DNA from: Actinomycetota bacterium
GTDB taxonomy: Bacteria; Actinomycetota; Actinomycetes; Propionibacteriales; Propionibacteriaceae
Assembly (NCBI GenBank): GCA_020161795.1
Contig: JAIUOR010000051.1
Location: forward strand, 1 to 64,000
Direction of reading: 5' to 3'
DNA: 64,000 nt
Below the pieces are notes generated by a model. That model ran no database searches. It was not told the DNA's origin and saw nothing but the letters and a program-made list of their open reading frames with translations. Shown piece by piece: positions 1 to 64,000 of the stretch (the first letter of the stretch is position 1; the number at the start of each line of letters is the position of its first letter). The position numbers were made by a program, and so were the translations under genes.

Positions 1-83
1 GATCAGCTTGCCGCCAAGCCACCTGGGCCTGCCGAAGGGCGCGGGGGAAGTCACCGGCTCACCTTAACCCGCGCGAACCGCGG

Positions 84-104
84 GGCCGGTGACCGCTACC
101 GGCC
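84..104 (-). terminator. Candidate hairpin overlapping the stop codon of the sigma-linked beta-propeller gene
   Basis: The arms GGCCGGT (84-90) and ACCGGCC (98-104) are perfectly complementary with a 7-nt loop that contains the stop codon of the minus-strand gene. There is no clear T-run, so this could be a Rho-independent terminator without a tail or chance GC pairing. Confidence 0.3.
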
Positions 105-1445
105 TGGCGGCTCAGTGCTCGGATCCCAGACTTCGGGAGCCACGCTCGGCGGGCCCGGTAGCACCGGCCGCAGCAGGTAGCACGCGTCGGCGAACGTCGC
201 GGTGTCCACACCGAAGCAGGCCAGTACGGAATCCGCCCCGCCCGCCACGACCGGGTCGTGATCGGGCACCGGCAGGTCGGGAACCTCAACCCATTCCTTC
301 AACGCCGGGCCGTAGAGCTGGCCCCGCAGGGCGATCGCGTTCTCGGTGGTGAGGTACCAGTCGAACCGGTACCCGCCGTTCCACCCGGTCAGCCCACGAG
401 ACCGGGCCGGAAGGTCGACGCTGCTCCAGTCGAGCGTATCCAGGTTCAGGAACCATGCCTGCGTGTCTCCGCGCGGCCAGGCGGCCAGCCCGGCCGTCCC
501 GGCCGCGACCGGGCGCTGGATCTCCACCGGGGTCGAGCCCAGCGGCGTGACCTCACCGGTGCTCAGGGTGATCAGGGTCATCCACAGCGTGTCCGTGTGT
601 TCGGCCCCGGCCGCCATCACGACGAGGTGGCCTTGGACCACGCTCGCCCCCGCGATGGCACCCGCGGGCGTCTTCACCTTGGGGTGCGTCGTCCAGTTGC
701 CGGTAGCCGGGTCGAAGGTGTCGTACCGGACGAAGTCGTCGCCGGTGGTGAAGCCTCGGACGCTGACCAGCAGCCTGTCGGTGGCGTAGATCGCCGCCGA
801 ATCCTCGGCCGCGGGGATCCGCTCCCATCGGTCGCGGTCGGCCCGATAGGCCAGCGGCCCACCGCTGGCAAGCACGTACACCGTGTCGCCCAGGACGGCC
901 GTGCTCGGGTACGGGCTGGCGGCATGGGCGAAGACCTGCTCCGGCGCGTCCGCGATCTTCCGCCAGGTGTCGGTGACCGGGTCGTAGCGGGCACCGTCCA
1001 CCAACGGCTTGGGATCGGCGCAGTCGGCGCTGTCGGCGCACACGTCGCCGAAGCCGCCGACGACCAGATAGGTGTCGCCCACCCAGGCGGTCACGGCATC
1101 CCGTCGCGGCGAGAGCGGAGGGGGCGAGGTGGGGTGCCAACCGGTGACGCCCGGTGCGGTGGGCGTACTGGTGGGATCGATGCTCGGGGTCTCCACCGGG
1201 CCCGGCGCGGCGGGAATCGGCCGATCGCCCAGCATGCTCGGCACCAGCAGGGCGAGGGCCGCGATCACCGCCGCCACCCCCAACCCGGCTGCGACCAACC
1301 GGCCGCTGCCCGCGCGCCGGGTGGCGGGCGCGGTCAGGTCAGCGACGGTGAGCGGGGTGAACTGAGGGGTTTCGGCCTGCTGCCGCAGGCCCTCCCGCAG
1401 CGCGGTGGCGGCCCGCTGCCGATCCCGGAACTCGTTGTCAGTCAT
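96..1445 (-). CDS. Membrane-anchored kelch-like beta-propeller protein, partner of an ECF sigma factor
   Basis: Protein of 449 aa. Residues 1-48 form a short soluble N-terminal segment, residues about 50-70 one hydrophobic transmembrane helix, then a Pro/Thr linker and an extracytoplasmic region with kelch-like repeats (patterns such as YDPVTDTWRKI and FDPATGNWTT). The start is the ATG at 1445, which overlaps the end of the sigma gene by 8 nt, so the two are probably translationally coupled. By position it should be the anti-sigma or sensor partner of that sigma factor. A short cytosolic segment plus one helix plus a large outside domain fits that role, but no zinc anti-sigma HxxxCxxC motif is visible. 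Function is inferred from context. Confidence 0.8.
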   Translation of the reverse strand: MTDNEFRDRQRAATALREGLRQQAETPQFTPLTVADLTAPATRRAGSGRLVAAGLGVAAVIAALALLVPSMLGDRPIPAAPGPVETPSIDPTSTPTAPGVTGWHPTSPPPLSPRRDAVTAWVGDTYLVVGGFGDVCADSADCADPKPLVDGARYDPVTDTWRKIADAPEQVFAHAASPYPSTAVLGDTVYVLASGGPLAYRADRDRWERIPAAEDSAAIYATDRLLVSVRGFTTGDDFVRYDTFDPATGNWTTHPKVKTPAGAIAGASVVQGHLVVMAAGAEHTDTLWMTLITLSTGEVTPLGSTPVEIQRPVAAGTAGLAAWPRGDTQAWFLNLDTLDWSSVDLPARSRGLTGWNGGYRFDWYLTTENAIALRGQLYGPALKEWVEVPDLPVPDHDPVVAGGADSVLACFGVDTATFADACYLLRPVLPGPPSVAPEVWDPSTEPPGR

Positions 1446-1950
1446 GGTCAGGCTCCTGGGGTAGGCGGTCGCGCAGCGCAGCCAGCGCGCGATGGACGAG
1501 CACCCGCGCCGCGCCGGCGGAGCAACCGCAGATCGATCCGATCTCGGGGTAGCTGCGGTCTTCGTAGAATCGCAGCACGACGGCCGCGCGCTGCCGGGGC
1601 GGCAGTTCGGCGCACAGTTGGATGGCCAGCCGAGCATCCAGCAGCCGGGCGGCCATGTCGGGTGCGGGCTTCTCCAGCCAGGCCGGATCCCAGGCCGACT
1701 CCCTTCCGGAGCTCCGCCAGCGCGAGACATGGGCATTGACGATGGAGCGGCGGAGGTACGCCTCCGGATCGCCCCTTCGCACGACCCTCTCCCAACGCGG
1801 ATAGAGGCCGGCCAGCGCATCCTGCACCACGTCGCGAGCATCCTCGACATCACCGGTGATCAGGTAGGCGAACCGTTGCAGTGCTACCGACCGACCGGCA
1901 ACGAACTCACTGAAGGTGCGTACGTGCAGCCCGGCATCGGCGTCGGCCAT
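1438..1950 (-). CDS. SigE-family (ECF) RNA polymerase sigma factor
   Basis: Protein of 170 aa, normal for the compact actinobacterial SigE-like ECF group. Region 2 lies at about residues 15-80 (RFAYLITGDVEDARDVVQDAL, a core-binding helix) and region 4 at about 105-160 (LPPRQRAAVVLRFYEDRSYPEIGS, then the HTH with VLVHRALAALRDRL). I chose the ATG at 1950, preceded by GAGGGG at proper distance; an ATG at 1956 and an upstream start are also in frame. The adjacent downstream gene encodes a one-helix membrane protein with an extracytoplasmic beta-propeller, so the pair probably responds to an envelope signal. Confidence 0.9.
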   Translation of the reverse strand: MADADAGLHVRTFSEFVAGRSVALQRFAYLITGDVEDARDVVQDALAGLYPRWERVVRRGDPEAYLRRSIVNAHVSRWRSSGRESAWDPAWLEKPAPDMAARLLDARLAIQLCAELPPRQRAAVVLRFYEDRSYPEIGSICGCSAGAARVLVHRALAALRDRLPQEPDHD

Positions 1951-2061
1951 CAGCATCCCCTCGATCGTCACGCCCAATACACGTCCGATCGGCAGCAAGT
2001 GTTACACGGCTCGGGAGGATCTTTCCGAGCTCGCCGCCCTGAGCCCTCCGGGCGGGGCACA

Positions 2062-2778
2062 ATGAGCAGCATGGATTCCGAGCCGGCAGAACTGCGCACC
2101 TACCAGGTGGTGCTGGCTCACATCGAGGCCGGCATCCTCGACGGTACCTACCGCAAGGGCGACCTACTGCCTCCCGAGCGGGATCTGGCTGCCCAGCTGA
2201 ACGTCGGCCGGTCGGCGGTACGCGAGGCCATCCGGGTGCTGCACACCCAGGGGCTGATCACCGCCAGCACCGGACGGGGCGGCGGCACGCGGCTGGTGCC
2301 GACCCAGGGGGACGCGCTGGCGCGGATCTTCCGGCTCCACTTGGCGATCGCCGGCGCGGGGATCACCGATCTGATCGAGACACGGGTCGCGCTGGAGCGC
2401 TCATCCGCCGCGATCGCGGCGCGCGAGATCGACCTGAGGACCCTACGGGAGCTGACCGCGACGGTGACCGCGATGCGCGGTGTGACCTCGATCGACGAGT
2501 TCAACGAGCTGGACACCGCCTTCCATGTCCAGCTGGCCCGCGCCGTGCGCAACGATCTGGTGGCCGACCTGACGGTGGCGATCCGGGAGGCCGTCCGCGG
2601 CCCGATCCGCACCGCGACGGACCTGTTGGCCGACTGGTCGGCCTTCCGCCTGAGCCTGATCACCGAGCACGAACTGGTGTTGGAGGCGATCGCCGGCGGC
2701 GATGCCGACGCGGCGGCCACTCGCATGGAAGCCCACATCCGTCACGCCAACCAGCAACTGGCCGAAGCTCTCACCTGA
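2062..2778 (+). CDS. FadR/GntR-family transcriptional regulator (FCD subfamily)
   Basis: Protein of 238 aa. An N-terminal winged helix (about residues 10-75: GDLLPPERDLAAQLNVGRSA and VREAIRVL) is followed by an all-helical FCD ligand domain (about 90-230). The FCD metal-site pattern is present: D and H in ELDTAFHVQL, H in ITEHELV and H in MEAHIRHA. Members bind small carboxylic acids or sugar acids. No obvious metabolic gene is adjacent, so the target is unknown. The start is the ATG at 2062 after a G-rich stretch; an in-frame ATG at 2071 is possible. Confidence 0.88.
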   Translation: MSSMDSEPAELRTYQVVLAHIEAGILDGTYRKGDLLPPERDLAAQLNVGRSAVREAIRVLHTQGLITASTGRGGGTRLVPTQGDALARIFRLHLAIAGAGITDLIETRVALERSSAAIAAREIDLRTLRELTATVTAMRGVTSIDEFNELDTAFHVQLARAVRNDLVADLTVAIREAVRGPIRTATDLLADWSAFRLSLITEHELVLEAIAGGDADAAATRMEAHIRHANQQLAEALT

Positions 2779-2793
2779 GCGCGGACGCGCGAA

Positions 2794-2821
2794 CGCCGGC
2801 CGTCCATCAGGACGACCGGCG
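2794..2821. terminator. Bidirectional terminator between the GntR gene and rplI
   Basis: A 12-bp stem (2794-2805 with 2810-2821, one C-A mismatch) closes an ATCA tetraloop, with a T-rich stretch just downstream on the + strand. It sits between two convergent gene ends (2778 and 2836), where a shared terminator is expected. Confidence 0.7.
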
Positions 2822-2835
2822 CTGCGTTTGCTTAC

Positions 2836-3282
2836 TCAGGCGGCGGTGACGTTCACGTTGATGTGAGCCACCACGCCGGCGGTGAGCTTGATGCCGACGG
2901 TGTGCTCGCCGACGGTCTTGATCGGCTTGGCGATCTCGATGGAGCGCTTGTCGAGGGCCGGGCCGCCCGCCTTCTTCACCGCGAGGGTGATGTCGGTAGC
3001 GGTGACGGCGCCGAACAGCTTGCCAGTGCCGCCGGCCTGGGCCGGCAGGGCAACCTGCAGCGCCTCGAGCTGGTTGCGGACTTCCTTGGCGTGATCGGCC
3101 GAGCGGATCTCACGAGCGTCACGCGCCCGCTTGATGCCGTCGATCTGCTTCTCAGCGCCCTTGCTCCAGCTGATGGCGTAGCCCTGGGGCAGCAGGTAGT
3201 TGCGGCCGTAGCCGTCCTTCACCTCGACGATGTCACCGGGAATGCCCAGGTGCTCGACCGGAGCGGTCAGGATCAACTTCAT
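2836..3282 (-). CDS. rplI: 50S ribosomal protein L9
   Basis: Protein of 148 aa, normal for L9. It starts MKLILTAPVEHLG and has the N-terminal rRNA-binding signature GDIVEVKDGYGRNYLLPQG, a long connecting helix and the C-terminal domain (SIEIAKPIKTVGEHTVGI). The ATG at 3282 follows an AAAGGA ribosome-binding site on the minus strand. It is the last gene of the rpsF-ssb-rpsR-rplI operon, 17 nt after rpsR. Confidence 0.97.
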   Translation of the reverse strand: MKLILTAPVEHLGIPGDIVEVKDGYGRNYLLPQGYAISWSKGAEKQIDGIKRARDAREIRSADHAKEVRNQLEALQVALPAQAGGTGKLFGAVTATDITLAVKKAGGPALDKRSIEIAKPIKTVGEHTVGIKLTAGVVAHINVNVTAA

Positions 3283-3299
3283 ATCCGGATCCGTCCTTT

Positions 3300-3539
3300 C
3301 TAGCGAGCGGTCGAGGCGTAGGGCAGCAGGGCGACCTCGCGGGCGTTCTTCACCGCGATGGCAACCTTGCGCTGCTCCTGCACCGACAGACCGGTGACCC
3401 GACGAGCGCGGATCTTGCCCCGCTCGGAGATGAAACGCCGCAGCGTGGCGGTGTCCTTGTAGTCGATGTGACCGACCCGAATCGACTTGGCGGGTGCGAT
3501 CTTCTTCTTGTTCACAGGCTTGCGCTGTGACGAGGCCAT
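3300..3539 (-). CDS. rpsR: 30S ribosomal protein S18
   Basis: Protein of 79 aa with the S18 core ([19 protein letters not shown], then [26 protein letters not shown]). S18 pairs with S6 on the 30S platform, and S6 is encoded upstream in the same operon. No CxxC zinc motif is seen, so this is the zinc-independent form. Confidence 0.97.
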
Positions 3540-3616
3540 TGCGGTGCTCTCTCTTTGGTTTGAAAGCCCGGCCGGAGCCGGAATGTGCCACGCCCCTGGT
3601 CAGGGGCAGGTTGGGA

Positions 3617-4129
3617 TCAGAACGGGGGTTCCTCGCTCTGGGCCTGGGCCCAGGGGTCGTTCCCACCCGTCCGTTCGCTCTGGCCGCCGCCGTAGCCGCC
3701 ACCACTGGGAGCGGACGAGCCGCCACCGTAGTTGCCGCCACCACCGGAGTAGTTGCCGCCGCCACCGCTGCTGCGAGTGACCTTGGCCGTGGCGTACCGG
3801 AGCGCAGGACCGACCTCTTCGACCTCGATCTCAAAGACCGTACGCCGCTCGCCCTCGCGGGTTTCGTAGGAGCGGGACTTCAGGCGGCCCTGAACGATCA
3901 CGCGCATCCCCTTGGTGAGGGATTCGGCGACGTTCTCGGCGGCCTGACGCCAGACGGCGCAGTTGAGGAACATGGCATCGCCGTCCTTCCATTCGCCGGA
4001 TTGGCGATCGAAGGTGCGCGGCGTCGAGGCGACGGTGAAGTTCGCCACGGGGGCGCCGGACGGGGTGAACCGTAACTCGGGATCGGCCGTCAGGTTACCG
4101 ACGACGGTGATGATTGTTTCGCCAGCCAT
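3617..4129 (-). CDS. ssb: Single-stranded DNA-binding protein
   Basis: Protein of 170 aa. The OB fold covers about residues 1-110 ([19 protein letters not shown], then VANFTVAST and the [19 protein letters not shown] region). A Gly/Ser-rich flexible linker follows, ending in the acidic tip SEEPPF that recruits replication and repair partners. It lies between rpsF and rpsR, the usual bacterial arrangement, so its expression is tied to ribosomal protein synthesis. Confidence 0.97.
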
Positions 4130-4208
4130 GTGAGTTCTTTCGAGTCGGACGTCTACTGGGGTCCAGCCTGTCAGCTACGACTGACAATCGCGAGACCCCG
4201 GTATGGAA

Positions 4209-4499
4209 TCAGTGGGTGTCCGGGCGGATGACCTTCGTCCGCATGATCTGCTCGTTCAGGGTGAACTGACGGTTCAGCTCCTTCACGACATCAGGCTCAG
4301 CGGTGACGTTGATCACGGCGTAGATGCCTTCGGACTTCTTCCGGATGTCGTAGGCAAGCTTGCGCCGGCCCCAGACGTCCAGGTTGTCGAGCGTGCCGCC
4401 GGCCTTGGTCAGCCCAGCCAAGGGCTTCTCCAGCAGGCCGTTCACCTGGCGATCGTCGACGTCAGGGTCGATGATGACCATGACTTCATATTTACGCAT
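4209..4499 (-). CDS. rpsF: 30S ribosomal protein S6
   Basis: Protein of 96 aa with typical S6 sequence: [15 protein letters not shown] at the start and [19 protein letters not shown] in the middle. The ATG at 4499 is preceded by a strong AGGAGGTGG ribosome-binding site. It heads the minus-strand operon rpsF-ssb-rpsR-rplI. A GC-rich hairpin sits about 30 nt upstream in the leader and may be an autoregulatory site. Confidence 0.97.
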
Positions 4500-4530
4500 A
4501 CGCGAACTCCACCTCCTCTGGTCTAGAGCG

Positions 4531-4551
4531 GCTACGGGCGCTTCCCGTAGC
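4531..4551 (-). promoter_or_regulatory. Leader hairpin upstream of rpsF, candidate S6:S18 autoregulatory site
   Basis: On the transcript of the minus strand, GCTACGGG and CCCGTAGC form a perfect 8-bp stem with a 5-nt loop about 32 nt before the rpsF start. Many bacterial rpsF leaders contain an RNA motif bound by the S6:S18 complex. Whether this hairpin has the required internal bulge cannot be judged by eye, so the assignment is tentative. Confidence 0.4.
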
Positions 4552-4617
4552 AGGAGGGCGTATCGGTCACCCAGGTAGGCAACCAAGGGTGAACTTTACC
4601 CGGACGCTCCCGCCTGG

Positions 4618-4951
4618 GCCTAATCAATCGGCGGGCCGGACTTCGCCACGGGGCAGGTCAGCTCCCCCGCCACCTGTCCAGTCGCCACAACAACGCGCAT
4701 TCGGCGGAGCTGTCGTCGGTGAGATTGCTCGTGCCGTCCGCTCCGACTCGGTAGAGCTGGTGGCGTGGACTCGTCCACCAGAAGACGCCGGGACACGGCT
4801 GGTCGAGCTTCCAGCCGCCGTGGGTCTTGCCGCGATGACCGCGCCGGGTCAATGGCCCGAGGTTCGAGGGACGGGTCTGTCCGCACACGGCTCCACCACC
4901 GAGTCGGTCATGTACCAATTCTGGACGCCGGCACTGACAGTTTTCGGCCAC
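4618..4951 (-). pseudogene. Remnant of an HNH endonuclease (DUF222/13E12-type) C-terminus
   Basis: On the minus strand this stretch encodes PSNLGPLTRRGHRGKTHGGW and then PGVFWWTSPRHQLYRV. This matches the typical end of actinobacterial DUF222-HNH proteins (NL-PLCRHHHR-KTH-GW, then a W-TSP-G-YRV tail). The HNH histidines are degraded (TRRGHR instead of CRHHHR), the start of the protein is absent, and no functional reading frame of proper length exists. It is a decayed fragment in the 590-nt gap between rpsF and the next gene; I see no other gene in that gap. The family multiplies readily in actinobacteria. Confidence 0.6.
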
Positions 4952-5092
4952 CGATTCCTGAATCGCTCCTTGTCATCTGGGGGTTCCTGGAGGAATCCCG
5001 GCATTCGTTCCGAGGTCTGCCGGCTGCATCGCGGCAGCCGGCAATAGTGGAAACGGTGCTCCAGCGGATGCTCGGTTGGCTACCCTGCTGGC

Positions 5093-6784
5093 GTGCCCGT
5101 CTCCCCCAGAGTCCACCCGCTCAAACGACTCGCCGCCGTGGCGCTGGCCGTCGTCCTGGCATTCACGCTGCACTCCTCGGCGGCGCTGGCCAAGCGTCCG
5201 AAGGGTCCGTCCTCGCTGACGGATGCGACCACCGCGATCGATGCCCACCTGGGCTACCAGAAGCAGAAGACCTGCACCCCCACCGCCAAGCCGGGAGCCA
5301 AGGCGCTGCTGAAGCTGCTGATCAAGACCTGGGGCGGATCCTCCTCCGGCATCTCCCGCTCCTGCACGATCGGCGGCACCTCCGAGCACAAGGAGGGCCG
5401 TGCGCTGGATTGGCACATGAACGTGAGCAAGCCCAAGCAGAAGAAGGCGGTGGCGGACGCTCTGCGCTGGCTGACCGACAACGACGGCGAGGTCGCCTAC
5501 CGGCTGGGCATCATGTACATCATCTGGGACCAGAAGATCTGGAGCGTCTACTACCAGGAACTCGGCTGGCGGAAGATGGAGAACCGCGGTTCCCGCACGG
5601 CCAACCACAAGGACCACGTCCACATCTCGCTCTCCTGGGACGGCGCGATGCAGCAGACCTCGTGGTGGACGGGCAGGCCGGTCACCCAGCCGCTCAATCA
5701 GGCCTGCGGCGTCAAGGGCGCCCGGGCCTGCCTGCCGGTGGTGAAACGGGCGGCCTCGACGTGGAAGTCGAAGAAGGTGAAGGTCCCGGCCTTCCTGCCG
5801 GCGCCGTGGAAGATCCCGGGGATCGGCGGCAGCCCCCAGGTCGGGCGCACGCTCACCGTCGTCCCCGGTACGTGGGTACCGGCGCAGGCCACCCTGACCT
5901 ACCAGTGGCTGGCCGACCGCAAGCGGATCCCGGGCGCGACCGCTGCCACCTACGTCGTGACCTCCTCGGTGATCGGCAAGGAGATCTCGGTCCGGGTGAC
6001 CGCCACCAAGCCGGACGGAACCGTGGTCGCGAAGAAGTCCGACCCCACGACCGAGGTTCTGCGCGGGGCCTTCACCAAGGCGCCCAAGCCGCGGATCGTG
6101 GGAGACCGGGTCACCGGAGCGACGCTCAGCGTCGACACCAAGACCTGGAACCCGGTGCCGACGTCGTTCAGCTACCGCTGGTACCGCAACAGCAAGGCGA
6201 TCAAGGGCGCGACGAAGCCGACCTACCAGCTGACCCGGGCCGATCTCGGCAAGAAGATCACGGTGAAGGTGAAAGCGCGGGCCTCCGGGTTCAGCAAGAC
6301 CGTCACCTCGGCCAAGACCAAGAAGGTGGTCAAGGGCAAGCTGCCGCTGGCGCCGGTGCCGGTGGTCACCGGTCAACCGGTGCGCGGCCAGACCCTGCTG
6401 GCGGCGCCGGGATCGTGGGGGCCGGCGCCGGTGAAGCTCAGCTACCAGTGGTACCGCGACGGGGTGGCGATCAAGGGAGCGACCTCGCGTAGCTACACCC
6501 TCACCACGGCCGACGTCGGCCATGTGGTACGGGTGCGCGTGAGCGGAAAGAAATCCGGCTACCTCACGACCCGCGTCCGTTCGGTCAGCGGTCCGAAGGT
6601 GACCCGCACCGCACCGAGTCCCACCCCGACGCCATCGCCCACCCCGAAGCCGACGCCGTCACCAACCCCCAAGCCGACGCCGACTCCCACCCCGACGCCC
6701 ACGACGACCAGCCCCGAGCCCGGGCCAAGCACTCCACCACCGGCGACCGACACCCCTGACCCGCCCGTCGACGACGCGCCCTGA
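5093..6784 (+). CDS. Secreted LAS-type peptidase-like protein with Ig-like repeats and a Pro/Thr-rich tail
   Basis: Protein of 563 aa starting at a GTG. Residues about 1-33 are a signal peptide ending at an ALA site. Residues about 40-190 form an ARB_07466-like/M15-like domain: SEHKEGRALDWHMN and KDHVHISLSWDG place the His, Asp and His expected as zinc ligands in LAS metallopeptidases. Three repeats of about 85 aa follow (GTW...SYRWYR..KAIKGAT..TY.L), of the bacterial Ig-like type also present in the broken gene at 7844-10628. The tail (about 500-545) is a PTPTPSPTPKP-type wall-spanning linker. A role at the cell wall is likely; the exact substrate is unknown. Confidence 0.85.
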   Translation: MPVSPRVHPLKRLAAVALAVVLAFTLHSSAALAKRPKGPSSLTDATTAIDAHLGYQKQKTCTPTAKPGAKALLKLLIKTWGGSSSGISRSCTIGGTSEHKEGRALDWHMNVSKPKQKKAVADALRWLTDNDGEVAYRLGIMYIIWDQKIWSVYYQELGWRKMENRGSRTANHKDHVHISLSWDGAMQQTSWWTGRPVTQPLNQACGVKGARACLPVVKRAASTWKSKKVKVPAFLPAPWKIPGIGGSPQVGRTLTVVPGTWVPAQATLTYQWLADRKRIPGATAATYVVTSSVIGKEISVRVTATKPDGTVVAKKSDPTTEVLRGAFTKAPKPRIVGDRVTGATLSVDTKTWNPVPTSFSYRWYRNSKAIKGATKPTYQLTRADLGKKITVKVKARASGFSKTVTSAKTKKVVKGKLPLAPVPVVTGQPVRGQTLLAAPGSWGPAPVKLSYQWYRDGVAIKGATSRSYTLTTADVGHVVRVRVSGKKSGYLTTRVRSVSGPKVTRTAPSPTPTPSPTPKPTPSPTPKPTPTPTPTPTTTSPEPGPSTPPPATDTPDPPVDDAP

Positions 6785-6840
6785 CCGAACTGCCGCGGGG
6801 TCGCTCCCGTTATGCCAAGGTGGGCACCAGGAGGACGACT

Positions 6841-7800
6841 ATGACTGCCTGGGCGGAACTGCACGTACACCTGGAAGGCACGCTGGAGCCGGAGTTGATC
6901 TTCGCGCTGGCCGAGCGCAACGGCATCCCGCTGCCGTACGCCGACCTGGACGACCTGCGCGCACGGTACGACTTCGCCGACCTGCAGAGCTTCCTCGACC
7001 TGTACTACACCAACATGCAGGTGCTGCAGACCGCGCAGGACTTCGCCGATCTCACCGATGCCTACCTCGCCCGCGCCCGGCAGGCGGGGGTGCGGCGAGC
7101 CGAGGTGTTCTTCGATCTGCAGGCGCACACCGCCCGGGGAATCCCGCCCGAGGTGGCGCTGGGCGGCGTCCACCAGGCGCTGGCCGCGGCCGAAGCGCAG
7201 CACGGCATCAGCACCGGGCTCATCCTCACCTTCCTGCGTCACCTGCCGGCCGGCGAGGCCATGGCGGCCTACCGGCAGGCGGTCGAGACCGGGGTGCCGT
7301 TGCTAGGGGTCGGGCTATGTTCCACCGAGATTGGGCATCCGGCCGCGGAGTTCGCAGACGTGTTCTCCCAGGCGCGCGCCGACGGTCTGCGCACCGTCGC
7401 CCATGCCGGCGAAGAGGGCGACGCCAGCTATGTCTGGGACGCCCTGCGGGCCCTCGATGTCGAGCGGATCGACCACGGCGTCCACGCGATCGAGGACGAC
7501 CGGCTGATCGATCACCTGGTCGGCGAGCGGATTCCGCTGACCATGTGCCCGCTCTCCAACGTCCGGCTCAAGGTCGTGCCGAGCCTCGCCGCGCATCCGA
7601 TCCTCGAGATGCTGCGCCGCGGGGTTCACGTCACGGTGAACTCCGACGATCCCGCCTACTTCGGCGGCTACCTGGACGACGTGGTGGCCGGCCTGCGCGC
7701 CGAACTCGGTCTCACCGACGCCGACGTCGCCCAACTGGCCCGCAACAGCATCCTGGCTAGCTTCGCGTCCGAAGCTGAGAAGGCTCGTCTGCTCGCCTGA
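6841..7800 (+). CDS. Adenine deaminase (adenosine deaminase-like metalloenzyme)
   Basis: Protein of 319 aa in the adenosine/adenine deaminase family. Zinc ligands and catalytic residues are visible: HVHLEG near the N-terminus, HAGEEG (His, Glu), IDHGVHA and NSDDPAYFG. The wording ELHVHLEGTLEPE and CSTEIGHPAAEF is closer to the adenine deaminase (Aah1-like) subgroup than to true adenosine deaminase, so adenine to hypoxanthine in purine salvage is most likely. The ATG at 6841 has a perfect AGGAGGA site; the upstream in-frame start at 6820 does not. Confidence 0.85.
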   Translation: MTAWAELHVHLEGTLEPELIFALAERNGIPLPYADLDDLRARYDFADLQSFLDLYYTNMQVLQTAQDFADLTDAYLARARQAGVRRAEVFFDLQAHTARGIPPEVALGGVHQALAAAEAQHGISTGLILTFLRHLPAGEAMAAYRQAVETGVPLLGVGLCSTEIGHPAAEFADVFSQARADGLRTVAHAGEEGDASYVWDALRALDVERIDHGVHAIEDDRLIDHLVGERIPLTMCPLSNVRLKVVPSLAAHPILEMLRRGVHVTVNSDDPAYFGGYLDDVVAGLRAELGLTDADVAQLARNSILASFASEAEKARLLA

Positions 7801-7829
7801 CCGGCCCGGCTCCTGACGAGCCGGGCCGG
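7801..7829. terminator. Strong bidirectional terminator after the adenine deaminase gene
   Basis: The 12-bp perfect stem CCGGCCCGGCTC / GAGCCGGGCCGG with a 5-nt loop starts right after the deaminase stop codon. It sits 15 nt before the end of the convergent Ig-repeat gene and would serve both. Confidence 0.7.
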
Positions 7830-7843
7830 CAGCGGTCCATGCC

Positions 7844-10628
7844 CTACTTGGCGACCTTCTTGGTCGCGGCCGAGGCCTTCGTCACCGTGGTGAACCCCGA
7901 CTTCGAGCCCGTCACCTTCACCGTGATGACCTTGCCCTTGTCCTTGGAGACGAGCTTGTAGGTCGCGCTGGTCGCCTTGGCGATCGCCGTTCCCGAACGG
8001 AACCACTGATACTTCAAGGTCACCGGCTGGGGGCCCCACGTGCCGGTCGTGACCGTCAGCGTCTTGCCCACCTTCGCGGTGCCCTTGATCGTTGGGGTGG
8101 GCGAAGTCAACGTGCCGTTGGCAACCTTGGCCGTGACCGCGGACGTCTTCGACACCGTGGTGTAGCCGGTCTTCTTCCCGGTCACCTTCACCGACATCGC
8201 CTTGCCCACATCAGCAGCCTGCAGAACGTACGTCGCCTTGGTCGCACCAGTAATGGCCACACCAGCCCGCAACCACTGATACGCCAACGTCACCGGCGCA
8301 GGCCCCCACGTCCCCGTCGCCGCGGACAGCGTCTGGCCCACCTTCGCGGTACCCGAGATGGTCGGGGTGGCGGTCGTCAGCGACCCAGCGGCCACTGCGG
8401 CCGTAGCGGCAGATGTCTTCACCGCGGGTTCGTAGCCCGTCTTCGAGCCCGTCACGACGACCGAGATCGTCCCACCCAGATCAGCGGGCTGCAGCACATA
8501 CGTCGTCCCGGTCGCACCCGCGGCCGGCGAACCGTCCCGCAACCACTGGTAGGCGAAGCCATCCGGTTGCGGCGACCACGCGCCGGGACCCGCCGTCAGG
8601 GTCGAACCGACCTTGACCGTCCCACTGATCGACGGCGTTCCCGCCGCCAGCGTCCCCTTCGCCACTGCTGCCGTGGCGGCCGAGGTCGCCGTCACCGCGC
8701 TATAGCCGGTTTTGGAGCCGGTGACCCGGACCTTGATCCGCTTGCCCAGCTCGGCTGCCGTGAGGACGTAGCCGGGCGAGGTCGCACCCGTGATCCTGTT
8801 GCCGTCAGCCAACCATTGGTAGGTCAGCGACACATCCTCCGTCCTCCACTCGCCCGGCGTCGCCGTCAGCTCCTCACCGACGGCGGGTGTCCCGGTGATC
8901 GACGGCGTCGCGCTGATCAACTGCTCGGAAGCCCCGAGTATCAGGTCGAGCGAATCGTGGTCCTCGCCGGCAGCCAGCGCGATCGGGGATGCTGCGGCCA
9001 ACGGCACCAACGGTGTAGCTGCCGGGCAGCAATCCGGCGATGGAGTACTCGCCCTGGGCGTCGGTCCGGGTTGACGCGGCCGTCCGGCCCGACTTGCTCA
9101 CGACCTTCACGTGGGTACCCACCACCAGATCCTCAGCGGTGGTGACCGTCCCGGAGACCGAGGCGCCCGCCGGCACCTGGAAGGAGTGGGTGACCGACTC
9201 GCCTTCGGGCACCACGATCCTGTCGGTGGTGTGGGTCAGATCCCCGTAGAAGACCCGCAGGTAGTACTCACCCGGCTGCAGTCGCCGGAAGGTGTAGTTG
9301 CCGTCCCCATCGGTCGGCGCCGAGTTCAGCGGATCCTCGCACTCGGGATCGCCCCCGGCGCAGAGGTCAACCCACTGGTCGGCCAGCGGCCGACCGGCCG
9401 GCGATCCGCTGTAGGTGATCTGGCCCTGGAGCTTCGCGCCGCGCGCCAGCAGCGCGTCCGGCACCTCGTTCGGGCCCTCGGCCACGACGAACTCGGCTGC
9501 GTCCTCCTCGCTGGCGCTGCCCGGGTACCACTGCTCCAAGTGGTCTTCGTCGTAGGGGGAGAAGCGGAGTTTGTAGCTCCCGGGTTCCACCCACTCGAAC
9601 CGGTACCCGCCCTCACCGTCAACGTGGGCGTAGTAGGAGAAGTCATCGTTGTACAGGTACACCTCAACGTCCTGCAACGGCTCGCCCGACCCGGACACCT
9701 TGCCTACGACCGAGGTCATTTCGGGTTCGGGCATCAGTTCGATCTCGCCCAGCGACGAAGACTCGCTGCCCGACAACACGAAGTCGATCGCATCCTCGAA
9801 CAACGAGGCGCCCTGCCACCACTGCTGCTTGTACTTCCGCGGCCAGGAGTAGTCGGTGAAGCTCAGGGTGTAGCTGCCCGGAGCGACTCCACTCAGGACG
9901 AACTCACCGTTCTCGTCGGAGCCCGCGTTGTAGGTCGGGTAGTACTCACCCTCGATGACCAGGCCGACGCCGATGCTGGGGATCGGTTCGCCGGTCGCGT
10001 CGATCAGCGTGCCCGTCACGGTCGCGCCGCGCTGAAGCACGGCATCTCGACCGGTCGTCGTCTCACCGGCGATCACCGAGATGTCGAAGTCCGCGAGATT
10101 CCGACTGGCCTGGTTGTTCCAGTACTGGTGGACATAGTCAGAACCCCAGGGCGCGGAGAAGTGGAGCGTGTAGTCGTCCCCGGCGGGCAGGCCGGAGATC
10201 TCATACTCGCCGTTGCTGTCCGTATAGCCGCTCTTCTGCGTGGCGGACGCCCGGTCGAGGACCTGCACCTCCACTTCCTCGATCGGGAGATCGTCGGCAT
10301 TGGTCACCCGGCCGGACACCGCGCCACCCAGGGCCAACGCGATGTCGCGGACGACCGAGCCGGCGGAGGCGATCGTGAAGGTCTCCGCGGAGCCGGGGCT
10401 GGATGCGCCGCCCAGCCATTGGCTGACGTAGCCGTACCGGCCGGCGATGCTCAGCGTGTACTTCCCGTCCGGCAGGCCGAGCAGCGAATAGGTGCCGTCG
10501 AAGTGGGTGCGTGCGAAGGTGACGTAGTCGGGATAGCCGTCGTCGGCCCACCGGTACAACGTCACATCGACGTTGGCCAGGCCCCCGGCCACACCCGACA
10601 CCGTGCCCGACACCGCGCCGCCACGCAC
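7844..10628 (-). pseudogene. Broken surface protein gene: carboxypeptidase-regulatory-like repeats plus four Ig-like repeats
   Basis: The 5' part (10628 to about 9012) encodes five or six Cna-B/carboxypeptidase-regulatory-like units (for example GAVSGRVTNADD, then GEYEISGLPAGDDYTLHF). The 3' part (about 9010-7844) encodes four Ig-like repeats of about 85 aa (TLAYQWLRAGVAITGATKAT type). The two halves lie in different frames: GLLPGSYTV reads on into nonsense, while LVPLAAAS begins in another frame at the same place, so a single-base indel at about 9010-9016 would restore one protein of about 925 aa. No signal peptide precedes the first repeat; the frame upstream of the GTG at 10628 is not hydrophobic. 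The gene is therefore frameshifted and probably also lacks its export signal. A sequencing error could explain the first defect but not the second. Confidence 0.65.
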
Positions 10629-10732
10629 CCGGTGAGCCCCCCGTCGCAGCGGAGCCAGTGGAGTTGTGACGCCAGGTTCATACGACTTCGTACACCCCGG
10701 AGGCCGGGTATCGGCGCGGTAGGGTCGGGTGC

Positions 10733-11527
10733 ATGATCCTGGGAGCCCACATCGACGCCGCCGACCCGATCGCGGAGACCCTCGCCCGGGGGGCGAACGC
10801 CTGTCAGTTCTTCCTGGGCGACCCGCAGGGGTGGAAGGGCCCGAAGGTGGCCTACCCGGCCGGCGGCGCCGCTCTTAAGGCCGATGCCGAGGCGGCCGGG
10901 ATCACGCTGTTCATCCACTCCCCGTACGTGCTCAACGTCGCCACCACCAACAACCGGATCCGGATTCCGTCGCGCCAGCAGCTGCAGAAGCAACTGACCG
11001 CGGCTGCCGAGATCGGGGCGGCCGGCGTCGTCGTCCATGGTGGCCACGTGCTCGCCGCGGACGATCCGGAGGTCGGCTGGGCGAACTGGCGCAAGGCCGT
11101 CGACGGCCTGGACATCGAGGTGCCGCTGCTGATCGAGAACACCGCCGGCGGCGCCAACGCCATGGCCCGCGGGCTGGAGAAGCTCGACCGGCTGTGGTCG
11201 GCGATCGCCGGATCGCCGAACGCGGACCGGGTCGGGTTCTGCCTCGACACCTGTCATGCCCACGCCGGCGGCGAGGAGTTACTCGGCCTGGTCGATCGGG
11301 TGAAGGCGATCACCGGACGGATCGACCTCGTGCACGCCAACGACTCCCGGGACGCCTTCGACTCCGGTGCCGACCGGCACGCCAACCTCGGCCAGGGCCA
11401 GTGCGACCCGGAGGGATTCGCCGAGGTGGTGCGCACCGCCGGCTCTCCGGTGATCATCGAGACCCCCGGGCCGCTGCCGGCGCACCTGGCCGATCTGGCC
11501 TACCTGCGCACCGTGATGACCTCCTGA
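10733..11527 (+). CDS. nfo: Endonuclease IV (AP endonuclease)
   Basis: Protein of 264 aa, somewhat short of the usual 280 or so. The trinuclear zinc-site residues are visible: HSPYVLN, VVHGGH, IENTAGG, CLDTCHAHAGG, VHANDS, RHANLGQG and VIIETPG. It cuts DNA 5' to abasic sites in base-excision repair. The ATG at 10733 is in a short spacer after the divergent broken surface-protein gene. It stands apart from pta by about 40 nt and may share a transcript with it. Confidence 0.95.
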   Translation: MILGAHIDAADPIAETLARGANACQFFLGDPQGWKGPKVAYPAGGAALKADAEAAGITLFIHSPYVLNVATTNNRIRIPSRQQLQKQLTAAAEIGAAGVVVHGGHVLAADDPEVGWANWRKAVDGLDIEVPLLIENTAGGANAMARGLEKLDRLWSAIAGSPNADRVGFCLDTCHAHAGGEELLGLVDRVKAITGRIDLVHANDSRDAFDSGADRHANLGQGQCDPEGFAEVVRTAGSPVIIETPGPLPAHLADLAYLRTVMTS

Positions 11528-11569
11528 TCACGGCCTCCCGAGTGCTGCCCGAGGCGCTAGCCTGCTGAT

Positions 11570-13627
11570 GTGAAAAGCACTCTCTATCTGGCCGCGCCGG
11601 AAGGCCTGACGGGCAAGTCGATGGTGGCAGTCGGGGTCATGGACGCCCTGCAGCGCGAGGTGTCCTCCGTCGGCGTCTTCCGTCCGATCGTCAACGCCGG
11701 CCGGCGCGACGAGGTGCTGGAGGTGCTGGTCTCCCAGCCGAACATCGTGCAGGAGTACGACGAGGGCGTCGGGGTCACCTACGACGAGGTGCGGGAGGAT
11801 CCCAACGCCGCGCTCCATCAGCTGGTGGAGCGGTTCTCCCGGCTGCGCGATCGCTACGACGCGGTGGTCATCGTGGGTTCGGACTACACCGACGTGACGA
11901 CGCCCACCGAGCTGACGTTCAACGCCCGCGTGGCCGCCAACCTGAACACCCCGGTGCTGCTGGTGGTGAGCGGCAAGAACCGCGGGGCGGAGGAGATCCG
12001 GGCGGCCGCGGAGGCCGGGCTGGCGGAGTTCACCGCCCATCACGCCAAGGTGATCTCGATCATCGCCAACCGGGTCGAACCAGGCCTGCTGGACGAGGTC
12101 CGCGCCACGCTGGGCGAGATCCCCGGCGTGATCGTCGAGGTGCTCCCCTCCGATCGGCTGCTCGCCGCCCCCACCCTGAAGGATCAGTTCGAGGCGGTCG
12201 AGGCGAACCTCGTACTGGGCAATCCCGAACTGATGAGCCGGGAATCCGTCACCCCGCTGGTCGCGGCGATGACCCTGCCGAACGTGCTGGAGCGGCTGAA
12301 GACCGACTCCACCGTGATCGCGCCGGGCGACCGGGCCGAACTGCTGCCGGCCCTGCTGCTGGCCAACGCCTCCGGCTCCTTCCCGCACCTGTCCGGGGTG
12401 ATCCTGGTCGGCGGCTACCCCATCCCCGAGCCGATCACCCGACTGATCTCGACGGTGCGCAACGAACTGCCGATCGGCATGACCCACCTGGGCACCTACA
12501 CCACCGCCGAGCGGCTGTTCGGGCTGGAAGGGGCGATGACCTCCAGCCCCCGGAAGGTGGAGATCGCCCGCCGCATCTTCTCCGAGAACGTCGACAGCGA
12601 GCGACTGCTGGCCACCATGCAGGTGCACCGCTCCAGCGTGGTGACCCCGCTGATGTTCGAGCACCAGCTGATGGAACTGGCCCGTTCGAAGCGCCAGACC
12701 ATCGTGCTGCCCGAGGCCAGCGACGACCGCATCCTGGAGTCGGCGGCGATCCTCACCCGCCGGGGCGTGGCGAACCTGATCCTGCTCGGCGACCCGAACG
12801 CCATCAAGACTCGCGCAACCCACCTGGGCCTGGGCCTCTCCGGCGTCGAGATCGTCGATCCGACCGATCCGGAGCTGCTCGCGCAGTTCGCCGAGGAGTA
12901 CGCCCGGTTGCGCGCCCACAAGGGCGTCACGCTGGAGCAGGCCCGCGAGAAGATGGCCGACCTCTCCTACTTCGGCACGATGATGGTGCACCTGGGGATG
13001 GCGGACGGCATGGTGTCCGGCGCGATCAACACCACCGCCAACACGATCCGGCCGTCGCTGGAGTTCATCAAGACCCGGCCCGGGGTGAGCGTGGTGTCGG
13101 GATCCTTCCTGATGTGCCTGCCGGACCGCGTGGTGGTCTATGCCGACTGTGCGGTGAACCCGAACCCCACCGCCGAGCAATTGGCGGACATCGCGATCTC
13201 GTCGGCGGAGACGGCGGCCAAGTTCGGCATCGAGCCGCGCGTGGCGATGCTCTCGTACTCGACCGGCTCCTCCGGCTCCGGAGCCGATGTGGACAAGGTG
13301 CGCGAGGCGACGGAGATCGTCCGGCAGCGGGCACCGGAGCTGGCTCTGGAGGGTCCGATCCAGTTCGACGCGGCGGTCGACCCGGCCGTGGCGCGGACGA
13401 AGCTGCCCGACTCCCAGGTGGCCGGCAAGGCGACGGTGTTCATCTTCCCCGACCTCAACACCGGCAACAACACCTACAAGGCGGTGCAGCGCTCCGCCAA
13501 CGCGGTGGCGATCGGCCCGGTGCTGCAGGGCCTGAACAAGGCGGTCAACGACCTCTCCCGCGGCGCCCTGGTCGACGACATCGTCAACACCGTCGCCATC
13601 ACCGCCATCCAGGCCCAAGCCGACTGA
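11570..13627 (+). CDS. pta: Phosphate acetyltransferase
   Basis: Protein of 685 aa, the long form of Pta. An N-terminal P-loop-like domain related to BioD (LAAPEGLTGKSMVAVGVMDA), a central DRTGG domain (about 210-330) and the C-terminal PTA/PTB catalytic domain (about 365-685: RQTIVLPEASDDRILES, GMVSGAINTTANTIRP, FPDLNTGNNTYKAVQRS) are all present. It converts acetyl-CoA and phosphate to acetyl phosphate and CoA. GTG start at 11570. The acetate kinase gene follows after 10 nt, forming the standard pta-ackA operon. Confidence 0.97.
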   Translation: MKSTLYLAAPEGLTGKSMVAVGVMDALQREVSSVGVFRPIVNAGRRDEVLEVLVSQPNIVQEYDEGVGVTYDEVREDPNAALHQLVERFSRLRDRYDAVVIVGSDYTDVTTPTELTFNARVAANLNTPVLLVVSGKNRGAEEIRAAAEAGLAEFTAHHAKVISIIANRVEPGLLDEVRATLGEIPGVIVEVLPSDRLLAAPTLKDQFEAVEANLVLGNPELMSRESVTPLVAAMTLPNVLERLKTDSTVIAPGDRAELLPALLLANASGSFPHLSGVILVGGYPIPEPITRLISTVRNELPIGMTHLGTYTTAERLFGLEGAMTSSPRKVEIARRIFSENVDSERLLATMQVHRSSVVTPLMFEHQLMELARSKRQTIVLPEASDDRILESAAILTRRGVANLILLGDPNAIKTRATHLGLGLSGVEIVDPTDPELLAQFAEEYARLRAHKGVTLEQAREKMADLSYFGTMMVHLGMADGMVSGAINTTANTIRPSLEFIKTRPGVSVVSGSFLMCLPDRVVVYADCAVNPNPTAEQLADIAISSAETAAKFGIEPRVAMLSYSTGSSGSGADVDKVREATEIVRQRAPELALEGPIQFDAAVDPAVARTKLPDSQVAGKATVFIFPDLNTGNNTYKAVQRSANAVAIGPVLQGLNKAVNDLSRGALVDDIVNTVAITAIQAQAD

Positions 13628-13637
13628 AGGAGCCCCG

Positions 13638-14825
13638 ATGACCACACCGATCCTGCTGCTGAACTGCGGTTCGAGCTCGATCAAGTACCAGGTGATCGAC
13701 GCCGACAGCGAGGAGGTGATGGCCTCCGGCATCATCCAGCGGATCGGCGAGGAATCCGGCAGCCTCGACCACAAGCTGCCCAACGAGACCGTCCACGTCG
13801 ACCGGGGCTTCCCCAACCACGACCGGGCGCTCACCTACCTGGTGAAGGTCTTCGAAGCGCACGGCCCGGATCTGGCGCTGATCAAGGCGGTCGGTCACCG
13901 CACCGTCCACGGCGGTTCGAAGTTCGCCCACACCACGGTGATCGACGACGCCATGATCGAGACCCTGCACGAACTCAGCCCGCTGGCCCCGCTGCACAAC
14001 CCGCCGGGCATCGCCGGCATCGAGGCGGCCCGCAAGGCGCTGCCGGACATTCCGCACGTCGCGATCTTCGACACCGCCTTCTTCGCCACCCTGCCGGCGG
14101 AGGCCTACACCTACGCGATCGACTCCGAGCTCGCGGCGGAGCACGGCATCCGCAAGTACGGCTTCCACGGCACCTCGCACAGCTACGTCTCGCGCAAGGT
14201 GGCCGAGGTGCTGGGCCGTCCGTACGAGGAGCTGAACCAGATCGTCTGCCACCTGGGTAACGGGGCATCGGTCTCGGCGGTGCAGGGCGGCGTCGCGGTG
14301 GAGGCGTCGATGGGCCTCACCCCGCTGGCCGGCCTGGTGATGGGTACCCGTTCGGGCGATGTCGACCCGGGGCTGCACGCCTTCCTGGGCCGCGAGCTGG
14401 GGATGAGCCTGGATCAGGTCGACACCCTGCTGAACAAGAAGTCCGGGATGCTCGGGCTGGCCGGGGTCACCGACTTCCGCGATCTCAATGAACTGATCGC
14501 CGAGGGAGACGAGCAGGCGCAGCTGGCACTGGACGTCTACTGCCACCGGCTGCTGAGCTACATCGGCGCCTTCCAGGCCGTGCTCGGCCACGTGGACGCA
14601 CTGAGCTTCACCGCCGGGGTCGGTGAGAACGACCCGCTGGTGCGGGCCACCGTCGTCCGCCGGCTGGAGCAACTCGGCTTCTGGCTGGACGAGGAGGCCA
14701 ACGCCGTCCGCTCCCCCGAGCCGCGCGTGATCTCCCGTCCCGGCTCCCCCGTGACCGTCCTGGTCGTCCCCACCAACGAGGAACTCGCCATGGCACGGGA
14801 GACGAGAGCCGCTGTCAGCGGGTGA
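13638..14825 (+). CDS. ackA: Acetate kinase
   Basis: Protein of 395 aa, typical length. It starts with ILLLNCGSSSIKYQV (first phosphate-binding motif) and contains HRTVHGG, FDTAFFATLP, KYGFHGTSHSYVS, CHLGNGASV and the GVGEND motif. It makes ATP from acetyl phosphate, the last step of the acetate branch. An AAGGAG site lies just upstream of the ATG, inside the 10-nt gap after pta. Confidence 0.97.
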   Translation: MTTPILLLNCGSSSIKYQVIDADSEEVMASGIIQRIGEESGSLDHKLPNETVHVDRGFPNHDRALTYLVKVFEAHGPDLALIKAVGHRTVHGGSKFAHTTVIDDAMIETLHELSPLAPLHNPPGIAGIEAARKALPDIPHVAIFDTAFFATLPAEAYTYAIDSELAAEHGIRKYGFHGTSHSYVSRKVAEVLGRPYEELNQIVCHLGNGASVSAVQGGVAVEASMGLTPLAGLVMGTRSGDVDPGLHAFLGRELGMSLDQVDTLLNKKSGMLGLAGVTDFRDLNELIAEGDEQAQLALDVYCHRLLSYIGAFQAVLGHVDALSFTAGVGENDPLVRATVVRRLEQLGFWLDEEANAVRSPEPRVISRPGSPVTVLVVPTNEELAMARETRAAVSG

Positions 14826-14976
14826 AGCGGACCGAGTCCGGAGGCCGACGCGCTTTCCCTGAACCATCGCCATGCTGGGCTGACCCGGTTCGCCAGGCAG
14901 CGGAACCCCGACCGGGCCTCGCCTGGAGAACCCCAGCGCATTAGCATGGACGAACCGGCATATTCAAGGAGGAATC

Positions 14977-15519
14977 ATGCGTAGGTTCTTGATAGGCCTC
15001 ACGGCCACGATGATCACGGTGCTGGGAGCGAGCGGCTGTGGGAACGGCGGACCCGCAGCGACCACAGCACCACCCGGCCCTGAAACGCCCACAGCAGCAG
15101 AGACACCCGCCGTCACCGAATCGACACCGGCTGCTCCGACCGAGTCACCGCAGGCACCCGTCGAAGACTCATGGAAGACCGTGGGAACCCTGAGGTCCAG
15201 CGATCCATCGATGAAGGGCTACGAGGACATCCTGCTCAGCGAGCCCTTCCTCGCCATCGGTGAGGCGCAACTGGTGCTCGAAATGCCGGACGCCGGCGGT
15301 GTCGACGGAGTCCTGCCCGTCGTCATGCCCGCGGAATGGGCGACCGACCCGACGACCATCCTGGGCAAGCTCCTCGACGAGCGGACGATCAACGTCACAC
15401 TGGCCGCGGCCCTCCCACCGGAGCCGCTCGGAAACCTCGACGACACGTATGTGATCATCGTCTTGCGGAGCAGCGTGATCGGCGAAGGGGAGTGGACGGT
15501 TCAGCTGCAGACCCGGTGA
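14977..15519 (+). CDS. Putative lipoprotein of unknown function
   Basis: Protein of 180 aa. A short basic start and hydrophobic helix end in a lipobox-like ASGC at about residue 21. A Thr/Pro/Ala/Glu-rich linker follows (about 25-62), then a small domain of about 115 aa (KTVGTLRSSDPSMKGYEDILLS, ending ...EWTVQLQTR) that I do not recognise. The ATG at 14977 has a strong AAGGAGGA site. It stands alone between ackA and the SDR gene. Confidence 0.8.
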   Translation: MRRFLIGLTATMITVLGASGCGNGGPAATTAPPGPETPTAAETPAVTESTPAAPTESPQAPVEDSWKTVGTLRSSDPSMKGYEDILLSEPFLAIGEAQLVLEMPDAGGVDGVLPVVMPAEWATDPTTILGKLLDERTINVTLAAALPPEPLGNLDDTYVIIVLRSSVIGEGEWTVQLQTR

Positions 15520-15607
15520 CCACGGTCCGCCGATGAGCGATTCCGCGCAGGCGGGAATCTCCGGCCTGGTCGCGGGCCGTCGCGTCCGGCTGCGGTAGGT
15601 TCTCCCC

Positions 15608-16375
15608 ATGGCGACTGCACTTGTCACAGGGGGGACCTCCGGGATCGGCGCGGCGTTCGCTCGCGCGCTGGCTGCGCGGGGGGACGACCTGGTGCTGGTG
15701 GCACGCAATCTGGAGCGGCTCGACGAGCACGCGGCCGAACTGCGCGAGCAGTTCGGGATCGCCGTCGAGGTGATCTCGGCCGATCTCGCGGTGCACGACG
15801 ACGTGATGCGGGTGGCCGCCCGGCTGGAGGACGCGGAGCACCCGATCGACCTGCTGGTGAACAATGCCGGCTTCGGGCTGCACACCAAGCTGCTCGACCC
15901 GAAGGTCGAGATCCACGAGAACGCGATCGACGTGATGATCAAGGCGGTGCTGGTGCTCGGCGGAGCGGCCGGGCGGGCTATGAAGGCCCGCGGGCAGGGC
16001 CGGATCATCAATGTCTCGTCCGCGTCCGGCTGGATCACGCAGGGCAACTACTCCGCGATCAAGGCCTGGGTCCGGGTGTACTCCGAGAGCCTGTCGAACG
16101 AGTTGCACGGCACCGGCGTCACCGTCACTGCGCTCTGCCCCGGCTGGGTACGCACCGAGTTCCACGAACGCGCCGGCATCCGTACCACCGCGCTGCCGTC
16201 GATCGTGTGGATCGACGCCGACCGGCTGGTCGCCGAAGCGCTCCAGGACGCCGACCGCGGCAAGATCATCTCCATCCCCACCAAGCGGTGGAAGTTCGCC
16301 TCCTTCCTTGCTTCGAAGGGGCCGGGCGTGCTGATCCGCAAGGTTTCCCGCATGCTCACCAGCAGCCGGGACTGA
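15608..16375 (+). CDS. Short-chain dehydrogenase/reductase (SDR family)
   Basis: Protein of 255 aa, classical SDR. Cofactor motif TGGTSGIG at residues 7-14, NNAG at about 86, catalytic Ser in INVSSASGW, and the YSAIK active-site Tyr/Lys. The substrate is not predictable; the best guess is an oxidoreductase acting on a lipid or carbonyl compound, given the acyltransferase gene next to it on the same strand. Confidence 0.9.
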   Translation: MATALVTGGTSGIGAAFARALAARGDDLVLVARNLERLDEHAAELREQFGIAVEVISADLAVHDDVMRVAARLEDAEHPIDLLVNNAGFGLHTKLLDPKVEIHENAIDVMIKAVLVLGGAAGRAMKARGQGRIINVSSASGWITQGNYSAIKAWVRVYSESLSNELHGTGVTVTALCPGWVRTEFHERAGIRTTALPSIVWIDADRLVAEALQDADRGKIISIPTKRWKFASFLASKGPGVLIRKVSRMLTSSRD

Positions 16376-16431
16376 CCGGCGCGCCCAAGATGGGTCACAA
16401 TAGCGGGCGAGCATTCAAGAAAGGCGGGGGT

Positions 16432-17262
16432 GTGTCGGACCCCAAACTGAGCAGGTACACCAGCGCCGGACCGGCGGTTGCCCGCATGGTCGCCCAGCAG
16501 TTGGTGATGAAGCCCTACATCTGGTCGGCCGTGCACGTCCACACCCACGGGATGCGGAATCTCGACTCGCTCAAGCCGCCGTTCGTCGCCGTCGCCAACC
16601 ATTCCAGCCACCTGGACGCTCCGCTGATCTACGGCTCCCTGCCGCGCCGGCTCTCCCGCAACCTCTCCAGCGGCGCCGCGGCCGACTACTTCTTCGACAC
16701 CTGGTACAAGTCGCTGCCCACCACGCTGTTCTTCAACTCCTTCCCGGTGCTGCGCCAGGGCCACTCCAACCGCACCGGACGCCGCGGGCTGGCCGGCGAG
16801 CTGTTGAGCGACGGCGTCCCCCTGCTGCTCTTCCCGGAAGGGACCCGGTCGCGCACCGGAGCGATGTCGGGCTTCACCCCCGGCGCCGCCGCCCTGGCCA
16901 TCTCCCGCGACACCCCGGTGCTGCCGATCGCCCTGGTCGGCGCCTACGCCGCCATGCCCTACGGCGCGACCGTGCCGGTGCCCGGCCGTCCCCACGTCCA
17001 CATCGTCTTCGGACGGCCGCTGCGCGCCGCCCCCGGCGAGATCGCACGGCAGTTCTCCGACCGGCTCCATCGCTATGTCGTCGAGATGCACGACACCACC
17101 GCGCGGGCCTACGGCATGCCCACCCAGGCCGATTTCGCCCGGGCCGTCGCGCTGCGGCAGGCCGCCGCCGATGCCGAGAAGGAGCGTCGGACGGCCGTCA
17201 CTCCGTTCACCGGAACATCACCGGGTTCGGCCCCGTCCGCGGCCGAGCCGGAAGGAAACTGA
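16432..17262 (+). CDS. 1-acyl-sn-glycerol-3-phosphate acyltransferase (PlsC family)
   Basis: Protein of 276 aa. The acyltransferase block I appears as NHSSHLDAPL (the NHxxHxD type), and block III as FPEGTRSRTG; block IV has PVLPIALVG. It transfers an acyl chain to lysophosphatidate or a related lysolipid at the membrane. I chose the GTG at 16432, which follows a purine-rich AAGAAAGGCGGGGG; an in-frame ATG at 16390 would add 14 residues without better support. It lies 56 nt after the SDR gene. Confidence 0.88.
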   Translation: MSDPKLSRYTSAGPAVARMVAQQLVMKPYIWSAVHVHTHGMRNLDSLKPPFVAVANHSSHLDAPLIYGSLPRRLSRNLSSGAAADYFFDTWYKSLPTTLFFNSFPVLRQGHSNRTGRRGLAGELLSDGVPLLLFPEGTRSRTGAMSGFTPGAAALAISRDTPVLPIALVGAYAAMPYGATVPVPGRPHVHIVFGRPLRAAPGEIARQFSDRLHRYVVEMHDTTARAYGMPTQADFARAVALRQAAADAEKERRTAVTPFTGTSPGSAPSAAEPEGN

Positions 17263-17293
17263 CGACCGCCGGCGGCGACGTAGGGTTGAGTCC

Positions 17294-18247
17294 ATGAAGT
17301 TTGCGCCCGCGCTGCGGGTCGTCGTCTCGTCGCTGCTCGTCCTGAGCGGCTGCGCCTCCGTGGAGTCACCCGCTCCGAGCCCCGTGCCGGACACACCGGC
17401 TCCGGTGTCACCCTCCAGCGCGCCGACGACCCAGCCACCGGCGCCTGCCAACCCATCGCCGGCGAAGACCACTCCCACACGGACCCAACCGCCCGAGATC
17501 GACGTGGACAGCGTCTGGAACTTCCGCGACGTCGCCGGCAGCGACGCGGGCCTGCCACTGGCCGGCGACGGCCGCATGGCGCGGGGCGTGGTGTACCGGT
17601 CGGGCAAGCTGAAGGGAATGTCCGCTGCCGACAAGCGGGAACTCATCGAGGCCGGGCTGACCGACATCTTCGACCTGCGTACCGACGAGGTCGCCAACCG
17701 CACTCCCGATCCCGCCATCGGGGACGCGGCCTACCACCTGGTGAACATCTACGCCGCCTACTCCTACTCCGATCCGTTCGCGGCCGACGCCGAGCAGGCC
17801 ATGGAGCAGCGCGAAGAGCTCAACCGCGCTTTCGTCTCCGACGCCAAGCAGCGCAAGCGGATCGGCGGCCTGCTCGAGGACATCGCGGAGGCGAACGGCG
17901 CGGTGATCATCCACTGCTCCGAGGGCAAGGACCGCACCGGCTGGGTCTCGGCCGTGCTGCAGCTGATCGCGGGCGTGGACGAGGCGACGATCATGGACGA
18001 GTACCTGCTCTCGAACGAACTCCGCGCGAAGCTCGTCGATGCCGATGTCGCGAAGGTGCGCAAGGCGAAGGGCAGGAATGCGGCCGAGATCTGGCGCGCC
18101 CGGCTCGCCGTCCACGAGCGGTACCTGCTGGCCGGTCTGGACGAGCTGACCACCCGCTACGGCGACCTCGAGGGATACCTCACCGACGGGCTGGGCCTCT
18201 CCCGGCCGACCATCGACGCACTGCGCGAGAAGCTGGTGCTTCGGTAG
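17294..18247 (+). CDS. Lipoprotein tyrosine phosphatase (PtpB/DSP-like)
   Basis: Protein of 317 aa. Residues 1-20 are a lipoprotein signal ending in LSGC, followed by a Pro/Ser/Thr linker (about 25-70). The phosphatase domain covers about 75-317: NFRDVAGSDAG entry motif, YRSGKL, and the P-loop HCSEGKDRTG (HCxxGxxR with the Lys-Asp-Arg form typical of bacterial PtpB-like enzymes). Predicted to act outside the membrane on phosphotyrosine or phospholipid head groups. Confidence 0.88.
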   Translation: MKFAPALRVVVSSLLVLSGCASVESPAPSPVPDTPAPVSPSSAPTTQPPAPANPSPAKTTPTRTQPPEIDVDSVWNFRDVAGSDAGLPLAGDGRMARGVVYRSGKLKGMSAADKRELIEAGLTDIFDLRTDEVANRTPDPAIGDAAYHLVNIYAAYSYSDPFAADAEQAMEQREELNRAFVSDAKQRKRIGGLLEDIAEANGAVIIHCSEGKDRTGWVSAVLQLIAGVDEATIMDEYLLSNELRAKLVDADVAKVRKAKGRNAAEIWRARLAVHERYLLAGLDELTTRYGDLEGYLTDGLGLSRPTIDALREKLVLR

Positions 18248-18308
18248 ACGTCCGGACCTCCGCACGGCGCATCGACGCCAGATGCGACGGCGACTCGATC
18301 CAGTTCAC

Positions 18309-20591
18309 TCAGGTCGTGACGCCGTGCTCCGCGAGCAGGGCCGGGATGCTGGTGGTGCGGTTCCGAACGACGGCGATCGAACTTGCCGCCAGGCCGGCGA
18401 TCAACCAGGCGATCATCAGGAAGAGGTTCGTGGCGACGCCGGTCGACTCGGTGAGCAGGGCGCGGATCGCGTCCAGCGCCGGAGTGAGCGGAGAGAACAC
18501 CCGCAGCACCCCGAAGACCGTCGGCTCGGCGGAGGTCAGCATCGTGGCCAGGCTGAGCACGGCCAGGCCGAGCGAGACCAGGCGGCCGGTACCGCCGAAC
18601 CAGGCCACCAGGGCGTGGTTCACGGCCACGAAGGCCACCCCCGCGACCAGCATCAGCCCGAGCAGCCCGACCAGCTTGCCGAACGGCAGCTGCAGTGCGA
18701 ACTGCCCGATCACGGTCACCACCACCGCCTGGATGCTCACCACGATCACCCCCGGCAGCAGCGCCTCCGTCACCAGATAGGCAGACGAGCGGGCTGAGCC
18801 GAGCAGCCGCGAGCCAACCGCGCGGACGACGACGAAGGTCGCCAGCGCACCCGCCCACAGCGCCAGCACCATCAACAGCGTCGCCCAACCGATGCCCGCC
18901 CCGGCGGTGCCTTGGAGGTTGTCGGTGTTGATCGGAGCAGCCACCACGTCGGCGAGGTTCTGCCGGTCGGAGTCGGGGTAGCTGGGCAGCTTGTCCTTGC
19001 CCTCGGCGATGCCGTCGGCCAGCTGGCGGGCTCCGTCGGCGAGCTCCCGGCTACCGTCCGCTGCCTCACCCAACCCGTCGGAGAACTCGGTCATGCCGTC
19101 GGCCAACTGCGAGGCGCCATCGGCCGATTGCCCGATTCCGTCCACCAGGCGGGGGATGCCGTCCGCGAGCTGATCGGTGCCCTTGGCGAGTTCCGCCGTT
19201 CCCTTCACCAACTGCTTGCCTGCCGACTTCAGCTGGCCCAGTTCCGCGCTGGGGTCGGACCCTCCGGCGGAGGCCAGCTGCTCCTGCAGTACAGAGAGTC
19301 CGCCGGCCAGGGCCTGGGAGCCGCCTACCAGCGACGTGGCCTGATCAGGCGCGCCCAGACCCTGGGACGCAGCCTGTCCGGCAGCCCCCACGCCCACCGG
19401 AACCCCGACGCCGAGGCCTACCTGGAGCCCGGCCTGGGCACCCGCCTGTGCACCGACCCCCACCCCGACCTGGACGCCGGCCGAGCGGCCCGCCTCGAAG
19501 ATCGCGCACCCGCCCGGCATGGCCTGGATGTCATCCGGGCAGGGAACCGCCTGCGCTGCGGCATCCTGCGCCGGCTTGGCGGCCTTGCTCGCCGCCTGAT
19601 CGGCCGCTCCCTTCAGCGTCTGCTGAACCCCGTCGCTCGAGGCCTGCTGGTCGGCAGCCTGCTGTGCACCCTGCATCAGGTCCTTGTTCTTGCTCAGTTC
19701 ACCCATCGCGGCCTGGTACTGCCGCAGTCCGCCGGCAAGGTCGTCAGCTCCGGTTGCGAGCTTGCCGACTCCGGCCACCAGCTCACCCTGCTTGCCCAGC
19801 GAGTCCAGCGTCTGGTCGACCAGCTGGTTCACCCCATCCACGTACTGTTCGACCCCGTCGGCGAGGTCGCTGGTGCCGTTGGCCAGTTTGCGGGTGTCCT
19901 TGGGCAGGGACGAGGTCTGGTTCGCCATCGTGGCCAAGCCGTCCGCGAGCTCCCCAGTGCCGTCGGCCAGCTGGACGGAGCCGTCCGCCGCCTCGGCGAT
20001 GCCATCTGCCAGCACCTCCGCGCCGTCGGCCAGCTCACCGGCGCCGTCCGCCATGGTGACGAAGTTGTCGCCCATCTCGTTGAAGCCCAGGTAGATCTGG
20101 TCGAGGTAGGTGCTGGTGAGAGTCTCGTTCAGCGTGGTTGCCGCGGTGTGGGCGACCACCTTGCCCAGGGTGGCGTCGGCGATCCCGGCCACCGGGGAGG
20201 TCTCGACCTGGATGGTCGCGCGCCGAGCCTCAGCGGCGTCCCCGCCGTAAGAGGTGGCTGCCGCCGAGAAGTCGGCGGGAATCACGACCATCGCTGCGTA
20301 GCGTCCCGAGGCGAGCCCGGCGCGGGCGTCGGTCTCGGTGGCGGGTAGCCAGGTGAGGTTCTCCACCCGGTCGGAGTCGACCAGCGCGGCGGTCAGCTGG
20401 CGGCCCAGCGGGATGTACTGGTCGTCGATGGTGACCGGCTCGTCCAGGTTGACGATCGCCGCGTCGACCTGCCGCGGGTTGCCGTTCCAGGTGGCGGCGA
20501 ACAGGCCGCCGGCCACCAGCACCGGCACCAGGACGAGCCCCAGCCAGGTGAGCCACCGGGCGGGCTTGGCGTTGTTGCGTTCCACGATCAT
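18309..20591 (-). CDS. YhgE/Pip-domain membrane protein (ABC-2-type exporter-like)
   Basis: Protein of 760 aa. One N-terminal transmembrane helix (about 15-35), a large outside domain with the YhgE/Pip signature (AAIVNLDEPVTIDDQYIPLGRQL) and many short LADG repeats (ELADGAEVLADGIAEAADGS type) predicted to be coiled, then five or six C-terminal helices (about 560-750) resembling ABC-2 permeases. Its start overlaps the end of the MMPL gene by 4 nt (ATGA), so the two are coupled. Members are linked to type VII secretion-like or envelope export; cargo unknown. Confidence 0.85.
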   Translation of the reverse strand: MIVERNNAKPARWLTWLGLVLVPVLVAGGLFAATWNGNPRQVDAAIVNLDEPVTIDDQYIPLGRQLTAALVDSDRVENLTWLPATETDARAGLASGRYAAMVVIPADFSAAATSYGGDAAEARRATIQVETSPVAGIADATLGKVVAHTAATTLNETLTSTYLDQIYLGFNEMGDNFVTMADGAGELADGAEVLADGIAEAADGSVQLADGTGELADGLATMANQTSSLPKDTRKLANGTSDLADGVEQYVDGVNQLVDQTLDSLGKQGELVAGVGKLATGADDLAGGLRQYQAAMGELSKNKDLMQGAQQAADQQASSDGVQQTLKGAADQAASKAAKPAQDAAAQAVPCPDDIQAMPGGCAIFEAGRSAGVQVGVGVGAQAGAQAGLQVGLGVGVPVGVGAAGQAASQGLGAPDQATSLVGGSQALAGGLSVLQEQLASAGGSDPSAELGQLKSAGKQLVKGTAELAKGTDQLADGIPRLVDGIGQSADGASQLADGMTEFSDGLGEAADGSRELADGARQLADGIAEGKDKLPSYPDSDRQNLADVVAAPINTDNLQGTAGAGIGWATLLMVLALWAGALATFVVVRAVGSRLLGSARSSAYLVTEALLPGVIVVSIQAVVVTVIGQFALQLPFGKLVGLLGLMLVAGVAFVAVNHALVAWFGGTGRLVSLGLAVLSLATMLTSAEPTVFGVLRVFSPLTPALDAIRALLTESTGVATNLFLMIAWLIAGLAASSIAVVRNRTTSIPALLAEHGVTT

Positions 20592-23272
20592 CGGGTGGCT
20601 CCTGCGACGGCGAGGTGGGAGGGAAGGTGCAGCGTGCGGTAGTTCCCGGGCACCAGGGATTCGGGTTCGGTGCCGGGCATGATCCCCAGCACCCAGGTGG
20701 TGGGGTGCTCCGGGTCGGGCGGGGCGGCGAGCGCGGCGGCCAGCTCCGCCTGCAACTCGTCCGGGAGCTCGTCAGCGGCCGGGACGAAGACGATGCCGCC
20801 CTGGGCCAGGGCTAGCTCGCCGGTGACGTCGGCGGTGGTCGCCAGCAGCACGGGGGCCTGCGTCCGCACCAGCGACGCCTCCTCGGGCAGTACCCGGCCC
20901 AGCACCTTGACGTCTCCGCCGGTGAACTTCGCCCGTCCGGAGAGTCCGTACATCAGCGCGAGCCGGCCGAGGTGCTCCCCGGCCACCACCAGGATCTCGC
21001 CGCGTTCCAGGCGAACCGAGACACCCTCGAACAGGACGTGCTCACCGTCCCCGGCCAGCAGCCCCTCGGCGTGGATCGCTGCGGCGTCCTCCGGCGCCGG
21101 CCAGTCGGCCAGCCGGGTCTGGTGGGCGAGTGATTCACCCTCGACATCCAGGACGGGGAGCCGGCGCTGCAGCCAGGCCGGCAGCCACCAGGCCGACTGG
21201 CCCATCAGCTTCATTACCGCGGGGCCGAGGGTCATCCGCACCAGGAAGGCGTCGAAGGCGACGCCGATCGCCAGGCCGAAGGCGATCGGCTTGATCACCC
21301 CGATGCCGGTCGGCACGAAGAAGATGAAGACCGAGAACATGATCAGCGCGGCGGCGATCACCACCTTGGCCGAGTGGACGAAGCCGTCCTCGATCCAGGC
21401 GGAATTGCCGTGGACGTAGTCCTCCCGCATCCGCGAGGTGAGGAAGACCTCGTAGTCCATCGCCAGACCGAACAGGATGCCCATCAGGATGATCGGCAGG
21501 AAGCTGATCACCGGTCCGGGCTCGGGCAGGTTGATCAGCCAGCCGCCGATGCCCTGGTTGAAGACCAGCGTGATCAGGCCGAAGGAGGCGCCCACGCTCA
21601 GCAGGTAGCCCAGCGCGGCCTTGATCGGAACCCAGATTGAGCGGAAGGCCATCGCCAGCAGCACCAGCGACAGGCCGACCACGAAGAGACCGAAGGGCAG
21701 CAGCGCATCCCCCAGCTTGGTGCTCACGTCGAGCTGGATGGCGGTGATGCCGGTCACGGCGGTGTCGATGCCGAACTCGTCCTTCCAGCGCTGTTCCTGG
21801 GCGCGCAACTGGTCGACCAGGTCGCCGGTGGCCGGATCGTCCGGGCCGGTGGTGGGGATCACCTGGATCATCGCGGCGTCGGCGTTCTCGTTCGGCACCG
21901 CGGCGGCGACCATCTCGACGCCCGGCATCGCCTCGATCTCGTCTCGCAGCCCGTCCAGTGCCGCGACCGGGTCGTCCAGTTCGACGATCGAGCCGGTGAT
22001 CACCAGCGGACCGTTGAAGCCGATGCCGAACTCCTGGCTGACCAGGTCGAAGGCGATCCGGTCGGCGGCGCCAGGCGTCGCCCGTCCGGAGTTGGGAAGC
22101 GCGAGCTCCAGATCCTTGGCCGGGAAGGCCAGCGCGCCCATGCCGATGACGACGATCAGGACAGTGACCAGCGGCCGGCGGGTGATCACACCGACCCACC
22201 AGCGGGAGGCCCGTCCCGGTTCGCGCGGGGTGCGTCCCAGACGGGGTGCCTTCGGACGCATCCGCTCGCCGACGAAGCCCATCAGGGCGGGCAGCAGGGT
22301 GAGTGCGAGCATCACCTCCAGACCGACGCCCACCGCGGTGAAGACGCCCATGATCCCCAGGAAGGGGAGCCCGGCGATGCTCAGGCCGACCAGCGCGATG
22401 ATCACCGTGGCGCCGGCGAACACGACCGCCGAGCCGGCGGTCGCGACGGCCCGGGCGGCGGATTCCTCGACGTCCATGCCGGTACCCAGCTGGTCGCGGT
22501 GCCGGGAGAGGATGAACAACGCGTAGTCGATGCCGACCGCCAGGCAGAGCATCACCACCAGCATCAGGGTGGTCGAGCTGATCGAGATCACGCCGGTCGA
22601 GATCATCACGATCGTGACCCCGAGCCCGACGCCGGTCAGCGCCGTCCCGATCGGCAGCAGGGCGGGGATGATGCCGCCCAGCACCACGACCAGGACGATC
22701 AGCGCCACCACGACGCCCAGCCCTTCGACCAGGCTGATCTCGGGCAGGTGGATGGAGAAGACGTCGCCGCCGACGTCCACCGTAGAGCCGGGCAGGGTGG
22801 TGGTGAGCTGCTGGGCCGCGTCGACCAGTTCCTTCCGCTGCTCGTCGGTGAAGGTGGAGACCGTCCCCTCCACCTGGACGCGAGCCAGCGCGTGGCTGCC
22901 GTCGGCGCTGATCAGGCCGCCGATGTATTCGCTGAACGGGGTCTGGGTGCCGGTGACGAACGGAAGCTCATCCTCCAGCAGCTGCAGGTGGGCCTCGATC
23001 GCGGCCTGGTTGGCCGGCGAATCCACCCGGGTACCGGCAGGCGCGCCGATGACGATCGTCGCCGAGGCCTCCGCGGCCTGCGGGAAGGTGACGTAGAGGG
23101 TGTCCAGCGCTCGTGCGGAACTGGAGCCCGGGATGGTGAAGGCGTCGTCGTAGGCGCCGCCGAAGGTCAGCCCGAGCAGGCCGAGCAGGCCCAGCAGTAC
23201 CAGCCAGGCGGCCACGACCCGGCGGCGGAGCCGGTAGCTGGCGCGGCCGAGGCGATAGAGAAATGCCGACAC
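20588..23272 (-). CDS. MMPL-family transporter fused to a degenerate ABC-ATPase-like domain
   Basis: Protein of 894 aa. Two MMPL halves with about 11-12 transmembrane helices: one at 20-40, a porter loop about 45-185, a helix cluster about 190-360, a second loop and a second cluster up to about 690. Residues about 715-894 look like an ABC nucleotide-binding domain (FEGVSVRLERGEILVVAG, GLSGRAKFTGGDVKVLGR), but the Walker A position reads AGEHLGRLAL, with neither GxGKST nor the lysine. The GTG at 23272 follows GGAGAC; the upstream ATG at 23287 has no site. Regulated most likely by the divergent TetR protein through the palindrome at 23312-23344. Confidence 0.88.
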   Translation of the reverse strand: MSAFLYRLGRASYRLRRRVVAAWLVLLGLLGLLGLTFGGAYDDAFTIPGSSSARALDTLYVTFPQAAEASATIVIGAPAGTRVDSPANQAAIEAHLQLLEDELPFVTGTQTPFSEYIGGLISADGSHALARVQVEGTVSTFTDEQRKELVDAAQQLTTTLPGSTVDVGGDVFSIHLPEISLVEGLGVVVALIVLVVVLGGIIPALLPIGTALTGVGLGVTIVMISTGVISISSTTLMLVVMLCLAVGIDYALFILSRHRDQLGTGMDVEESAARAVATAGSAVVFAGATVIIALVGLSIAGLPFLGIMGVFTAVGVGLEVMLALTLLPALMGFVGERMRPKAPRLGRTPREPGRASRWWVGVITRRPLVTVLIVVIGMGALAFPAKDLELALPNSGRATPGAADRIAFDLVSQEFGIGFNGPLVITGSIVELDDPVAALDGLRDEIEAMPGVEMVAAAVPNENADAAMIQVIPTTGPDDPATGDLVDQLRAQEQRWKDEFGIDTAVTGITAIQLDVSTKLGDALLPFGLFVVGLSLVLLAMAFRSIWVPIKAALGYLLSVGASFGLITLVFNQGIGGWLINLPEPGPVISFLPIILMGILFGLAMDYEVFLTSRMREDYVHGNSAWIEDGFVHSAKVVIAAALIMFSVFIFFVPTGIGVIKPIAFGLAIGVAFDAFLVRMTLGPAVMKLMGQSAWWLPAWLQRRLPVLDVEGESLAHQTRLADWPAPEDAAAIHAEGLLAGDGEHVLFEGVSVRLERGEILVVAGEHLGRLALMYGLSGRAKFTGGDVKVLGRVLPEEASLVRTQAPVLLATTADVTGELALAQGGIVFVPAADELPDELQAELAAALAAPPDPEHPTTWVLGIMPGTEPESLVPGNYRTLHLPSHLAVAGATR

Positions 23273-23311
23273 GGGGTCTCCGTCCATCGGAAGTGCAGGT
23301 CAGAGGAGCTA

Positions 23312-23344
23312 GATACACAACTGTATCCGATACATTTGTGTATC
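23312..23344. promoter_or_regulatory. 33-bp near-perfect palindromic operator between the MMPL and TetR genes
   Basis: Outer arms GATACACAA (23312-23320) and TTGTGTATC (23336-23344) are exact complements, and an inner palindrome TGTATC-C-GATACA (23322-23334) is also exact. Only one base pair and the centre break full symmetry. It lies midway between the divergent starts at 23272 and 23423, where a TetR dimer pair would repress both genes. Confidence 0.75.
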
Positions 23345-23422
23345 CTGACACGTGAGCCAGGCCACGGACCGGACAGCGACCGTCCCGCCGTCCCAGTCGC
23401 CGGCAGGCGGGAGGAGTCAGGG

Positions 23423-24055
23423 GTGAACACGGTCAGCCCGAAGCGCGCCCAGACCCGGGATCGGCTGCTGGACGCCGCGGTCGCTCTGTTCGCCGAGAAG
23501 GGCGTGCTCGGCGCCTCGGTGGAGGAGATCTGCGAGCGCGCCGGCTTCACCCGGGGCGCCTTCTACTCCAACTTCGCTTCCAAGGACGAGCTGGTGCTGG
23601 CCGCGGTCGAGCGCAAGGGCACCGAGATCTATCGCTCCGCCACCGTGGCCGTGGACTCGGTTCCCGAAGCGCGGATCGAGCCCGGATCGGTGGACACGGT
23701 GATCCGTCAGGCGATGCTGGTCTTCCAGGCGAGCCAGGCGCTCGACCCGACGTGGTTGCTGGCCCGCAGCGAGATGCGGCTCTACGCGCTGCGCAACCCG
23801 TCCGTCCGGGAGCCGCTGCAGGCGGTCGAGCAACGCGTCAACGACCTGCTGATCGCCGCCATCGAGGCCGTGATCGCCCGGCAGGGGGCCACTCTCGCCG
23901 TCCCCACTCGCGAACTGGTGCGGGTGCTCGAGGGGTACTACGAGGCGCTGGCCACCGAGGCGCTGGTGTCGGGCCGGGATCTGAACGGCCCGGAGTGGGC
24001 CGAGCGGTTGGCCGACCTGGTCCGCGCGCTGGTCCGCTTCGAACCTGGCCATTAG
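23423..24055 (+). CDS. TetR-family transcriptional regulator
   Basis: Protein of 210 aa. The N-terminal HTH is clear (RDRLLDAAVALFAEKGVLGA, then VEEICERAGFTRGAFYSNF and KDELVLAAVE). The C-terminal ligand domain is of unknown specificity. GTG start at 23423 after GGAGGAG. It is divergent from the MMPL-YhgE operon and probably represses it and itself through the long palindrome between them; hydrophobic or lipid-like exported compounds are typical inducers. Confidence 0.9.
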   Translation: MNTVSPKRAQTRDRLLDAAVALFAEKGVLGASVEEICERAGFTRGAFYSNFASKDELVLAAVERKGTEIYRSATVAVDSVPEARIEPGSVDTVIRQAMLVFQASQALDPTWLLARSEMRLYALRNPSVREPLQAVEQRVNDLLIAAIEAVIARQGATLAVPTRELVRVLEGYYEALATEALVSGRDLNGPEWAERLADLVRALVRFEPGH

Positions 24056-24106
24056 GCTCGTCTCGGATCGGTCGTGCGTCCGGTCACCCGACCTAGGAGA
24101 ACACCC

Positions 24107-25078
24107 ATGAGCAGCCCCGCCTCCGAGACCCCCAAGACCTCCAAGCTGACCGTCGTGGGCGCCGGCGCAGTGGGTTCGTCGATTGCCTACGCGTCGCTGA
24201 TCCGCGGCTCGGCTCGCCGGATCGCGCTGTACGACATCGACGCCAAGAAGGTGGATGCGGAGGTCAAGGATCTCTCCCACGGCACCCAGTTCACCCAGGC
24301 CTCGGTGATGGAGGGCGGGGCCGACATCGAGGTGGCGCGCGATTCCAGCATCATCATCATCACAGCCGGCGCACGCCAGCGGCCCGGCCAGACCCGGCTG
24401 GATCTCGCCGGCGTGAACGCCCGGATCCTCTCCGACATGGTGCCCAAGCTGCAGGAGGTCGCGCCCGATGCCCTGTTGGTGCTGGTGACCAACCCCTGCG
24501 ATGTGCTCACCGTGGTGGCGCAGCAGGTCAGCGGCCTGCCGAAGTCGCGGGTGTTCTCCACCGGGACCATCCTGGACACCTCCCGGCTGCGCTGGGCCAT
24601 CGCGCAGCACGCCAAGGTGCACCAGCGCAACGTCCACGCGATCATGATCGGCGAGCACGGCGACACCGAGTTCCCGATCTGGTCGAGCGCGAGCATCGCG
24701 CAGATCCCGATCCGGGATTGGAAGGACGACCACGGCAACCGGCTCTTCACCGAGGAACTGCTGGCCAGCATCACCTACGACACGGTGCACGCCGCCTACG
24801 AGATCATCGAGGGCAAGGGCGCGACCAACTACGCCATCGGCCTGGCCGGGGCGAGCCTGGTCGAGGCGCTGCTGGGCGACCAGCGGACGATCCTGCCGGT
24901 CTCCTCGGTGCTGGACGACTACCGCGGCATCTCCGGGGTCGCGATGTCGGTGCCGAGCCTGGTCACCCGCCAGGGCGTCGAGGAGGTCTACGAGTTCCCG
25001 ATGGACGCCCACGAGATCGGCCTGCTGAAGAAGTCGGCCGATGCCATCAAGTCGACGCTGAAGGCCATCGGGTTCTGA
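24107..25078 (+). CDS. ldh: L-lactate dehydrogenase
   Basis: Protein of 323 aa, normal length. NAD site GAGAVGSS near residue 20, substrate-loop arginine in [24 protein letters not shown] and the catalytic histidine in [10 protein letters not shown]. The reading favours lactate rather than malate dehydrogenase (QRPGQTR rather than RKPGMSR). It reduces pyruvate to lactate with NADH. AGGAGA lies before the ATG at 24107. Its 3' end overlaps the convergent GT87 gene by 32 nt. Confidence 0.95.
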
Positions 25079-26435
25079 GCCCACTCGCGGAGCCGGCCAG
25101 AACCCCCCGGATCCCGACCAGCCAGGGCGCGTCCGGGCGGCCGTCCAGCAGGCCGCCGTCCGGATCGTCCAGGCCACCGGCGCGGACGATGTCGCGGCTC
25201 GGGTGCCAGACGTCCCGCACCACGCGGACGCAGAGCCACACCTGGACGCCGATACGGAACAGCACGGCTGCCATGTAGATCCGGTCCTCGCCGCCCACGC
25301 CGGTGGCGGTGAGCCCGGCGATGTGCGCCCAGATCGCGACGAAGTAGCCCAGCTCGGCCACCGAGAACACCGCCCAGTCGAGCCAGCGGGGCCGGGCCAG
25401 TACCAGCAGCGGCAGCAACCACAGGACGTACTGCGGGGAGTAGACCTTGTTGACCAGCAGGAAGAGGGTGACGATCAGGAAGGCACCCTGTGCCAGGCGC
25501 GGCCGTCGCGGGGCGAACAGCAACAGGAACGCGAGCGCCAGGGTTCCGGCGATCATCAACCCGGCGACCCAGACGGAGAGCGCGTCCACGGTCACCCCGG
25601 CCAGGCTCAGCACGTACCAGATCGACCCCAGGTCGGCGGTGCGATCGGCGTTCATGCTCCAGAAGTTCAGCCAGCCCTCGGGAGCGAGCAGGTAGACCGG
25701 CAGGTTGATCGCGGTCCAGGTGACCGCCGTCACCCCAGCTGTGAGGAAGAAGGGCCGCCATCGTCCGGCCCGCAGGCAGAGCAGGGCCAACGGGACCAGC
25801 AGCAGCACCGGGTACAGCTTGGCCGCGACGCCCAGTCCCAGCCAGACGCCCGTCCAGGCCGGACGTCTCCGCGACCAGGCCAGCAGCGCCAGCGAGGTCA
25901 GAGCCACCACCAGGGCATCCCAGTTCACCAACGCGGCGGTCATCACGGCCGGGGAGACCGCGATCATCAACGCGTCCCAGGGACGCGACATCCGCAGGTG
26001 CGCCCACACCAGCACCGCGAAACCGAGGAAGAGCAGGACGGCGCTGATCCCGAAGAAGAGCTGGGCGGAATGGTCGAGTTCGTCGCCGACCAGACCGGGA
26101 GCGGTCAAGCCGCCGAAGAGGTTCACGATCCGCCGGGTGAGGTCGATGAGCATCCCGGTGAGCACCGGGTATTCCAGATCCGCCTCCAGGTAGGGGATCC
26201 GGCCCTCCCCCACGCCGCGCCAGTAGAACAGCGCGGTGATGTCGGTGTAGCAGAGGTTCTCATAGGCATCGCCGCCGTCGAGGCAGGCCCGCTGCCGCCA
26301 CATCAGCACCAGCCAGGAGAAGGTCAGCGCCAGCATCGCCCACGGTCCGGCGGCGTACCAGACGCCGCCAGGACGAGCGTGCCGGCCGAGGCCGCCGCCC
26401 AGCATGCGCTCGACCGACGGCCCGCCACTCACCAC
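25047..26435 (-). CDS. Polyprenol-linked mannosyltransferase-like membrane protein (GT87 family)
   Basis: Protein of 462 aa with about 10 transmembrane helices. The first extracellular loop carries the acidic motif [11 protein letters not shown], and later loops have [24 protein letters not shown] and [16 protein letters not shown], all typical of GT87 (DUF2029) glycosyltransferases that use polyprenyl-phosphate mannose. The GTG start at 26435 lies 10 nt after the PBP gene, so it is the third gene of the DUF5318-PBP-GT87 operon. In Mycobacterium tuberculosis the matching set is Rv0049-ponA1-Rv0051. Confidence 0.88.
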
Positions 26436-26445
26436 ATCGGCGATC

Positions 26446-28632
26446 CTAGGTCTCCGTCTTCTCGCCGGCCCCCGGCTGCTCCGGTTCAGTCGTCGGCGGC
26501 TTGGTCTCCGGCGGGGCGGTGGTCGGCGGGGCCTTGGTGGGCTGCGTGGGAGTCGGCTTTGGGGTCGGTTTCGTCGTCGAGGTCGGCGGCGCCTTCGTCG
26601 GCGTCGTCGGGGTGGGTTCGCCCGTGGGTTGCTCCGTGGGCGTCTCCGACGGCAGTTCGGTGGGCTCCGGGGTGGGCGAGGGCTCCTCGGTCTCCTTGCT
26701 CGGCTTCGGCGAGGGCGACTGGGTGGAGACGCGCCTGGTGGGCTGGGCGAAGGCGATCCGCTCCTTGCCGTCCATCGCCACCTTCATGAAGTCGAGCCAG
26801 GCCATGGCCGGGTATCGGGAGCCGTAGAAGTACTGGCCCAGGTTGCCGGTCCCCTGATCGCCCTTGACGATCATCACCGAGGTGGTGATCTGGCGGGTGA
26901 ACCCGACGAACCAGATCGCGCGGGTCGCCTTCAGGTCCGAGATGTAGTAGGAGCCGGTCTTGCCGGCCACCGGATAGCCCAACTGCGAGGCCCGGGAGCC
27001 CGTACCGTCCTGGGCCACCTTGGTCAGTGCGTAGGTGACGTCTGTCGCGACGTCGGATTCGATCCCTCTCTCCGGAGCGATCGAGGCGGCGTACAGCCGC
27101 TGCTCACGGGAGTCGAACACCTCGGCGACCACGTGCGGATCGACGTGCAGGCCCTGGTTGGCGAAGGTGGAGTAGCCCGAAGCCTGGTTGAGCGGGCTGA
27201 TCTCGCCGGTGCCCAGCGGAATCCGGTAGCCGGTCTCGTCCCAGCTCTTGCTGTGCGGGACACCGGCATCCTCGGCGGCCTGGACCACCTTGTCGTGTCC
27301 ATCCTCCAACTGCATCACCAGATCGACGAAGCCGGGATTGCTCGAACGGGTGGTGGCCGACAGCAGCGAGATCCGTCCGGCCCTGCCGGGAATCGGCCTG
27401 CCCCCATCAGGTGGTGTGACGGTGCTGCCGTTGACCTTGTCCTCCAGCGTCCAGCCGTCCCGCAGTGCCGCGGCCAGCGCGTAGGGCTTGAAGGTCGAGC
27501 CAACCGGACGCGGAGACGTGGCCCAGTTGATGTAGTTCTCCGTATAGTCTCTACCGCCGTAGAGGGCCAATACTCCGCCGGTCTCGTTGTCGATCGAAGC
27601 GAGGCCGACGTGGATGTCCTCGGCCTTCTTCTTCGACCCGCCCACCTCGCGGGCGTAGGTGTTGGCGGTCTTCACCGCCGCGGCTTGCGCCTTGCGGTCG
27701 AAGGTGGTGACGATCCTCAGGCCACCGCCGTTGATCTGGTCCTCGGAGAAGTCGTTGGCCAGCAACTCCTTGCGCACCATTTCGAGCAGGAAGCCCTTGG
27801 GGCCACCCATCGCCGAATCCTTCTTGACCTTCGGGAACTCGGGCAGCTCGGAATAGATCTCCAGCCGTTCGGCGTCGGTGATCTTGCCCATCTCCACCAA
27901 CCCGTTGAGGGAGTACTGGTAGCGCTCGAGCAGATCGGCGGCCTGCTTGTCGCCCGCGGCCGGATCGAGGTTGCCCGGGGAGTTCACGATCGCCGTCAGC
28001 GCCACCGCCTCGGCCAGCGTCAGCTCGGATTGCGGCTTGTCGAAGTACGCCTGGCTGGCAGCCTCGATGCCGTAGGCGCCGCGGCCGAAATAGACGGTGT
28101 TGAGGTAGCCCTCGAGGATCTGCTCCTTGGTGCGTTCCTGGCCCACCTTGACCGCGAGCAGGATCTCCTTGGCCTTGCGCGTGAAGGTCTTCTCCTGGGT
28201 CAGGTACATCACCTTGATGTACTGCTGGGTGATGGTCGAGCCACCGACGGCCTGTTCGGGGCCGACCAGCGACCGGGCGGCCCGCGCCAGGGCCGCGATG
28301 TCGAACCCGGGGTCGGTCCAGAAGGTGCGGTTCTCCGCGGCCACGATCGCATCCGTGACGTAGGGATTCATCTGCTCGAACGGGATGGTCACCCGGTTCT
28401 GCACCTTGAACGAGCCCAGCTCGGTCTTGCCGTCGTTGTAGTAGACGAAGGTGGTGTTGGTGCGGAAGTCGGCATTCGGGTCGGGGAGCTGAATCATGCT
28501 GTACGCCACCGCGACCCCGGCCGCACCCAGCACACCGAGGGTGAGGAAGATGCCGATGGTCCACTTCAGCGCGCGTACCCAGGGGTTGCGCTTGCGCTTG
28601 TTGCTGGGTTTCGCTCGTGCGGGTTTAGCCAT
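26446..28632 (-). CDS. Class A penicillin-binding protein (bifunctional transglycosylase/transpeptidase)
   Basis: Protein of 728 aa. A basic cytosolic start, one transmembrane helix (about 25-47), a GT51 transglycosylase domain (about 65-245: AAENRTFWTDPGFD, GGSTITQQYIK, KILEGYLN-like, FGRGAYGIEAAS), then the transpeptidase domain (about 320-610) with SxxK as GSTFKPYA, SxN in SSNPGF and KTG in AGKTGSYY. The tail (about 640-728) is rich in Pro/Thr/Glu/Lys. Builds septal and side-wall peptidoglycan. Its start overlaps the DUF5318 gene by 8 nt. Confidence 0.95.
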   Translation of the reverse strand: MAKPARAKPSNKRKRNPWVRALKWTIGIFLTLGVLGAAGVAVAYSMIQLPDPNADFRTNTTFVYYNDGKTELGSFKVQNRVTIPFEQMNPYVTDAIVAAENRTFWTDPGFDIAALARAARSLVGPEQAVGGSTITQQYIKVMYLTQEKTFTRKAKEILLAVKVGQERTKEQILEGYLNTVYFGRGAYGIEAASQAYFDKPQSELTLAEAVALTAIVNSPGNLDPAAGDKQAADLLERYQYSLNGLVEMGKITDAERLEIYSELPEFPKVKKDSAMGGPKGFLLEMVRKELLANDFSEDQINGGGLRIVTTFDRKAQAAAVKTANTYAREVGGSKKKAEDIHVGLASIDNETGGVLALYGGRDYTENYINWATSPRPVGSTFKPYALAAALRDGWTLEDKVNGSTVTPPDGGRPIPGRAGRISLLSATTRSSNPGFVDLVMQLEDGHDKVVQAAEDAGVPHSKSWDETGYRIPLGTGEISPLNQASGYSTFANQGLHVDPHVVAEVFDSREQRLYAASIAPERGIESDVATDVTYALTKVAQDGTGSRASQLGYPVAGKTGSYYISDLKATRAIWFVGFTRQITTSVMIVKGDQGTGNLGQYFYGSRYPAMAWLDFMKVAMDGKERIAFAQPTRRVSTQSPSPKPSKETEEPSPTPEPTELPSETPTEQPTGEPTPTTPTKAPPTSTTKPTPKPTPTQPTKAPPTTAPPETKPPTTEPEQPGAGEKTET

Positions 28633-29044
28633 AGATGTCCTCGACGGTTCGTTGACGCCGGGGCGGCGGACGGCGGACTCCGTCCCCCAGCAGGTAGGAA
28701 GCGATCATGTGGTTCCAGCTGCAGTCGAGGCAGACCTCGACCACGCGCACCATGAACTCGCCGTACTCGGACTGCATCGCGTCCAGTTCCGCGGTGGACT
28801 TGATGCGCCCGGAGTACTGCCCGAGCTGGTCGCCGAATACGTAGTGCAGATTCACCATGCGCCGCCCCGCGCAGATCGGGCAGGGGGCCGTGGAATCCTC
28901 ACCGTGATGCATCGCCGAACGCACGAGCATGGGGTCTGCGTCGCAGACATCGGCCCGGCTGAGGGTGCGCTGCGGACGCCGCAGCGCCTGCAGGGTGTGA
29001 CGGCGTTGCAGCGCGTAGTCGATCTCCTCGCGCTTGGACCACAT
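28625..29044 (-). CDS. DUF5318 family zinc-ribbon-like protein
   Basis: Protein of 139 aa. It has a CPIC pair (about residue 55) and a CLDC pair (about 104) that could bind one zinc, with the conserved texts VNLHYVFGDQLG and SWNHMIASYLLGD. Function is unknown. In many actinobacteria this gene directly precedes the class A PBP gene, as here with an 8-nt overlap, which suggests a cell-wall-related role. Confidence 0.85.
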   Translation of the reverse strand: MWSKREEIDYALQRRHTLQALRRPQRTLSRADVCDADPMLVRSAMHHGEDSTAPCPICAGRRMVNLHYVFGDQLGQYSGRIKSTAELDAMQSEYGEFMVRVVEVCLDCSWNHMIASYLLGDGVRRPPPRRQRTVEDIYG

Positions 29045-29204
29045 GACATCAAGGGTAGTTGGTCGTCCGGGAAGCGGTCTTGTCAGCGGTCTCGGGCATC
29101 CCGCGACCCCTCATCCCGCAGCTACCCGTGCACCGGCCCGGGAAGGCGCCCCGTCATCCGGGCGAGGGCGGTCGCCCGATGCGGAGGTTCCCCTCCCGAT
29201 CCGC

Positions 29205-29210
29205 CATAAT
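29205..29210 (+). promoter_or_regulatory. Candidate -10 element for tRNA-Ala
   Basis: CATAAT lies 10 nt before the 5' end of the tRNA, the spacing expected for a tRNA promoter. No convincing -35 hexamer is seen at 16-18 nt upstream. Confidence 0.4.
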
Positions 29211-29220
29211 GTTCCGGCAG

Positions 29221-29293
29221 GGGGCATTAGCTCAGTTGGTAGAGCGGCGGCTTTGCAAGCCGTAGGTCAGGGGTTCGAATCCCCTATGCTCCA
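29221..29293 (+). tRNA. tRNA-Ala (anticodon TGC)
   Basis: A full cloverleaf folds over 73 nt: acceptor GGGGCAT/ATGCTCC (one G-T pair), D arm GCTC-AGTTGGTA-GAGC, anticodon arm GCGGC-TTTGCAA-GCCGT, and T arm AGGGG-TTCGAAT-CCCCT, with discriminator A. CCA is not encoded. The 3' end is the boundary of an accessory region that begins with a serine recombinase, so the tRNA is the likely integration target. Confidence 0.95.
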
Positions 29294-30917
29294 CCCAAAG
29301 TGTCTTACGGGAACACGCGACATCGGAAGATGTTGAGTGTTCCCGTTTGGTCTTCTTCCGTCCGGTCGCCTCGTTGACGATGGTGGCGAACGGTTCGGCG
29401 AGGCGTGGGCGTAGTTGCTCGTCGTCGGTGATCTCCAGCCGTGTGTAGAACGCTTGGTTCGCGAGTCTGCGGTTCCCGTCATCGGAGTGCGCGTATGCGC
29501 GGTGCGCATCCGTCAGCAGACGTAGCGAGTCGTGGAGGAACGCCCGCGCCCCGGAGTGATGCTCGTCGTGCTGGGCGAGGCGCTGCTCGATGTCGGCGAG
29601 CCCGGCTCGGATGCGGTCTTGGTGCCTCTTCAACGTGGGCAGGTCGATGGCCTCGGCGAAGTGCGCCGTGAGGAGCTTGTCGCTCTCGGCCTCCAGCCTG
29701 GCGCGGTTGGCTGTGAGATCGGCGAACTCTTGATCTCGCCCGGCGCTCTGCTCATCGAACGCGGCATCGACTTCGGCTGCGAGGTGTCGATAGTCGTCCT
29801 CGCCGATCGTGATGTCGCGATACGACGCCTCCACCAGCCGCTCGGCGACCTGTACTGGAACGGCGCGCCTCGTGCAGCTCGTCTTCTTCGCGGCACGACC
29901 CGAGCAAGTGAAGTAGGCGTAGGTGGTGCCGCGCGGGTTCGTTGCGAAGTCCAGCAGCATTCGCGACCCGCAACTGCCGCAGTGCAACAGACCTTTCAGG
30001 TGGTGGGCGTGCGTGACGTGCCTCGTCATCCCGGCGTTGCGCGCCTTCAGCAGCGATTGCACCTGATCAAACAGTGCGGGCTCGATCAGCGGCTCGTGCG
30101 CACCCGGATGTAGGGCTCCCTTGTAGCGGATCACGCCCGCGTAGTACGGGTTCGTCAGCAGCTTGTAGAGCGTGTTCTTCGCCAAAGGCTTCGACGGGCG
30201 CTTCGGCGACGGCACCGTCGTAAGCCCGCGAGCGGTGAGGTCACGCAACAGGCCGGTGACGGAGGTCTCGCCCTTGACGTAGGTCTCGAACGCCCACCGG
30301 ATCAGCGGAGCCCGTTCAGGATCGACCTCGACAGTTCGGACTTCACGACCCTGCTCGTCGGTGCGACGAACGTTGAGATAACCGACCGGCGCACGCATCG
30401 GCGTGCCGCCCTGTGCGAGCTTCTGCGTCAGCCCCTTCGTGACCTCGGTAGCCAGGTTGCGTGAGTAGAATTCCGCGATGGACGACATGATGCCGTGCAC
30501 TAGCATCCCCGACGGCGTCTGATCGATCGATTCCGTCGCAGACACCAAGGTGACCCCAGCGGCGAGGAGGGCTTGATGAATCTTCACGTCGTCGGCGCGG
30601 TTGCGCGCCAGCCGGTCGAGCTTGTGCACGATGCAGAAGGTCACCCGGGTTGCGGTGATGAACGCGAGCATGTCCTTGAGCCCGTCACGATCCGCAGACC
30701 GTGCCGACTCGCCCGCGTCCACGAACTCACGCACCACCCGCGCCCCCAGCTCGGCGGCCTTCCGCTGGTTCGCCTCGCGCTGCGCCGGGATGGAGAACCC
30801 CTCGTCGGTGCCGCCACGTTCGGCCTGCTCCCGCGTTGAGACACGCAGGTACGACACCGCCAGCAGCAACGGAGCCTCCGCCTCAACAGTGGCGTCAGTC
30901 GTGATGGTGGTGCTCAT
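29232..30917 (-). CDS. Large serine recombinase/integrase, frame ends inside tRNA-Ala
   Basis: Protein of 561 aa. The resolvase domain has the nucleophile Ser27 in SYLRVSTREQ, and KLDRLARN. A recombinase domain (about 180-290), a zinc-ribbon (LLHCGSCGSRM, YFTCSG...TSCTR) and a coiled-coil region (about 395-470) follow. I chose the ATG at 30917 (GAAGGA upstream). The last 20 or so residues (VEHRGFEPLTYGLQSRRS) are an antisense reading of the tRNA, and the residues before them read through the hairpin at 29307-29346. The gene therefore runs across the likely attachment junction, as in elements whose att site overlaps the integrase 3' end. Excision activity cannot be judged. Confidence 0.88.
   Translation of the reverse strand: MSTTITTDATVEAEAPLLLAVSYLRVSTREQAERGGTDEGFSIPAQREANQRKAAELGARVVREFVDAGESARSADRDGLKDMLAFITATRVTFCIVHKLDRLARNRADDVKIHQALLAAGVTLVSATESIDQTPSGMLVHGIMSSIAEFYSRNLATEVTKGLTQKLAQGGTPMRAPVGYLNVRRTDEQGREVRTVEVDPERAPLIRWAFETYVKGETSVTGLLRDLTARGLTTVPSPKRPSKPLAKNTLYKLLTNPYYAGVIRYKGALHPGAHEPLIEPALFDQVQSLLKARNAGMTRHVTHAHHLKGLLHCGSCGSRMLLDFATNPRGTTYAYFTCSGRAAKKTSCTRRAVPVQVAERLVEASYRDITIGEDDYRHLAAEVDAAFDEQSAGRDQEFADLTANRARLEAESDKLLTAHFAEAIDLPTLKRHQDRIRAGLADIEQRLAQHDEHHSGARAFLHDSLRLLTDAHRAYAHSDDGNRRLANQAFYTRLEITDDEQLRPRLAEPFATIVNEATGRKKTKREHSTSSDVACSRKTLWVEHRGFEPLTYGLQSRRSTN
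29307..29346. terminator. Hairpin just after tRNA-Ala
   Basis: Arms ACGGGAACAC (29307-29316) and GTGTTCCCGT (29337-29346) are exact complements, with an inner ACATC/GATGT pair. A TTTGG stretch follows on the + strand. It fits a tRNA terminator, but it also lies inside the recombinase 3' end and could be part of the recombinase attachment site. Confidence 0.6.
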
Positions 30918-30946
30918 GGCGGGTTCCTTCGCTGGGAGTGGGGTCG

Positions 30947-31246
30947 TCAACTGGTTGAAGCGGCATCTGGTGACGGTGGTGCAAAATGTGCACCACCGTC
31001 ATGTCGTGCGGAGCAGTCGCCTTCGTGGGCTGACGGTCCCGGAAATCTTCCGGAACCGTCCAGGCGTCCCGATGGTTCGGGTCCGATGCCGTCGGGCAGG
31101 CCCAGCCCGTAGGGGTCTGGCTCGCCGTTGACCCAGGCGCGGTGCCGTGCCTCTGCGATCCCGAGCACCCACTCGATGAGCCTGGCCCGGTCGGGCTCAC
31201 CACGCCGCGTCACGCGCAGCCGCAGGTTCCTCGCATCAGAGTTCAT
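30947..31246 (-). CDS. Small hypothetical protein upstream of the recombinase
   Basis: Possible protein of 99 aa on the minus strand. The first half (MNSDARNLRLRVTRRGEPD, then ARLIEWVLGIAEARHRAW) looks like real protein; the second half is low-complexity Gly/Ser/Pro and may be non-coding. It would precede the recombinase gene by 29 nt on the same strand. No strong ribosome-binding site is seen. Function unknown. Confidence 0.35.
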   Translation of the reverse strand: MNSDARNLRLRVTRRGEPDRARLIEWVLGIAEARHRAWVNGEPDPYGLGLPDGIGPEPSGRLDGSGRFPGPSAHEGDCSARHDGGAHFAPPSPDAASTS

Positions 31247-31392
31247 GATAGGTAGGTGCGCAGCGCCTCCCAAAAACGCGAGCACCCCGACGAATTACCG
31301 CCCTCCGCACAACCCACTTTCGAGGGGACACGCGTCTTGCACATCGAGGATTCACCACTTACGTCGGTGACGAAACTGACGTACCGTAGAAC

Positions 31393-32109
31393 ATGGCTTC
31401 CAAACGGTACGACCCTGATGAGGCGGAGTTCGACGCCCGCTACGAGCGATGGCTCGCCGCGCTCGAATCCGGCGATGAAGCCGAACTCGTCGAAGCCACC
31501 GCGGCGATCCCCACCCTGAACAGCCGAGTACTCGACAGGTTCTTCGCCGTCGAGAGCGACGACCTCGAACGGCCTGGACAGCGAGCCATGGAGCAACGCC
31601 TGATCGTGCTCCTCAGCGAGCTACGCCCACACGACGCAGCCCGGGTCCGCGAACTACACAAGGCCAGGCAACGGCGTCTCGACCGCACCACCCGAATCGG
31701 CCGCACCGTGGAGTTGCCCACGAAGTGCGCACGCTGCGGCAACAAGCTCCGAGACGCCAAGCCAACAGGCAGGCCGCGGATCTACTGCTCCCCGGCGTGC
31801 CGCAAAGCCGCGTATGAAGACCGCCGAGCCCACCGCGACGGAGCCGTCAAGGTGCAGGTCGTGGAGCGCGTCGTCACCGAGGTCAGAGAGCGCCGCATCG
31901 ATGTGCCCCACCCGCGAATCGACTGCATCAAGTCGGTACTGGCCGATGAGGACGCGATGATCCGAGTGATCTGGGCACTCGCTGTCCTTGTGCAAGACCG
32001 CAGCCGCAAGGAGTACGACTCCGACCAGCCGAAGTTCGAGAGGCTCCGCCAACACACCAAGAATCTGTACGAAGCTCTCGAACGCCGCATGGACAACGAC
32101 CAGTCGTAG
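31393..32109 (+). CDS. Hypothetical protein with a CxxC...CxxxC zinc finger, accessory region
   Basis: Protein of 238 aa. The N-terminal half is helical and charged (PDEAEFDARYERWLAALESGD). In the middle, CARCGNKLRD...RIYCSPACRKAAYEDRR forms a FCS/MYM-like zinc finger (Cys pairs spaced as in small DNA-binding fingers of mobile elements). The C-terminal third is helical. I do not recognise the family. An inverted repeat TACGTC/GACGTA (31360-31383) lies just before the start. It is probably cargo or a control protein of the element integrated at the tRNA. Confidence 0.7.
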   Translation: MASKRYDPDEAEFDARYERWLAALESGDEAELVEATAAIPTLNSRVLDRFFAVESDDLERPGQRAMEQRLIVLLSELRPHDAARVRELHKARQRRLDRTTRIGRTVELPTKCARCGNKLRDAKPTGRPRIYCSPACRKAAYEDRRAHRDGAVKVQVVERVVTEVRERRIDVPHPRIDCIKSVLADEDAMIRVIWALAVLVQDRSRKEYDSDQPKFERLRQHTKNLYEALERRMDNDQS

Positions 32110-32193
32110 GACTGCTCGCATGATCTGCGTGTTCCGCGTGGCGTCAGTGGCCCCAGATACCCGCGCGCTACCGAGACGCCGCCTGGCATCCGC

Positions 32194-32221
32194 TTGACAA
32201 CTACAGATACAGTCGTATTCT
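32194..32221 (+). promoter_or_regulatory. Promoter of the CPBP-TetR operon (TTGACA, 16 nt, TATTCT)
   Basis: A perfect -35 hexamer TTGACA (32194-32199) is followed after 16 nt by TATTCT (32216-32221). The first tandem operator repeat lies across the spacer and the -10, so bound repressor would block polymerase. The CPBP start is at 32250. Confidence 0.6.
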
Positions 32222-32238
32222 AGATACAAGCGTATTCC
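32205..32238. repeat. Two adjacent 17-bp direct repeats, candidate TetR operator
   Basis: Repeat 1 (32205-32221) and repeat 2 (32222-32238) agree at 14 of 17 positions. Each holds ATAC-n4-GTAT dyad symmetry. They overlap the promoter of the CPBP gene and its downstream TetR gene. Confidence 0.65.
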
Positions 32239-32249
32239 GAAAGCGAGTC

Positions 32250-33038
32250 ATGCAGACCGAACTTGCACAGATTGAGGTATCCCCTCACGTCCGTCCCATG
32301 GCGACCTGGGAGGTGCGGCTGCCGTGGCTCTGGGCGATCGTCGTCGGCCTGGGTGGTGTCGTCCTGACCGCGTTTGGGACCGGCTTCAGCCAGGCTCGAG
32401 GACTCGACGAACCCACAGCCACCTATGCTCAGGCCGCCTTTGTCGGGGCGTCGGCACTGATCGGGTTGGTGATCATGTGGCGAACCAGGCCGACCCTCGC
32501 CGGGTATGGGTTTCGCCGCCCGCGAGCGATGGCGGACGCGCTGTGGGCAATTCCCTTGGCGGCCCTGCCGGTGATCCTCGTTGCCTCCGCGCCTATCGTC
32601 GTGGCGGCCAGCCAAGCACTCGCCTACGGCGTGCTCGCCATCGCAGTGAGCTTCAGCGAGGAGATTTGGTTCCGAGGATTGCTGCTCGCGTCGTTGCGGA
32701 GTCTCGGTCGGAGGCGTGCGGTCGTCGGGGCGTCTATGGTGTTTGGCACCTTGCACCTGACGAACCTCTTCGCTGGTGGTGAACCGACCTTTGTTGGGCT
32801 GCAGTTCGCGTTCGCGTGCCTGGTTGGGTTCGTCCTCGCCGAACTCGTGGAGGTGACGGGAAGCCTGTGGATCGGCATCGTGTGGCACATCTTGTACGAC
32901 GCTATAGCCCTAAGCATTGGCGACTCGCTGAGTCGTGGGACGCTGGTCGCAGTAGTGACCATGACAGCTGTCCTGGTCGGCTACGCCGTCTACCTCTGGC
33001 GTCGGCTGCCCAACGATACTCAGTTCGGGCAGGTCTGA
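32250..33038 (+). CDS. CPBP-family intramembrane glutamic endopeptidase
   Basis: Protein of 262 aa with about 8 transmembrane helices. The catalytic motif EExxxR appears as SEEIWFRG (about residue 140) and the second motif FxxxH as FGTLHLTN; a third His lies in IVWHILYDA. Members cleave membrane proteins or prenylated substrates and are often linked to bacteriocin immunity. It has its own TTGACA promoter with tandem operator repeats, and the TetR gene follows after 3 nt. Confidence 0.88.
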   Translation: MQTELAQIEVSPHVRPMATWEVRLPWLWAIVVGLGGVVLTAFGTGFSQARGLDEPTATYAQAAFVGASALIGLVIMWRTRPTLAGYGFRRPRAMADALWAIPLAALPVILVASAPIVVAASQALAYGVLAIAVSFSEEIWFRGLLLASLRSLGRRRAVVGASMVFGTLHLTNLFAGGEPTFVGLQFAFACLVGFVLAELVEVTGSLWIGIVWHILYDAIALSIGDSLSRGTLVAVVTMTAVLVGYAVYLWRRLPNDTQFGQV

Positions 33039-33041
33039 GCC

Positions 33042-33653
33042 GTGGACCTCAGCCCGCGTCAGGCGGAGTTCGCTGATGCTGCCTTGCGCCTGGTGGCACG
33101 TGACGGGCTTTCGGCGGTCACCTTCCGGTCCTTGGCTACGGAAGCGGGCATGTCGCTTGGTGCGGTGCAGAAAGCATTCCCCAGCAAGGAACAACTGCTC
33201 CGTGCCATGTTCGGGCGGCTGCGCGAGACGGCTTCCCTGCCTGCTCTCGGTGAACCCGGGCGTCCTACTTTGCGCGACTGGTTCGTAGCGCTCATGGTGA
33301 CAGTCCTGCCCCTGGACGCACCCCGCCGAGCGGCCGAGTTGCAGGGCGCGGCCTTCGTCGAACGGGCTCCGTTCGACGCGGAGATCGGGATGGCGGTCGC
33401 GGCATCAGATCAGGAACTTCGAGCCGCATTCGCGTCGCTAGTACGCCGCGCCCAAGCAGAGGCCGAGGTTCCCGCGTCCATCGACCCGGATGCCACGGCC
33501 TGGGCGGTGCTCGCCTTCATGCAGGGAATGGCAAGTCAGCTAACGTATGATCCGGTGGCCGAGGAAGCAGTTCGAGACCAGTGCCGATTGATCGTCGACG
33601 CCCTGCTGCATGGGAGCCAGGCCGGCGAGCACGATGAACCTGCGTCGCCGTGA
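33042..33653 (+). CDS. TetR-family regulator paired with the CPBP protease
   Basis: Protein of 203 aa. HTH region: ARDGLSAVTFRSLATEAGMS, then LGAVQKAFPSKEQLL. GTG start, 3 nt after the CPBP stop, so the two genes are one operon. It likely represses its own operon via the tandem repeats at 32205-32238. Inducer unknown. Confidence 0.87.
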   Translation: MDLSPRQAEFADAALRLVARDGLSAVTFRSLATEAGMSLGAVQKAFPSKEQLLRAMFGRLRETASLPALGEPGRPTLRDWFVALMVTVLPLDAPRRAAELQGAAFVERAPFDAEIGMAVAASDQELRAAFASLVRRAQAEAEVPASIDPDATAWAVLAFMQGMASQLTYDPVAEEAVRDQCRLIVDALLHGSQAGEHDEPASP

Positions 33654-33862
33654 CTCCGGCGGGATGCCCATGGCCCCTGCACCCATACCTTGCGGCGATC
33701 GCTGCGGGCCTGCTTGGCGTGCCTGGCGAGGACTGCCCACTCGGGCGACGAGCTCGGAGTTCCCGACCCTGGAGCGGGCTTCGCAGTAGGCTTGCTGTGT
33801 GTCCCCTTCAGTGACAAATCAGCGTCAGGCAGGGTGGCGTTGCCTGAGGGAGAACGACACCC

Positions 33863-34612
33863 GTGGATGATCGGACTACCGCAGCGGGAACGGGTGCAGA
33901 ACATTGGCGCGGCGTTTTGCTCACCGGTGCCGGTGCTGCTGCCGGCTCGGTCGTCTTCATCGTTGTACAGATCGCCGTTTTCGCCTTGCACCCGCCGCCG
34001 GCGTCGGTGGATGGCTTCTTCGTCCTCATGGATGAGAACCCGCTACTCGGCATGCTCAGCCTGGACCTGCTGCTCAGCGTGAACAACGTGCTCGTGGCCT
34101 TGGTCTATCTCGCACTGATAGTCGTGCTCTGGGATCGGGCGAGGTCGACCGCCGCGATCGCCGGGTTGCTCATGGTCCTCGGGATGGCGGCCTACCTCTC
34201 CTCAAACCCGGCCGTCGACATGCTGCTGCTCTCACAACAGCACGCAAGTGCCACTCCCGCCGATCAGCCAGCACTTGTGGCAGCCGGGGAGGTGCTGTTG
34301 GCGTCGTGGCGTGGGACCGCATTCCTGACGTACTACGTCTTGAACGGCATCGCCCTGCTACTCGTCGCCATTGCCCTGCTACGCACCAAGGCACTTGGGC
34401 GCGCCCTCGGATGGTGGGCGCTCGCATCCGGGGTGTTGATGCTCGTCCCATCGACCTTTGGGTTGATTGGGCTCGTGATGTCGGTCCTGTCGCTTCTGCC
34501 CTGGTGCGTCATGTGCGTGATCGCGGCCGCGCGTCTCCGCGCGCTGGCCGCAGGGGGGCTTGAGCCTTCCCAAGCCCACGGACTGTCGGCCTCCGGGAGT
34601 CCATTGCAGTAG
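33863..34612 (+). CDS. Multi-pass membrane protein, DUF4386-like
   Basis: Protein of 249 aa with about 6 transmembrane helices (VLLTGAGAAAGSVVFIVVQI, LVALVYLALIVVLWD, AIAGLLMVLGMAAYL, and three more). Overall form resembles DUF4386 membrane proteins; no catalytic motif is visible. GTG start at 33863. The 209 nt before it hold no gene I can support. Function unknown. Confidence 0.75.
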   Translation: MDDRTTAAGTGAEHWRGVLLTGAGAAAGSVVFIVVQIAVFALHPPPASVDGFFVLMDENPLLGMLSLDLLLSVNNVLVALVYLALIVVLWDRARSTAAIAGLLMVLGMAAYLSSNPAVDMLLLSQQHASATPADQPALVAAGEVLLASWRGTAFLTYYVLNGIALLLVAIALLRTKALGRALGWWALASGVLMLVPSTFGLIGLVMSVLSLLPWCVMCVIAAARLRALAAGGLEPSQAHGLSASGSPLQ

Positions 34613-34846
34613 GTTGAATTGGTGCTCGGCCCGCTTGTGGTAGCCCGGTGACCCACGCAAAGACCCGATGCGGTCCGCCGTCTTCGAGGCGACCTCCGAC
34701 CGGAGGAACGGGGTACGAGTCGGCCAACCTGTCGTCGCTACCGCCCACCAGGTCAGCTGACACGATGCCGACTTCGCCTCCGGACCTTCGGCGTGATTGG
34801 GATCGCACCCTCGCGTCACCGCCACTGGACCGCGTCCCAATGAGCT

Positions 34847-35128
34847 TCAGGGTTGCCGCGTCTTCGCCCACACCGTGCCCCGGTGAACGCCGAACTGCTT
34901 TGCCAAGATGTTCACGCTGACACCGTTGGCGCGGGCTGTTCGCATAGCGTCCACTTCCTCCCCCGTCAGCGGTGTTCGAGTGCGTCTCCTTGGCTCTGCC
35001 GACGTGTCGATGAGCGGGTCATCCGGCTCACCAATGAACTCAGCGGCGCCACCAGACCCCTGATTCCACGTGGAAATCAGCTGCTCGACCCGCTGTCGCG
35101 TGTTCCCATAGTGGTCGATGGAGTCCAC
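34847..35128 (-). CDS. Small helix-turn-helix protein, Hin-recombinase-like DNA-binding domain
   Basis: Protein of 93 aa. A C-terminal HTH (LTGEEVDAMRTARANGVSVN, ILAKQFGVHRGTVWAKTRQ) resembles the DNA-binding end of Hin-type invertases but there is no recombinase domain. It could be a directionality or control factor for the serine recombinase at 29.2-30.9 kb, or a free-standing regulator. The 234 nt before its end (34613-34846) hold no gene I can support. Confidence 0.65.
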   Translation of the reverse strand: MDSIDHYGNTRQRVEQLISTWNQGSGGAAEFIGEPDDPLIDTSAEPRRRTRTPLTGEEVDAMRTARANGVSVNILAKQFGVHRGTVWAKTRQP

Positions 35129-35171
35129 CCTCGGGATGAGTTTCGGTGCGGCCCGTCGGATTCGATCCCGC

Positions 35172-36932
35172 TCAGCAGGTGTCGATCGGGGGAGCGCCGT
35201 CGAGTCGGTCCTGCGTCCACTCCATCAGCTGTCCGAGCAGCGGCGAATCGCCGGTGACCACGCCCATGTGGTCCTTGCCCTCGAAGCCGCGGAAGTCGAC
35301 CTGCTGGCCGCTGGCGCACAGTTCTTCGACATACCGCTGCTGCGCCGTGGCCGACACCAGCGTGTCGGTGAGCCCCTGCGCGAGCAGCAGGGGCGCCTCG
35401 ATCGGCAGGCGCGGCACATTGTGTTCGAGGCGTGCGCCCAGGGGGCCGTCCGAGGGGTCCTGCGTCCAGATCGGGCGATCCATGACCGTCGTCCCGAGCA
35501 CCGACACGATGAAGGCGGAGTCGCTCCAGCAGCGCGCGACGGTCTCCTGGAATGTGAGCGTGGCCGCGGGCAGCAGATAGTCCTCCACGTGCACGTCGGC
35601 GTAGTGCGCCGCGTATCCGGCGAGGACGAGCGGGCCGACGATCGTGCCCGCCGGACCGTCGGCGAGCTGCTCGATCATCGCCGGCAGATTCGCTGCCGGA
35701 GCCATCGCCGCGACCCCCGCGATGTCAAGCTCCGGAGCGTAGGAGGGAGCAAGGCCCCCGGTCCACAGCGCGGCTGCGCCGCCCTGCGAGTGTCCCCAGA
35801 CCACGACCTTGTCGCCGAGCGACGCGTCCGCGAGCTGGCGGGAGGCCCGCACGGCGTCGAGCACGCTGCGCGCCGCGGCCTGGCCCACGAGGTACGGATG
35901 GGGTGGGTCGGCGCCGAGGCCCACGTAGTCGGTAGCGACGATGGCCCATCCGTTCAGCAGCACCTCCTCGGTATTCGGCATGGCTCCACTCACGAAGGGA
36001 TCTGGCAGCAGCGTCGGCGCGCAGCTCTCCGCCGCACCGGTGGTGCCATGTGCCCAGGCGATCGTGGGTGCGTCCTCGACTCCGTTCGGCACCACCACGA
36101 GTCCTGACGAGATGGCGGGCACGCCCTCGTCGCGCGTGGTCGTGTAGAGGATGCGCCAGGCAGTCGAGCCCTCGGGAATCGCTCGCGTGAAGGGCTCCGC
36201 CCGCAGGAGGACACCGGGCTGATCTGGGATCTCGGCGGGAGGAGCGTAGAACGCATCGGGGATCGGCGTGCCCATGAGGCGGGCGCCCAGGAGCGCCAGC
36301 GCCACCGCGACGACGAGCGCTGACGCGGACACTACGGTGCGCGGCCATGAGCGGGGACGCGGGCGACCCTCCTGCTGGAAAGGTTCGCGGCGAGAGACCG
36401 CCAGCACCAGCCGGATGCCCGACACCAGCAGCCAGACGCCGAAGAGCGCGCCGATCGCGAGGACCGTCACGTCGGGCCAGGTGAGGGCGACCACGCCGAA
36501 GACGACTGCGGCGAGGCCTCCCATCAGGCGAGCCGCGCGGCCCTCCCGCTCCAGCAGGACCCGCAGCAGATCGGCGACGCCCAGTGCGATGAGCGCCCAA
36601 CCGAACAGGATCGCCACGAGGCCGACGGTGACGCCCGGCACGGTCAGCATGACGACGCCCAGGGCGAGTAGAAGCGGAGCCAGCAGGAGGTGCAGCCACC
36701 TTCCGGCGTGCCGGCCCGCTGTGATCCAGGTGACGAGCTCCACGACCGCGGCGAGCATCGAGCCGACGGAGAGCGTCAGCACAAGCAGCCCGACGGACGC
36801 GAAGGGACGGGTTATCAGCAGCAGCCCGGTGACCGCGATCACCATCCCGAGCGCCACCGTCACCCAGACGGGCAGGCGCAAGGTCCGGTGGGACCGCGCA
36901 GCGTCCGAATGGCTCTCCCGCGCGGCGCTCAT
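35172..36932 (-). CDS. HdeD/DUF308-type membrane domain fused to a secretory-lipase-like hydrolase
   Basis: Protein of 586 aa. Residues about 20-185 hold six transmembrane helices of the HdeD/DUF308 kind (LLITRPFASVGLLVLTLSVG, LTVPGVTVGLVAILFGWALI). One more helix at about 205-222 leads into an alpha/beta hydrolase of the LIP secretory-lipase type: oxyanion region WAHGTTGAAESC, nucleophile in WGHSQGGAAA, and a late His in FEGKDHMGV. The hydrolase would face outside. The fusion of an acid-stress-type membrane module with a lipase is unusual. It is divergent from a two-component system, which may control it. Confidence 0.83.
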   Translation of the reverse strand: MSAARESHSDAARSHRTLRLPVWVTVALGMVIAVTGLLLITRPFASVGLLVLTLSVGSMLAAVVELVTWITAGRHAGRWLHLLLAPLLLALGVVMLTVPGVTVGLVAILFGWALIALGVADLLRVLLEREGRAARLMGGLAAVVFGVVALTWPDVTVLAIGALFGVWLLVSGIRLVLAVSRREPFQQEGRPRPRSWPRTVVSASALVVAVALALLGARLMGTPIPDAFYAPPAEIPDQPGVLLRAEPFTRAIPEGSTAWRILYTTTRDEGVPAISSGLVVVPNGVEDAPTIAWAHGTTGAAESCAPTLLPDPFVSGAMPNTEEVLLNGWAIVATDYVGLGADPPHPYLVGQAAARSVLDAVRASRQLADASLGDKVVVWGHSQGGAAALWTGGLAPSYAPELDIAGVAAMAPAANLPAMIEQLADGPAGTIVGPLVLAGYAAHYADVHVEDYLLPAATLTFQETVARCWSDSAFIVSVLGTTVMDRPIWTQDPSDGPLGARLEHNVPRLPIEAPLLLAQGLTDTLVSATAQQRYVEELCASGQQVDFRGFEGKDHMGVVTGDSPLLGQLMEWTQDRLDGAPPIDTC

Positions 36933-37044
36933 GTCCCAAGCCTAGGGTTCTCCACGATCAGGTCTGGTGACACCTTCCCGCTCCCGGGACGTGTGGGCGC
37001 ATTTCCTTACGTCGACGATAGGTGCCGTCTCCTACGCTGGCTGG

Positions 37045-37728
37045 GTGCGCGTGTTGGTCGTCGAGGACGAGCTCTTCATGGCGGAGGCGATCCGCGACGG
37101 GTTGCGCCTGGAAGCGATCGCAGCCGACATCGCGGGGGACGGCGACACCGCCCTGGAGATGCTGAGCACCAACGGCTATGACATCGCCGTTCTCGATCGC
37201 GACATCCCAGGGCCCTCCGGCGACGAGGTCGCGAGCCGCATCGTCGCATCCGGAAGCGGCATGCCCATCCTGATGCTCACCGCCGCGGATCGGCTCGACG
37301 ACAAGACCTCCGGTTTCGCGCTCGGCGCCGACGACTACCTCACCAAGCCATTCGACCTGCAGGAACTCGTGCTACGGCTCCGAGCTCTCGACCGCAGACG
37401 TGCTTACCTCCGTCCGCCGGTGCGGGAACTCGTTGGTCTGCGGCTGGATCCGTTCCGCCGCGAGGTGTACCGCGATGGCCGTTACGTCGCGCTCACCCGC
37501 AAGCAATTCGCCGTGCTCGAAGTTCTCATCGCGGCCGAAGGGGGTGTCATCAGCGCCGAGGAGCTCCTGGAACGCGCCTGGGACGAGAACGCCGACCCGT
37601 TCACGAATGCCGTGCGCATCACCGTGTCGGCTCTGCGCAAGCGACTCGGCGAACCGTGGCTGATCGCGACGGTCCCCGGCGTGGGTTACCGCATCGACCC
37701 CGGGCCGAACGGGATTGACCATGGCTAG
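37045..37728 (+). CDS. OmpR-family response regulator
   Basis: Protein of 227 aa. Receiver domain at about 1-115 with acidic pair in VVEDELF, phospho-acceptor Asp in IAVLDRDIPG, Thr in LMLTAAD and Lys in YLTKPFD. The winged helix covers about 130-220 (YVALTRKQFAVLEVLI, then ITVSALRKRLGEPWLIATVP with GVGYRI). The GTG at 37045 directly starts the receiver sequence; an in-frame upstream start would add 26 unrelated residues. The kinase gene overlaps its end by 8 nt. Confidence 0.92.
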   Translation: MRVLVVEDELFMAEAIRDGLRLEAIAADIAGDGDTALEMLSTNGYDIAVLDRDIPGPSGDEVASRIVASGSGMPILMLTAADRLDDKTSGFALGADDYLTKPFDLQELVLRLRALDRRRAYLRPPVRELVGLRLDPFRREVYRDGRYVALTRKQFAVLEVLIAAEGGVISAEELLERAWDENADPFTNAVRITVSALRKRLGEPWLIATVPGVGYRIDPGPNGIDHG

Positions 37729-38839
37729 AGCCCCCGGGTTGAGCATTCGTCTCAAGCTTGCGCTCAGCTACGCCGCATTCCTCATGCTCGCCGGCCTCCT
37801 GCTGATCGCCGGGGTGTGGGTGTTTCTCCTGGGCGCACTTCCCGACGTAACGGCCAGCCCGATTGGAGTGCTGGACTTCCGGGCCATCTTCCTGGGGAAC
37901 TACCTTCCGGCCGCTGCCGGGACGCTGGGCTTCCTGCTGCTCTTCGGCCTGCTCGGTGGCTGGATTCTCGCGGGCCGGATGCTCGCGCCACTGACCCGCA
38001 TCACGGACGCGACCCGCAGAGCCGCAACGGGATCGCTCTCCCATCGGATCGAGCTGGAAGGACGGAACGACGAGTTCCGGGAACTCGCCGACAGCTTCGA
38101 CGGCATGCTGGCGAGGCTGGAAGCGCATGACGCTGAGCAGCAGCGCTTCGCCGCCAATGCCTCCCACGAACTGCGCACGCCGCTCGCGATCACCCAGGCT
38201 CTCCTCGACGTCGCCCGAAAGGATCCGGATCGTGCGGGCAGCGAGCTCGATGAACGCCTCCGCGTGGTCAACGCCCGGGCGATCGAGCTCACCGAGGCGC
38301 TCCTGCTGCTCAGCCGCACCGAGCAGCGCTCCTTCGCACGCGACGAGGTCGACCTGTCGCTCCTCGCGGAAGAGGCCGTCGAGACCCTCCTGCCTCTGGC
38401 CGAGAAGCACGGCGTCGCAATCGAAGCTTCCGGGGATGTCACGCCCACGACCGGCTCCCCTGCCCTGTTGCTGCAGCTGACGATGAACCTGGTGCAGAAC
38501 GCGATCGTCCACAACCTGCCCGAAGGCGGCACTGTTCGGATTCACACGAGCGCCGGGCCGGGGGTTGCCGTGCTGACGGTGGAGAACACCGGTGAGCAGC
38601 TCAGCCCACAGCTGGTCGCCACCCTGACCGAACCATTCCAGCGTGGCACCGAGCGCCTTCGCAGCGATCACGCTGGCGTCGGGCTGGGGCTGGCGATCGC
38701 CAAGAGCATCGCCCAGGCACACGATGGAACGCTCTCACGCTGGCTCGGCTCGACCACGTCTCGGTCAAGATCTCCGGCCTCGGAACCGTCGATGCCCACT
38801 GGACGACCGAGTCGATCCGTCCCCTCGTCCTCGGCGTGA
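37721..38839 (+). CDS. Sensor histidine kinase with its 3' end replaced (chimeric tail)
   Basis: Frame of 372 aa. Two transmembrane helices (about 12-35 and 60-82), HAMP (about 83-135), HisKA with H-box NASHELRTPLA, N-box NLVQNAIVHN and G-boxes ending GVGLGLAIAKSIAQAHDGTL at about residue 338. After that the normal last strand of the ATPase domain is missing: the sequence switches at about 38735-38740 into the coding sequence of an amidohydrolase, read here out of frame as a Ser/Arg-rich tail. The kinase lacks only its last 20 or so native residues and might be weakly active or dead. Confidence 0.8.
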   Translation: MARAPGLSIRLKLALSYAAFLMLAGLLLIAGVWVFLLGALPDVTASPIGVLDFRAIFLGNYLPAAAGTLGFLLLFGLLGGWILAGRMLAPLTRITDATRRAATGSLSHRIELEGRNDEFRELADSFDGMLARLEAHDAEQQRFAANASHELRTPLAITQALLDVARKDPDRAGSELDERLRVVNARAIELTEALLLLSRTEQRSFARDEVDLSLLAEEAVETLLPLAEKHGVAIEASGDVTPTTGSPALLLQLTMNLVQNAIVHNLPEGGTVRIHTSAGPGVAVLTVENTGEQLSPQLVATLTEPFQRGTERLRSDHAGVGLGLAIAKSIAQAHDGTLSRWLGSTTSRSRSPASEPSMPTGRPSRSVPSSSA

Positions 38840-39060
38840 TCGAGAGCTTCGGCGTGTCGCGCTCGATGTTCGCCAGCAACTTCCCCGTGGACGGCCTGCG
38901 GGCCACCTTCGCAGGGCTCTACGCCGCCTTCGACGCCTGCACGGCCGACTTCTCACGCACCGAGCGAGCAGCGCTGTTCGCCGACACCGCCCGAGCGATC
39001 TACCGCATCCCGCTGCCCGAGACCACACCGACCCAGCCAGAAACGGAAGGTGCCCGATGA
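38740..39060 (+). pseudogene. 3' fragment of an amidohydrolase (L-fuconolactonase-like)
   Basis: Frame 1 reads LARLDHVSVKISGLGTVDAH, then SIRPLVLGVIESFGVSRSMF and ASNFPVDGL, ending in AIYRIPLPE...EGAR. That is the C-terminal third of an amidohydrolase-2 enzyme (KxSGLGT and MFASNFPVD motifs). The first two thirds are missing, replaced by the histidine kinase gene. Its stop overlaps the ATG of the aldo/keto reductase (ATGA), showing that the two were once an operon. With the reductase it resembles an oxidative L-fucose pathway pair; that is inference. Confidence 0.75.
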
Positions 39061-39990
39061 GGCGTCGCCAGCTCCCCGGCAACAGCGGACTGGAGGTCAG
39101 CGCGATCTCGATCGGGTCCGGACCGTGGGGGGTCTCCTCACCGATCCATGAGTTGGCTGCCTCGGAGGAGGCGATCGTCCAGACCGTCCACGCCATCTTC
39201 GAGAGCCCGATCAACTGCCTCGACACCTCGAACGTGTACGGCGAGGGGGAGAGCGAGCGCCGCATCGGTCGCGCGATCCGCGAGTACGGGGGGGCTGCCC
39301 GCTGGCTTCGTGCTGCAGACGAAGCTCGATCGCGACATGGCAACCGACGACTTCGGCCCGGAGCGACTCTGGCGGTCGCTGGAGGAGAGCCTGGGGCGGC
39401 TGAGCGTCGACGCGGTGTCGGTGCTCTTCCTGCACGACCCCGAGCACACCACCTACGACACCGCCATGCGCGCCGCCGAGACACTGCAGGAGATGCGTGC
39501 GCAGGGCTACGCGTCGCTCATCGGGATCTCGGGCGGACCCGTGCCCCTACTGCAACGGCTGATCGACACCGGCGCCTTCGAAGCCCTGATGACGCACAAC
39601 CGCTACGCGCTGCTCGACCAGCGGGCCACCGGCCTGCTCCACAGCGCCGCCGAGCGGCGCATCGCCACCTACAACGCCGCCGTGTACGGGGGCGGGATCC
39701 TGGCCACCTCGCCGCGCACCATGACGACCTATCGTTACGAGCCGGCAGCGCCCTGGGTGCTTTCCGCCGTCGATCAGATGATCGCCGCGTGCGACCGGTA
39801 CGAGTTTCCGATCGCGGCCGCCGCGCTGCAGTTCTCGCTGAGGAATCCGGACATCGACTCCACGGTGGTCGGTGTCGTGAGCCCGCAGCAACTGGCGGAC
39901 ACCCTGGCGCTCGCCGAGATGACACCGCCCGATGGGCTGCTCGATGAACTCGTTGCGCTCACCCCGGCAGACGTCGGCCTGCCCTTCTAG
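39057..39990 (+). pseudogene. Aldo/keto reductase (sugar 1-dehydrogenase-like) with a frameshift in a G7 run
   Basis: The N-terminal 78 codons read MRRRQLPGNSGLEVSAISIG, NCLDTSNVYGEGESERRIGR and AIREYGG; then the frame is lost at seven consecutive G (39288-39294). With six G the text continues LPAGFVLQTKLDRDM and runs to ...ADVGLPF at 39990, giving a full reductase of about 310 aa. Tyr in NVYG and Lys in QTKLDRD are the active-site pair, so the only defect is the extra G. This may be an assembly or sequencing error, slippage, or true decay after the upstream gene was cut. Confidence 0.75.
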
Positions 39991-40010
39991 ACCGGCCGAC
40001 CGGCCGACAC

Positions 40011-40619
40011 TCAGGTCAGCGCGAGCGTGGTCAGGCAGGTGGCTGCCTCGTCGCCGCTCGTCGTGATCGGCTGGGTGGCGGTGCGGCCCTGGTACTCGAC
40101 GGTCAGGGTCGCGTCGAGATCGCGGGGCAGCCACAGCCCGAGGAAGCCGTTGTCGTAGGTGCGCAGCTGCTCGTCCACCAGCGTCTCGCCCGCGGCATCG
40201 ACGACGGTCACCTGGACGTCCGCGTTCTGCAGTTCTCCCACGCACGTGGTGAGGCTGTGGAAATGGCAGTCGTGGGTCCGGGTCAGGTACGGCGCGAAGG
40301 AAACGTAGAACTTGTCGGCCGGCAGGGGCAGACTCGCCTCGCGTTCCTGGTCGTCGCTGAGCAGCAGTTGACCGGGACGGACCGATGCGATCAGATTCGC
40401 CGGACGTTCGGCGAGTGGCGTCCGGTCGAGCCGTTCGATGATCTGGCTGGCGTCCAGCCCGGTCAGGCCGTGGGCGGCGAGCATGGATTCCGCCCCGGTC
40501 GAGGCGGGGCTCGCCGGGGTGGTGGCGCTCTGGCTCGGGGCCGGAGCGCTGGCGCATCCGGGCAGGGCGAGCCCGGCGGCCAGGGTGAGTGCGGCGACAA
40601 CCGCAACGTGCATCTTCAT
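40011..40619 (-). CDS. CueP-family copper-binding lipoprotein
   Basis: Protein of 202 aa. Residues 1-22 are a lipoprotein signal (LALPGC). After a Ser/Thr/Pro/Ala linker comes the CueP domain: FYVSFAPYLTRTHDCHFHSL with the C-x-H metal cluster, TTCVGELQNADVQVTV, and the late Cys in EAATCLTT. CueP holds copper in the periplasm of Salmonella; actinobacterial members sit on the outer face of the membrane. A DUF6153 gene lies upstream on the same strand. Confidence 0.85.
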   Translation of the reverse strand: MKMHVAVVAALTLAAGLALPGCASAPAPSQSATTPASPASTGAESMLAAHGLTGLDASQIIERLDRTPLAERPANLIASVRPGQLLLSDDQEREASLPLPADKFYVSFAPYLTRTHDCHFHSLTTCVGELQNADVQVTVVDAAGETLVDEQLRTYDNGFLGLWLPRDLDATLTVEYQGRTATQPITTSGDEAATCLTTLALT

Positions 40620-40738
40620 GGTCTTCTCCTTGATCGATCGCTGACGAGGGCGCCGGGCGGACAGGCCCGGGCGCGGGGCCGGAAGGAATGGATCCAGACC
40701 GCCGCGGAGGCGTCACTGGACCCGACTCCTGCGGCCGG

Positions 40739-41179
40739 TCAGGTGCGACTGACGCAGAGAGCGTGAAGGGAGGGTGGCCGCGGGAACGCGGCCGCGATGG
40801 CGACGCCGTTCGCGACCCATGGACGGTGGACGCGGTGGGCCCAGCGGGTCAGCCGGCCCGGGGGAACCAGCAGGCGGGCCATCAGGAGCAGGATGATCAC
40901 GCACGCCATGGCCATGGCCTGGTGCCCGTCCGCGTGGCCCTCGGCGCCGGCCACCACGCCCGGGTTCACGACGGCCGCCCCCGCGGCGTCACCGTGCACG
41001 TGGCTGCTCACCGGCGCGGCATCGAACCGGGCCGGCGCGCTGCCGGGAGTGCCGTGCGTGCCGATTCCGTGCATCCCGATGAGGCCGAGAACGATCAGCA
41101 CGGCTATCAGCGCGCCGGGCAGCGCGCACCGCACCAACCGGCGGAGGCGCGAATCCGGGTGCAGGAGTCCTGGGGTCAT
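40739..41179 (-). CDS. DUF6153-like membrane protein, probably copper-associated
   Basis: Protein of 146 aa. Two transmembrane helices (about 20-40 and 88-105) flank a His-rich outside loop (HGIGTHG, SSHVHGD, EGHADGHQ), which suggests metal contact. The form is that of DUF6153 proteins. It precedes the CueP gene by 119 nt on the same strand, so a joint copper role is likely but inferred. Confidence 0.65.
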   Translation of the reverse strand: MTPGLLHPDSRLRRLVRCALPGALIAVLIVLGLIGMHGIGTHGTPGSAPARFDAAPVSSHVHGDAAGAAVVNPGVVAGAEGHADGHQAMAMACVIILLLMARLLVPPGRLTRWAHRVHRPWVANGVAIAAAFPRPPSLHALCVSRT

Positions 41180-41287
41180 CTCGGCCTCAGCTTACGGGAC
41201 GAGGGCTGCCGGGGCCGGTGGTGCGGCCGGCCCACTGGCGGGCCGCGGGCAGGGTTCACCCGGGCGGTTCGGGCTTACGCTTGTCCC

Positions 41288-41671
41288 ATGCAGCTCACGG
41301 TCACGGTCGTCACCCCGGCTGAGCGTCCCGCGGACGGGACGCCCGTCGTCATCGACGTGCGGGACACCTCGCGCATGGACGTCGCCGCCACCAGCGTGAA
41401 TCGCGTCGTGACCAGCGTCGGAGCCCTGCCGCCCGAACCCGACGCCGGGCCCGAGGCGGCGCCGGAGCGGGACGACGTCCCGGAAGCCCTCACGATCGCC
41501 GAACTGGAGGTGCCGGACGACCTGGTCGACGCCGGCGCGCTCACGGTCTTCGTCCACGTCGAGGCCGCGGGCAGCGAGCAGATCACAGCGGGCGATCTGC
41601 TGACCGTCCAGTCGTTCCCCGTGGTCACCGGCGCCGACGAACTCGTGGTCGAGGTCATCCGGATCGGCTGA
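41288..41671 (+). CDS. Small beta-rich protein, weakly like the YbaY/YscW fold, next to the ATP-grasp gene
   Basis: Protein of 127 aa with no signal peptide. The pattern PVVIDVRDTSRMDVAATSVN and TIAELEVPDDLVDAGALTVF resembles the YbaY/YscW-like beta-sandwich (VxLxDxSxxDAxAxxI). The resemblance is only by pattern. It is convergent with and overlaps the ATP-grasp gene by 17 nt. Possible accessory of the protease-ligase pair, or unrelated. Confidence 0.65.
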   Translation: MQLTVTVVTPAERPADGTPVVIDVRDTSRMDVAATSVNRVVTSVGALPPEPDAGPEAAPERDDVPEALTIAELEVPDDLVDAGALTVFVHVEAAGSEQITAGDLLTVQSFPVVTGADELVVEVIRIG

Positions 41672-42659
41672 GCGCGGAGGACGGTACGACCGGATTGGCC
41701 AGCCAGCCCGCGACGGCGTCGGTGATGGGGTAGCCGGCGCCGTACTCGCAGAACAGGAACTCCCCCGCGGGGTTCACCTCCAGGAAGACGTACTCGCCGT
41801 CGGGCGTGAGCCGGAAGTCGGCACCGCCGTAGACCAGCCCGAAGTGCGCCATCAGCGCCCGTAGCCCGGAGGCGACCTCGTCGGGCAGCCGGACGGCCGA
41901 GGTGCCGGCGGTGCGCATCCGCAGCCGGAAGTCGATGTCGGGCGAATCGCGTCCGTCGATCGCCATGGCGAACAGGTCGTCGCCGACCACGGTCACCCGG
42001 ATGTCGGCCACCCCCGGCACGTACTCCTGGAAGATCACCGGAGCCAGGTGCAGCCGGTCGAGCTGGGCCAGGTCGGCCACGGTCAGCCGCCGGGTCTCCC
42101 GCCACACCTGGTAGGTGGCGGCGAAGATCTTGTAGACGACGTTGTCGATGCCCCACTGCTCGGCGAAGGCGCGCGCCTCTGCGCCGTCCGAGGTCATCAG
42201 GGTACGGGGCGTCCGCAACCCCAGCGTGGGCGCAACGGCCAGCTGCAGTGCCTTGTGGGAAGCCAGTTGGTCGGCCACCAACGGGTTCAGCCACGGACAG
42301 CCGAGCAGGGCGTACATCCCGTGGATCGCCTCGTGCCATTCCCCGTAGCAGAACCCCCGCGCGTCCGGGTCGGCGACGGCGGCATCCACCGCCACCAGTT
42401 GCGGGCGCCGCCACCACACCGAGCGGGCGTCGGTGAGATCGACGATGCCCGCCTCCTGATGCCGCACCCGCACCACGGGACGGTCGCCGGTGTGGTCGAT
42501 GGTCAGGGTCTCCCGCCCCGGGAGGTCGCTGAGATCGAGGAGGAAGCTCGGCACGCCCCACTCGGTGAGGCGGCCGATCACCGTGGTGGCGTGCAGATCT
42601 CCCGGATGGGAGAGGACCACGACCGGCCCCCTCCCATCCGAGCCGGCGGGCTGGGTCAC
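41655..42659 (-). CDS. ATP-grasp ligase, graspetide-maturase-like
   Basis: Protein of 334 aa. An N-terminal pre-ATP-grasp domain (about 1-125) has VVVLSHPGDLHATTVIGRL and VWWRRPQL, the latter typical of MvdD-like maturases. The ATP-grasp domain (about 130-325) has the nucleotide Lys in NVVYKIFA, the QEYVPGVADIRV segment and metal residues in FLEVNPAGE. It starts at GTG 42659, overlapping the astacin stop by 4 nt (GTGA), so the two are strictly coupled. Such enzymes join Glu/Asp side chains to Ser/Thr/Lys. The likely substrate is the ET-x-KE repeat tail of the protease, which is inference. Confidence 0.85.
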   Translation of the reverse strand: MTQPAGSDGRGPVVVLSHPGDLHATTVIGRLTEWGVPSFLLDLSDLPGRETLTIDHTGDRPVVRVRHQEAGIVDLTDARSVWWRRPQLVAVDAAVADPDARGFCYGEWHEAIHGMYALLGCPWLNPLVADQLASHKALQLAVAPTLGLRTPRTLMTSDGAEARAFAEQWGIDNVVYKIFAATYQVWRETRRLTVADLAQLDRLHLAPVIFQEYVPGVADIRVTVVGDDLFAMAIDGRDSPDIDFRLRMRTAGTSAVRLPDEVASGLRALMAHFGLVYGGADFRLTPDGEYVFLEVNPAGEFLFCEYGAGYPITDAVAGWLANPVVPSSALSRSG

Positions 42660-44017
42660 TGCAGACCCTGCCCGTATGCCTGGACGACGGCGTCGTGCTG
42701 GGCGGCCAGCACGGCCACCACCTCCTCCAGCGCGGCCACCCGGGCTTCGAGGCTGGTGGCCTCCTGGTCGCAGCCGCAGGGGCTGGCGGTGGGCAGTTGC
42801 TGCGCGACCGCCTGCTGCTCGGCGGCGTACGGCGTCGCCATCGCGAACGGCAGCCCGGCGTCCCCGAACCCCGGGTTGACGACCACGCCGCCGCCGGGAA
42901 GCGTGACGTTCTCCTGGATCGTCTCGACGAGCTCCTTGCGGGTCTCGCCGACCAGTTCCTTGGCCGTCTCCGGCGCCAGCTCCTTGAGGGTCTCCGGAAC
43001 CAGTTCCTTCTTGGTCTCGGGCACCAATTCCTTCTTCGTCTCCGGCGACTGCTCCTTGAAGGTCTCCGGCGAGAGCTCCTTGAGCGTCTCGATCTTCTCC
43101 TTCGTGTGCTCCTTGAGGGTCTCCAGCTCCTTGCTCGTCTCGACCTTCTCCTTGAGGGTCTCGATGAAGGTCTCCACGGGCAGCTTGACGATCGGGCACA
43201 TCGAGTTGGCCGCCGCGATGTCGCCGGCGCTCAACCCCGTCCGCTGGCCGATCGACGCGGTGGGATCGGTCGGGACGATCGTGTCCATCCCGTTCTTGGT
43301 GAAGGCATCCCGCGGGTAGTGCATGATCGAGCCGTAGTCGTACCCGCCGACGTCGTCGCCGTCGGTGATGTGCTGGTTGAAGTTGTGCTCGGTTCCGCTG
43401 AGGATGTTGGCCCACGCGATGGTGACGAAGCTGTCGCGATCCTCCCGCGACTGCTCGTGCCACAGCCCCACGGCGTGCCCGATCTCGTGGATCGTGTTCC
43501 CGGTCGTGCAGCCGGCCGCCAGGTTGACGAACTGCTGCCCGCCGCGCTTGCCCACGCTGGACGAGCACCCGCTACCGGGCCGGAAGGTCACCCAGTCGGG
43601 GTAGCTGGCCTCATTGGCCGCCGTGCGGAGCACGAAGGTGAACCGGGTGTTGGCCTCCCAGTGCTTGATGGCGTCGGTGACCCGCGCCTGGTTCGTCAGC
43701 GCGGAGTCGATCGTGTAGGGCACGACGCAGTTCGGCCACCGGAACTGGTTCCCGGTGATCAGCACGGCGGCCGCCACGGCGCCCGTCAGCTCCGCGCGCA
43801 GGACTTCGGTCTCGGCCTCGACCTCCTCCACGGTGCCGAGCACGATGTCGCCTTCGAACATGGCGAGGCCGTCCAGGGCGACGTACTGGACGGCCTTACC
43901 GCGGAAGTTGGCTCCCGAGATGAGAGCGGTATGGACGGTCTTGTTCCTCACGGGGGCAGAATGCTCACTGCCCTCCGGCTGCGTGGACCCAGCATTACGG
44001 GTCGGTTTGTCTGCCAT
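42656..44017 (-). CDS. Astacin-family (M12A) metalloprotease with a tandem octapeptide repeat tail
   Basis: Protein of 453 aa. N-terminal pro-region with FEGD (54-57), the astacin aspartate-switch latency motif. Catalytic domain about 90-275: HEIGHAVGLWHEQSREDRD from His177 (zinc ligands H177, H181, H187; general base E178) and the Met-turn SIMHYP (230-235). Residues 310-365 are seven octads of the type ETKKELVP, preceded by looser ETxKE units from 282. A Gly-rich segment, a CGC and a short coiled coil (about 419-446) end the protein. There is no signal peptide, odd for an astacin. The ATG at 44017 follows GGAG. The ATP-grasp gene is coupled to its stop. Confidence 0.9.
   Translation of the reverse strand: MADKPTRNAGSTQPEGSEHSAPVRNKTVHTALISGANFRGKAVQYVALDGLAMFEGDIVLGTVEEVEAETEVLRAELTGAVAAAVLITGNQFRWPNCVVPYTIDSALTNQARVTDAIKHWEANTRFTFVLRTAANEASYPDWVTFRPGSGCSSSVGKRGGQQFVNLAAGCTTGNTIHEIGHAVGLWHEQSREDRDSFVTIAWANILSGTEHNFNQHITDGDDVGGYDYGSIMHYPRDAFTKNGMDTIVPTDPTASIGQRTGLSAGDIAAANSMCPIVKLPVETFIETLKEKVETSKELETLKEHTKEKIETLKELSPETFKEQSPETKKELVPETKKELVPETLKELAPETAKELVGETRKELVETIQENVTLPGGGVVVNPGFGDAGLPFAMATPYAAEQQAVAQQLPTASPCGCDQEATSLEARVAALEEVVAVLAAQHDAVVQAYGQGLQ
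42923..43090 (-). repeat. Seven tandem 24-bp units in the astacin gene
   Basis: Each 24-nt unit encodes ET-x-KE-x-x-x: ETLKELSP, ETFKEQSP, ETKKELVP (twice), ETLKELAP, ETAKELVG, ETRKELVE. The Thr, Lys and two Glu positions never change while the third residue and the last three vary, which suggests selection on the invariant side chains. Confidence 0.85.
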
Positions 44018-44290
44018 CTGAGCTCCTCGGCGTCGTGGCACAACAAGGCGGGGGTGGGGAGGACGCGCGACCCGGCGCAATCCTTCATGGCAGGGTGCCG
44101 CGGGCGGCACCCCGTTGGCCAGCTGTATACCGAAGCCGGGCCACGCGCGACACCGTCTAGGCGATGATCAGGCGGACGCCGTCGGCTTCCCCGGTCACCC
44201 GCCGAGGTCAGCGCCGCGGTCGGGACCATGCTCCTTGGGTAGAAGGTAACACCAAAGCGCCGGGGACGATATGGGTTGGGTTACCGCCCG

Positions 44291-45313
44291 TCAGGCGAGC
44301 ATGTCCCGGACGAGGGGGACGACCCGGCTGCCGTACAGCTCGATCGAGCGAAGCTGCTCGGCGTGCTGCACGGGCTGGTCGTACTTCAGGTCGAAGCGGT
44401 TCACCCGCAGCGTCCTCAAGGTGCCGGCGATCTTCCGCGCGACGGTCTCGGGGGAGCCGACGTACAGCGACCCGCTTTCGATCTCGCGTTCGAAGTCGCC
44501 CGCGGCGGGCGGCGGCCAGCCCCGCTCGGTCACCATGCGGCGGCGCATCGCCTGCCAGCCGCCGTGGACGAGCGCGCGAGCCTGCTCGTCGGTCTCGGCG
44601 ACCAGGCCTGGGGAGTGCACGGCGATGGGCTGGCGACCTGTATCGAACTCGTCCTGAGCGCGCTCGAACAGATCGATGTAGGGGGCGAACCGCGCGGCGG
44701 GGCCGCCGATGATCGCCAGGAACAGGCCGAAGCCGTAGCGGGCGGTGCGCACCACGGATTCCGGGCTCCCGCCGACGCCGACCCAGGCCCGCAGGCCCCG
44801 CGCGGTCTCGGGGTAGACCCGCTGGTCGGTGAGGGCGGCGCGGGTCGATCCGCTCCAGGTCACCGGCTCCTCCTTGAGCAGCCCGGCCAGCAGTCCGAGC
44901 TTCTCCTCGAACAGCACCTCGTAGTCGTTCAGGTCGTAGCCGAACAGCGGGAAGGATTCGGTGAACGAGCCGCGTCCGGCAACGATCTCCGCGCGCCCGT
45001 CCGACACCGCGTCGAGCGTGGCGAACCGCTCGAACACCCGCACCGGATCGTCCGAGCTCAGCACGGTCACGGTCGAGCCGAGCCGGAGCCGACGGGTGCG
45101 CGCCGCGATGGCCGCCAGTACCATCTCCGGGCTGGAGACGGCGAAATCCGGCCGATGGTGCTCGCCGACCCCGAAGAAGTCCAGGCCGAGCTGGTCGGCG
45201 GTGACCCCGTCCTCGACCAGATCCCGGATCACCTGCGCATGATGGACCGGGCGCCCTTCCGCGTCGCGGGTCACACCACCGAAGGTGTCCAGGCCGAACT
45301 CGATCCCACTCAT
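44291..45313 (-). CDS. LLM-class flavin-dependent oxidoreductase
   Basis: Protein of 340 aa, luciferase-like monooxygenase fold. Typical texts: LDFFGVGEHHRPDFAVSSP, LGSTVTVLSSDDPVRVFE and AEIVAGRGSFTESFPLFGY. It would use reduced flavin (FMN or F420; the subgroup cannot be told by eye). The ATG at 45313 is chosen over an upstream frame start at 45328. It lies 52 nt after the P450 gene on the same strand. The 273 nt before the astacin start (44018-44290) hold no other gene. Confidence 0.87.
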   Translation of the reverse strand: MSGIEFGLDTFGGVTRDAEGRPVHHAQVIRDLVEDGVTADQLGLDFFGVGEHHRPDFAVSSPEMVLAAIAARTRRLRLGSTVTVLSSDDPVRVFERFATLDAVSDGRAEIVAGRGSFTESFPLFGYDLNDYEVLFEEKLGLLAGLLKEEPVTWSGSTRAALTDQRVYPETARGLRAWVGVGGSPESVVRTARYGFGLFLAIIGGPAARFAPYIDLFERAQDEFDTGRQPIAVHSPGLVAETDEQARALVHGGWQAMRRRMVTERGWPPPAAGDFEREIESGSLYVGSPETVARKIAGTLRTLRVNRFDLKYDQPVQHAEQLRSIELYGSRVVPLVRDMLA

Positions 45314-45365
45314 GCAGCGCACAACCATGCCCGCGGCGGCGGGTATTCCCGTCGCGAGCCGGCCG

Positions 45366-46526
45366 CTACGCCGGATCGAGGACGATCGGCACCTTCGCCC
45401 AGCCGCTGACCGGGGGCAGCTCGCGCACCGGGCCTCGCTCGTGGGACATCGTGATGCGGCTGGTGCGGGCGAGCAGCTCCCAGATGATCACCCGCAGCTC
45501 CATGAGCGTCAGCGCACGACCGGGGCAGACGTGGGGGCCGACGCCGAAGACCAGGTTGTTGCCGGCGTGATCGGCGGGATTGAAGGCGTCCGGTTCGGCG
45601 AAGGCATCCGGATCGCGGTTGGCCGCGGTCCAGTTGAGGACGACCCGGGAGCCTGCCGCGATCAGCTCCTTCCCGACGACCACGTCGCGAGTGGCGACCC
45701 GGCGGTTGGAGACGAAGGGATCGTCGATCCGGAGGATCTCCTCCACGGCATCCTCGAAATCGCCCACCCGGCCGTCGGCGACGAGTTGCCGCAGGTGGCT
45801 CTGCAGCGCGACGTCGGTGGCCAGGTGGTGGACGATCACACCGACGCAGGCAGCCAGCGAGGCGAGATCGCCGGCCGTCCAGTTGCGCAGGATGGAGACG
45901 ATCTCGGCATGCTCCAGCGGACGACCGTCCACCCGGTCGTTCATCAGGCGGGCGGTGACATCGTCCAGCGAGCCGTCGCGGCGGGCGTCCAGCAGGCGAC
46001 TGATGATCGCGTCGAACCGCTCGGCCACCTCGGCCATGCGCGCACGCTCCCCCGAGCGGGTCGCCTCGCGGTTGTCGGCAACCCAGTCGACCAGCTCCTG
46101 CTCGATCTCGGACGGCCACCCCAGCCAGGTGCTCTGCACCCGCACCGCGAACGGCGTGCCGATGTCGAGCACCGTGCGAACCGTGGCCCCACGCGGCAAC
46201 GCGGCGACGATCGCGGCGGCGTGCGCGCGGCACTGCGGCTCCTGGGCCGCGACCTCCGCCTCTGTCAGGTAGGCGTCGATGAGCCGGCGGTAGGCGCGGT
46301 GCTCCTCGCCGTCCAGGCTGTTGGGCAGGGCCCGGTGCGCGGAGACCGCGCTGGAGAAGGTCTCCGGATCGAGGGCGGCGGCACGCACGTCGGCGTGCGC
46401 GAGCAGCGTCACCGCGCCATCCGGCGTCCGCGCGACGGGGCAGGTCTGGCGTTGCGCGTCCAACATGACGCGCAGATCAGGCTGCGTCCCCGCCTCCAGG
46501 TGTTCGTCATCGAGAAGGTCGGCCAT
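45366..46526 (-). CDS. Cytochrome P450 with a changed I-helix motif
   Basis: Protein of 386 aa, normal for soluble actinobacterial P450s. The heme loop FGVGPHVCPG has the Cys ligand at 334; ExxR is E263-R266. The I-helix reads TAGDLASLAA (217-226) instead of AG(D/E)xT, so the usual threonine of the acid-alcohol pair is not in its place. The ATG at 46526 directly precedes MADLLDDEH. An LLM oxidoreductase gene follows. Substrate unknown. Confidence 0.9.
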   Translation of the reverse strand: MADLLDDEHLEAGTQPDLRVMLDAQRQTCPVARTPDGAVTLLAHADVRAAALDPETFSSAVSAHRALPNSLDGEEHRAYRRLIDAYLTEAEVAAQEPQCRAHAAAIVAALPRGATVRTVLDIGTPFAVRVQSTWLGWPSEIEQELVDWVADNREATRSGERARMAEVAERFDAIISRLLDARRDGSLDDVTARLMNDRVDGRPLEHAEIVSILRNWTAGDLASLAACVGVIVHHLATDVALQSHLRQLVADGRVGDFEDAVEEILRIDDPFVSNRRVATRDVVVGKELIAAGSRVVLNWTAANRDPDAFAEPDAFNPADHAGNNLVFGVGPHVCPGRALTLMELRVIIWELLARTSRITMSHERGPVRELPPVSGWAKVPIVLDPA

Positions 46527-46626
46527 GGGATGAGGATACGATCCTCGCCGCCGGTCGCACCCGGGGCAATAGACTCCATCCCATGCTCCGGTTCGGTCCG
46601 CGCCAGCCCCGACCCTCCCGCGCAGC

Positions 46627-47946
46627 GTGACCGCCCATTCGCCGGAGGCTGCGCCGATCGACCTCCCCAAGCAGCCAGGCACCCTTCGCCGGCTGATGCA
46701 GGATCGCCCCGCGTGGGTCGACCGGACGATAGCGGGGTGCTATCTGCTGGGCAGCACCGGGTTGGCCCTGCTGGGCGCACTCGTTCCGGACGGGACGGGA
46801 GGCGCCCCCGAATCCTCGATCCCGCCCTACCTGCTGTTCCCGCAACTGCTGCTCCTGCTGCTGCTCGTCGCCGTCACCTTCACGGCCCTGCTGCTGCGGC
46901 GGAGGTACCCCCTGACCGGCCTGATTGCCGTCCTCGTCGTCACGGGGATCGCACCCAGCGACATGCTTCCGGCGGCGGGCGCCACCGTGGCGATCGTCAT
47001 CCTGCTCTACTCGGTTCCGGTGTATCGCTCGGTGCGGGCCGGCTGGGTCGGCTACGGGCTCTCGGTCGTGGCGTCCTTCCTGTCCGTGCCGGCGCTGCGA
47101 CAGGAGCCCCCTGCCGACCTGTTCTCCCCCGACGGGCTCATCACCTTCGCCATCACGTCGGGGTTGCTGATGCTCATCCCCGTGATGGTCGGCATCAACG
47201 CCGGCAACCGCCGTCGGTACACCGAGGCGATCATCGATCGTGCCCATCAGCTGGCGCGGGAACGCGACCAGCTGGCACGCCTGGCCGTGGCCGAGGAACG
47301 CTCCCGGATCGCTCGCGAGATGCACGACATCGTCGCCCACTCGGTTTCGGTGATGGTGATGTTGTCGGAGGGCGCGGCTCGCGCCGCCCAGATCGAGCCG
47401 GCGGAGGCCGCCCGGGCGATGGAGCAGTCCGCCGAGACCGGACGCGCCGCCCTGGCCGAGATGCGCCGGCTGATCGGCGCCCTTCGGGATCCGGGCACGG
47501 CCTCCGAGCCGGCCGCGGAGTACGAGCCGGCGCCGGGAATCGATGCCCTGCCCGAGCTGATCGAGGGCTTCCGCGCGGCCGGGCTGACGGTCGAACTCGT
47601 CCTGCAGGGAAAACCGTCCGGCGCCGAGGACCAGGGCCGGGAACTCGCGATCTACCGCACCGTGCAGGAGGCACTGACCAATACCCTGCGCCACGCCGGG
47701 CGGGGGGCGTCGGCAACGGTCCTGGTGGACGAACGGAACGGCCTGGTGCGGATCACCGACGACGGCGGCACGCCGGGCCAGACCGCCCCCATGACCGGGG
47801 TGGGTTCGGGGCAGGGGCTGGTCGGGCTGGCCGAGCGGGTGCGGGTCTTCGGCGGCGAGCTGGAGCATGGCCCGACCGACTCGGGCGGCTGGCAGGTCAC
47901 CGCGACCCTGCCCCCCGCCGGCGCGAAGGAAGGCCGTCATGACTGA
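46627..47946 (+). CDS. Sensor histidine kinase, NarL-type (HisKA_3)
   Basis: Protein of 439 aa, GTG start. Five or six transmembrane helices (about 35-190), then a dimerisation domain with the H-box REMHDIVAHSVSVM, and an HATPase_c domain (NTLRHAG N-box, VRITDDGG, GQGLVGLAERV). The response regulator gene overlaps its end by 8 nt, and an ABC exporter follows, which this system probably controls. Confidence 0.92.
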   Translation: MTAHSPEAAPIDLPKQPGTLRRLMQDRPAWVDRTIAGCYLLGSTGLALLGALVPDGTGGAPESSIPPYLLFPQLLLLLLLVAVTFTALLLRRRYPLTGLIAVLVVTGIAPSDMLPAAGATVAIVILLYSVPVYRSVRAGWVGYGLSVVASFLSVPALRQEPPADLFSPDGLITFAITSGLLMLIPVMVGINAGNRRRYTEAIIDRAHQLARERDQLARLAVAEERSRIAREMHDIVAHSVSVMVMLSEGAARAAQIEPAEAARAMEQSAETGRAALAEMRRLIGALRDPGTASEPAAEYEPAPGIDALPELIEGFRAAGLTVELVLQGKPSGAEDQGRELAIYRTVQEALTNTLRHAGRGASATVLVDERNGLVRITDDGGTPGQTAPMTGVGSGQGLVGLAERVRVFGGELEHGPTDSGGWQVTATLPPAGAKEGRHD

Positions 47947-48613
47947 ACAGATCCGCGTCCTGCTGGTGGACGACCAGGACCTGATCCGCACCGGGTTCCG
48001 GCTGATCCTGTTGCGCGAACCGGACATCGTGGTGGTCGGCGAGGCCACCGACGGCCATGGCGCGCTCACCACGCTGGCCGGTCTCGACGGAGCCTGCGAT
48101 GTGGTGCTGATGGACGTCCGGATGCCGCGGATGAACGGCATCGACGCCACCCGCCGGATCGTGGCGGAGCATCCGCGGGTGCGGGTGCTGGTGCTCACCA
48201 CCTTCGATCTGGACGAGTACGCGCAGGCGGCGATCCAGGCCGGTGCCGGCGGCTTCCTGCTCAAGGACGCGCGTCCGACCGAACTGGTCGACGCGATCCG
48301 CCGGGTCGCGCAGGGGGACGCGGTGATGGCGCCTTCCACCATGCGACGGATGCTGGAGCATCTGCGCGCCGGCGACCCGGCCGTCAGCCCGCCGCCGACG
48401 CCCGAAGCCGCTGACGATGCGCTGGACGCGCTGACCGAGCGGGAGCGCGAGGTGCTGGCGCTCATCGCCGAGGGGCTCAACAACGCCGAGATCAGCGAGC
48501 GGCTCTTCCTCTCCGAGTCCACCGTGAAGACCCACGTCGGCCGGGTGCTCTTCAAGCTCGACCTGCGCGACCGCATCCACGCCGTGATCTTCGCCAAGGA
48601 GCGGGGGGTCTAG
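47939..48613 (+). CDS. NarL-family response regulator
   Basis: Protein of 224 aa. Receiver: LVDDQDLIR, phospho-acceptor Asp in [20 protein letters not shown] and FLLKDARP. The LuxR-type HTH at about 160-220 ([20 protein letters not shown], then STVKTHVGRVLFKLDLRDR). The ATG at 47939 overlaps the kinase gene. Its likely targets are the ABC genes 157 nt downstream. Confidence 0.93.
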   Translation: MTEQIRVLLVDDQDLIRTGFRLILLREPDIVVVGEATDGHGALTTLAGLDGACDVVLMDVRMPRMNGIDATRRIVAEHPRVRVLVLTTFDLDEYAQAAIQAGAGGFLLKDARPTELVDAIRRVAQGDAVMAPSTMRRMLEHLRAGDPAVSPPPTPEAADDALDALTEREREVLALIAEGLNNAEISERLFLSESTVKTHVGRVLFKLDLRDRIHAVIFAKERGV

Positions 48614-48731
48614 CCGAGGCGGTTCCGCCGGGTGACCGCCGGGAGTAGTACCCAGGTACCACCCGCCCCGGCCGCCGGACGCCAAGACGGTACCGACGGG
48701 CGACGCGGGGCATCAGCCGGGCTCGAAAGAC

Positions 48732-48759
48732 TCGGGTCGAGGAGAAAACCCCGACCCGA
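48732..48759 (+). promoter_or_regulatory. Inverted repeat in the leader of the ABC transporter operon
   Basis: TCGGGTCG (48732-48739) and CGACCCGA (48752-48759) are exact complements around a 12-nt loop that contains GAGGAG. It ends 10 nt before the ATP-binding-protein start at 48770. It may be an operator for the neighbouring NarL-type regulator or an RNA hairpin affecting translation. Confidence 0.45.
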
Positions 48760-48769
48760 AGGAACCGAC

Positions 48770-49708
48770 ATGATCAAAGCCCGCGGCCTTACCAAGCACT
48801 ACGGCGACAAGGTGGCCCTGGACGATGTCAGCTTCGACATCGCGCCCGGCCGGGTGACCGGCTTCCTCGGCCCCAACGGCGCCGGCAAGTCCACCTCGAT
48901 GAGGCTGATGGTCGGCCTCGACCGTCCCACCGCCGGCGAGGTGACCATCGCCGGCCGGCCGTTCTCGCAGCACCGGGCACCGCTCGCGGTCGCCGGGGTG
49001 CTGCTGGACGCGAAGGGCGTCCATCCCGGACGGACCGCGCGCAGCCACCTGCGCGCGCTTGCCGCGACGCACGGCATCAGCAACCGGCGGGTCGACCAGG
49101 TGCTGGGGCTGACCGGCCTCACCCCGGTGGCCAACCGGCGGATCGGCGGCTTCTCCCTGGGCATGGGACAGCGGCTGGGCATCGCGGCGGCGCTGCTGGG
49201 CGACCCGCAGGTGCTGATCCTCGACGAACCGGTCAATGGGCTCGACCCCGATGGCGTGCTGTGGGTGCGCAACCTGGTGCGCAGCCAGGCGGCCGAGGGC
49301 AAGACCGTCCTGCTCTCCAGCCACCTGATGAGCGAGATGGCCCAGACCGCCGACCACATCATCGTGCTGGGGCGGGGACGCCTCATCGCCGATGCCCCGG
49401 TGTCCGAACTGCTCGGCGCCGGCGGCGCTCAGGTGCGGGTGACCACCCCGGAGGCCTCCCGGCTGGTCCACCTCCTGCGGACGACGCGCCCGGGCCAACC
49501 CGGCGACACGGAGCTGACCATCGAGGTGGAGACCGGTGGGACGCTGCTGGTGCGCGGCGCGGAGGCGCGGCAGATCGGCCGGCTCTGCGCCCACGAGGGC
49601 ATCGAACTGCACCAGCTCACCAGCGTCACCAGCAGCCTGGAGGACGCCTACCTCGCCCTGACCCGCGACGAACTCGAATACCAGACGGCCGAACCCGCCG
49701 CTGCCTGA
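48770..49708 (+). CDS. ABC transporter ATP-binding protein
   Basis: Protein of 312 aa. Walker A GPNGAGKST (about 35-43), signature-like FSLGMGQRLGIAAALL, Walker B VLILDEPVNGLDPDG and the H-loop SSHLMSE. The C-terminal part is typical of DrrA/BcrA-type exporters. AAGGA precedes the ATG at 48770. The permease gene follows after 34 nt, and a NarL-type two-component system precedes, an arrangement common for antibiotic or peptide resistance exporters. Confidence 0.94.
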   Translation: MIKARGLTKHYGDKVALDDVSFDIAPGRVTGFLGPNGAGKSTSMRLMVGLDRPTAGEVTIAGRPFSQHRAPLAVAGVLLDAKGVHPGRTARSHLRALAATHGISNRRVDQVLGLTGLTPVANRRIGGFSLGMGQRLGIAAALLGDPQVLILDEPVNGLDPDGVLWVRNLVRSQAAEGKTVLLSSHLMSEMAQTADHIIVLGRGRLIADAPVSELLGAGGAQVRVTTPEASRLVHLLRTTRPGQPGDTELTIEVETGGTLLVRGAEARQIGRLCAHEGIELHQLTSVTSSLEDAYLALTRDELEYQTAEPAAA

Positions 49709-49742
49709 CCCCCAACCACACCCACTGACGAGGAGTCCCCAC

Positions 49743-50594
49743 ATGACCACCACCACCCTGTCCCAGCCGGTCACCACCGCCACCGAGCAGGCCTCCCGGC
49801 TTCGCACCCTGGGCGTCATCGGCTCGGAATGGATCAAGGCGCTCTCGCTCCGCTCGATCCGCTGGAGCATCATCACCTCCATCGTGCTCGGCGTGGCGAT
49901 GAGCCTGGCCATCGGCGTCGCCATCCGCGAGCTGATGGCGGAGGAGCCCATCCCTGACCACGCCGCCTTCCTGGTCACCGTCACCAGCTTCCCGGCGAAC
50001 CTGCTGGCGCTGGTGTTCGGCGTGCTCGGAGTGTTCGTCTTCTCCAGCGAGTACGCCTCCGGCATGATCCTCTCAACGCTGACGGCGACCCCGCGCCGCG
50101 GGACCGTGCTCGTCGCCAAGGCCGTGGTGCTGACCGCGATCGCGACGATGGTCGCCGCGCTCGTCGTGACCGCCGGGGTGGGGATCGGCGTGGCACTGAT
50201 CCCCGAGTCGGCCGCTGCCATCTGGACGACGCAGGTGCTGACCGGCCTCGTCGGCACGGTGGTGTTCCTGGTCGCCGTCGCGCTGTTCTCCTTCGCCGTG
50301 GCGGGGATCGTACGCAGCACCGCCGGCGGGATCACCATCGTGGTGGCGGTGGTGTTCCTGCTCCCGACCCTGTTGCAGATCGTCGGCTCGATCGCGGACT
50401 GGCCGTGGGTCGACCTGGTGATGAACTACCTGCCCAGCACGCTGGGTCGCGTGCTCGGCGCCGGGATCACCGACACCATCGATCCGGCCGCGCCGACCCC
50501 GAGCTACTGGAATGCCCTGTTCGCGCTGGTCATGTGGGTGGTCCTCCCGATGAACGTCGCCGCCACCATGTTCAAGGCCCGCGACGCAGCGTGA
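49743..50594 (+). CDS. ABC transporter permease (ABC-2 type)
   Basis: Protein of 283 aa with six predicted transmembrane helices (IIVLGVAMSLAIG-like first helix at about 40-60, then LLALVFGVLGVFVFSSEYAS and others). The EYASGMI segment is typical of the ABC-2 permeases paired with DrrA-like ATPases. A gap of 34 nt with GAGGAG separates it from the ATPase gene. Its stop is 2 nt from the end of the convergent TetR gene. Confidence 0.9.
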   Translation: MTTTTLSQPVTTATEQASRLRTLGVIGSEWIKALSLRSIRWSIITSIVLGVAMSLAIGVAIRELMAEEPIPDHAAFLVTVTSFPANLLALVFGVLGVFVFSSEYASGMILSTLTATPRRGTVLVAKAVVLTAIATMVAALVVTAGVGIGVALIPESAAAIWTTQVLTGLVGTVVFLVAVALFSFAVAGIVRSTAGGITIVVAVVFLLPTLLQIVGSIADWPWVDLVMNYLPSTLGRVLGAGITDTIDPAAPTPSYWNALFALVMWVVLPMNVAATMFKARDAA

Positions 50595-50596
50595 CC

Positions 50597-51223
50597 TCAG
50601 CGGGTGCGGCGGATCCGGGAGAGCCAGTCCCGCGCGGTCGCAGCAGGGTTGATGCCGGGGCGAGCAGCCCCGGCATCGGCGCGTGGCAGGCCCTCCAGGT
50701 AGGCGGTGAGCACCTCCCGCTCGTCGAGCTCGGCGGTGTGGACGATCCGCTGCATCAGCAACGCATCCAGCAGGCCCACCAGATCCCGGCCGGACCCATC
50801 GGGGTCGGCCACGTCGAGCAGTTCGAGCACGGCGGAGGCGGTGGCGACGAAAGGCTCCGGCCGATGCACCAGGCCACCGCGGAGATCCGGATCGTGATGG
50901 TATTCCAGCAGCAGCAGCAGGCGGGCCCGCTGCTCGTCGGCGCGCTGCGCGGTGTCGTCCAGGGCTGCCACCAGAAGATCGGCGATCACCGCCGGGGCCA
51001 GGGTCTCCGGCAGCCGCGGGGGAATCAGCTCTCCCCTGGTTCGCTGGGCGAGATACACCACGATCAGGTCGATCAGCTCACGCCGGGTTCGGGCGTAGTA
51101 CGAGGTGGATCCCGTCGGCAGGCCGAGTTCGTCGTCCACGGCCCGGTGGGTCAGTGCCCGGACACCGCGGGAGGCGAGCACCCGGGCGCCCGCCTCGGCG
51201 ATCTGGATACGACGCTCCGGCAT
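50597..51223 (-). CDS. TetR-family regulator
   Basis: Protein of 208 aa. HTH at about 6-52 (RIQIAEAGARVLASRGVRAL, THRAVDDELGLPTGSTSYY). A C-terminal TetR_C-like helical domain follows. The ATG at 51223 has a GGAG site. Target unknown; the divergent neighbour is a broken LuxR-type fragment, and the convergent neighbour is an ABC permease gene. Confidence 0.87.
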   Translation of the reverse strand: MPERRIQIAEAGARVLASRGVRALTHRAVDDELGLPTGSTSYYARTRRELIDLIVVYLAQRTRGELIPPRLPETLAPAVIADLLVAALDDTAQRADEQRARLLLLLEYHHDPDLRGGLVHRPEPFVATASAVLELLDVADPDGSGRDLVGLLDALLMQRIVHTAELDEREVLTAYLEGLPRADAGAARPGINPAATARDWLSRIRRTR

Positions 51224-51267
51224 GCTCCGACTCCCCTCACGATCTGCTCTACAGACATAGAGTACCT

Positions 51268-51678
51268 TCACCACCCCTCACCGAGGTGCTCGTAGGCATC
51301 GAGCACCAGCACCACCGGCCCGGCCTCGACGAGGATGTCGGCGGCGATCCGCACCGGATCCACCGCGCGGCTCAGCCGCTCCTTGATCTGGAAGGCGGTC
51401 TCCTCGCTGAGGTCCCCCAGCCGGAACGCGCTGCTGGCGACGTGCTCCCAGAACGCCCGTCTGCTGGTCATCCCGGAGCTGAGCGACACCCAGGTCGCCG
51501 GCGGATCGTCCACCCGCTGCAACGACCAGCTGCGCAACAGGGTCGTCTTGCCACAACCACTGGGTCCCTGCACGACACACACCCGTACCAGGGGCGAATC
51601 GAGTACGCGGTACAGCCGAGGCCGATCCACCACACCAGCGATCGCGGCGGGCTCACCCTGCAATTCACCCGACGACAT
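51268..51678 (-). pseudogene. N-terminal fragment of a LuxR/MalT-type (LAL) ATP-binding regulator
   Basis: Frame of 136 aa with VVDRPRLYRVLDS, a full Walker A (GPSGCGKTTLL) and a Walker B-like VVLVLDAYEHLG, then a stop right after. LAL regulators are normally 850-950 aa with TPR and a C-terminal LuxR HTH, so about 85% is missing. The cut is just before the TetR gene. It is best read as a deletion remnant. Confidence 0.72.
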
Positions 51679-51771
51679 CCCCCTGTTGTATCAGCCCGCG
51701 CCCGTCTTTGACCATGGGTCGATCTCCGTAGGCCGATGAATTAACGCCGTCCCCATATCCCGCCTTGATAG

Positions 51772-52747
<976 letters not shown>

Positions 52748-52751
<4 letters not shown>

Positions 52752-53419
52752 GCGTCCGTCCCCTGCTCGGCGGCAACCTGGGAGAGCACCTGGGCGAAGG
52801 TCGCGGTCTCCTGGGCGCCCGAGACTCCGTACTTCCCGTCGAAGACGTAGAACGGGACGCCGGTGATGCCGTAGGCGCGGGCCTGTTCGCCGTCCGCCTT
52901 CACCGCGGGCAGGTACTCCCCCTCGGTGAGCGAGCGGACGACGTCCGTCCGGTCGAAACCGAGGCCGGCGGCGAGGTCTGCCAGGTCATCGATCCGCCCG
53001 ACATGGCCGCCGTCGATGAAATACGCCTGGAGCAGCGCCTCTTTCATCTCGGCCTGACGGCCGTGCGCCTTGGCGTAATGGAGCAGTTCGTGCGCCTTGA
53101 CGGTGTTGGTCTGGTGCATCGCGTCGAAGTCGTAGTCGAGCCCGACCGCCGCGGCGATGGAGGTCACCCGCTCCAGCATCTGCTCGACCTGCGGCAGGGA
53201 CATCCCCTTGCGATCGGCGAGGTACTGGGCCGGGGTGCCCTCGTAGTCGACCGGGGTATCCGGGGAGAGCTCGAAGGAGTGGTACTCCACCTCGACCGCA
53301 CCGTCGAAGCCGGCCACCGCCGCCTCGAACTTGCGCTTGCCGATGTAGCACCAGGGGCACTGCACGTCCGACCAGATATCGACCTTCACGGGTTCACTCA
53401 CACCGGGTGAAGCGATCAT
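52748..53419 (-). CDS. DsbA-family oxidoreductase (FrnE-like)
   Basis: Protein of 223 aa. The CPWC redox motif appears in SDVQCPWCYIGKRKF, and the cis-Pro loop in GITGVPFYVF. No signal peptide, so it is cytosolic like FrnE, linked to disulfide chemistry or polyketide/xenobiotic steps. The ATG at 53419 overlaps the stop of the esterase gene by 4 nt; a GTG at 53401 is possible. A small ORF is coupled to its end. Confidence 0.92.
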
Positions 53420-54399
53420 GCAGGAGCAGATATTCCCCCGCGGGCCGCCAGCCAGTCGGCCTGGCAGGCCCACTGGTAGGCCTCGCCGCCTTCGTGCTCG
53501 TTGAAGGGATACTCCGCGATCTCGGCATCGCCACCCGCCCAGTGGTTGAAGGCGGCGAAGACGGTGGACGGCGGGCAGATCGGGTCGAGGTGTCCCACCG
53601 AGAACAGCGCCGGCGCGGTCGCCCGCTTGGCGAAGTTCACGCCGTCGAAGTAGGCCAGCGTGCGGAAGACCTGCTCCAACGCGTCGCGGTGCACCGCCAG
53701 GTACTGAACGAGCTCGTAGTACGGGTGGGCGTCGGTCAACCCGACCGCCCGTTCGAAGTGGCACAGGAAGGGCGTGTCCGGCATCGCTCCGATCAGGCCC
53801 GGCAGCAGGCCCGCGGTGGCGATCGTCACTCCACCGCCCTGGCTGTGGCCGGTCACCGCAACCCGCGTGGGATCCACCTGGGGGAGTGACCGCAGCGTCT
53901 CGACGGCGCGCACGGCGTCGACGAAGAGCCGGCGGTAGTAGTACGTCTCCGGGCTCTCGACCCCGCGGGTCAGGTAGCCCGGGATAGCCGGCGCGGAACC
54001 CACCGGATCGGGGGTGACCCCACCCGTCCCCCATCGGCTGCCCTGGCCGCGGGTGTCCATCCGCAGGTAGGCGTAGCCCGCGTTCACCCAGTTCAGTCGC
54101 TCCTGCGGCATGCCCCGGCCACCGCCGTACCCGAGGAATTCGACCACTCCGGGCAACGGGCCCTCCGCCCCGGCGGGCAGCAGCAGCCAGGCCCGGATCG
54201 GGTGGCCGTCATAGCCGGCGAAGGTCACGTCGATCGTCTCCACCAGTTGGAGCCGGTTCTTCGCCGGCCGCAGCACCGGGGCCTCGGACGGGCAGTGGTC
54301 GGCCAGCGTCCGCGCCCAGAAAGCGTCGAAGTCGTCCGGCTCGGCGACGGTGGGACGGTAGTCGCGCAACTCGGCAGGCGAGAGGTCGAAGCGGGGCAT
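53416..54399 (-). CDS. Acetylxylan esterase/cephalosporin-C deacetylase-like hydrolase (CE7 type)
   Basis: Protein of 327 aa. CE7 hallmarks: RGQGSRWG, nucleophile in VTGHSQGGGV, Asp in VGHLDPICPP and His in NEHEGGE. No signal peptide, so it acts on imported acetylated sugars or other small acetyl esters. The ATG at 54399 follows AAAGGA. It forms an operon with the DsbA-like gene. Confidence 0.92.
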   Translation of the reverse strand: MPRFDLSPAELRDYRPTVAEPDDFDAFWARTLADHCPSEAPVLRPAKNRLQLVETIDVTFAGYDGHPIRAWLLLPAGAEGPLPGVVEFLGYGGGRGMPQERLNWVNAGYAYLRMDTRGQGSRWGTGGVTPDPVGSAPAIPGYLTRGVESPETYYYRRLFVDAVRAVETLRSLPQVDPTRVAVTGHSQGGGVTIATAGLLPGLIGAMPDTPFLCHFERAVGLTDAHPYYELVQYLAVHRDALEQVFRTLAYFDGVNFAKRATAPALFSVGHLDPICPPSTVFAAFNHWAGGDAEIAEYPFNEHEGGEAYQWACQADWLAARGGISAPA

Positions 54400-54482
54400 C
54401 GTTGTCCTTTCCGCCGCCACGCTATCGATCCCTTCGGCCGAGTGCCAGCGCCGCGGGAATGAATCGGGCACGACACCGGTTC

Positions 54483-54506
54483 AGATACATGCACACGCAT
54501 ATATCT
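54483..54506. promoter_or_regulatory. 24-bp palindrome upstream of the LLM-MarR-reductase operon
   Basis: AGATACATGC (54483-54492) and GCATATATCT (54497-54506) are complementary at 9 of 10 positions around ACAC. It lies just upstream of the ribosome-binding site of the LLM gene (start 54518), a typical place for the operator of the MarR protein encoded in the same operon. Confidence 0.65.
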
Positions 54507-54517
54507 CAGGAGTCAGC

Positions 54518-55705
54518 ATGCAGTTCGGGATCTTCTCGGTCAGCGACATCACGCGCGATCCGATCTCGGGTATCACCCCCAGCGAGGCGGAGCGGATCGA
54601 CGCGGTCGTCACCATCGCCAAGCACGCCGAGGAGGTCGGGCTGGACGTCTTCGCGATCGGCGAGCATCACAATCCGCCGTTCTTCTCCTCCTCGCCCACC
54701 ACGCTGCTGTCGTTCATCGCCGCCCAGACCGAACGGCTGATCGTCTCCACCGCCACCACGCTGATCACCACCAACGACCCGGTGCGCATCGCCGAGGAGT
54801 ACGCGATGCTGCAGCACCTCAGCAAGGGGCGCATGGATCTGATGCTCGGCCGCGGCAACACCGCTCCGGTGTACCCGTGGTTCGGCCAGGACATCCGGCA
54901 GAGCCTGCCGCTGGCGCTGGAGAACTACAACCTGCTCCACCGGCTGTGGCGCCAGGACGTGGTCGACTGGGAGGGCAAGTTCCGCACGCCGCTGCAGGGC
55001 TTCACCGCCACGCCGCGTCCGCTGGACGACGTGCCGCCCTTCGTCTGGCACGGCTCGATCCGCACCCCGGAGATCGCCGAGCAGGCCGCGTACTACGGCG
55101 ACGGCTTCTTCGCCAACAACATCTTCTGGCCCAAGGAGCACTACATCCGGCTGGTCAACTTCTACCGGCAGCGCTTCGAGCACTATGGGCACGGCACCAA
55201 GAAGCAGGCGATCGTCGGGCTGGGCGGGCAGGCCTACCTCGCCGCCCGCTCCCAGGACGCCAAGGCGGAGTTCCGTCCCTACTTCGACGAGGCGCCGGTC
55301 TACGGCAACGGCCCCAGCCTGGAGGAGTTCAGCGACCTCACCCCGCTGAGCGTCGGCTCGCCGCAGGAGGTGATCGAGAAGACCCTCACCTTCCGGGAGT
55401 ACTTCGGCGACTACCAGCGCCAGCTGTTCCTTGTCGATCACGCGGGCATGCCGCTGCCGATGGTGCTCAAGCAACTGGATCTGCTGGGCGGTGAGGTCGT
55501 CCCCGTGCTGCGCCGGGAGCTGGCGGCCAAGCGCGAGCCAGGGGTCGCCGAGGCGCCCACCCACGGCGGTCTGGTGAAGGCGAAGTACGGCGACGCCGAG
55601 CCGCGGCAGCCGCGTCCCAACGCCAACCGCGGCGACAACGTGACCGGCCAGTCGCCCTACCAGGATTCCGACGCCTCCCTCGAGGCTAGCTACCCGGGGC
55701 TGTGA
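54518..55705 (+). CDS. LLM-class flavin-dependent monooxygenase
   Basis: Protein of 395 aa, luciferase-like family. Typical texts: MQFGIFSVSDITRDP, GLDVFAIGEHHNPPF, VSTATTLITTNDPVRIAEEY and LMLGRGNTAPVYPWFG. It needs reduced FMN, which the flavin reductase two genes downstream can supply. AGGAG precedes the ATG at 54518. First gene of a three-gene operon with a MarR regulator and an NAD(P)H flavin reductase. Confidence 0.92.
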   Translation: MQFGIFSVSDITRDPISGITPSEAERIDAVVTIAKHAEEVGLDVFAIGEHHNPPFFSSSPTTLLSFIAAQTERLIVSTATTLITTNDPVRIAEEYAMLQHLSKGRMDLMLGRGNTAPVYPWFGQDIRQSLPLALENYNLLHRLWRQDVVDWEGKFRTPLQGFTATPRPLDDVPPFVWHGSIRTPEIAEQAAYYGDGFFANNIFWPKEHYIRLVNFYRQRFEHYGHGTKKQAIVGLGGQAYLAARSQDAKAEFRPYFDEAPVYGNGPSLEEFSDLTPLSVGSPQEVIEKTLTFREYFGDYQRQLFLVDHAGMPLPMVLKQLDLLGGEVVPVLRRELAAKREPGVAEAPTHGGLVKAKYGDAEPRQPRPNANRGDNVTGQSPYQDSDASLEASYPGL

Positions 55706-56172
55706 TGTCCGACCGGCTGGCCAACGAAGCCTGGGAGGCGCTGATGACCGCGCACTCCCGGTTGTTGCGGCAGTTCGCCGAAGACGACTGGGACGACCTC
55801 AGCATGCGCGAGTACGACGTGCTGTACACCCTGTCGAAGTGCCGCCAGCCGGTGCGGATGAGCGAGCTCGGCCAGTACGTGCTGCTCAGCCAGCCGGGGC
55901 TCTCCCGGCTGGTCGACCGGCTGGTGCAGCGCGGCCTGGTCGGGCGCTCCGCTGACCTCTCGGACGGGCGCTCGGTGCGAGTCGGCCTCACCCCCGCCGG
56001 CGCCGCCTGCCAGAAGAAGGTGGGACGCAGCCACGCCCGCTCGGTCGCCCACGCCCTGGCGGGCCTCACCTCGTCCGAACTGGAACAGCTGCGAACGCTG
56101 GCGACCAAACTCGCCGCCGGCTCGCCGGCGAGTTCCGCCCAACCTCCGTACCACTCGAAAGCAGACCAATGA
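55705..56172 (+). CDS. MarR-family transcriptional regulator
   Basis: Protein of 155 aa. Winged helix at about 30-110: SMREYDVLYTLSKCRQPVRM, ELGQYVLLSQPGLSRLVDRL, and the wing LSDGRSVRVGLTPAG. Start ATG at 55705, sharing one base with the LLM stop (TGATG). It probably represses the operon by binding the palindrome at 54483-54506; a phenolic or oxidising inducer is usual for the family. Confidence 0.92.
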   Translation: MSDRLANEAWEALMTAHSRLLRQFAEDDWDDLSMREYDVLYTLSKCRQPVRMSELGQYVLLSQPGLSRLVDRLVQRGLVGRSADLSDGRSVRVGLTPAGAACQKKVGRSHARSVAHALAGLTSSELEQLRTLATKLAAGSPASSAQPPYHSKADQ

Positions 56173-56837
56173 CCTCTCGTACCTTCAAGCTGGCGGTCGT
56201 CAGCGCGGGCGCGTCCGACCCCTCGTCCACCCGGCTGCTGGCCGACCGGATCGCCACCGGTGTCTCCCGGCGCGCCGGCCAGCGCGGCCACCAGGTGGCG
56301 GTGACCGTGATCGAGCTGCGTCCGCTGGCCGCAGAGATCGCCACCGCGATCACCTCGCAACTGCTCGGCCCGAAGCTGACCGAAGCGGCGGAGACGCTGG
56401 CTGCGGCGGACGGCATCGTGGTCAGCGCCCCGGTCTACAAGGCCGGGCCCAGCGGGCTGTTCACGTCCTTCTTCCAGGTGCTCGACAACGACCTGCTGAT
56501 CGCCAAGCCGGTGGTGCTGGCGGCGACCGCGGGCACCTCCCGGCACGCCCTGGTGGTGGACGAGCAGCTGCGCGGGCTGTTCGCCTTCCTGCGGACGCTG
56601 ACCGCTCCGACCTCGCTCTTCGCCGCCCCGGAGGACTGGGGCGATCCCGCGCTCACCCAGCGGATCGACCGGGCCGGGGTCGAGCTGGTGCTGCTGATGG
56701 AGGCCGACCTGGCCGGCGCCGTGCGGGAGGAATCGTGGGGGAGCTACTCCCATCAGCTCGGCGGCCATACCCCGGACGTCGAGATCGACCTCGACTCCGA
56801 TCTGATGCGGCTCGCCGCCGGCGGTTCGCTGGGCTAG
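56169..56837 (+). CDS. NADPH-dependent FMN reductase
   Basis: Protein of 222 aa, flavodoxin-like fold (KLAVVSAGASDPSSTRLLAD, then ADGIVVSAPVYKAGPSGLFT). It makes reduced FMN for the LLM monooxygenase in the same operon. Start overlaps the MarR stop by 4 nt (ATGA). It belongs to the CE1759-like group common in actinobacterial LLM operons. Confidence 0.9.
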   Translation: MTSRTFKLAVVSAGASDPSSTRLLADRIATGVSRRAGQRGHQVAVTVIELRPLAAEIATAITSQLLGPKLTEAAETLAAADGIVVSAPVYKAGPSGLFTSFFQVLDNDLLIAKPVVLAATAGTSRHALVVDEQLRGLFAFLRTLTAPTSLFAAPEDWGDPALTQRIDRAGVELVLLMEADLAGAVREESWGSYSHQLGGHTPDVEIDLDSDLMRLAAGGSLG

Positions 56838-56838
56838 C

Positions 56839-57252
56839 GTGTCCGACATGGAGTTGCCGGCGGACTACCTCGACCTCCTCGCCGACGAGTTGGCGCCCTT
56901 CGGCCTGGAGTTCGACTCGTCGGTGCTCGACGACGAGGACGTGTGGCAGATCCAGTTCGAGGCCGAGCCCGAGACCTTCATCCACCAGTACCCGTGGACC
57001 GACATCGACGCCAGCTACGGCAGCAGTTGGCCGCCCGAGGCACTGCGTCTGCGGATCGCGGTCGAGGACGGCGACGTGGTCGAGGTCAGCTTCGAGATCT
57101 ATGACGTGCTGCTGTGGGCGCAGAGCGAATCCCACGAACTGGCCGGACGGCTGGCGACCCTGAACGACCCGGAGGATCAGGCCGAGGCGCTCGGCCAGGC
57201 GCTGGCCGCGATCCTGCGGCCCAACGACCGGGAGTTCGACACCCTCAGTTGA
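56839..57252 (+). CDS. Conserved hypothetical acidic protein
   Basis: Protein of 137 aa with GTG start, rich in Asp/Glu (MSDMELPADYLDLLADELAP, IQFEAEPETFIHQYPWTDID). No signal peptide or membrane segment. I do not recognise the family. It starts 1 nt after the flavin reductase gene, so it may be the last gene of that operon. An in-frame ATG at 56848 is also possible. Confidence 0.75.
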   Translation: MSDMELPADYLDLLADELAPFGLEFDSSVLDDEDVWQIQFEAEPETFIHQYPWTDIDASYGSSWPPEALRLRIAVEDGDVVEVSFEIYDVLLWAQSESHELAGRLATLNDPEDQAEALGQALAAILRPNDREFDTLS

Positions 57253-57370
57253 TGCGGTCGGTGCCCTGGGCCCAGGCTTTGGCGTTGTCGGCATTGGACT
57301 GCAGCCACCACCGCCACGCGAAGTGGCCGACCACGGCCAGCACACCCGTCACGACCAGGAACTTCTTCAT
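57245..57370 (-). CDS. Small membrane protein (41 aa), DLW-39-like
   Basis: MKKFLVVTGVLAVVGHFAWR and then a polar end with AKAWAQGTDRI. The form, a Lys-start hydrophobic helix and a short polar tail ending near a W-x-x-x-TD text, is like the DLW-39 family of tiny actinobacterial proteins. It overlaps the convergent gene by 8 nt and lies just after the LCP-like gene on the same strand. Function unknown. Confidence 0.5.
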   Translation of the reverse strand: MKKFLVVTGVLAVVGHFAWRWWLQSNADNAKAWAQGTDRIN

Positions 57371-57389
57371 GCCGCCAGCGTAGCCGGGC

Positions 57390-58328
57390 CTAACGATGCG
57401 GGGTGGGGGTGCCGGCCGACGCGGCCATCGGCTCGGCCAGCCCCTCGAAGTCGTCTTTCTGCAGCGCCTTGCGCAGCTTGGCCAGATGGTTCGGGACGGC
57501 ACGCCGCCCGGCATCGGAGACCGTGGTCTCCAGCGTGATCGACGCGATCTCGTCCACCCGGACGCTCGACTCCATGAGCGTCTCCTCGAAGGCCGCGACG
57601 GTCAGGTCGGAATCGACCAGCGTGCATTCCTCCAGGGCGCGCAGGACCCGGTCGAACTGCCGGGGATTGGTCACCGCCTGCACCACGTCCAGCCGCTCCA
57701 GGGTGCCGCGGACGACCTCCGACACCCGCTCCACGCGCTGCGGGCCGTCCGGTGCGTCGGCCACGTAGCCCAGCAGCGCACGACCGTCGGCCGCGTGCTC
57801 GGCCAGCTCGCCGTCGCCGAAGCCGCCGATGGCGTCAACCACGCCGGAGAAGCCGTCGAGCCCCAGCCGCACCTGGTGGTCGGTGCGCACGCCGAGCAGG
57901 AGCTCCACCTCCTGCACGACGGCCTCATCGCCGACCTGATAGGCCTCGGCCAGCGAGCGCTGCGGCTGGCCGGGTCCGTAGGGGACGAGCAGATCGACCG
58001 GCAGCCCGATCATGGTGAGCTGCTGACGCGAGCCGGAAAGGTGCACGACGTGCGCGGACAGCAGCACATCGTCCTCGTCGGTCACCAGCACCAGATAATC
58101 CTGCGGAGGCTTCTCGCCGGTGCCGATCGCCTTCTCCGGGCGACCCTCGTAGCCGCTGATCGGCTCGGCGCGGGCCATCGACTCCACGCTGGAACCGACC
58201 TTGCCGAGGTAGAGGGAGACGATCGAGACGGCGCTAAGCGCCACGCCGAGAACGCCCACCAGAATGACGATCGGCAGCACTTGGCCGGAACGCCGGTTCC
58301 GTCCCGGCCGTGTAGCTGGGACCATCAC
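57390..58328 (-). CDS. LytR-CpsA-Psr (LCP)-like membrane protein with altered active-site positions
   Basis: Protein of 312 aa. One N-terminal helix (about 18-40), then an LCP-like domain: DYLVLVTDEDDVLLSAHVVH, LTMIGLPVDLLVPYG and FSGVVDAIGGFG. In active LCP enzymes the second text is SIPRDTYV with a key Arg-Asp; here the Arg is Val. The C-terminal half (about 200-312) is not recognised. It may bind rather than transfer polyprenyl-linked polymer. A start at 58325 is equally possible. Confidence 0.7.
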   Translation of the reverse strand: MMVPATRPGRNRRSGQVLPIVILVGVLGVALSAVSIVSLYLGKVGSSVESMARAEPISGYEGRPEKAIGTGEKPPQDYLVLVTDEDDVLLSAHVVHLSGSRQQLTMIGLPVDLLVPYGPGQPQRSLAEAYQVGDEAVVQEVELLLGVRTDHQVRLGLDGFSGVVDAIGGFGDGELAEHAADGRALLGYVADAPDGPQRVERVSEVVRGTLERLDVVQAVTNPRQFDRVLRALEECTLVDSDLTVAAFEETLMESSVRVDEIASITLETTVSDAGRRAVPNHLAKLRKALQKDDFEGLAEPMAASAGTPTPHR

Positions 58329-58403
58329 ACCTCCCCTGAAGTCGCACCCAGCCTAGGCGGTGCTCCCAATGACCACTGGCAGAACCTCCTACGCTTGGGG
58401 ACG

Positions 58404-59621
58404 ATGGACTTCCGCGACCTGCTGTTTCCACCCGGTGCGACTCGCCACGACTGGGTGACCGACGCCGCGCTGGCGACCGGCCTGGCGCTGCTCACCGTCC
58501 CCACGTCGTGGACGGCCGGCACGGTCTCCACGCTGACCCTGGTCAGTTCGGTGCTGATGGTGGTGCCCCTGGTCATCCGCCGGCACTCCCCGCTGCTGAC
58601 GCTGGCCGCGGTCGCCTTCGGGGCGCTGTTGCAGCTGATCGCGTCTCCGCTGCCGCTGCCCTCGCTGGTGACTATCCCGATCGTCGCCTACTCCGTCGCC
58701 CGCTGGGTGCCCGGGCCGGCGGCGCGCACCGTCCTGGTGATCGGGGCGATCGGATCGGTGCTGGGGCCGTGGCGCTGGGTGGCCGCCGACCCGCTCCACC
58801 TCAGCCTGCGCCAGCTGGTGTGGCTGGCCCTGGCCTGGTTCGTCTGCGTCGGCCTGGTGGTGACCCCCTATGCCATCGGACGCCGGGTACGCGAGGAGTC
58901 GACCACCCACGAGCGGCTGGTGGCCAGCGCCGAGGAGCGCTACCGGGCCCTGGTGGCCGAGCGGGAGCAGCAGGACCGGCTGGCCGAATCCCGTGCCCGC
59001 AACCAGATCGCCCGGGAGTTGCACGACATCGTCGCCCATTCGTTGTCGGTGATGATCGTGCAGGCCGAGGGCGGCCGGGCGCTGGCGGTCAAGAAACCCG
59101 AGGCCGCCACCCAGGCGCTCACCACGATCGCCGACACCGGGCGAGAGGCGCTGGTGGAGATGCGGCGGATCCTGGGCGTCCTGCGCGACGACCCCGAATC
59201 CAGCACGGCGGACTTCGCCCCCGCCCCCCGGCTGGAGGACATCCCCGAACTCGTGCAGCGCGCCAGCGACCGCTTCCAGCTCACCGTCAACGGTCATCCC
59301 CCTCGGGTGTCGGCCGCGCTCGAGCTCACCGTCTACCGGGTGGTTCAGGAGGGGCTGACCAATGTGCTCAAGCACGCTGGGCCGGACGCCCGCGCGTCGG
59401 TCACCCTCACCTATGCTCCGCGCGAGATCATCGTGGACGTGCTGGACAACGGCAATCCCAGCGGCGAGCAGCCCACCGAACCCGGCCACGGGTTGCGCGG
59501 GATGAGCGAGCGGGTCACCTCGATGGGTGGCCGGATGGTAGCCCGCCCCCGTCCCGGCGGCGGCTTCCAGGTCACCGTGGTGCTGCCACTGACCGCTGCC
59601 GGCGCGAGCAAAGGAGCCTGA
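58404..59621 (+). CDS. Sensor histidine kinase, NarL-type (HisKA_3)
   Basis: Protein of 405 aa. Five or six transmembrane helices (about 18-165), a linker coiled coil, H-box [15 protein letters not shown], then HATPase_c with NVLKHAG and [12 protein letters not shown] at 58404. The response regulator gene overlaps its stop by 1 nt. The pair is closely similar in form to the one at 46.6-48.6 kb. Confidence 0.93.
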
Positions 59622-60277
59622 TGAACTCGATCCGTGTCTTCCTGGCCGACGACCAGGAACTGGTGCGCAGCGGCTTCCGGATGCTCATCGAGGCCGAGGA
59701 CGATCTGGTGGTGGTCGGCGAGGCGGCCGACGGCCGGGAGGCGATCCGGCAGCTGATCGAGACGCCCGCCGACGTGGTTCTGATGGACATCCGGATGCCT
59801 GTGATGGACGGCGTGGAGGCAACCCGGCAGATCATCGCCCGCGACCTGGCCCGGGTGCTGGTGCTGACCACCTTCGACCTGGACGAGTACGTGTTCAGCG
59901 CGCTGAAGGCGGGGGCCAGCGGCTTCATGCTGAAGGACGCCAAGCCGACCGACCTGCTGGATGCGATCCGGGCGGTGGCCGCCGGCGAGGCGGTGATGGC
60001 CCCGTCGGCCACCCGGCGCCTGCTCGACCACGTCGTGCCCACCCTGCCGGCCAGCCCGGAGGGCAACGACCCCCGGCTGGAGGTGCTGACCGAGCGGGAG
60101 CGCGAGGTGCTGATCGAGATCGCCGCCGGGGCCACCAATGCCGAGATCGCCACCAAGCTGTACATGGCCGAAGGCACCGTGAAGACCCACATCGGCCGGC
60201 TCCTGGCCAAACTGGAGACCCGCGACCGGGTGGGGCTCGTGCTGTTCGCCTACGAGACGGGTCTGGTGCGCCGCTGA
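59621..60277 (+). CDS. NarL-family response regulator
   Basis: Protein of 218 aa. Receiver: [15 protein letters not shown], phospho-acceptor Asp in [13 protein letters not shown] and [12 protein letters not shown] at about 150-210 ([39 protein letters not shown]). AAGGAG lies just before the ATG. No obvious target operon is adjacent, unlike the paralogue at 47.9 kb. Confidence 0.93.
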
Positions 60278-60348
60278 CCGTCGGCGCTGCTGCCGGCAAT
60301 TCCTCGATTCCGGCCCGCGGAATGTCGCGCTCGGCAAGAATGGACGCC

Positions 60349-60873
60349 ATGATCCCCGCCGGGAAGAGCGCATCCGGGCTATGCCCGGACTGCCACCAAC
60401 TCCACACCGGCATCGCGCCGGTGCTGGGTGCGTCAGCGCCCGACGACTGGCTGGCGGTCTCGCGGGGTGAGCGGATGGAATCGGAGCTCACCCCGGACAT
60501 CTGCATCCTCACCGACGACGGACGCACCCGGCACTTCCTGCGCGGCCACCTGCAGATGCCGGTGCTGGACGGGCCCCCGCCGGTCTTCGTGTGGTCGGTG
60601 TGGGTGGAGCTGGATCATCACTCCATGGAGCAGGTCGCCCGGTGGTGGACGAACCCCAACCGGGCCGCCATCCCCCCGATCGAGGGCCGCCTCGCGAACG
60701 AGCTGCCCTACGAGAAGGCGACCGGTGGCCTGGCCATCACGGTGCATACCCGGGATCCCGGTCTGGCACCGCTGCTGATCGTCTCGGAGGACCACGCCCT
60801 GGCCACCGAACAGCGCCAGGGCGTCTCGGTGCACCGGATAGCGGAGCTTGGCTCGCTGCTGCAGCGCGCGTAG
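60349..60873 (+). CDS. DUF2199 family protein
   Basis: Protein of 174 aa. CPDCHQLHTG near the N-terminus gives a CxxC pair; the conserved texts DWLAVSRGERMESELTPDIC, HFLRGHLQMPV and VWSVWVELDHHSMEQ fit DUF2199. Function of the family is unknown. Starts at 60340 or 60349 are both possible; the ribosome-binding site is weak. Confidence 0.75.
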   Translation: MIPAGKSASGLCPDCHQLHTGIAPVLGASAPDDWLAVSRGERMESELTPDICILTDDGRTRHFLRGHLQMPVLDGPPPVFVWSVWVELDHHSMEQVARWWTNPNRAAIPPIEGRLANELPYEKATGGLAITVHTRDPGLAPLLIVSEDHALATEQRQGVSVHRIAELGSLLQRA

Positions 60874-60882
60874 CCTGGCTGG

Positions 60883-61047
60883 ATGACGGGATTCTTCGAG
60901 ATCTTCGAGCCGGGGCTGCGGCACCAGCGCGAGCAGAAGGACCTGGAGAAGATCCTCGTGGTGGAGGCGGACAAGGGCGGTTCCGGTCCGCAGCCGCTCG
61001 ACCTGGAATCCGGCTCGGTCACCCTTCGGCTTCCACCCCGGTCGTGA
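60883..61047 (+). CDS. Small DUF6191-like protein (54 aa)
   Basis: ATG at 60883; product MTGFFEIFEPGLRHQREQKD, ending LDLESGSVTLRLPPRS. The pattern FEIFEPGxRHQREQK plus PxDLxSGxVxLR matches the short DUF6191 proteins of actinobacteria. It follows the DUF2199 gene by 9 nt and overlaps the end of the convergent patatin gene by 29 nt. Function unknown. Confidence 0.65.
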   Translation: MTGFFEIFEPGLRHQREQKDLEKILVVEADKGGSGPQPLDLESGSVTLRLPPRS

Positions 61048-62017
61048 GCTCGGCCGGTTGGTCGGGAGCGCCGAAGGCGGCGTCCAGGGCTTCGGTGGTG
61101 AGTTCGCGTCCCAGCTCGATGAGCTCCACCGCCCGGTGGAATTCCATCGCCCTGGCCGAGTTGCCCGGAATGGTCACCAGCAGGTCCGGCGGCTGGGCGG
61201 CCAGCCGGTAACGGGTGATCAGCGAGCCCATGGTGTCGATCGCCAGGTTGGCGACATCGGTGATGCCCAGGCCCGCCGGGGCGTCCTCGAAGAGCGGGTG
61301 CGGTTCGGGCTTCTCGTCCGCCTTGTTGCCACTGAAGCGGGAGAGGACGGACGCCACCCACTCGTTCTCGAAGATCCCGGCGGCGGTGCGCCGGAAGTTC
61401 TCCAGCCATTCCGCCGGCGGGCTGGCCTCGGAGCTGGCCTTGGCGGGGCTGGCATTGAAGTCGCGGGGGGTCCAACCCGAGAGCGAGACCGCCATGGTGA
61501 AGTCGGCTTCGAGCCCGGCGACCGCGTCCACCGGGACGGGGTTCAGCACCGCACCGTCCACCAGCAGGCGTCCGTTCACCATGATCGGCGTTATCGCGCC
61601 CGGGATGGCCACCGAGGCGCGGATCGCGACGTCCACCGGGCCGGAGGTGAACCAGACCTCGCGCCGGGCCCCCAGGTCGGTGGCGATCGCGGTGAACGGG
61701 ATCGGGAGATCCTCGATCCGCGCGCCGTCCAGGATTTCGCTCATGCGCCCGAGCACCCGCTCCAGCTTGATCGCGCCGGCACCGAAGGGCGACGCGTCCA
61801 TCAGCCGCAGCACGTCCCGCGGGCCGAGGGTCGTGACCCAGTCGGTGTACTCGCCGAGCTTGCCGGCCGCTTCCAGGCCGCCGATCACCGCCCCCATCGA
61901 GGTGCCGGCGATGCCGACGATCTCGTAACCCCGCTCCTTCAGGACGTCGATCGCCCCGATGTGCGCGTATCCCCTCGCTCCCCCGGACCCCAACACCAAC
62001 GCGACTCTCTTGGCCAT
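61019..62017 (-). CDS. Patatin-like phospholipase (RssA/NTE type)
   Basis: Protein of 332 aa. Oxyanion loop GSGGARGYAH, nucleophile in GIAGTSMGAV and catalytic Asp in VDGAVLNPVP. No signal peptide, as usual for the RssA-like group, which acts on membrane lipids from the cytosol. The ATG at 62017 begins MAKRVALVLG. It is divergent from the rhomboid gene, 63 nt apart. Confidence 0.93.
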   Translation of the reverse strand: MAKRVALVLGSGGARGYAHIGAIDVLKERGYEIVGIAGTSMGAVIGGLEAAGKLGEYTDWVTTLGPRDVLRLMDASPFGAGAIKLERVLGRMSEILDGARIEDLPIPFTAIATDLGARREVWFTSGPVDVAIRASVAIPGAITPIMVNGRLLVDGAVLNPVPVDAVAGLEADFTMAVSLSGWTPRDFNASPAKASSEASPPAEWLENFRRTAAGIFENEWVASVLSRFSGNKADEKPEPHPLFEDAPAGLGITDVANLAIDTMGSLITRYRLAAQPPDLLVTIPGNSARAMEFHRAVELIELGRELTTEALDAAFGAPDQPAELTTGVEAEG

Positions 62018-62080
62018 GGCTCCATGATAGGAAGCCGCCGCGGCGGCGGCCGGATGGGCGGCTCGCGTACAGTTGCCGGC

Positions 62081-63028
62081 ATGGCGCAGCCCCCTTTTCA
62101 CCCGCCGCAGGCACCCGCCCCGCAGTGCTATCGGCACCCCGGGCAGGTCACCTACATCCACTGCCAGCGGTGCGGCCGTCCGATCTGCCCGCAGTGTTCG
62201 ATCTCTGCGGCGGTCGGGTTCCAGTGCCCCGAGTGCGTGTCCGCCGGAATGCGGCAGACCCGGCAGAACCAGGGGCCCTACGGCGGCGAGCGGTCGAAGA
62301 ACCCGGCGCTGACCACCCTCGCGCTGATCGCGACGAACGCGGCGGTGTGGGTGTTGCTCATGCTCACCGGCGGCCACGCCGGCTGGGCATTCTGGCGGCT
62401 GGCCCTGGCGCCCACCGGTAGCTGCCTGGCCAGCAACGACCCAGGCCTGTACTACCCCGGAGCCGGCGCCGACGCCTGCGCGGCCTTGGGTGCGCAGGCC
62501 ACCTGGATGCCCGGAGTCGCCGACGGCGCCCCTTGGCAATTGCTGACCAGCGCCTTCAGCCATCTCGAGATCCCGCACCTGGGCTTCAACATGCTGGCGC
62601 TGTGGTTCCTTGGGCCCCAGCTCGAGCGGGTGATCGGACGCGCTCGGTTCCTCGCCCTCTACCTCGTCTCGGCGCTCACCGGCTCCGCTGCCGTGATGTG
62701 GCTGAGCGATCCGGGCAGCACCACCCTGGGCGCCTCCGGCGCCGTCTTCGGTCTGCTCGGCGCGCTCCTGGTACTCGTCCTCAAGGTCAAGGGGAACGCC
62801 CAGTCGATCCTGCTGTGGCTCGGGCTGAACGTGGCCTACACCTTCTTCGGGCCCGGCTCGATCTCCTGGCAGGGCCACCTCGGCGGACTGATCGGCGGTG
62901 CCGCGATCGCCGCGATCATCGCCTACGCCCCCAAGCAGAACCGAGCCCGCATCCAGTGGGCCGGCATCGCTGGGCTGGCCGTGCTCACCCTGGTGCTGAT
63001 CGCCCTCCGCATCCCGCAGCTCGCCTGA
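62081..63028 (+). CDS. Rhomboid-family intramembrane serine protease with an N-terminal zinc-finger segment
   Basis: Protein of 315 aa. The N-terminal part has CYRHPGQVTYIHCQRCGRPI, CPQCSI and FQCPECV, a B-box-like double zinc site common in actinobacterial rhomboids. Then six transmembrane helices with HLGFNMLALWFLG, the catalytic Ser in GASGAVFGLLG and the His in GHLGGLIGG. It cleaves membrane proteins within the bilayer; substrates unknown. Confidence 0.93.
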   Translation: MAQPPFHPPQAPAPQCYRHPGQVTYIHCQRCGRPICPQCSISAAVGFQCPECVSAGMRQTRQNQGPYGGERSKNPALTTLALIATNAAVWVLLMLTGGHAGWAFWRLALAPTGSCLASNDPGLYYPGAGADACAALGAQATWMPGVADGAPWQLLTSAFSHLEIPHLGFNMLALWFLGPQLERVIGRARFLALYLVSALTGSAAVMWLSDPGSTTLGASGAVFGLLGALLVLVLKVKGNAQSILLWLGLNVAYTFFGPGSISWQGHLGGLIGGAAIAAIIAYAPKQNRARIQWAGIAGLAVLTLVLIALRIPQLA

Positions 63029-63077
63029 GTTCGTCCCCGCCCCCAACCTCCCCGGACAGCGGGCAGCAGCTACCCTC

Positions 63078-63164
63078 CCCGTCCCGCAGAAACCGGGCGA
63101 TTCCGGGCCGCTGGACGACATATCCAGTCAACTCACCGGGTCTGCCCGGTTTCTGCGAGACGGG
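63078..63164. repeat. Long inverted repeat with 21-bp arms
   Basis: The left arm (63078-63098) and right arm (63144-63164) are complementary at 20 of 21 positions, with the shared core GCAGAAACCGGGC. Pairing can continue outward into CCCTCC/GGAGGG with one skipped base. The 45-nt loop holds a second small hairpin CTGGA/TCCAG. It lies between the convergent ends of the rhomboid and PRD genes. Candidates are a bidirectional terminator or a small palindromic mobile repeat. Confidence 0.7.
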
Positions 63165-63204
63165 AGGGCACCAGGGGGAGACGAAGGGACGACCACGCAG
63201 GGGG

Positions 63205-64000
63205 TCAGTCCTGGGTGAGACGGGCGATGTGGAGGGCCAGGTAGGTCTGCTCGTCGGTGGTGATCACGGTGTTCAGCCGCAACTCGAGCAGGGCGCTCAC
63301 CTTCTGGGCGGCCTGGTGGGCCTCGGGGAAGGAGTCGCGGATGGCGTTGGCGAAGCTGGTGGGGTTCTCGGAGAGCTGGCGGCCGGTGTCCACCCGGACG
63401 AAGAAGTAGCGCAGGTGGGTGAGGAAGCGCGCTGCGTTGATCGAGTCGGTGTCGAAGGAACGTTCGTACGCCGACTCCAGCACCTCGAAGACCTGGTGGA
63501 AGATCTCGGTCATCGCGAAGGTGCGGGAGAGGTCGTCGGTGGCGAAGGCGGCGGCGTTCACCAGGTGCAGGGCGATCGGCACCGCCTCGTCGTCCGGGAC
63601 GTGGACGCCGGTGCGCTCGCGCACCAGCTGGACGCCGGCCAGCGCGACGCGCAGTTCGGCCGGGTAGAGGTGCGTGACCTCCGCCCGCAGCGGCGACTCC
63701 AGCCGGATGCCCAGCCGCACCCGCTTCACGGCGAAGCTGATGTGGTCGGCCAGCGGGATCAGCTGGGGCTGGCTGAGCTTCAGCTCCAGCTCGCGGTGCG
63801 CCAGCTCGAGGATCTCCTGGGCCAGCGCGAGATGCTCCGGCGGGATCTCGGTCAGGAAGGCCTGCAGTTCGTCCACATCGTGCTGGGCATCGGGGACGAA
63901 GGTCTGGACGACCTTGCTGGAATCCACCAGGTCTCCGGGCTGGCGCTGGAAGCCCAGGCAGCGGCCGGTGAGCACCACCTCGCCTCGCTGGGGGTGGCGC
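63205..64000 (-). CDS. PRD-domain transcriptional antiterminator (BglG/LicT family), 5' end outside the window
   Basis: Partial: 264 codons plus stop are in the window and the frame stays open to the edge. The first residues (RGEVVLTGRCLGFQRQPGD) are the end of the RNA-binding CAT domain, followed by PRD1 (about 70-165: ILELAHRELELKLSQPQLIP, LADHISFAVKR) and PRD2 (about 170-262: VPIALHLVNAAAF, LRYFFVRVDTG, LALHIARL). His residues in LADHIS, IALHLVN, THLRYF and LALHI are the expected phosphorylation sites. It implies a PTS sugar operon to the right. Confidence 0.9.
   Translation of the reverse strand, partial: RHPQRGEVVLTGRCLGFQRQPGDLVDSSKVVQTFVPDAQHDVDELQAFLTEIPPEHLALAQEILELAHRELELKLSQPQLIPLADHISFAVKRVRLGIRLESPLRAEVTHLYPAELRVALAGVQLVRERTGVHVPDDEAVPIALHLVNAAAFATDDLSRTFAMTEIFHQVFEVLESAYERSFDTDSINAARFLTHLRYFFVRVDTGRQLSENPTSFANAIRDSFPEAHQAAQKVSALLELRLNTVITTDEQTYLALHIARLTQD

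Follow-up and report, generated by a model that had tools for sequence, protein, structure and literature searches.

Graspetide maturases of the ATP-grasp class form ester or amide links between Glu or Asp and the Thr, Ser or Lys residues of repeated core motifs. MdnC, MdnB, PsnB and CdnC act on small precursors carrying an N-terminal leader, and the leader of a graspetide is usually not C-terminal. In the 'branch 7' loci of Makarova et al. 2022 (PMC8939145), a graspetide-type ATP-grasp gene adjoins peptidases of unrelated families and a YscW homolog is frequent; that paper describes a small precursor as absent from these loci and the peptidases as thought to cut other proteins. Corallotide (group 15; PMC13097080) has a long precursor in which a TIGR04187 synthetase closes each of five KxxxD repeats with a Lys-Asp isopeptide, but this precursor is a protein of ~22 kDa and not the tail of an enzyme, and the cluster includes a hydroxylase. 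Group 32 in the same work (Carter et al. 2026, PMC13097080) has diverse proteases nearby; there, as for other groups, neighboring proteases are taken as possible maturation or resistance factors. The fuscimiditide synthetase ThfB still works when its leader is relocated C-terminally (PMC13003496), can cyclize proteins and accepts several cores per chain (PMC13003496, PMC12291112). That placement was engineered, whereas C-terminal placement would be natural in the system described here.

The window, which is the whole 64,000-nucleotide stretch of actinomycete DNA that was analyzed, contains a locus resembling those of branch 7, with the difference that the upstream enzyme's own tail is the proposed precursor. 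Its features are as follows.

42656..44017, minus strand: astacin (M12A) metalloprotease with a repeat tail, 453 aa
43199..43741, minus strand: astacin catalytic domain, residues 93-273, with the zinc helix from His177 and the Met-turn at 230-234
42911..43162, minus strand: repeat array, residues 286-369, a candidate multi-core substrate recognized by its sequence repeats and low pLDDT
42923-43090, minus strand: exact octads, residues 310-365, seven units of eight residues
42827..42853, minus strand: motif LPFAMATPY, residues 389-397, a candidate C-terminal leader ('follower'), based on Phe391 conservation and the motif list of all heads
42662..42766, minus strand: predicted C-terminal helix, residues 418-452, within the conserved tail end (AF2; profile-profile matches across heads)
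41655..42659, minus strand: 334-aa ATP-grasp ligase from the graspetide-synthetase group, with a GTG start in a 4-nt overlap with the protease stop
41288..41674, plus strand: YscW/YbaY-like domain protein, convergent gene, recognized by a profile from its relatives without the window (E 1.9e-14)

We propose, at a probability of about 0.77, that the astacin and the ligase are a substrate-enzyme pair in which the ligase ties the repeats of the C-terminal tail into rings. The astacin would thus double as enzyme and precursor, its catalytic domain being followed in order by the Glu/Thr/Lys repeat array, the putative recognition element PFAMATPY and the C-terminal helix.

An earlier note on this DNA had assigned both genes to these coordinates and this strand, and both are correct, as are the zinc site at His177, the Met-turn, the FEGD pro-motif and the 4-nt overlap, where the stop codon of the protease (42656-42658) meets the GTG of the ligase (42657-42659) in the sequence GTGA. 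Because the two genes overlap, there is no room between them for a separate small precursor. The protease matches PF01400 over residues 93-273 (165.5 bits), carries HEIGHxxGLWH from His177 within the zinc-binding HExxHxxGxxH pattern as well as S230-IMHY, and has PDB relatives down to E 7.7e-36. H177, E178, H181, H187, S230 and M232-Y234 do not vary among 25 aligned astacins. FEGD, which we take to be the astacin latency motif, lies at residues 54-57 in a pro-region. The domain exceeds the cut-off of the LegP-type astacin model NF045530 (NCBIfam; 324 versus 300 bits), but this model spans residues 26-275 and leaves out the tail, and the LegP family name is uninformative on function in the present actinomycete.

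By sequence and predicted fold, the ligase belongs to the graspetide synthetases. TIGR04187 scores 221.6 bits, below the model's 350-bit cut-off, and PF21068, with a cut-off of 27, scores 29.4 bits. Four ATP-grasp peptide-maturase models align with nearly the whole protein, all below their curated cut-offs. A profile of the ligase clade described below gives 123-236 bits on solved graspetide-type synthetases and 34-51 bits on RimK-type ligases, which are thus distant relatives. In a fold search with the predicted structure (mean pLDDT 92.3), ranks 1-32 are chains of MdnC, AMdnB, PruB, CdnC, MdnB and PsnB, the top match being MdnC bound to its precursor, and RimK appears from rank 33. Profile scores and fold ranking rule out a RimK or primary-metabolism ligase, an assignment that the earlier note had named as fatal to its idea when it suggested comparison with the MvdC/MvdD/PsnB families. 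K136, K177, E188, E212, D219, R221, D281, E294 and N296 are invariant among 30 aligned ligases. The likeness to the solved MdnC, MdnB, PsnB, CdnC and PruB covers both fold and nearly full-length sequence; the difference from MdnC, MdnB, PsnB and CdnC lies in the candidate substrate, an enzyme tail instead of a small precursor with an N-terminal leader.

Four of the eight columns (E, T, K and E) are invariant in the seven octads, whose exact length is confirmed. When the 99-residue tail (277-375) was shuffled 5000 times, more than one invariant column never arose, and a single one arose in four shuffles. Three further ET-x-KE units with irregular spacing lie at residues 286-303. Invariance of Thr, Lys and Glu, as claimed earlier, holds within the window array, but Thr is invariant only in the window's own subfamily. 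Arrays in relatives have Lys, Thr or both as the nucleophile: Lys-free arrays (18/71) carry Thr and Asp, and arrays poor in Thr and Ser (11/71) carry Lys together with Asp or Glu. Judged from these sequences, this exchange is the swap that would be expected for ester versus amide chemistry. In the AF2 model of the protease, pLDDT is below 50 at residues 323-353 and 355-418, and residues 281-315, which include part of the array, are helical. This helix and the distant kinship of the ligase to RimK would suit a tail serving simply as a charged stalk or a coiled coil, with the ligase acting otherwise, for example by RimK-fashion amino-acid addition. However, RimK enzymes score far below graspetide synthetases, and the Lys-free Thr/Asp arrays and the KKxxDD arrays (a class to which L057, L067 and L092 were assigned by hand) look unlike a helical stalk by eye; we regard this explanation as highly improbable.

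Relatives of the ligase were collected with a three-row profile, which found 209 in genome contigs, of which 80 were kept; a contig scan with a single ligase sequence as query had returned none. In a midpoint-rooted tree of 117 ligases, a branch of 75 includes the window ligase with support of 91/87, below the program's mark of 95/80. The tree excludes L124 (a masked stretch reading N), L010 (too short) and four duplicate rows. A tail-bearing coding region lies directly upstream of the ligase in 72 of the 75 clade members, which span eight phyla in the present sample, whereas tail-end profiles found a tail at 0/42 ligase loci outside the branch. Three members lack a tail: L036 and L097, both on long branches, and L115. 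Tail calls in L097, L130 and one frame of L112 were false matches of a first, loose pattern, and L112 was counted with its correct frame. In 50/69 pairs the ligase frame had a start codon in the permitted region, which opens at -40 nt relative to the upstream stop; with the codon nearest to -4 chosen as the start, these 50 fall within -40 to +120 nt, 12 of them exactly at -4. These 72 of 75 loci show a graspetide hallmark, a linked candidate precursor whose repeated core bears both acid and nucleophile side chains. Together with the ligase family, this linkage supports the suggestion, made in the earlier note, that the tail is an embedded multi-core substrate, and the tail is best termed a candidate substrate.

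The enzymes that carry the tail are unrelated. Heads of 71 tail proteins comprise 34 astacins, 21 trypsin-like proteases, nine M43 proteins, two tyrosinases (L072 and L076), one matrixin and four unassigned, so that four peptidase families and tyrosinase are represented. Homologous ligases indeed adjoin repeat-bearing enzymes, mostly proteases; the earlier note would have given up its idea had they never done so. The module is not astacin-specific, as tails of this kind also occur behind trypsin-like, M43, matrixin and tyrosinase heads. We consider it likely, if a little less firmly than the pairing in the window, that this is a clade of graspetide synthetases that decorate C-terminal enzyme tails via a naturally C-terminal leader, with heads swapped and tail and ligase kept as a pair.

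The composition of the heads also bears on what the repeats might do. A ligase that modifies the repeats could serve a self-releasing precursor, whose protease head, acting on its own tail or in trans, frees the tail peptides as graspetides. Known graspetides are released peptides, those characterized to 2022 being described as protease inhibitors (PMC8939145), and 65/71 heads belong to peptidase families. The tyrosinase heads are not expected to cut, though, and an unsystematic look noted no conserved cleavage site or transporter; we think self-release unlikely. The same inhibitory activity (PMC8939145), the preponderance of protease heads and the FEGD pro-region, with its role in latency, would fit a ring-bearing tail that folds back and blocks its own or a neighboring protease until needed. 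KxxDD arrays, however, occur on trypsin, M43, M10 and tyrosinase heads alike. Since one repeat type sits on different enzyme kinds, the repeats are apparently unmatched to the active site, and a tethered inhibitor seems to us slightly less likely still.

For branch 7 and branch 8 loci with peptidases and without a recognized precursor, Makarova et al. (PMC8939145) proposed that the peptidase makes peptides from other cellular proteins, which the ATP-grasp enzyme then modifies; the tail would then be incidental. Against this, the tail is constant and the peptidase variable, tyrosinase heads exist, and none of seven astacins without an adjoining ligase of the clade has such a tail. This control set is small because astacin surveys (E 1e-20) of 396 and 394 actinobacterial genomes found astacins in two and four genomes, respectively, the window's own being among them in both. 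We give this view very little credence. In the reading that we favor, this tail is the precursor which Makarova et al. did not find for the protease-linked branch 7, with which the present clade, to judge by the published description, would be identical.

The tail end contains the putative leader. Beyond the protease domain, only Phe391 is invariant in the 25 aligned astacins. Tails in the clade consist of an array of acid plus nucleophile and the element PF-h-h-x-T-P-H, with a C-terminal helix behind them in nearly all cases. In L069 and L101 the motif lies within the array, away from the protein end, and its position was set by hand in L019, L092 and L101. This element stands C-terminal to the core, and its likeness to PFFARFL and Phhx(1,2)h is in kind only. 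Comparisons of tail-end profiles between groups with different heads reached 90% probability in 21/38 cases, for example trypsin versus M43 (99.4%), trypsin versus tyrosinase (99.1%) and window-type astacin versus trypsin (96.5%); 18 of the 21 span at least 35 columns and the other three 14-23 columns only. The 17 comparisons below 90% are chiefly those with the PK[DE]-repeat M43 group and those of the actinobacterial trypsins versus M43 and tyrosinase. A single origin of all tail ends is therefore unproven, given these 17 and the three short matches. A sister ligase (L121) is preceded by a small, precursor-like protein; the idea that the motif equals this protein was dropped, as profile comparison gave no match.

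In the mechanism that we favor for the substrate-enzyme pair, the ligase probably binds the C-terminal element as a natural 'follower' leader behind the core. With ATP it would activate Glu or Asp side chains within the repeats and link these to neighboring Lys (amide) or Thr (ester) side chains, with a loss of water (18 Da) per link; the array, disordered beforehand, would thereby become a string of small rings. The tail would remain attached to the full-size enzyme. The preferred purpose, and the weakest step, is that it may separate a self-endangering head from the C-terminal helix as a stiff spacer that resists proteases.

If the protease tail is made into rings by the adjoining ligase, as is probably the case, a published puzzle would be solved, namely that of graspetide-type ligases beside peptidases without a recognized precursor: the substrate would be the enzyme's own tail, and the precursors missing from protease-linked branch 7 loci would be supplied. 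Graspetide chemistry would then reach from peptides to proteins, and the locus would show in nature the C-terminal leader arrangement that was engineered for ThfB (PMC13003496). The repeat unit and a PFxLxTPH element would form a natural portable tag with cognate protein-cross-linking ligases. The occurrence of the tail-plus-ligase pair behind several unrelated enzymes suggests a little-noticed chemical remodeling of whole proteins. The earlier note knew of no description of a metalloprotease as precursor, and in the main text of freely accessible papers we likewise found none in which the tail of a protease is the precursor of a graspetide.

Among other candidates, a search of the genome with TIGR04186 (GRASP_targ) gave no match, with control genomes equally silent; a short stand-alone precursor was not found, and the only ligase-linked candidate is the 453-aa protease. 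Anti-phage defense was set aside, as six proteins had no PADLOC match. The product of the convergent gene at 41288..41674 has no YscW match in Pfam, and its relative in L020 matches PF09619 (24.2 bits, cut-off 22.6). Such a gene is present in 33/34 astacin loci and also beside astacins without such a ligase, and in 48 other loci it occurs in L048 only, where the contig end cuts the upstream gene. Because its occurrence tracks the astacin, a role as ligase partner is ruled out, and the YscW-like protein is a probable partner of the astacin head.

Graspetide synthetases link Glu or Asp to Thr, Ser or Lys, and we propose that such a ligase would turn the repeats of an adjoining protein into rings, that is, ester or amide side-chain links. 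The repeats lie in a tail, an array of acidic and nucleophilic residues that follows a catalytic domain (the head) and carries the motif PF-h-h-x-T-P-H, nearly always with a C-terminal helix; motif and helix at the protein end would recruit the ligase. The corallotide synthetase closes successive KxxxD repeats within a long precursor (PMC13097080), and ThfB works with a leader located C-terminal to the core (PMC13003496) and can cyclise proteins (PMC13003496, PMC12291112). A Phhx(1,2)h motif is common to leaders according to Makarova et al., who described a branch 7 of protease-linked ATP-grasp loci in which the peptidases are unrelated, a YscW homolog is often present and no precursor was detected (PMC8939145). 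The present loci match this description of branch 7, and the tail would be its missing precursor.

The locus in the window consists of the following genes:
44017-42656, minus strand, astacin of 453 aa
42659-41655, minus strand, ATP-grasp ligase of 334 aa
41288-41671, plus strand, YscW/YbaY-like gene

The astacin and ligase genes share the four bases GTGA, and no second astacin was detected in the 3.47-Mb genome at E 0.001. The zinc site at His177 and the Met-turn claimed in the earlier note were recovered, the latter at residues 230-234, as were its seven exact octads at residues 310-365, which have four invariant columns compared with more than one in none of 5000 shuffles. Ten ET-x-K units, the seven octads among them, are present in the tail (after residue 276), which ends in LPFAMATPY and a helix. 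Phe391 of this motif is the sole invariant residue C-terminal to the protease domain in an alignment of 25 astacins. An AF2 model of the astacin (mean pLDDT 67.8, pTM 0.54) is of fair to good confidence for the C-terminal helix and the greater part of the protease; pLDDT is below 50 at residues 323-353 and 355-418. Near the locus, positions 40011-40619 (minus strand) encode a CueP-type copper-binding protein (PF21172, 186.8 bits), which shows no sign of belonging to the astacin-ligase locus.

The ligase matched PF21068 (MvdD pre-ATP-grasp) above the cut-off. It is a divergent member of the maturase group, because its matches to the maturase models TIGR04187, TIGR04184, TIGR04185 and TIGR04192 are near full-length yet fall below their own cut-offs. 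A profile of 30 ligases scored MdnB at 236, MdnC at 235, AMdnB at 222, PruB at 196, CdnC at 194 and PsnB at 123 bits, compared with at most 51 bits for RimK, which bears out the earlier proposal of a graspetide-type rather than a RimK-type ligase. The best fold match of the predicted structure (pLDDT 92.3) was MdnC bound to its precursor; chains of MdnC, AMdnB, PruB, CdnC, MdnB and PsnB occupied ranks 1-32, and RimK followed from rank 33. The presumed catalytic residues are all invariant. D219-x-R221 may correspond to a core-binding DxR motif of PsnB, a phrase absent from the papers listed in a literature search.

Among 394 genomes of the class, a close ligase was present in only two besides that of the window (220-231 bits; next best 154), and both encode a tailed astacin ahead of the ligase and a YscW-like gene after it. 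A profile of three ligases retrieved 209 relatives from GTDB genomes, and the best 80 of these, which include near-copies, were kept for comparison (loci are given L numbers). In a tree of 117 ligases, the window ligase falls within a branch of 75 with moderate support (91/87). An upstream tail was seen directly for 70 of the 75. At L048 the contig ends upstream of the ligase, and its first 161 bases still encode a tail end; at L113:3873-5924 a single frame of 683 aa joins a trypsin-like head, array, motif and ligase. The latter, from a metagenome assembly in which the ligase start is cut short, may be a real fusion or an assembly fault or deletion. Including these two, a tail lies upstream of 72 of the 75 ligases, some of these loci (L066, L112) being truncated where the contig ends, and L036, L097 and L115 are branch members without a tail. 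Tail-end profiles, which had been built largely from these same rows, matched 68 of the 75 branch rows in a searched set that lacked the window, and none of 42 loci outside the branch. In 29 of these 42, the longest upstream frame is below 200 aa, and several look, in our judgement, like ordinary precursors. Upstream of sister ligases, L121:4474-4929 and L114:342-1088 contain PFAIAIP and PFVMARP, respectively, followed by a Thr/Asp-rich end, and may be precursors of the ordinary kind, whose leader is N-terminal. By record title, tail-bearing loci come from Actinomycetota, Acidobacteriota, Bacteroidota, Chloroflexota, Krumholzibacteriota, Planctomycetota, Pseudomonadota and Verrucomicrobiota.

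There is more variation in the head than in the tail. Pfam searches of 17 upstream proteins identified Trypsin_2 in L061, L065, L084, L085, L088 and L107, Peptidase_M43 in L064, L078, L081, L095, L116 and L129, matrixin in L099 and tyrosinase in L072, with no match for L058, L069 and L101 at E 0.001. Overall, the 71 tail proteins (window counted, duplicate L086 excluded) have 34 astacin, 21 trypsin-like, nine M43, two tyrosinase, one matrixin and four unassigned heads, where 18 labels (these 17 and the window) were Pfam-tested and the remainder assigned by similarity to them. Both tyrosinase heads (L072:3428-4900, L076:3403-4848) bear a repeat tail of the same kind, with a ligase downstream, and the module is therefore not limited to proteases. 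With a non-protease among the heads, a stiff, protease-proof spacer would be a more fitting role for the putative rings than inhibition tailored to a single active site.

The motif, or a variant that we read as such, is present in all 71 tail proteins, least typically in L019, L092 and L093. Across different heads, 21 of 38 tail-end profile comparisons reached 90% probability, 18 of them covering at least 35 columns and three spanning 14-23. Probabilities were 99.4% for trypsin versus M43, 99.9% for M43 versus tyrosinase, 99.1% for trypsin versus tyrosinase and 96.5-97.5% for astacin groups versus trypsin. The 17 comparisons below 90% involve above all the M43 group having PK[DE] repeats, and also actinobacterial trypsins versus M43 and tyrosinase.

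The letters of the arrays differ, and their chemistry appears to be kept. We distinguished ETxKE (8, all astacin), KExxKD (23), KKxxDD (6, three of them assigned manually), KxxDD (10), Lys-free Thr/Asp (18), PKD/PKE (3) and other (3) arrays. By composition, which is rough because some segments, mainly of Streptomyces-type astacins, retain protease sequence, 18 arrays have below 3% Lys and 12-18% Thr/Ser, 11 have below 6% Thr/Ser and 11-19% Lys, and every array has at least 11% Asp/Glu. Periodicity reached z of at least 4 in 46 of 71 (best of the periods tried). KxxDD arrays were found with four kinds of head: trypsin, M43, M10 and tyrosinase. On the ligase tree both the array types (9 changes versus 41.9 in shuffles) and the head types (8 versus 32.3) are clustered, and near-copies inflate the two effects. 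In L069:2266-3480 and L101:1466-4945, which have no Pfam domain at E ≤ 0.001, a PFVMATPHH motif is flanked by repeats on both sides.

None of seven astacins without an adjoining graspetide-type ligase has such a tail. Those of L015 and L016 carry other C-terminal repeats, and their genomes gave no ligase match; those of L137 and L138 have repeats that we read as propeller-like. In L133-L135, three of 18 plasmid matches, the astacins of L133 and L135 end soon after the protease domain and that of L134 has a different C-terminal stretch. The seven loci (3.2-8.8 kb) were negative with the ligase profile and with five tail-end profiles, and both kinds of profile matched the positive control L049. 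The YscW-like gene accompanies the astacin rather than the ligase: it is present in 33 of 34 astacin loci and also adjoins astacins without a ligase. Its orientation is convergent in the window, as in the nearest relatives of the locus, and its product may act as an astacin inhibitor or chaperone. On the Pararhizobium plasmid of L133, genes for a YbaY-like protein, the tail-less astacin, a hypothetical protein and a phospholipase D-like protein lie in a row.
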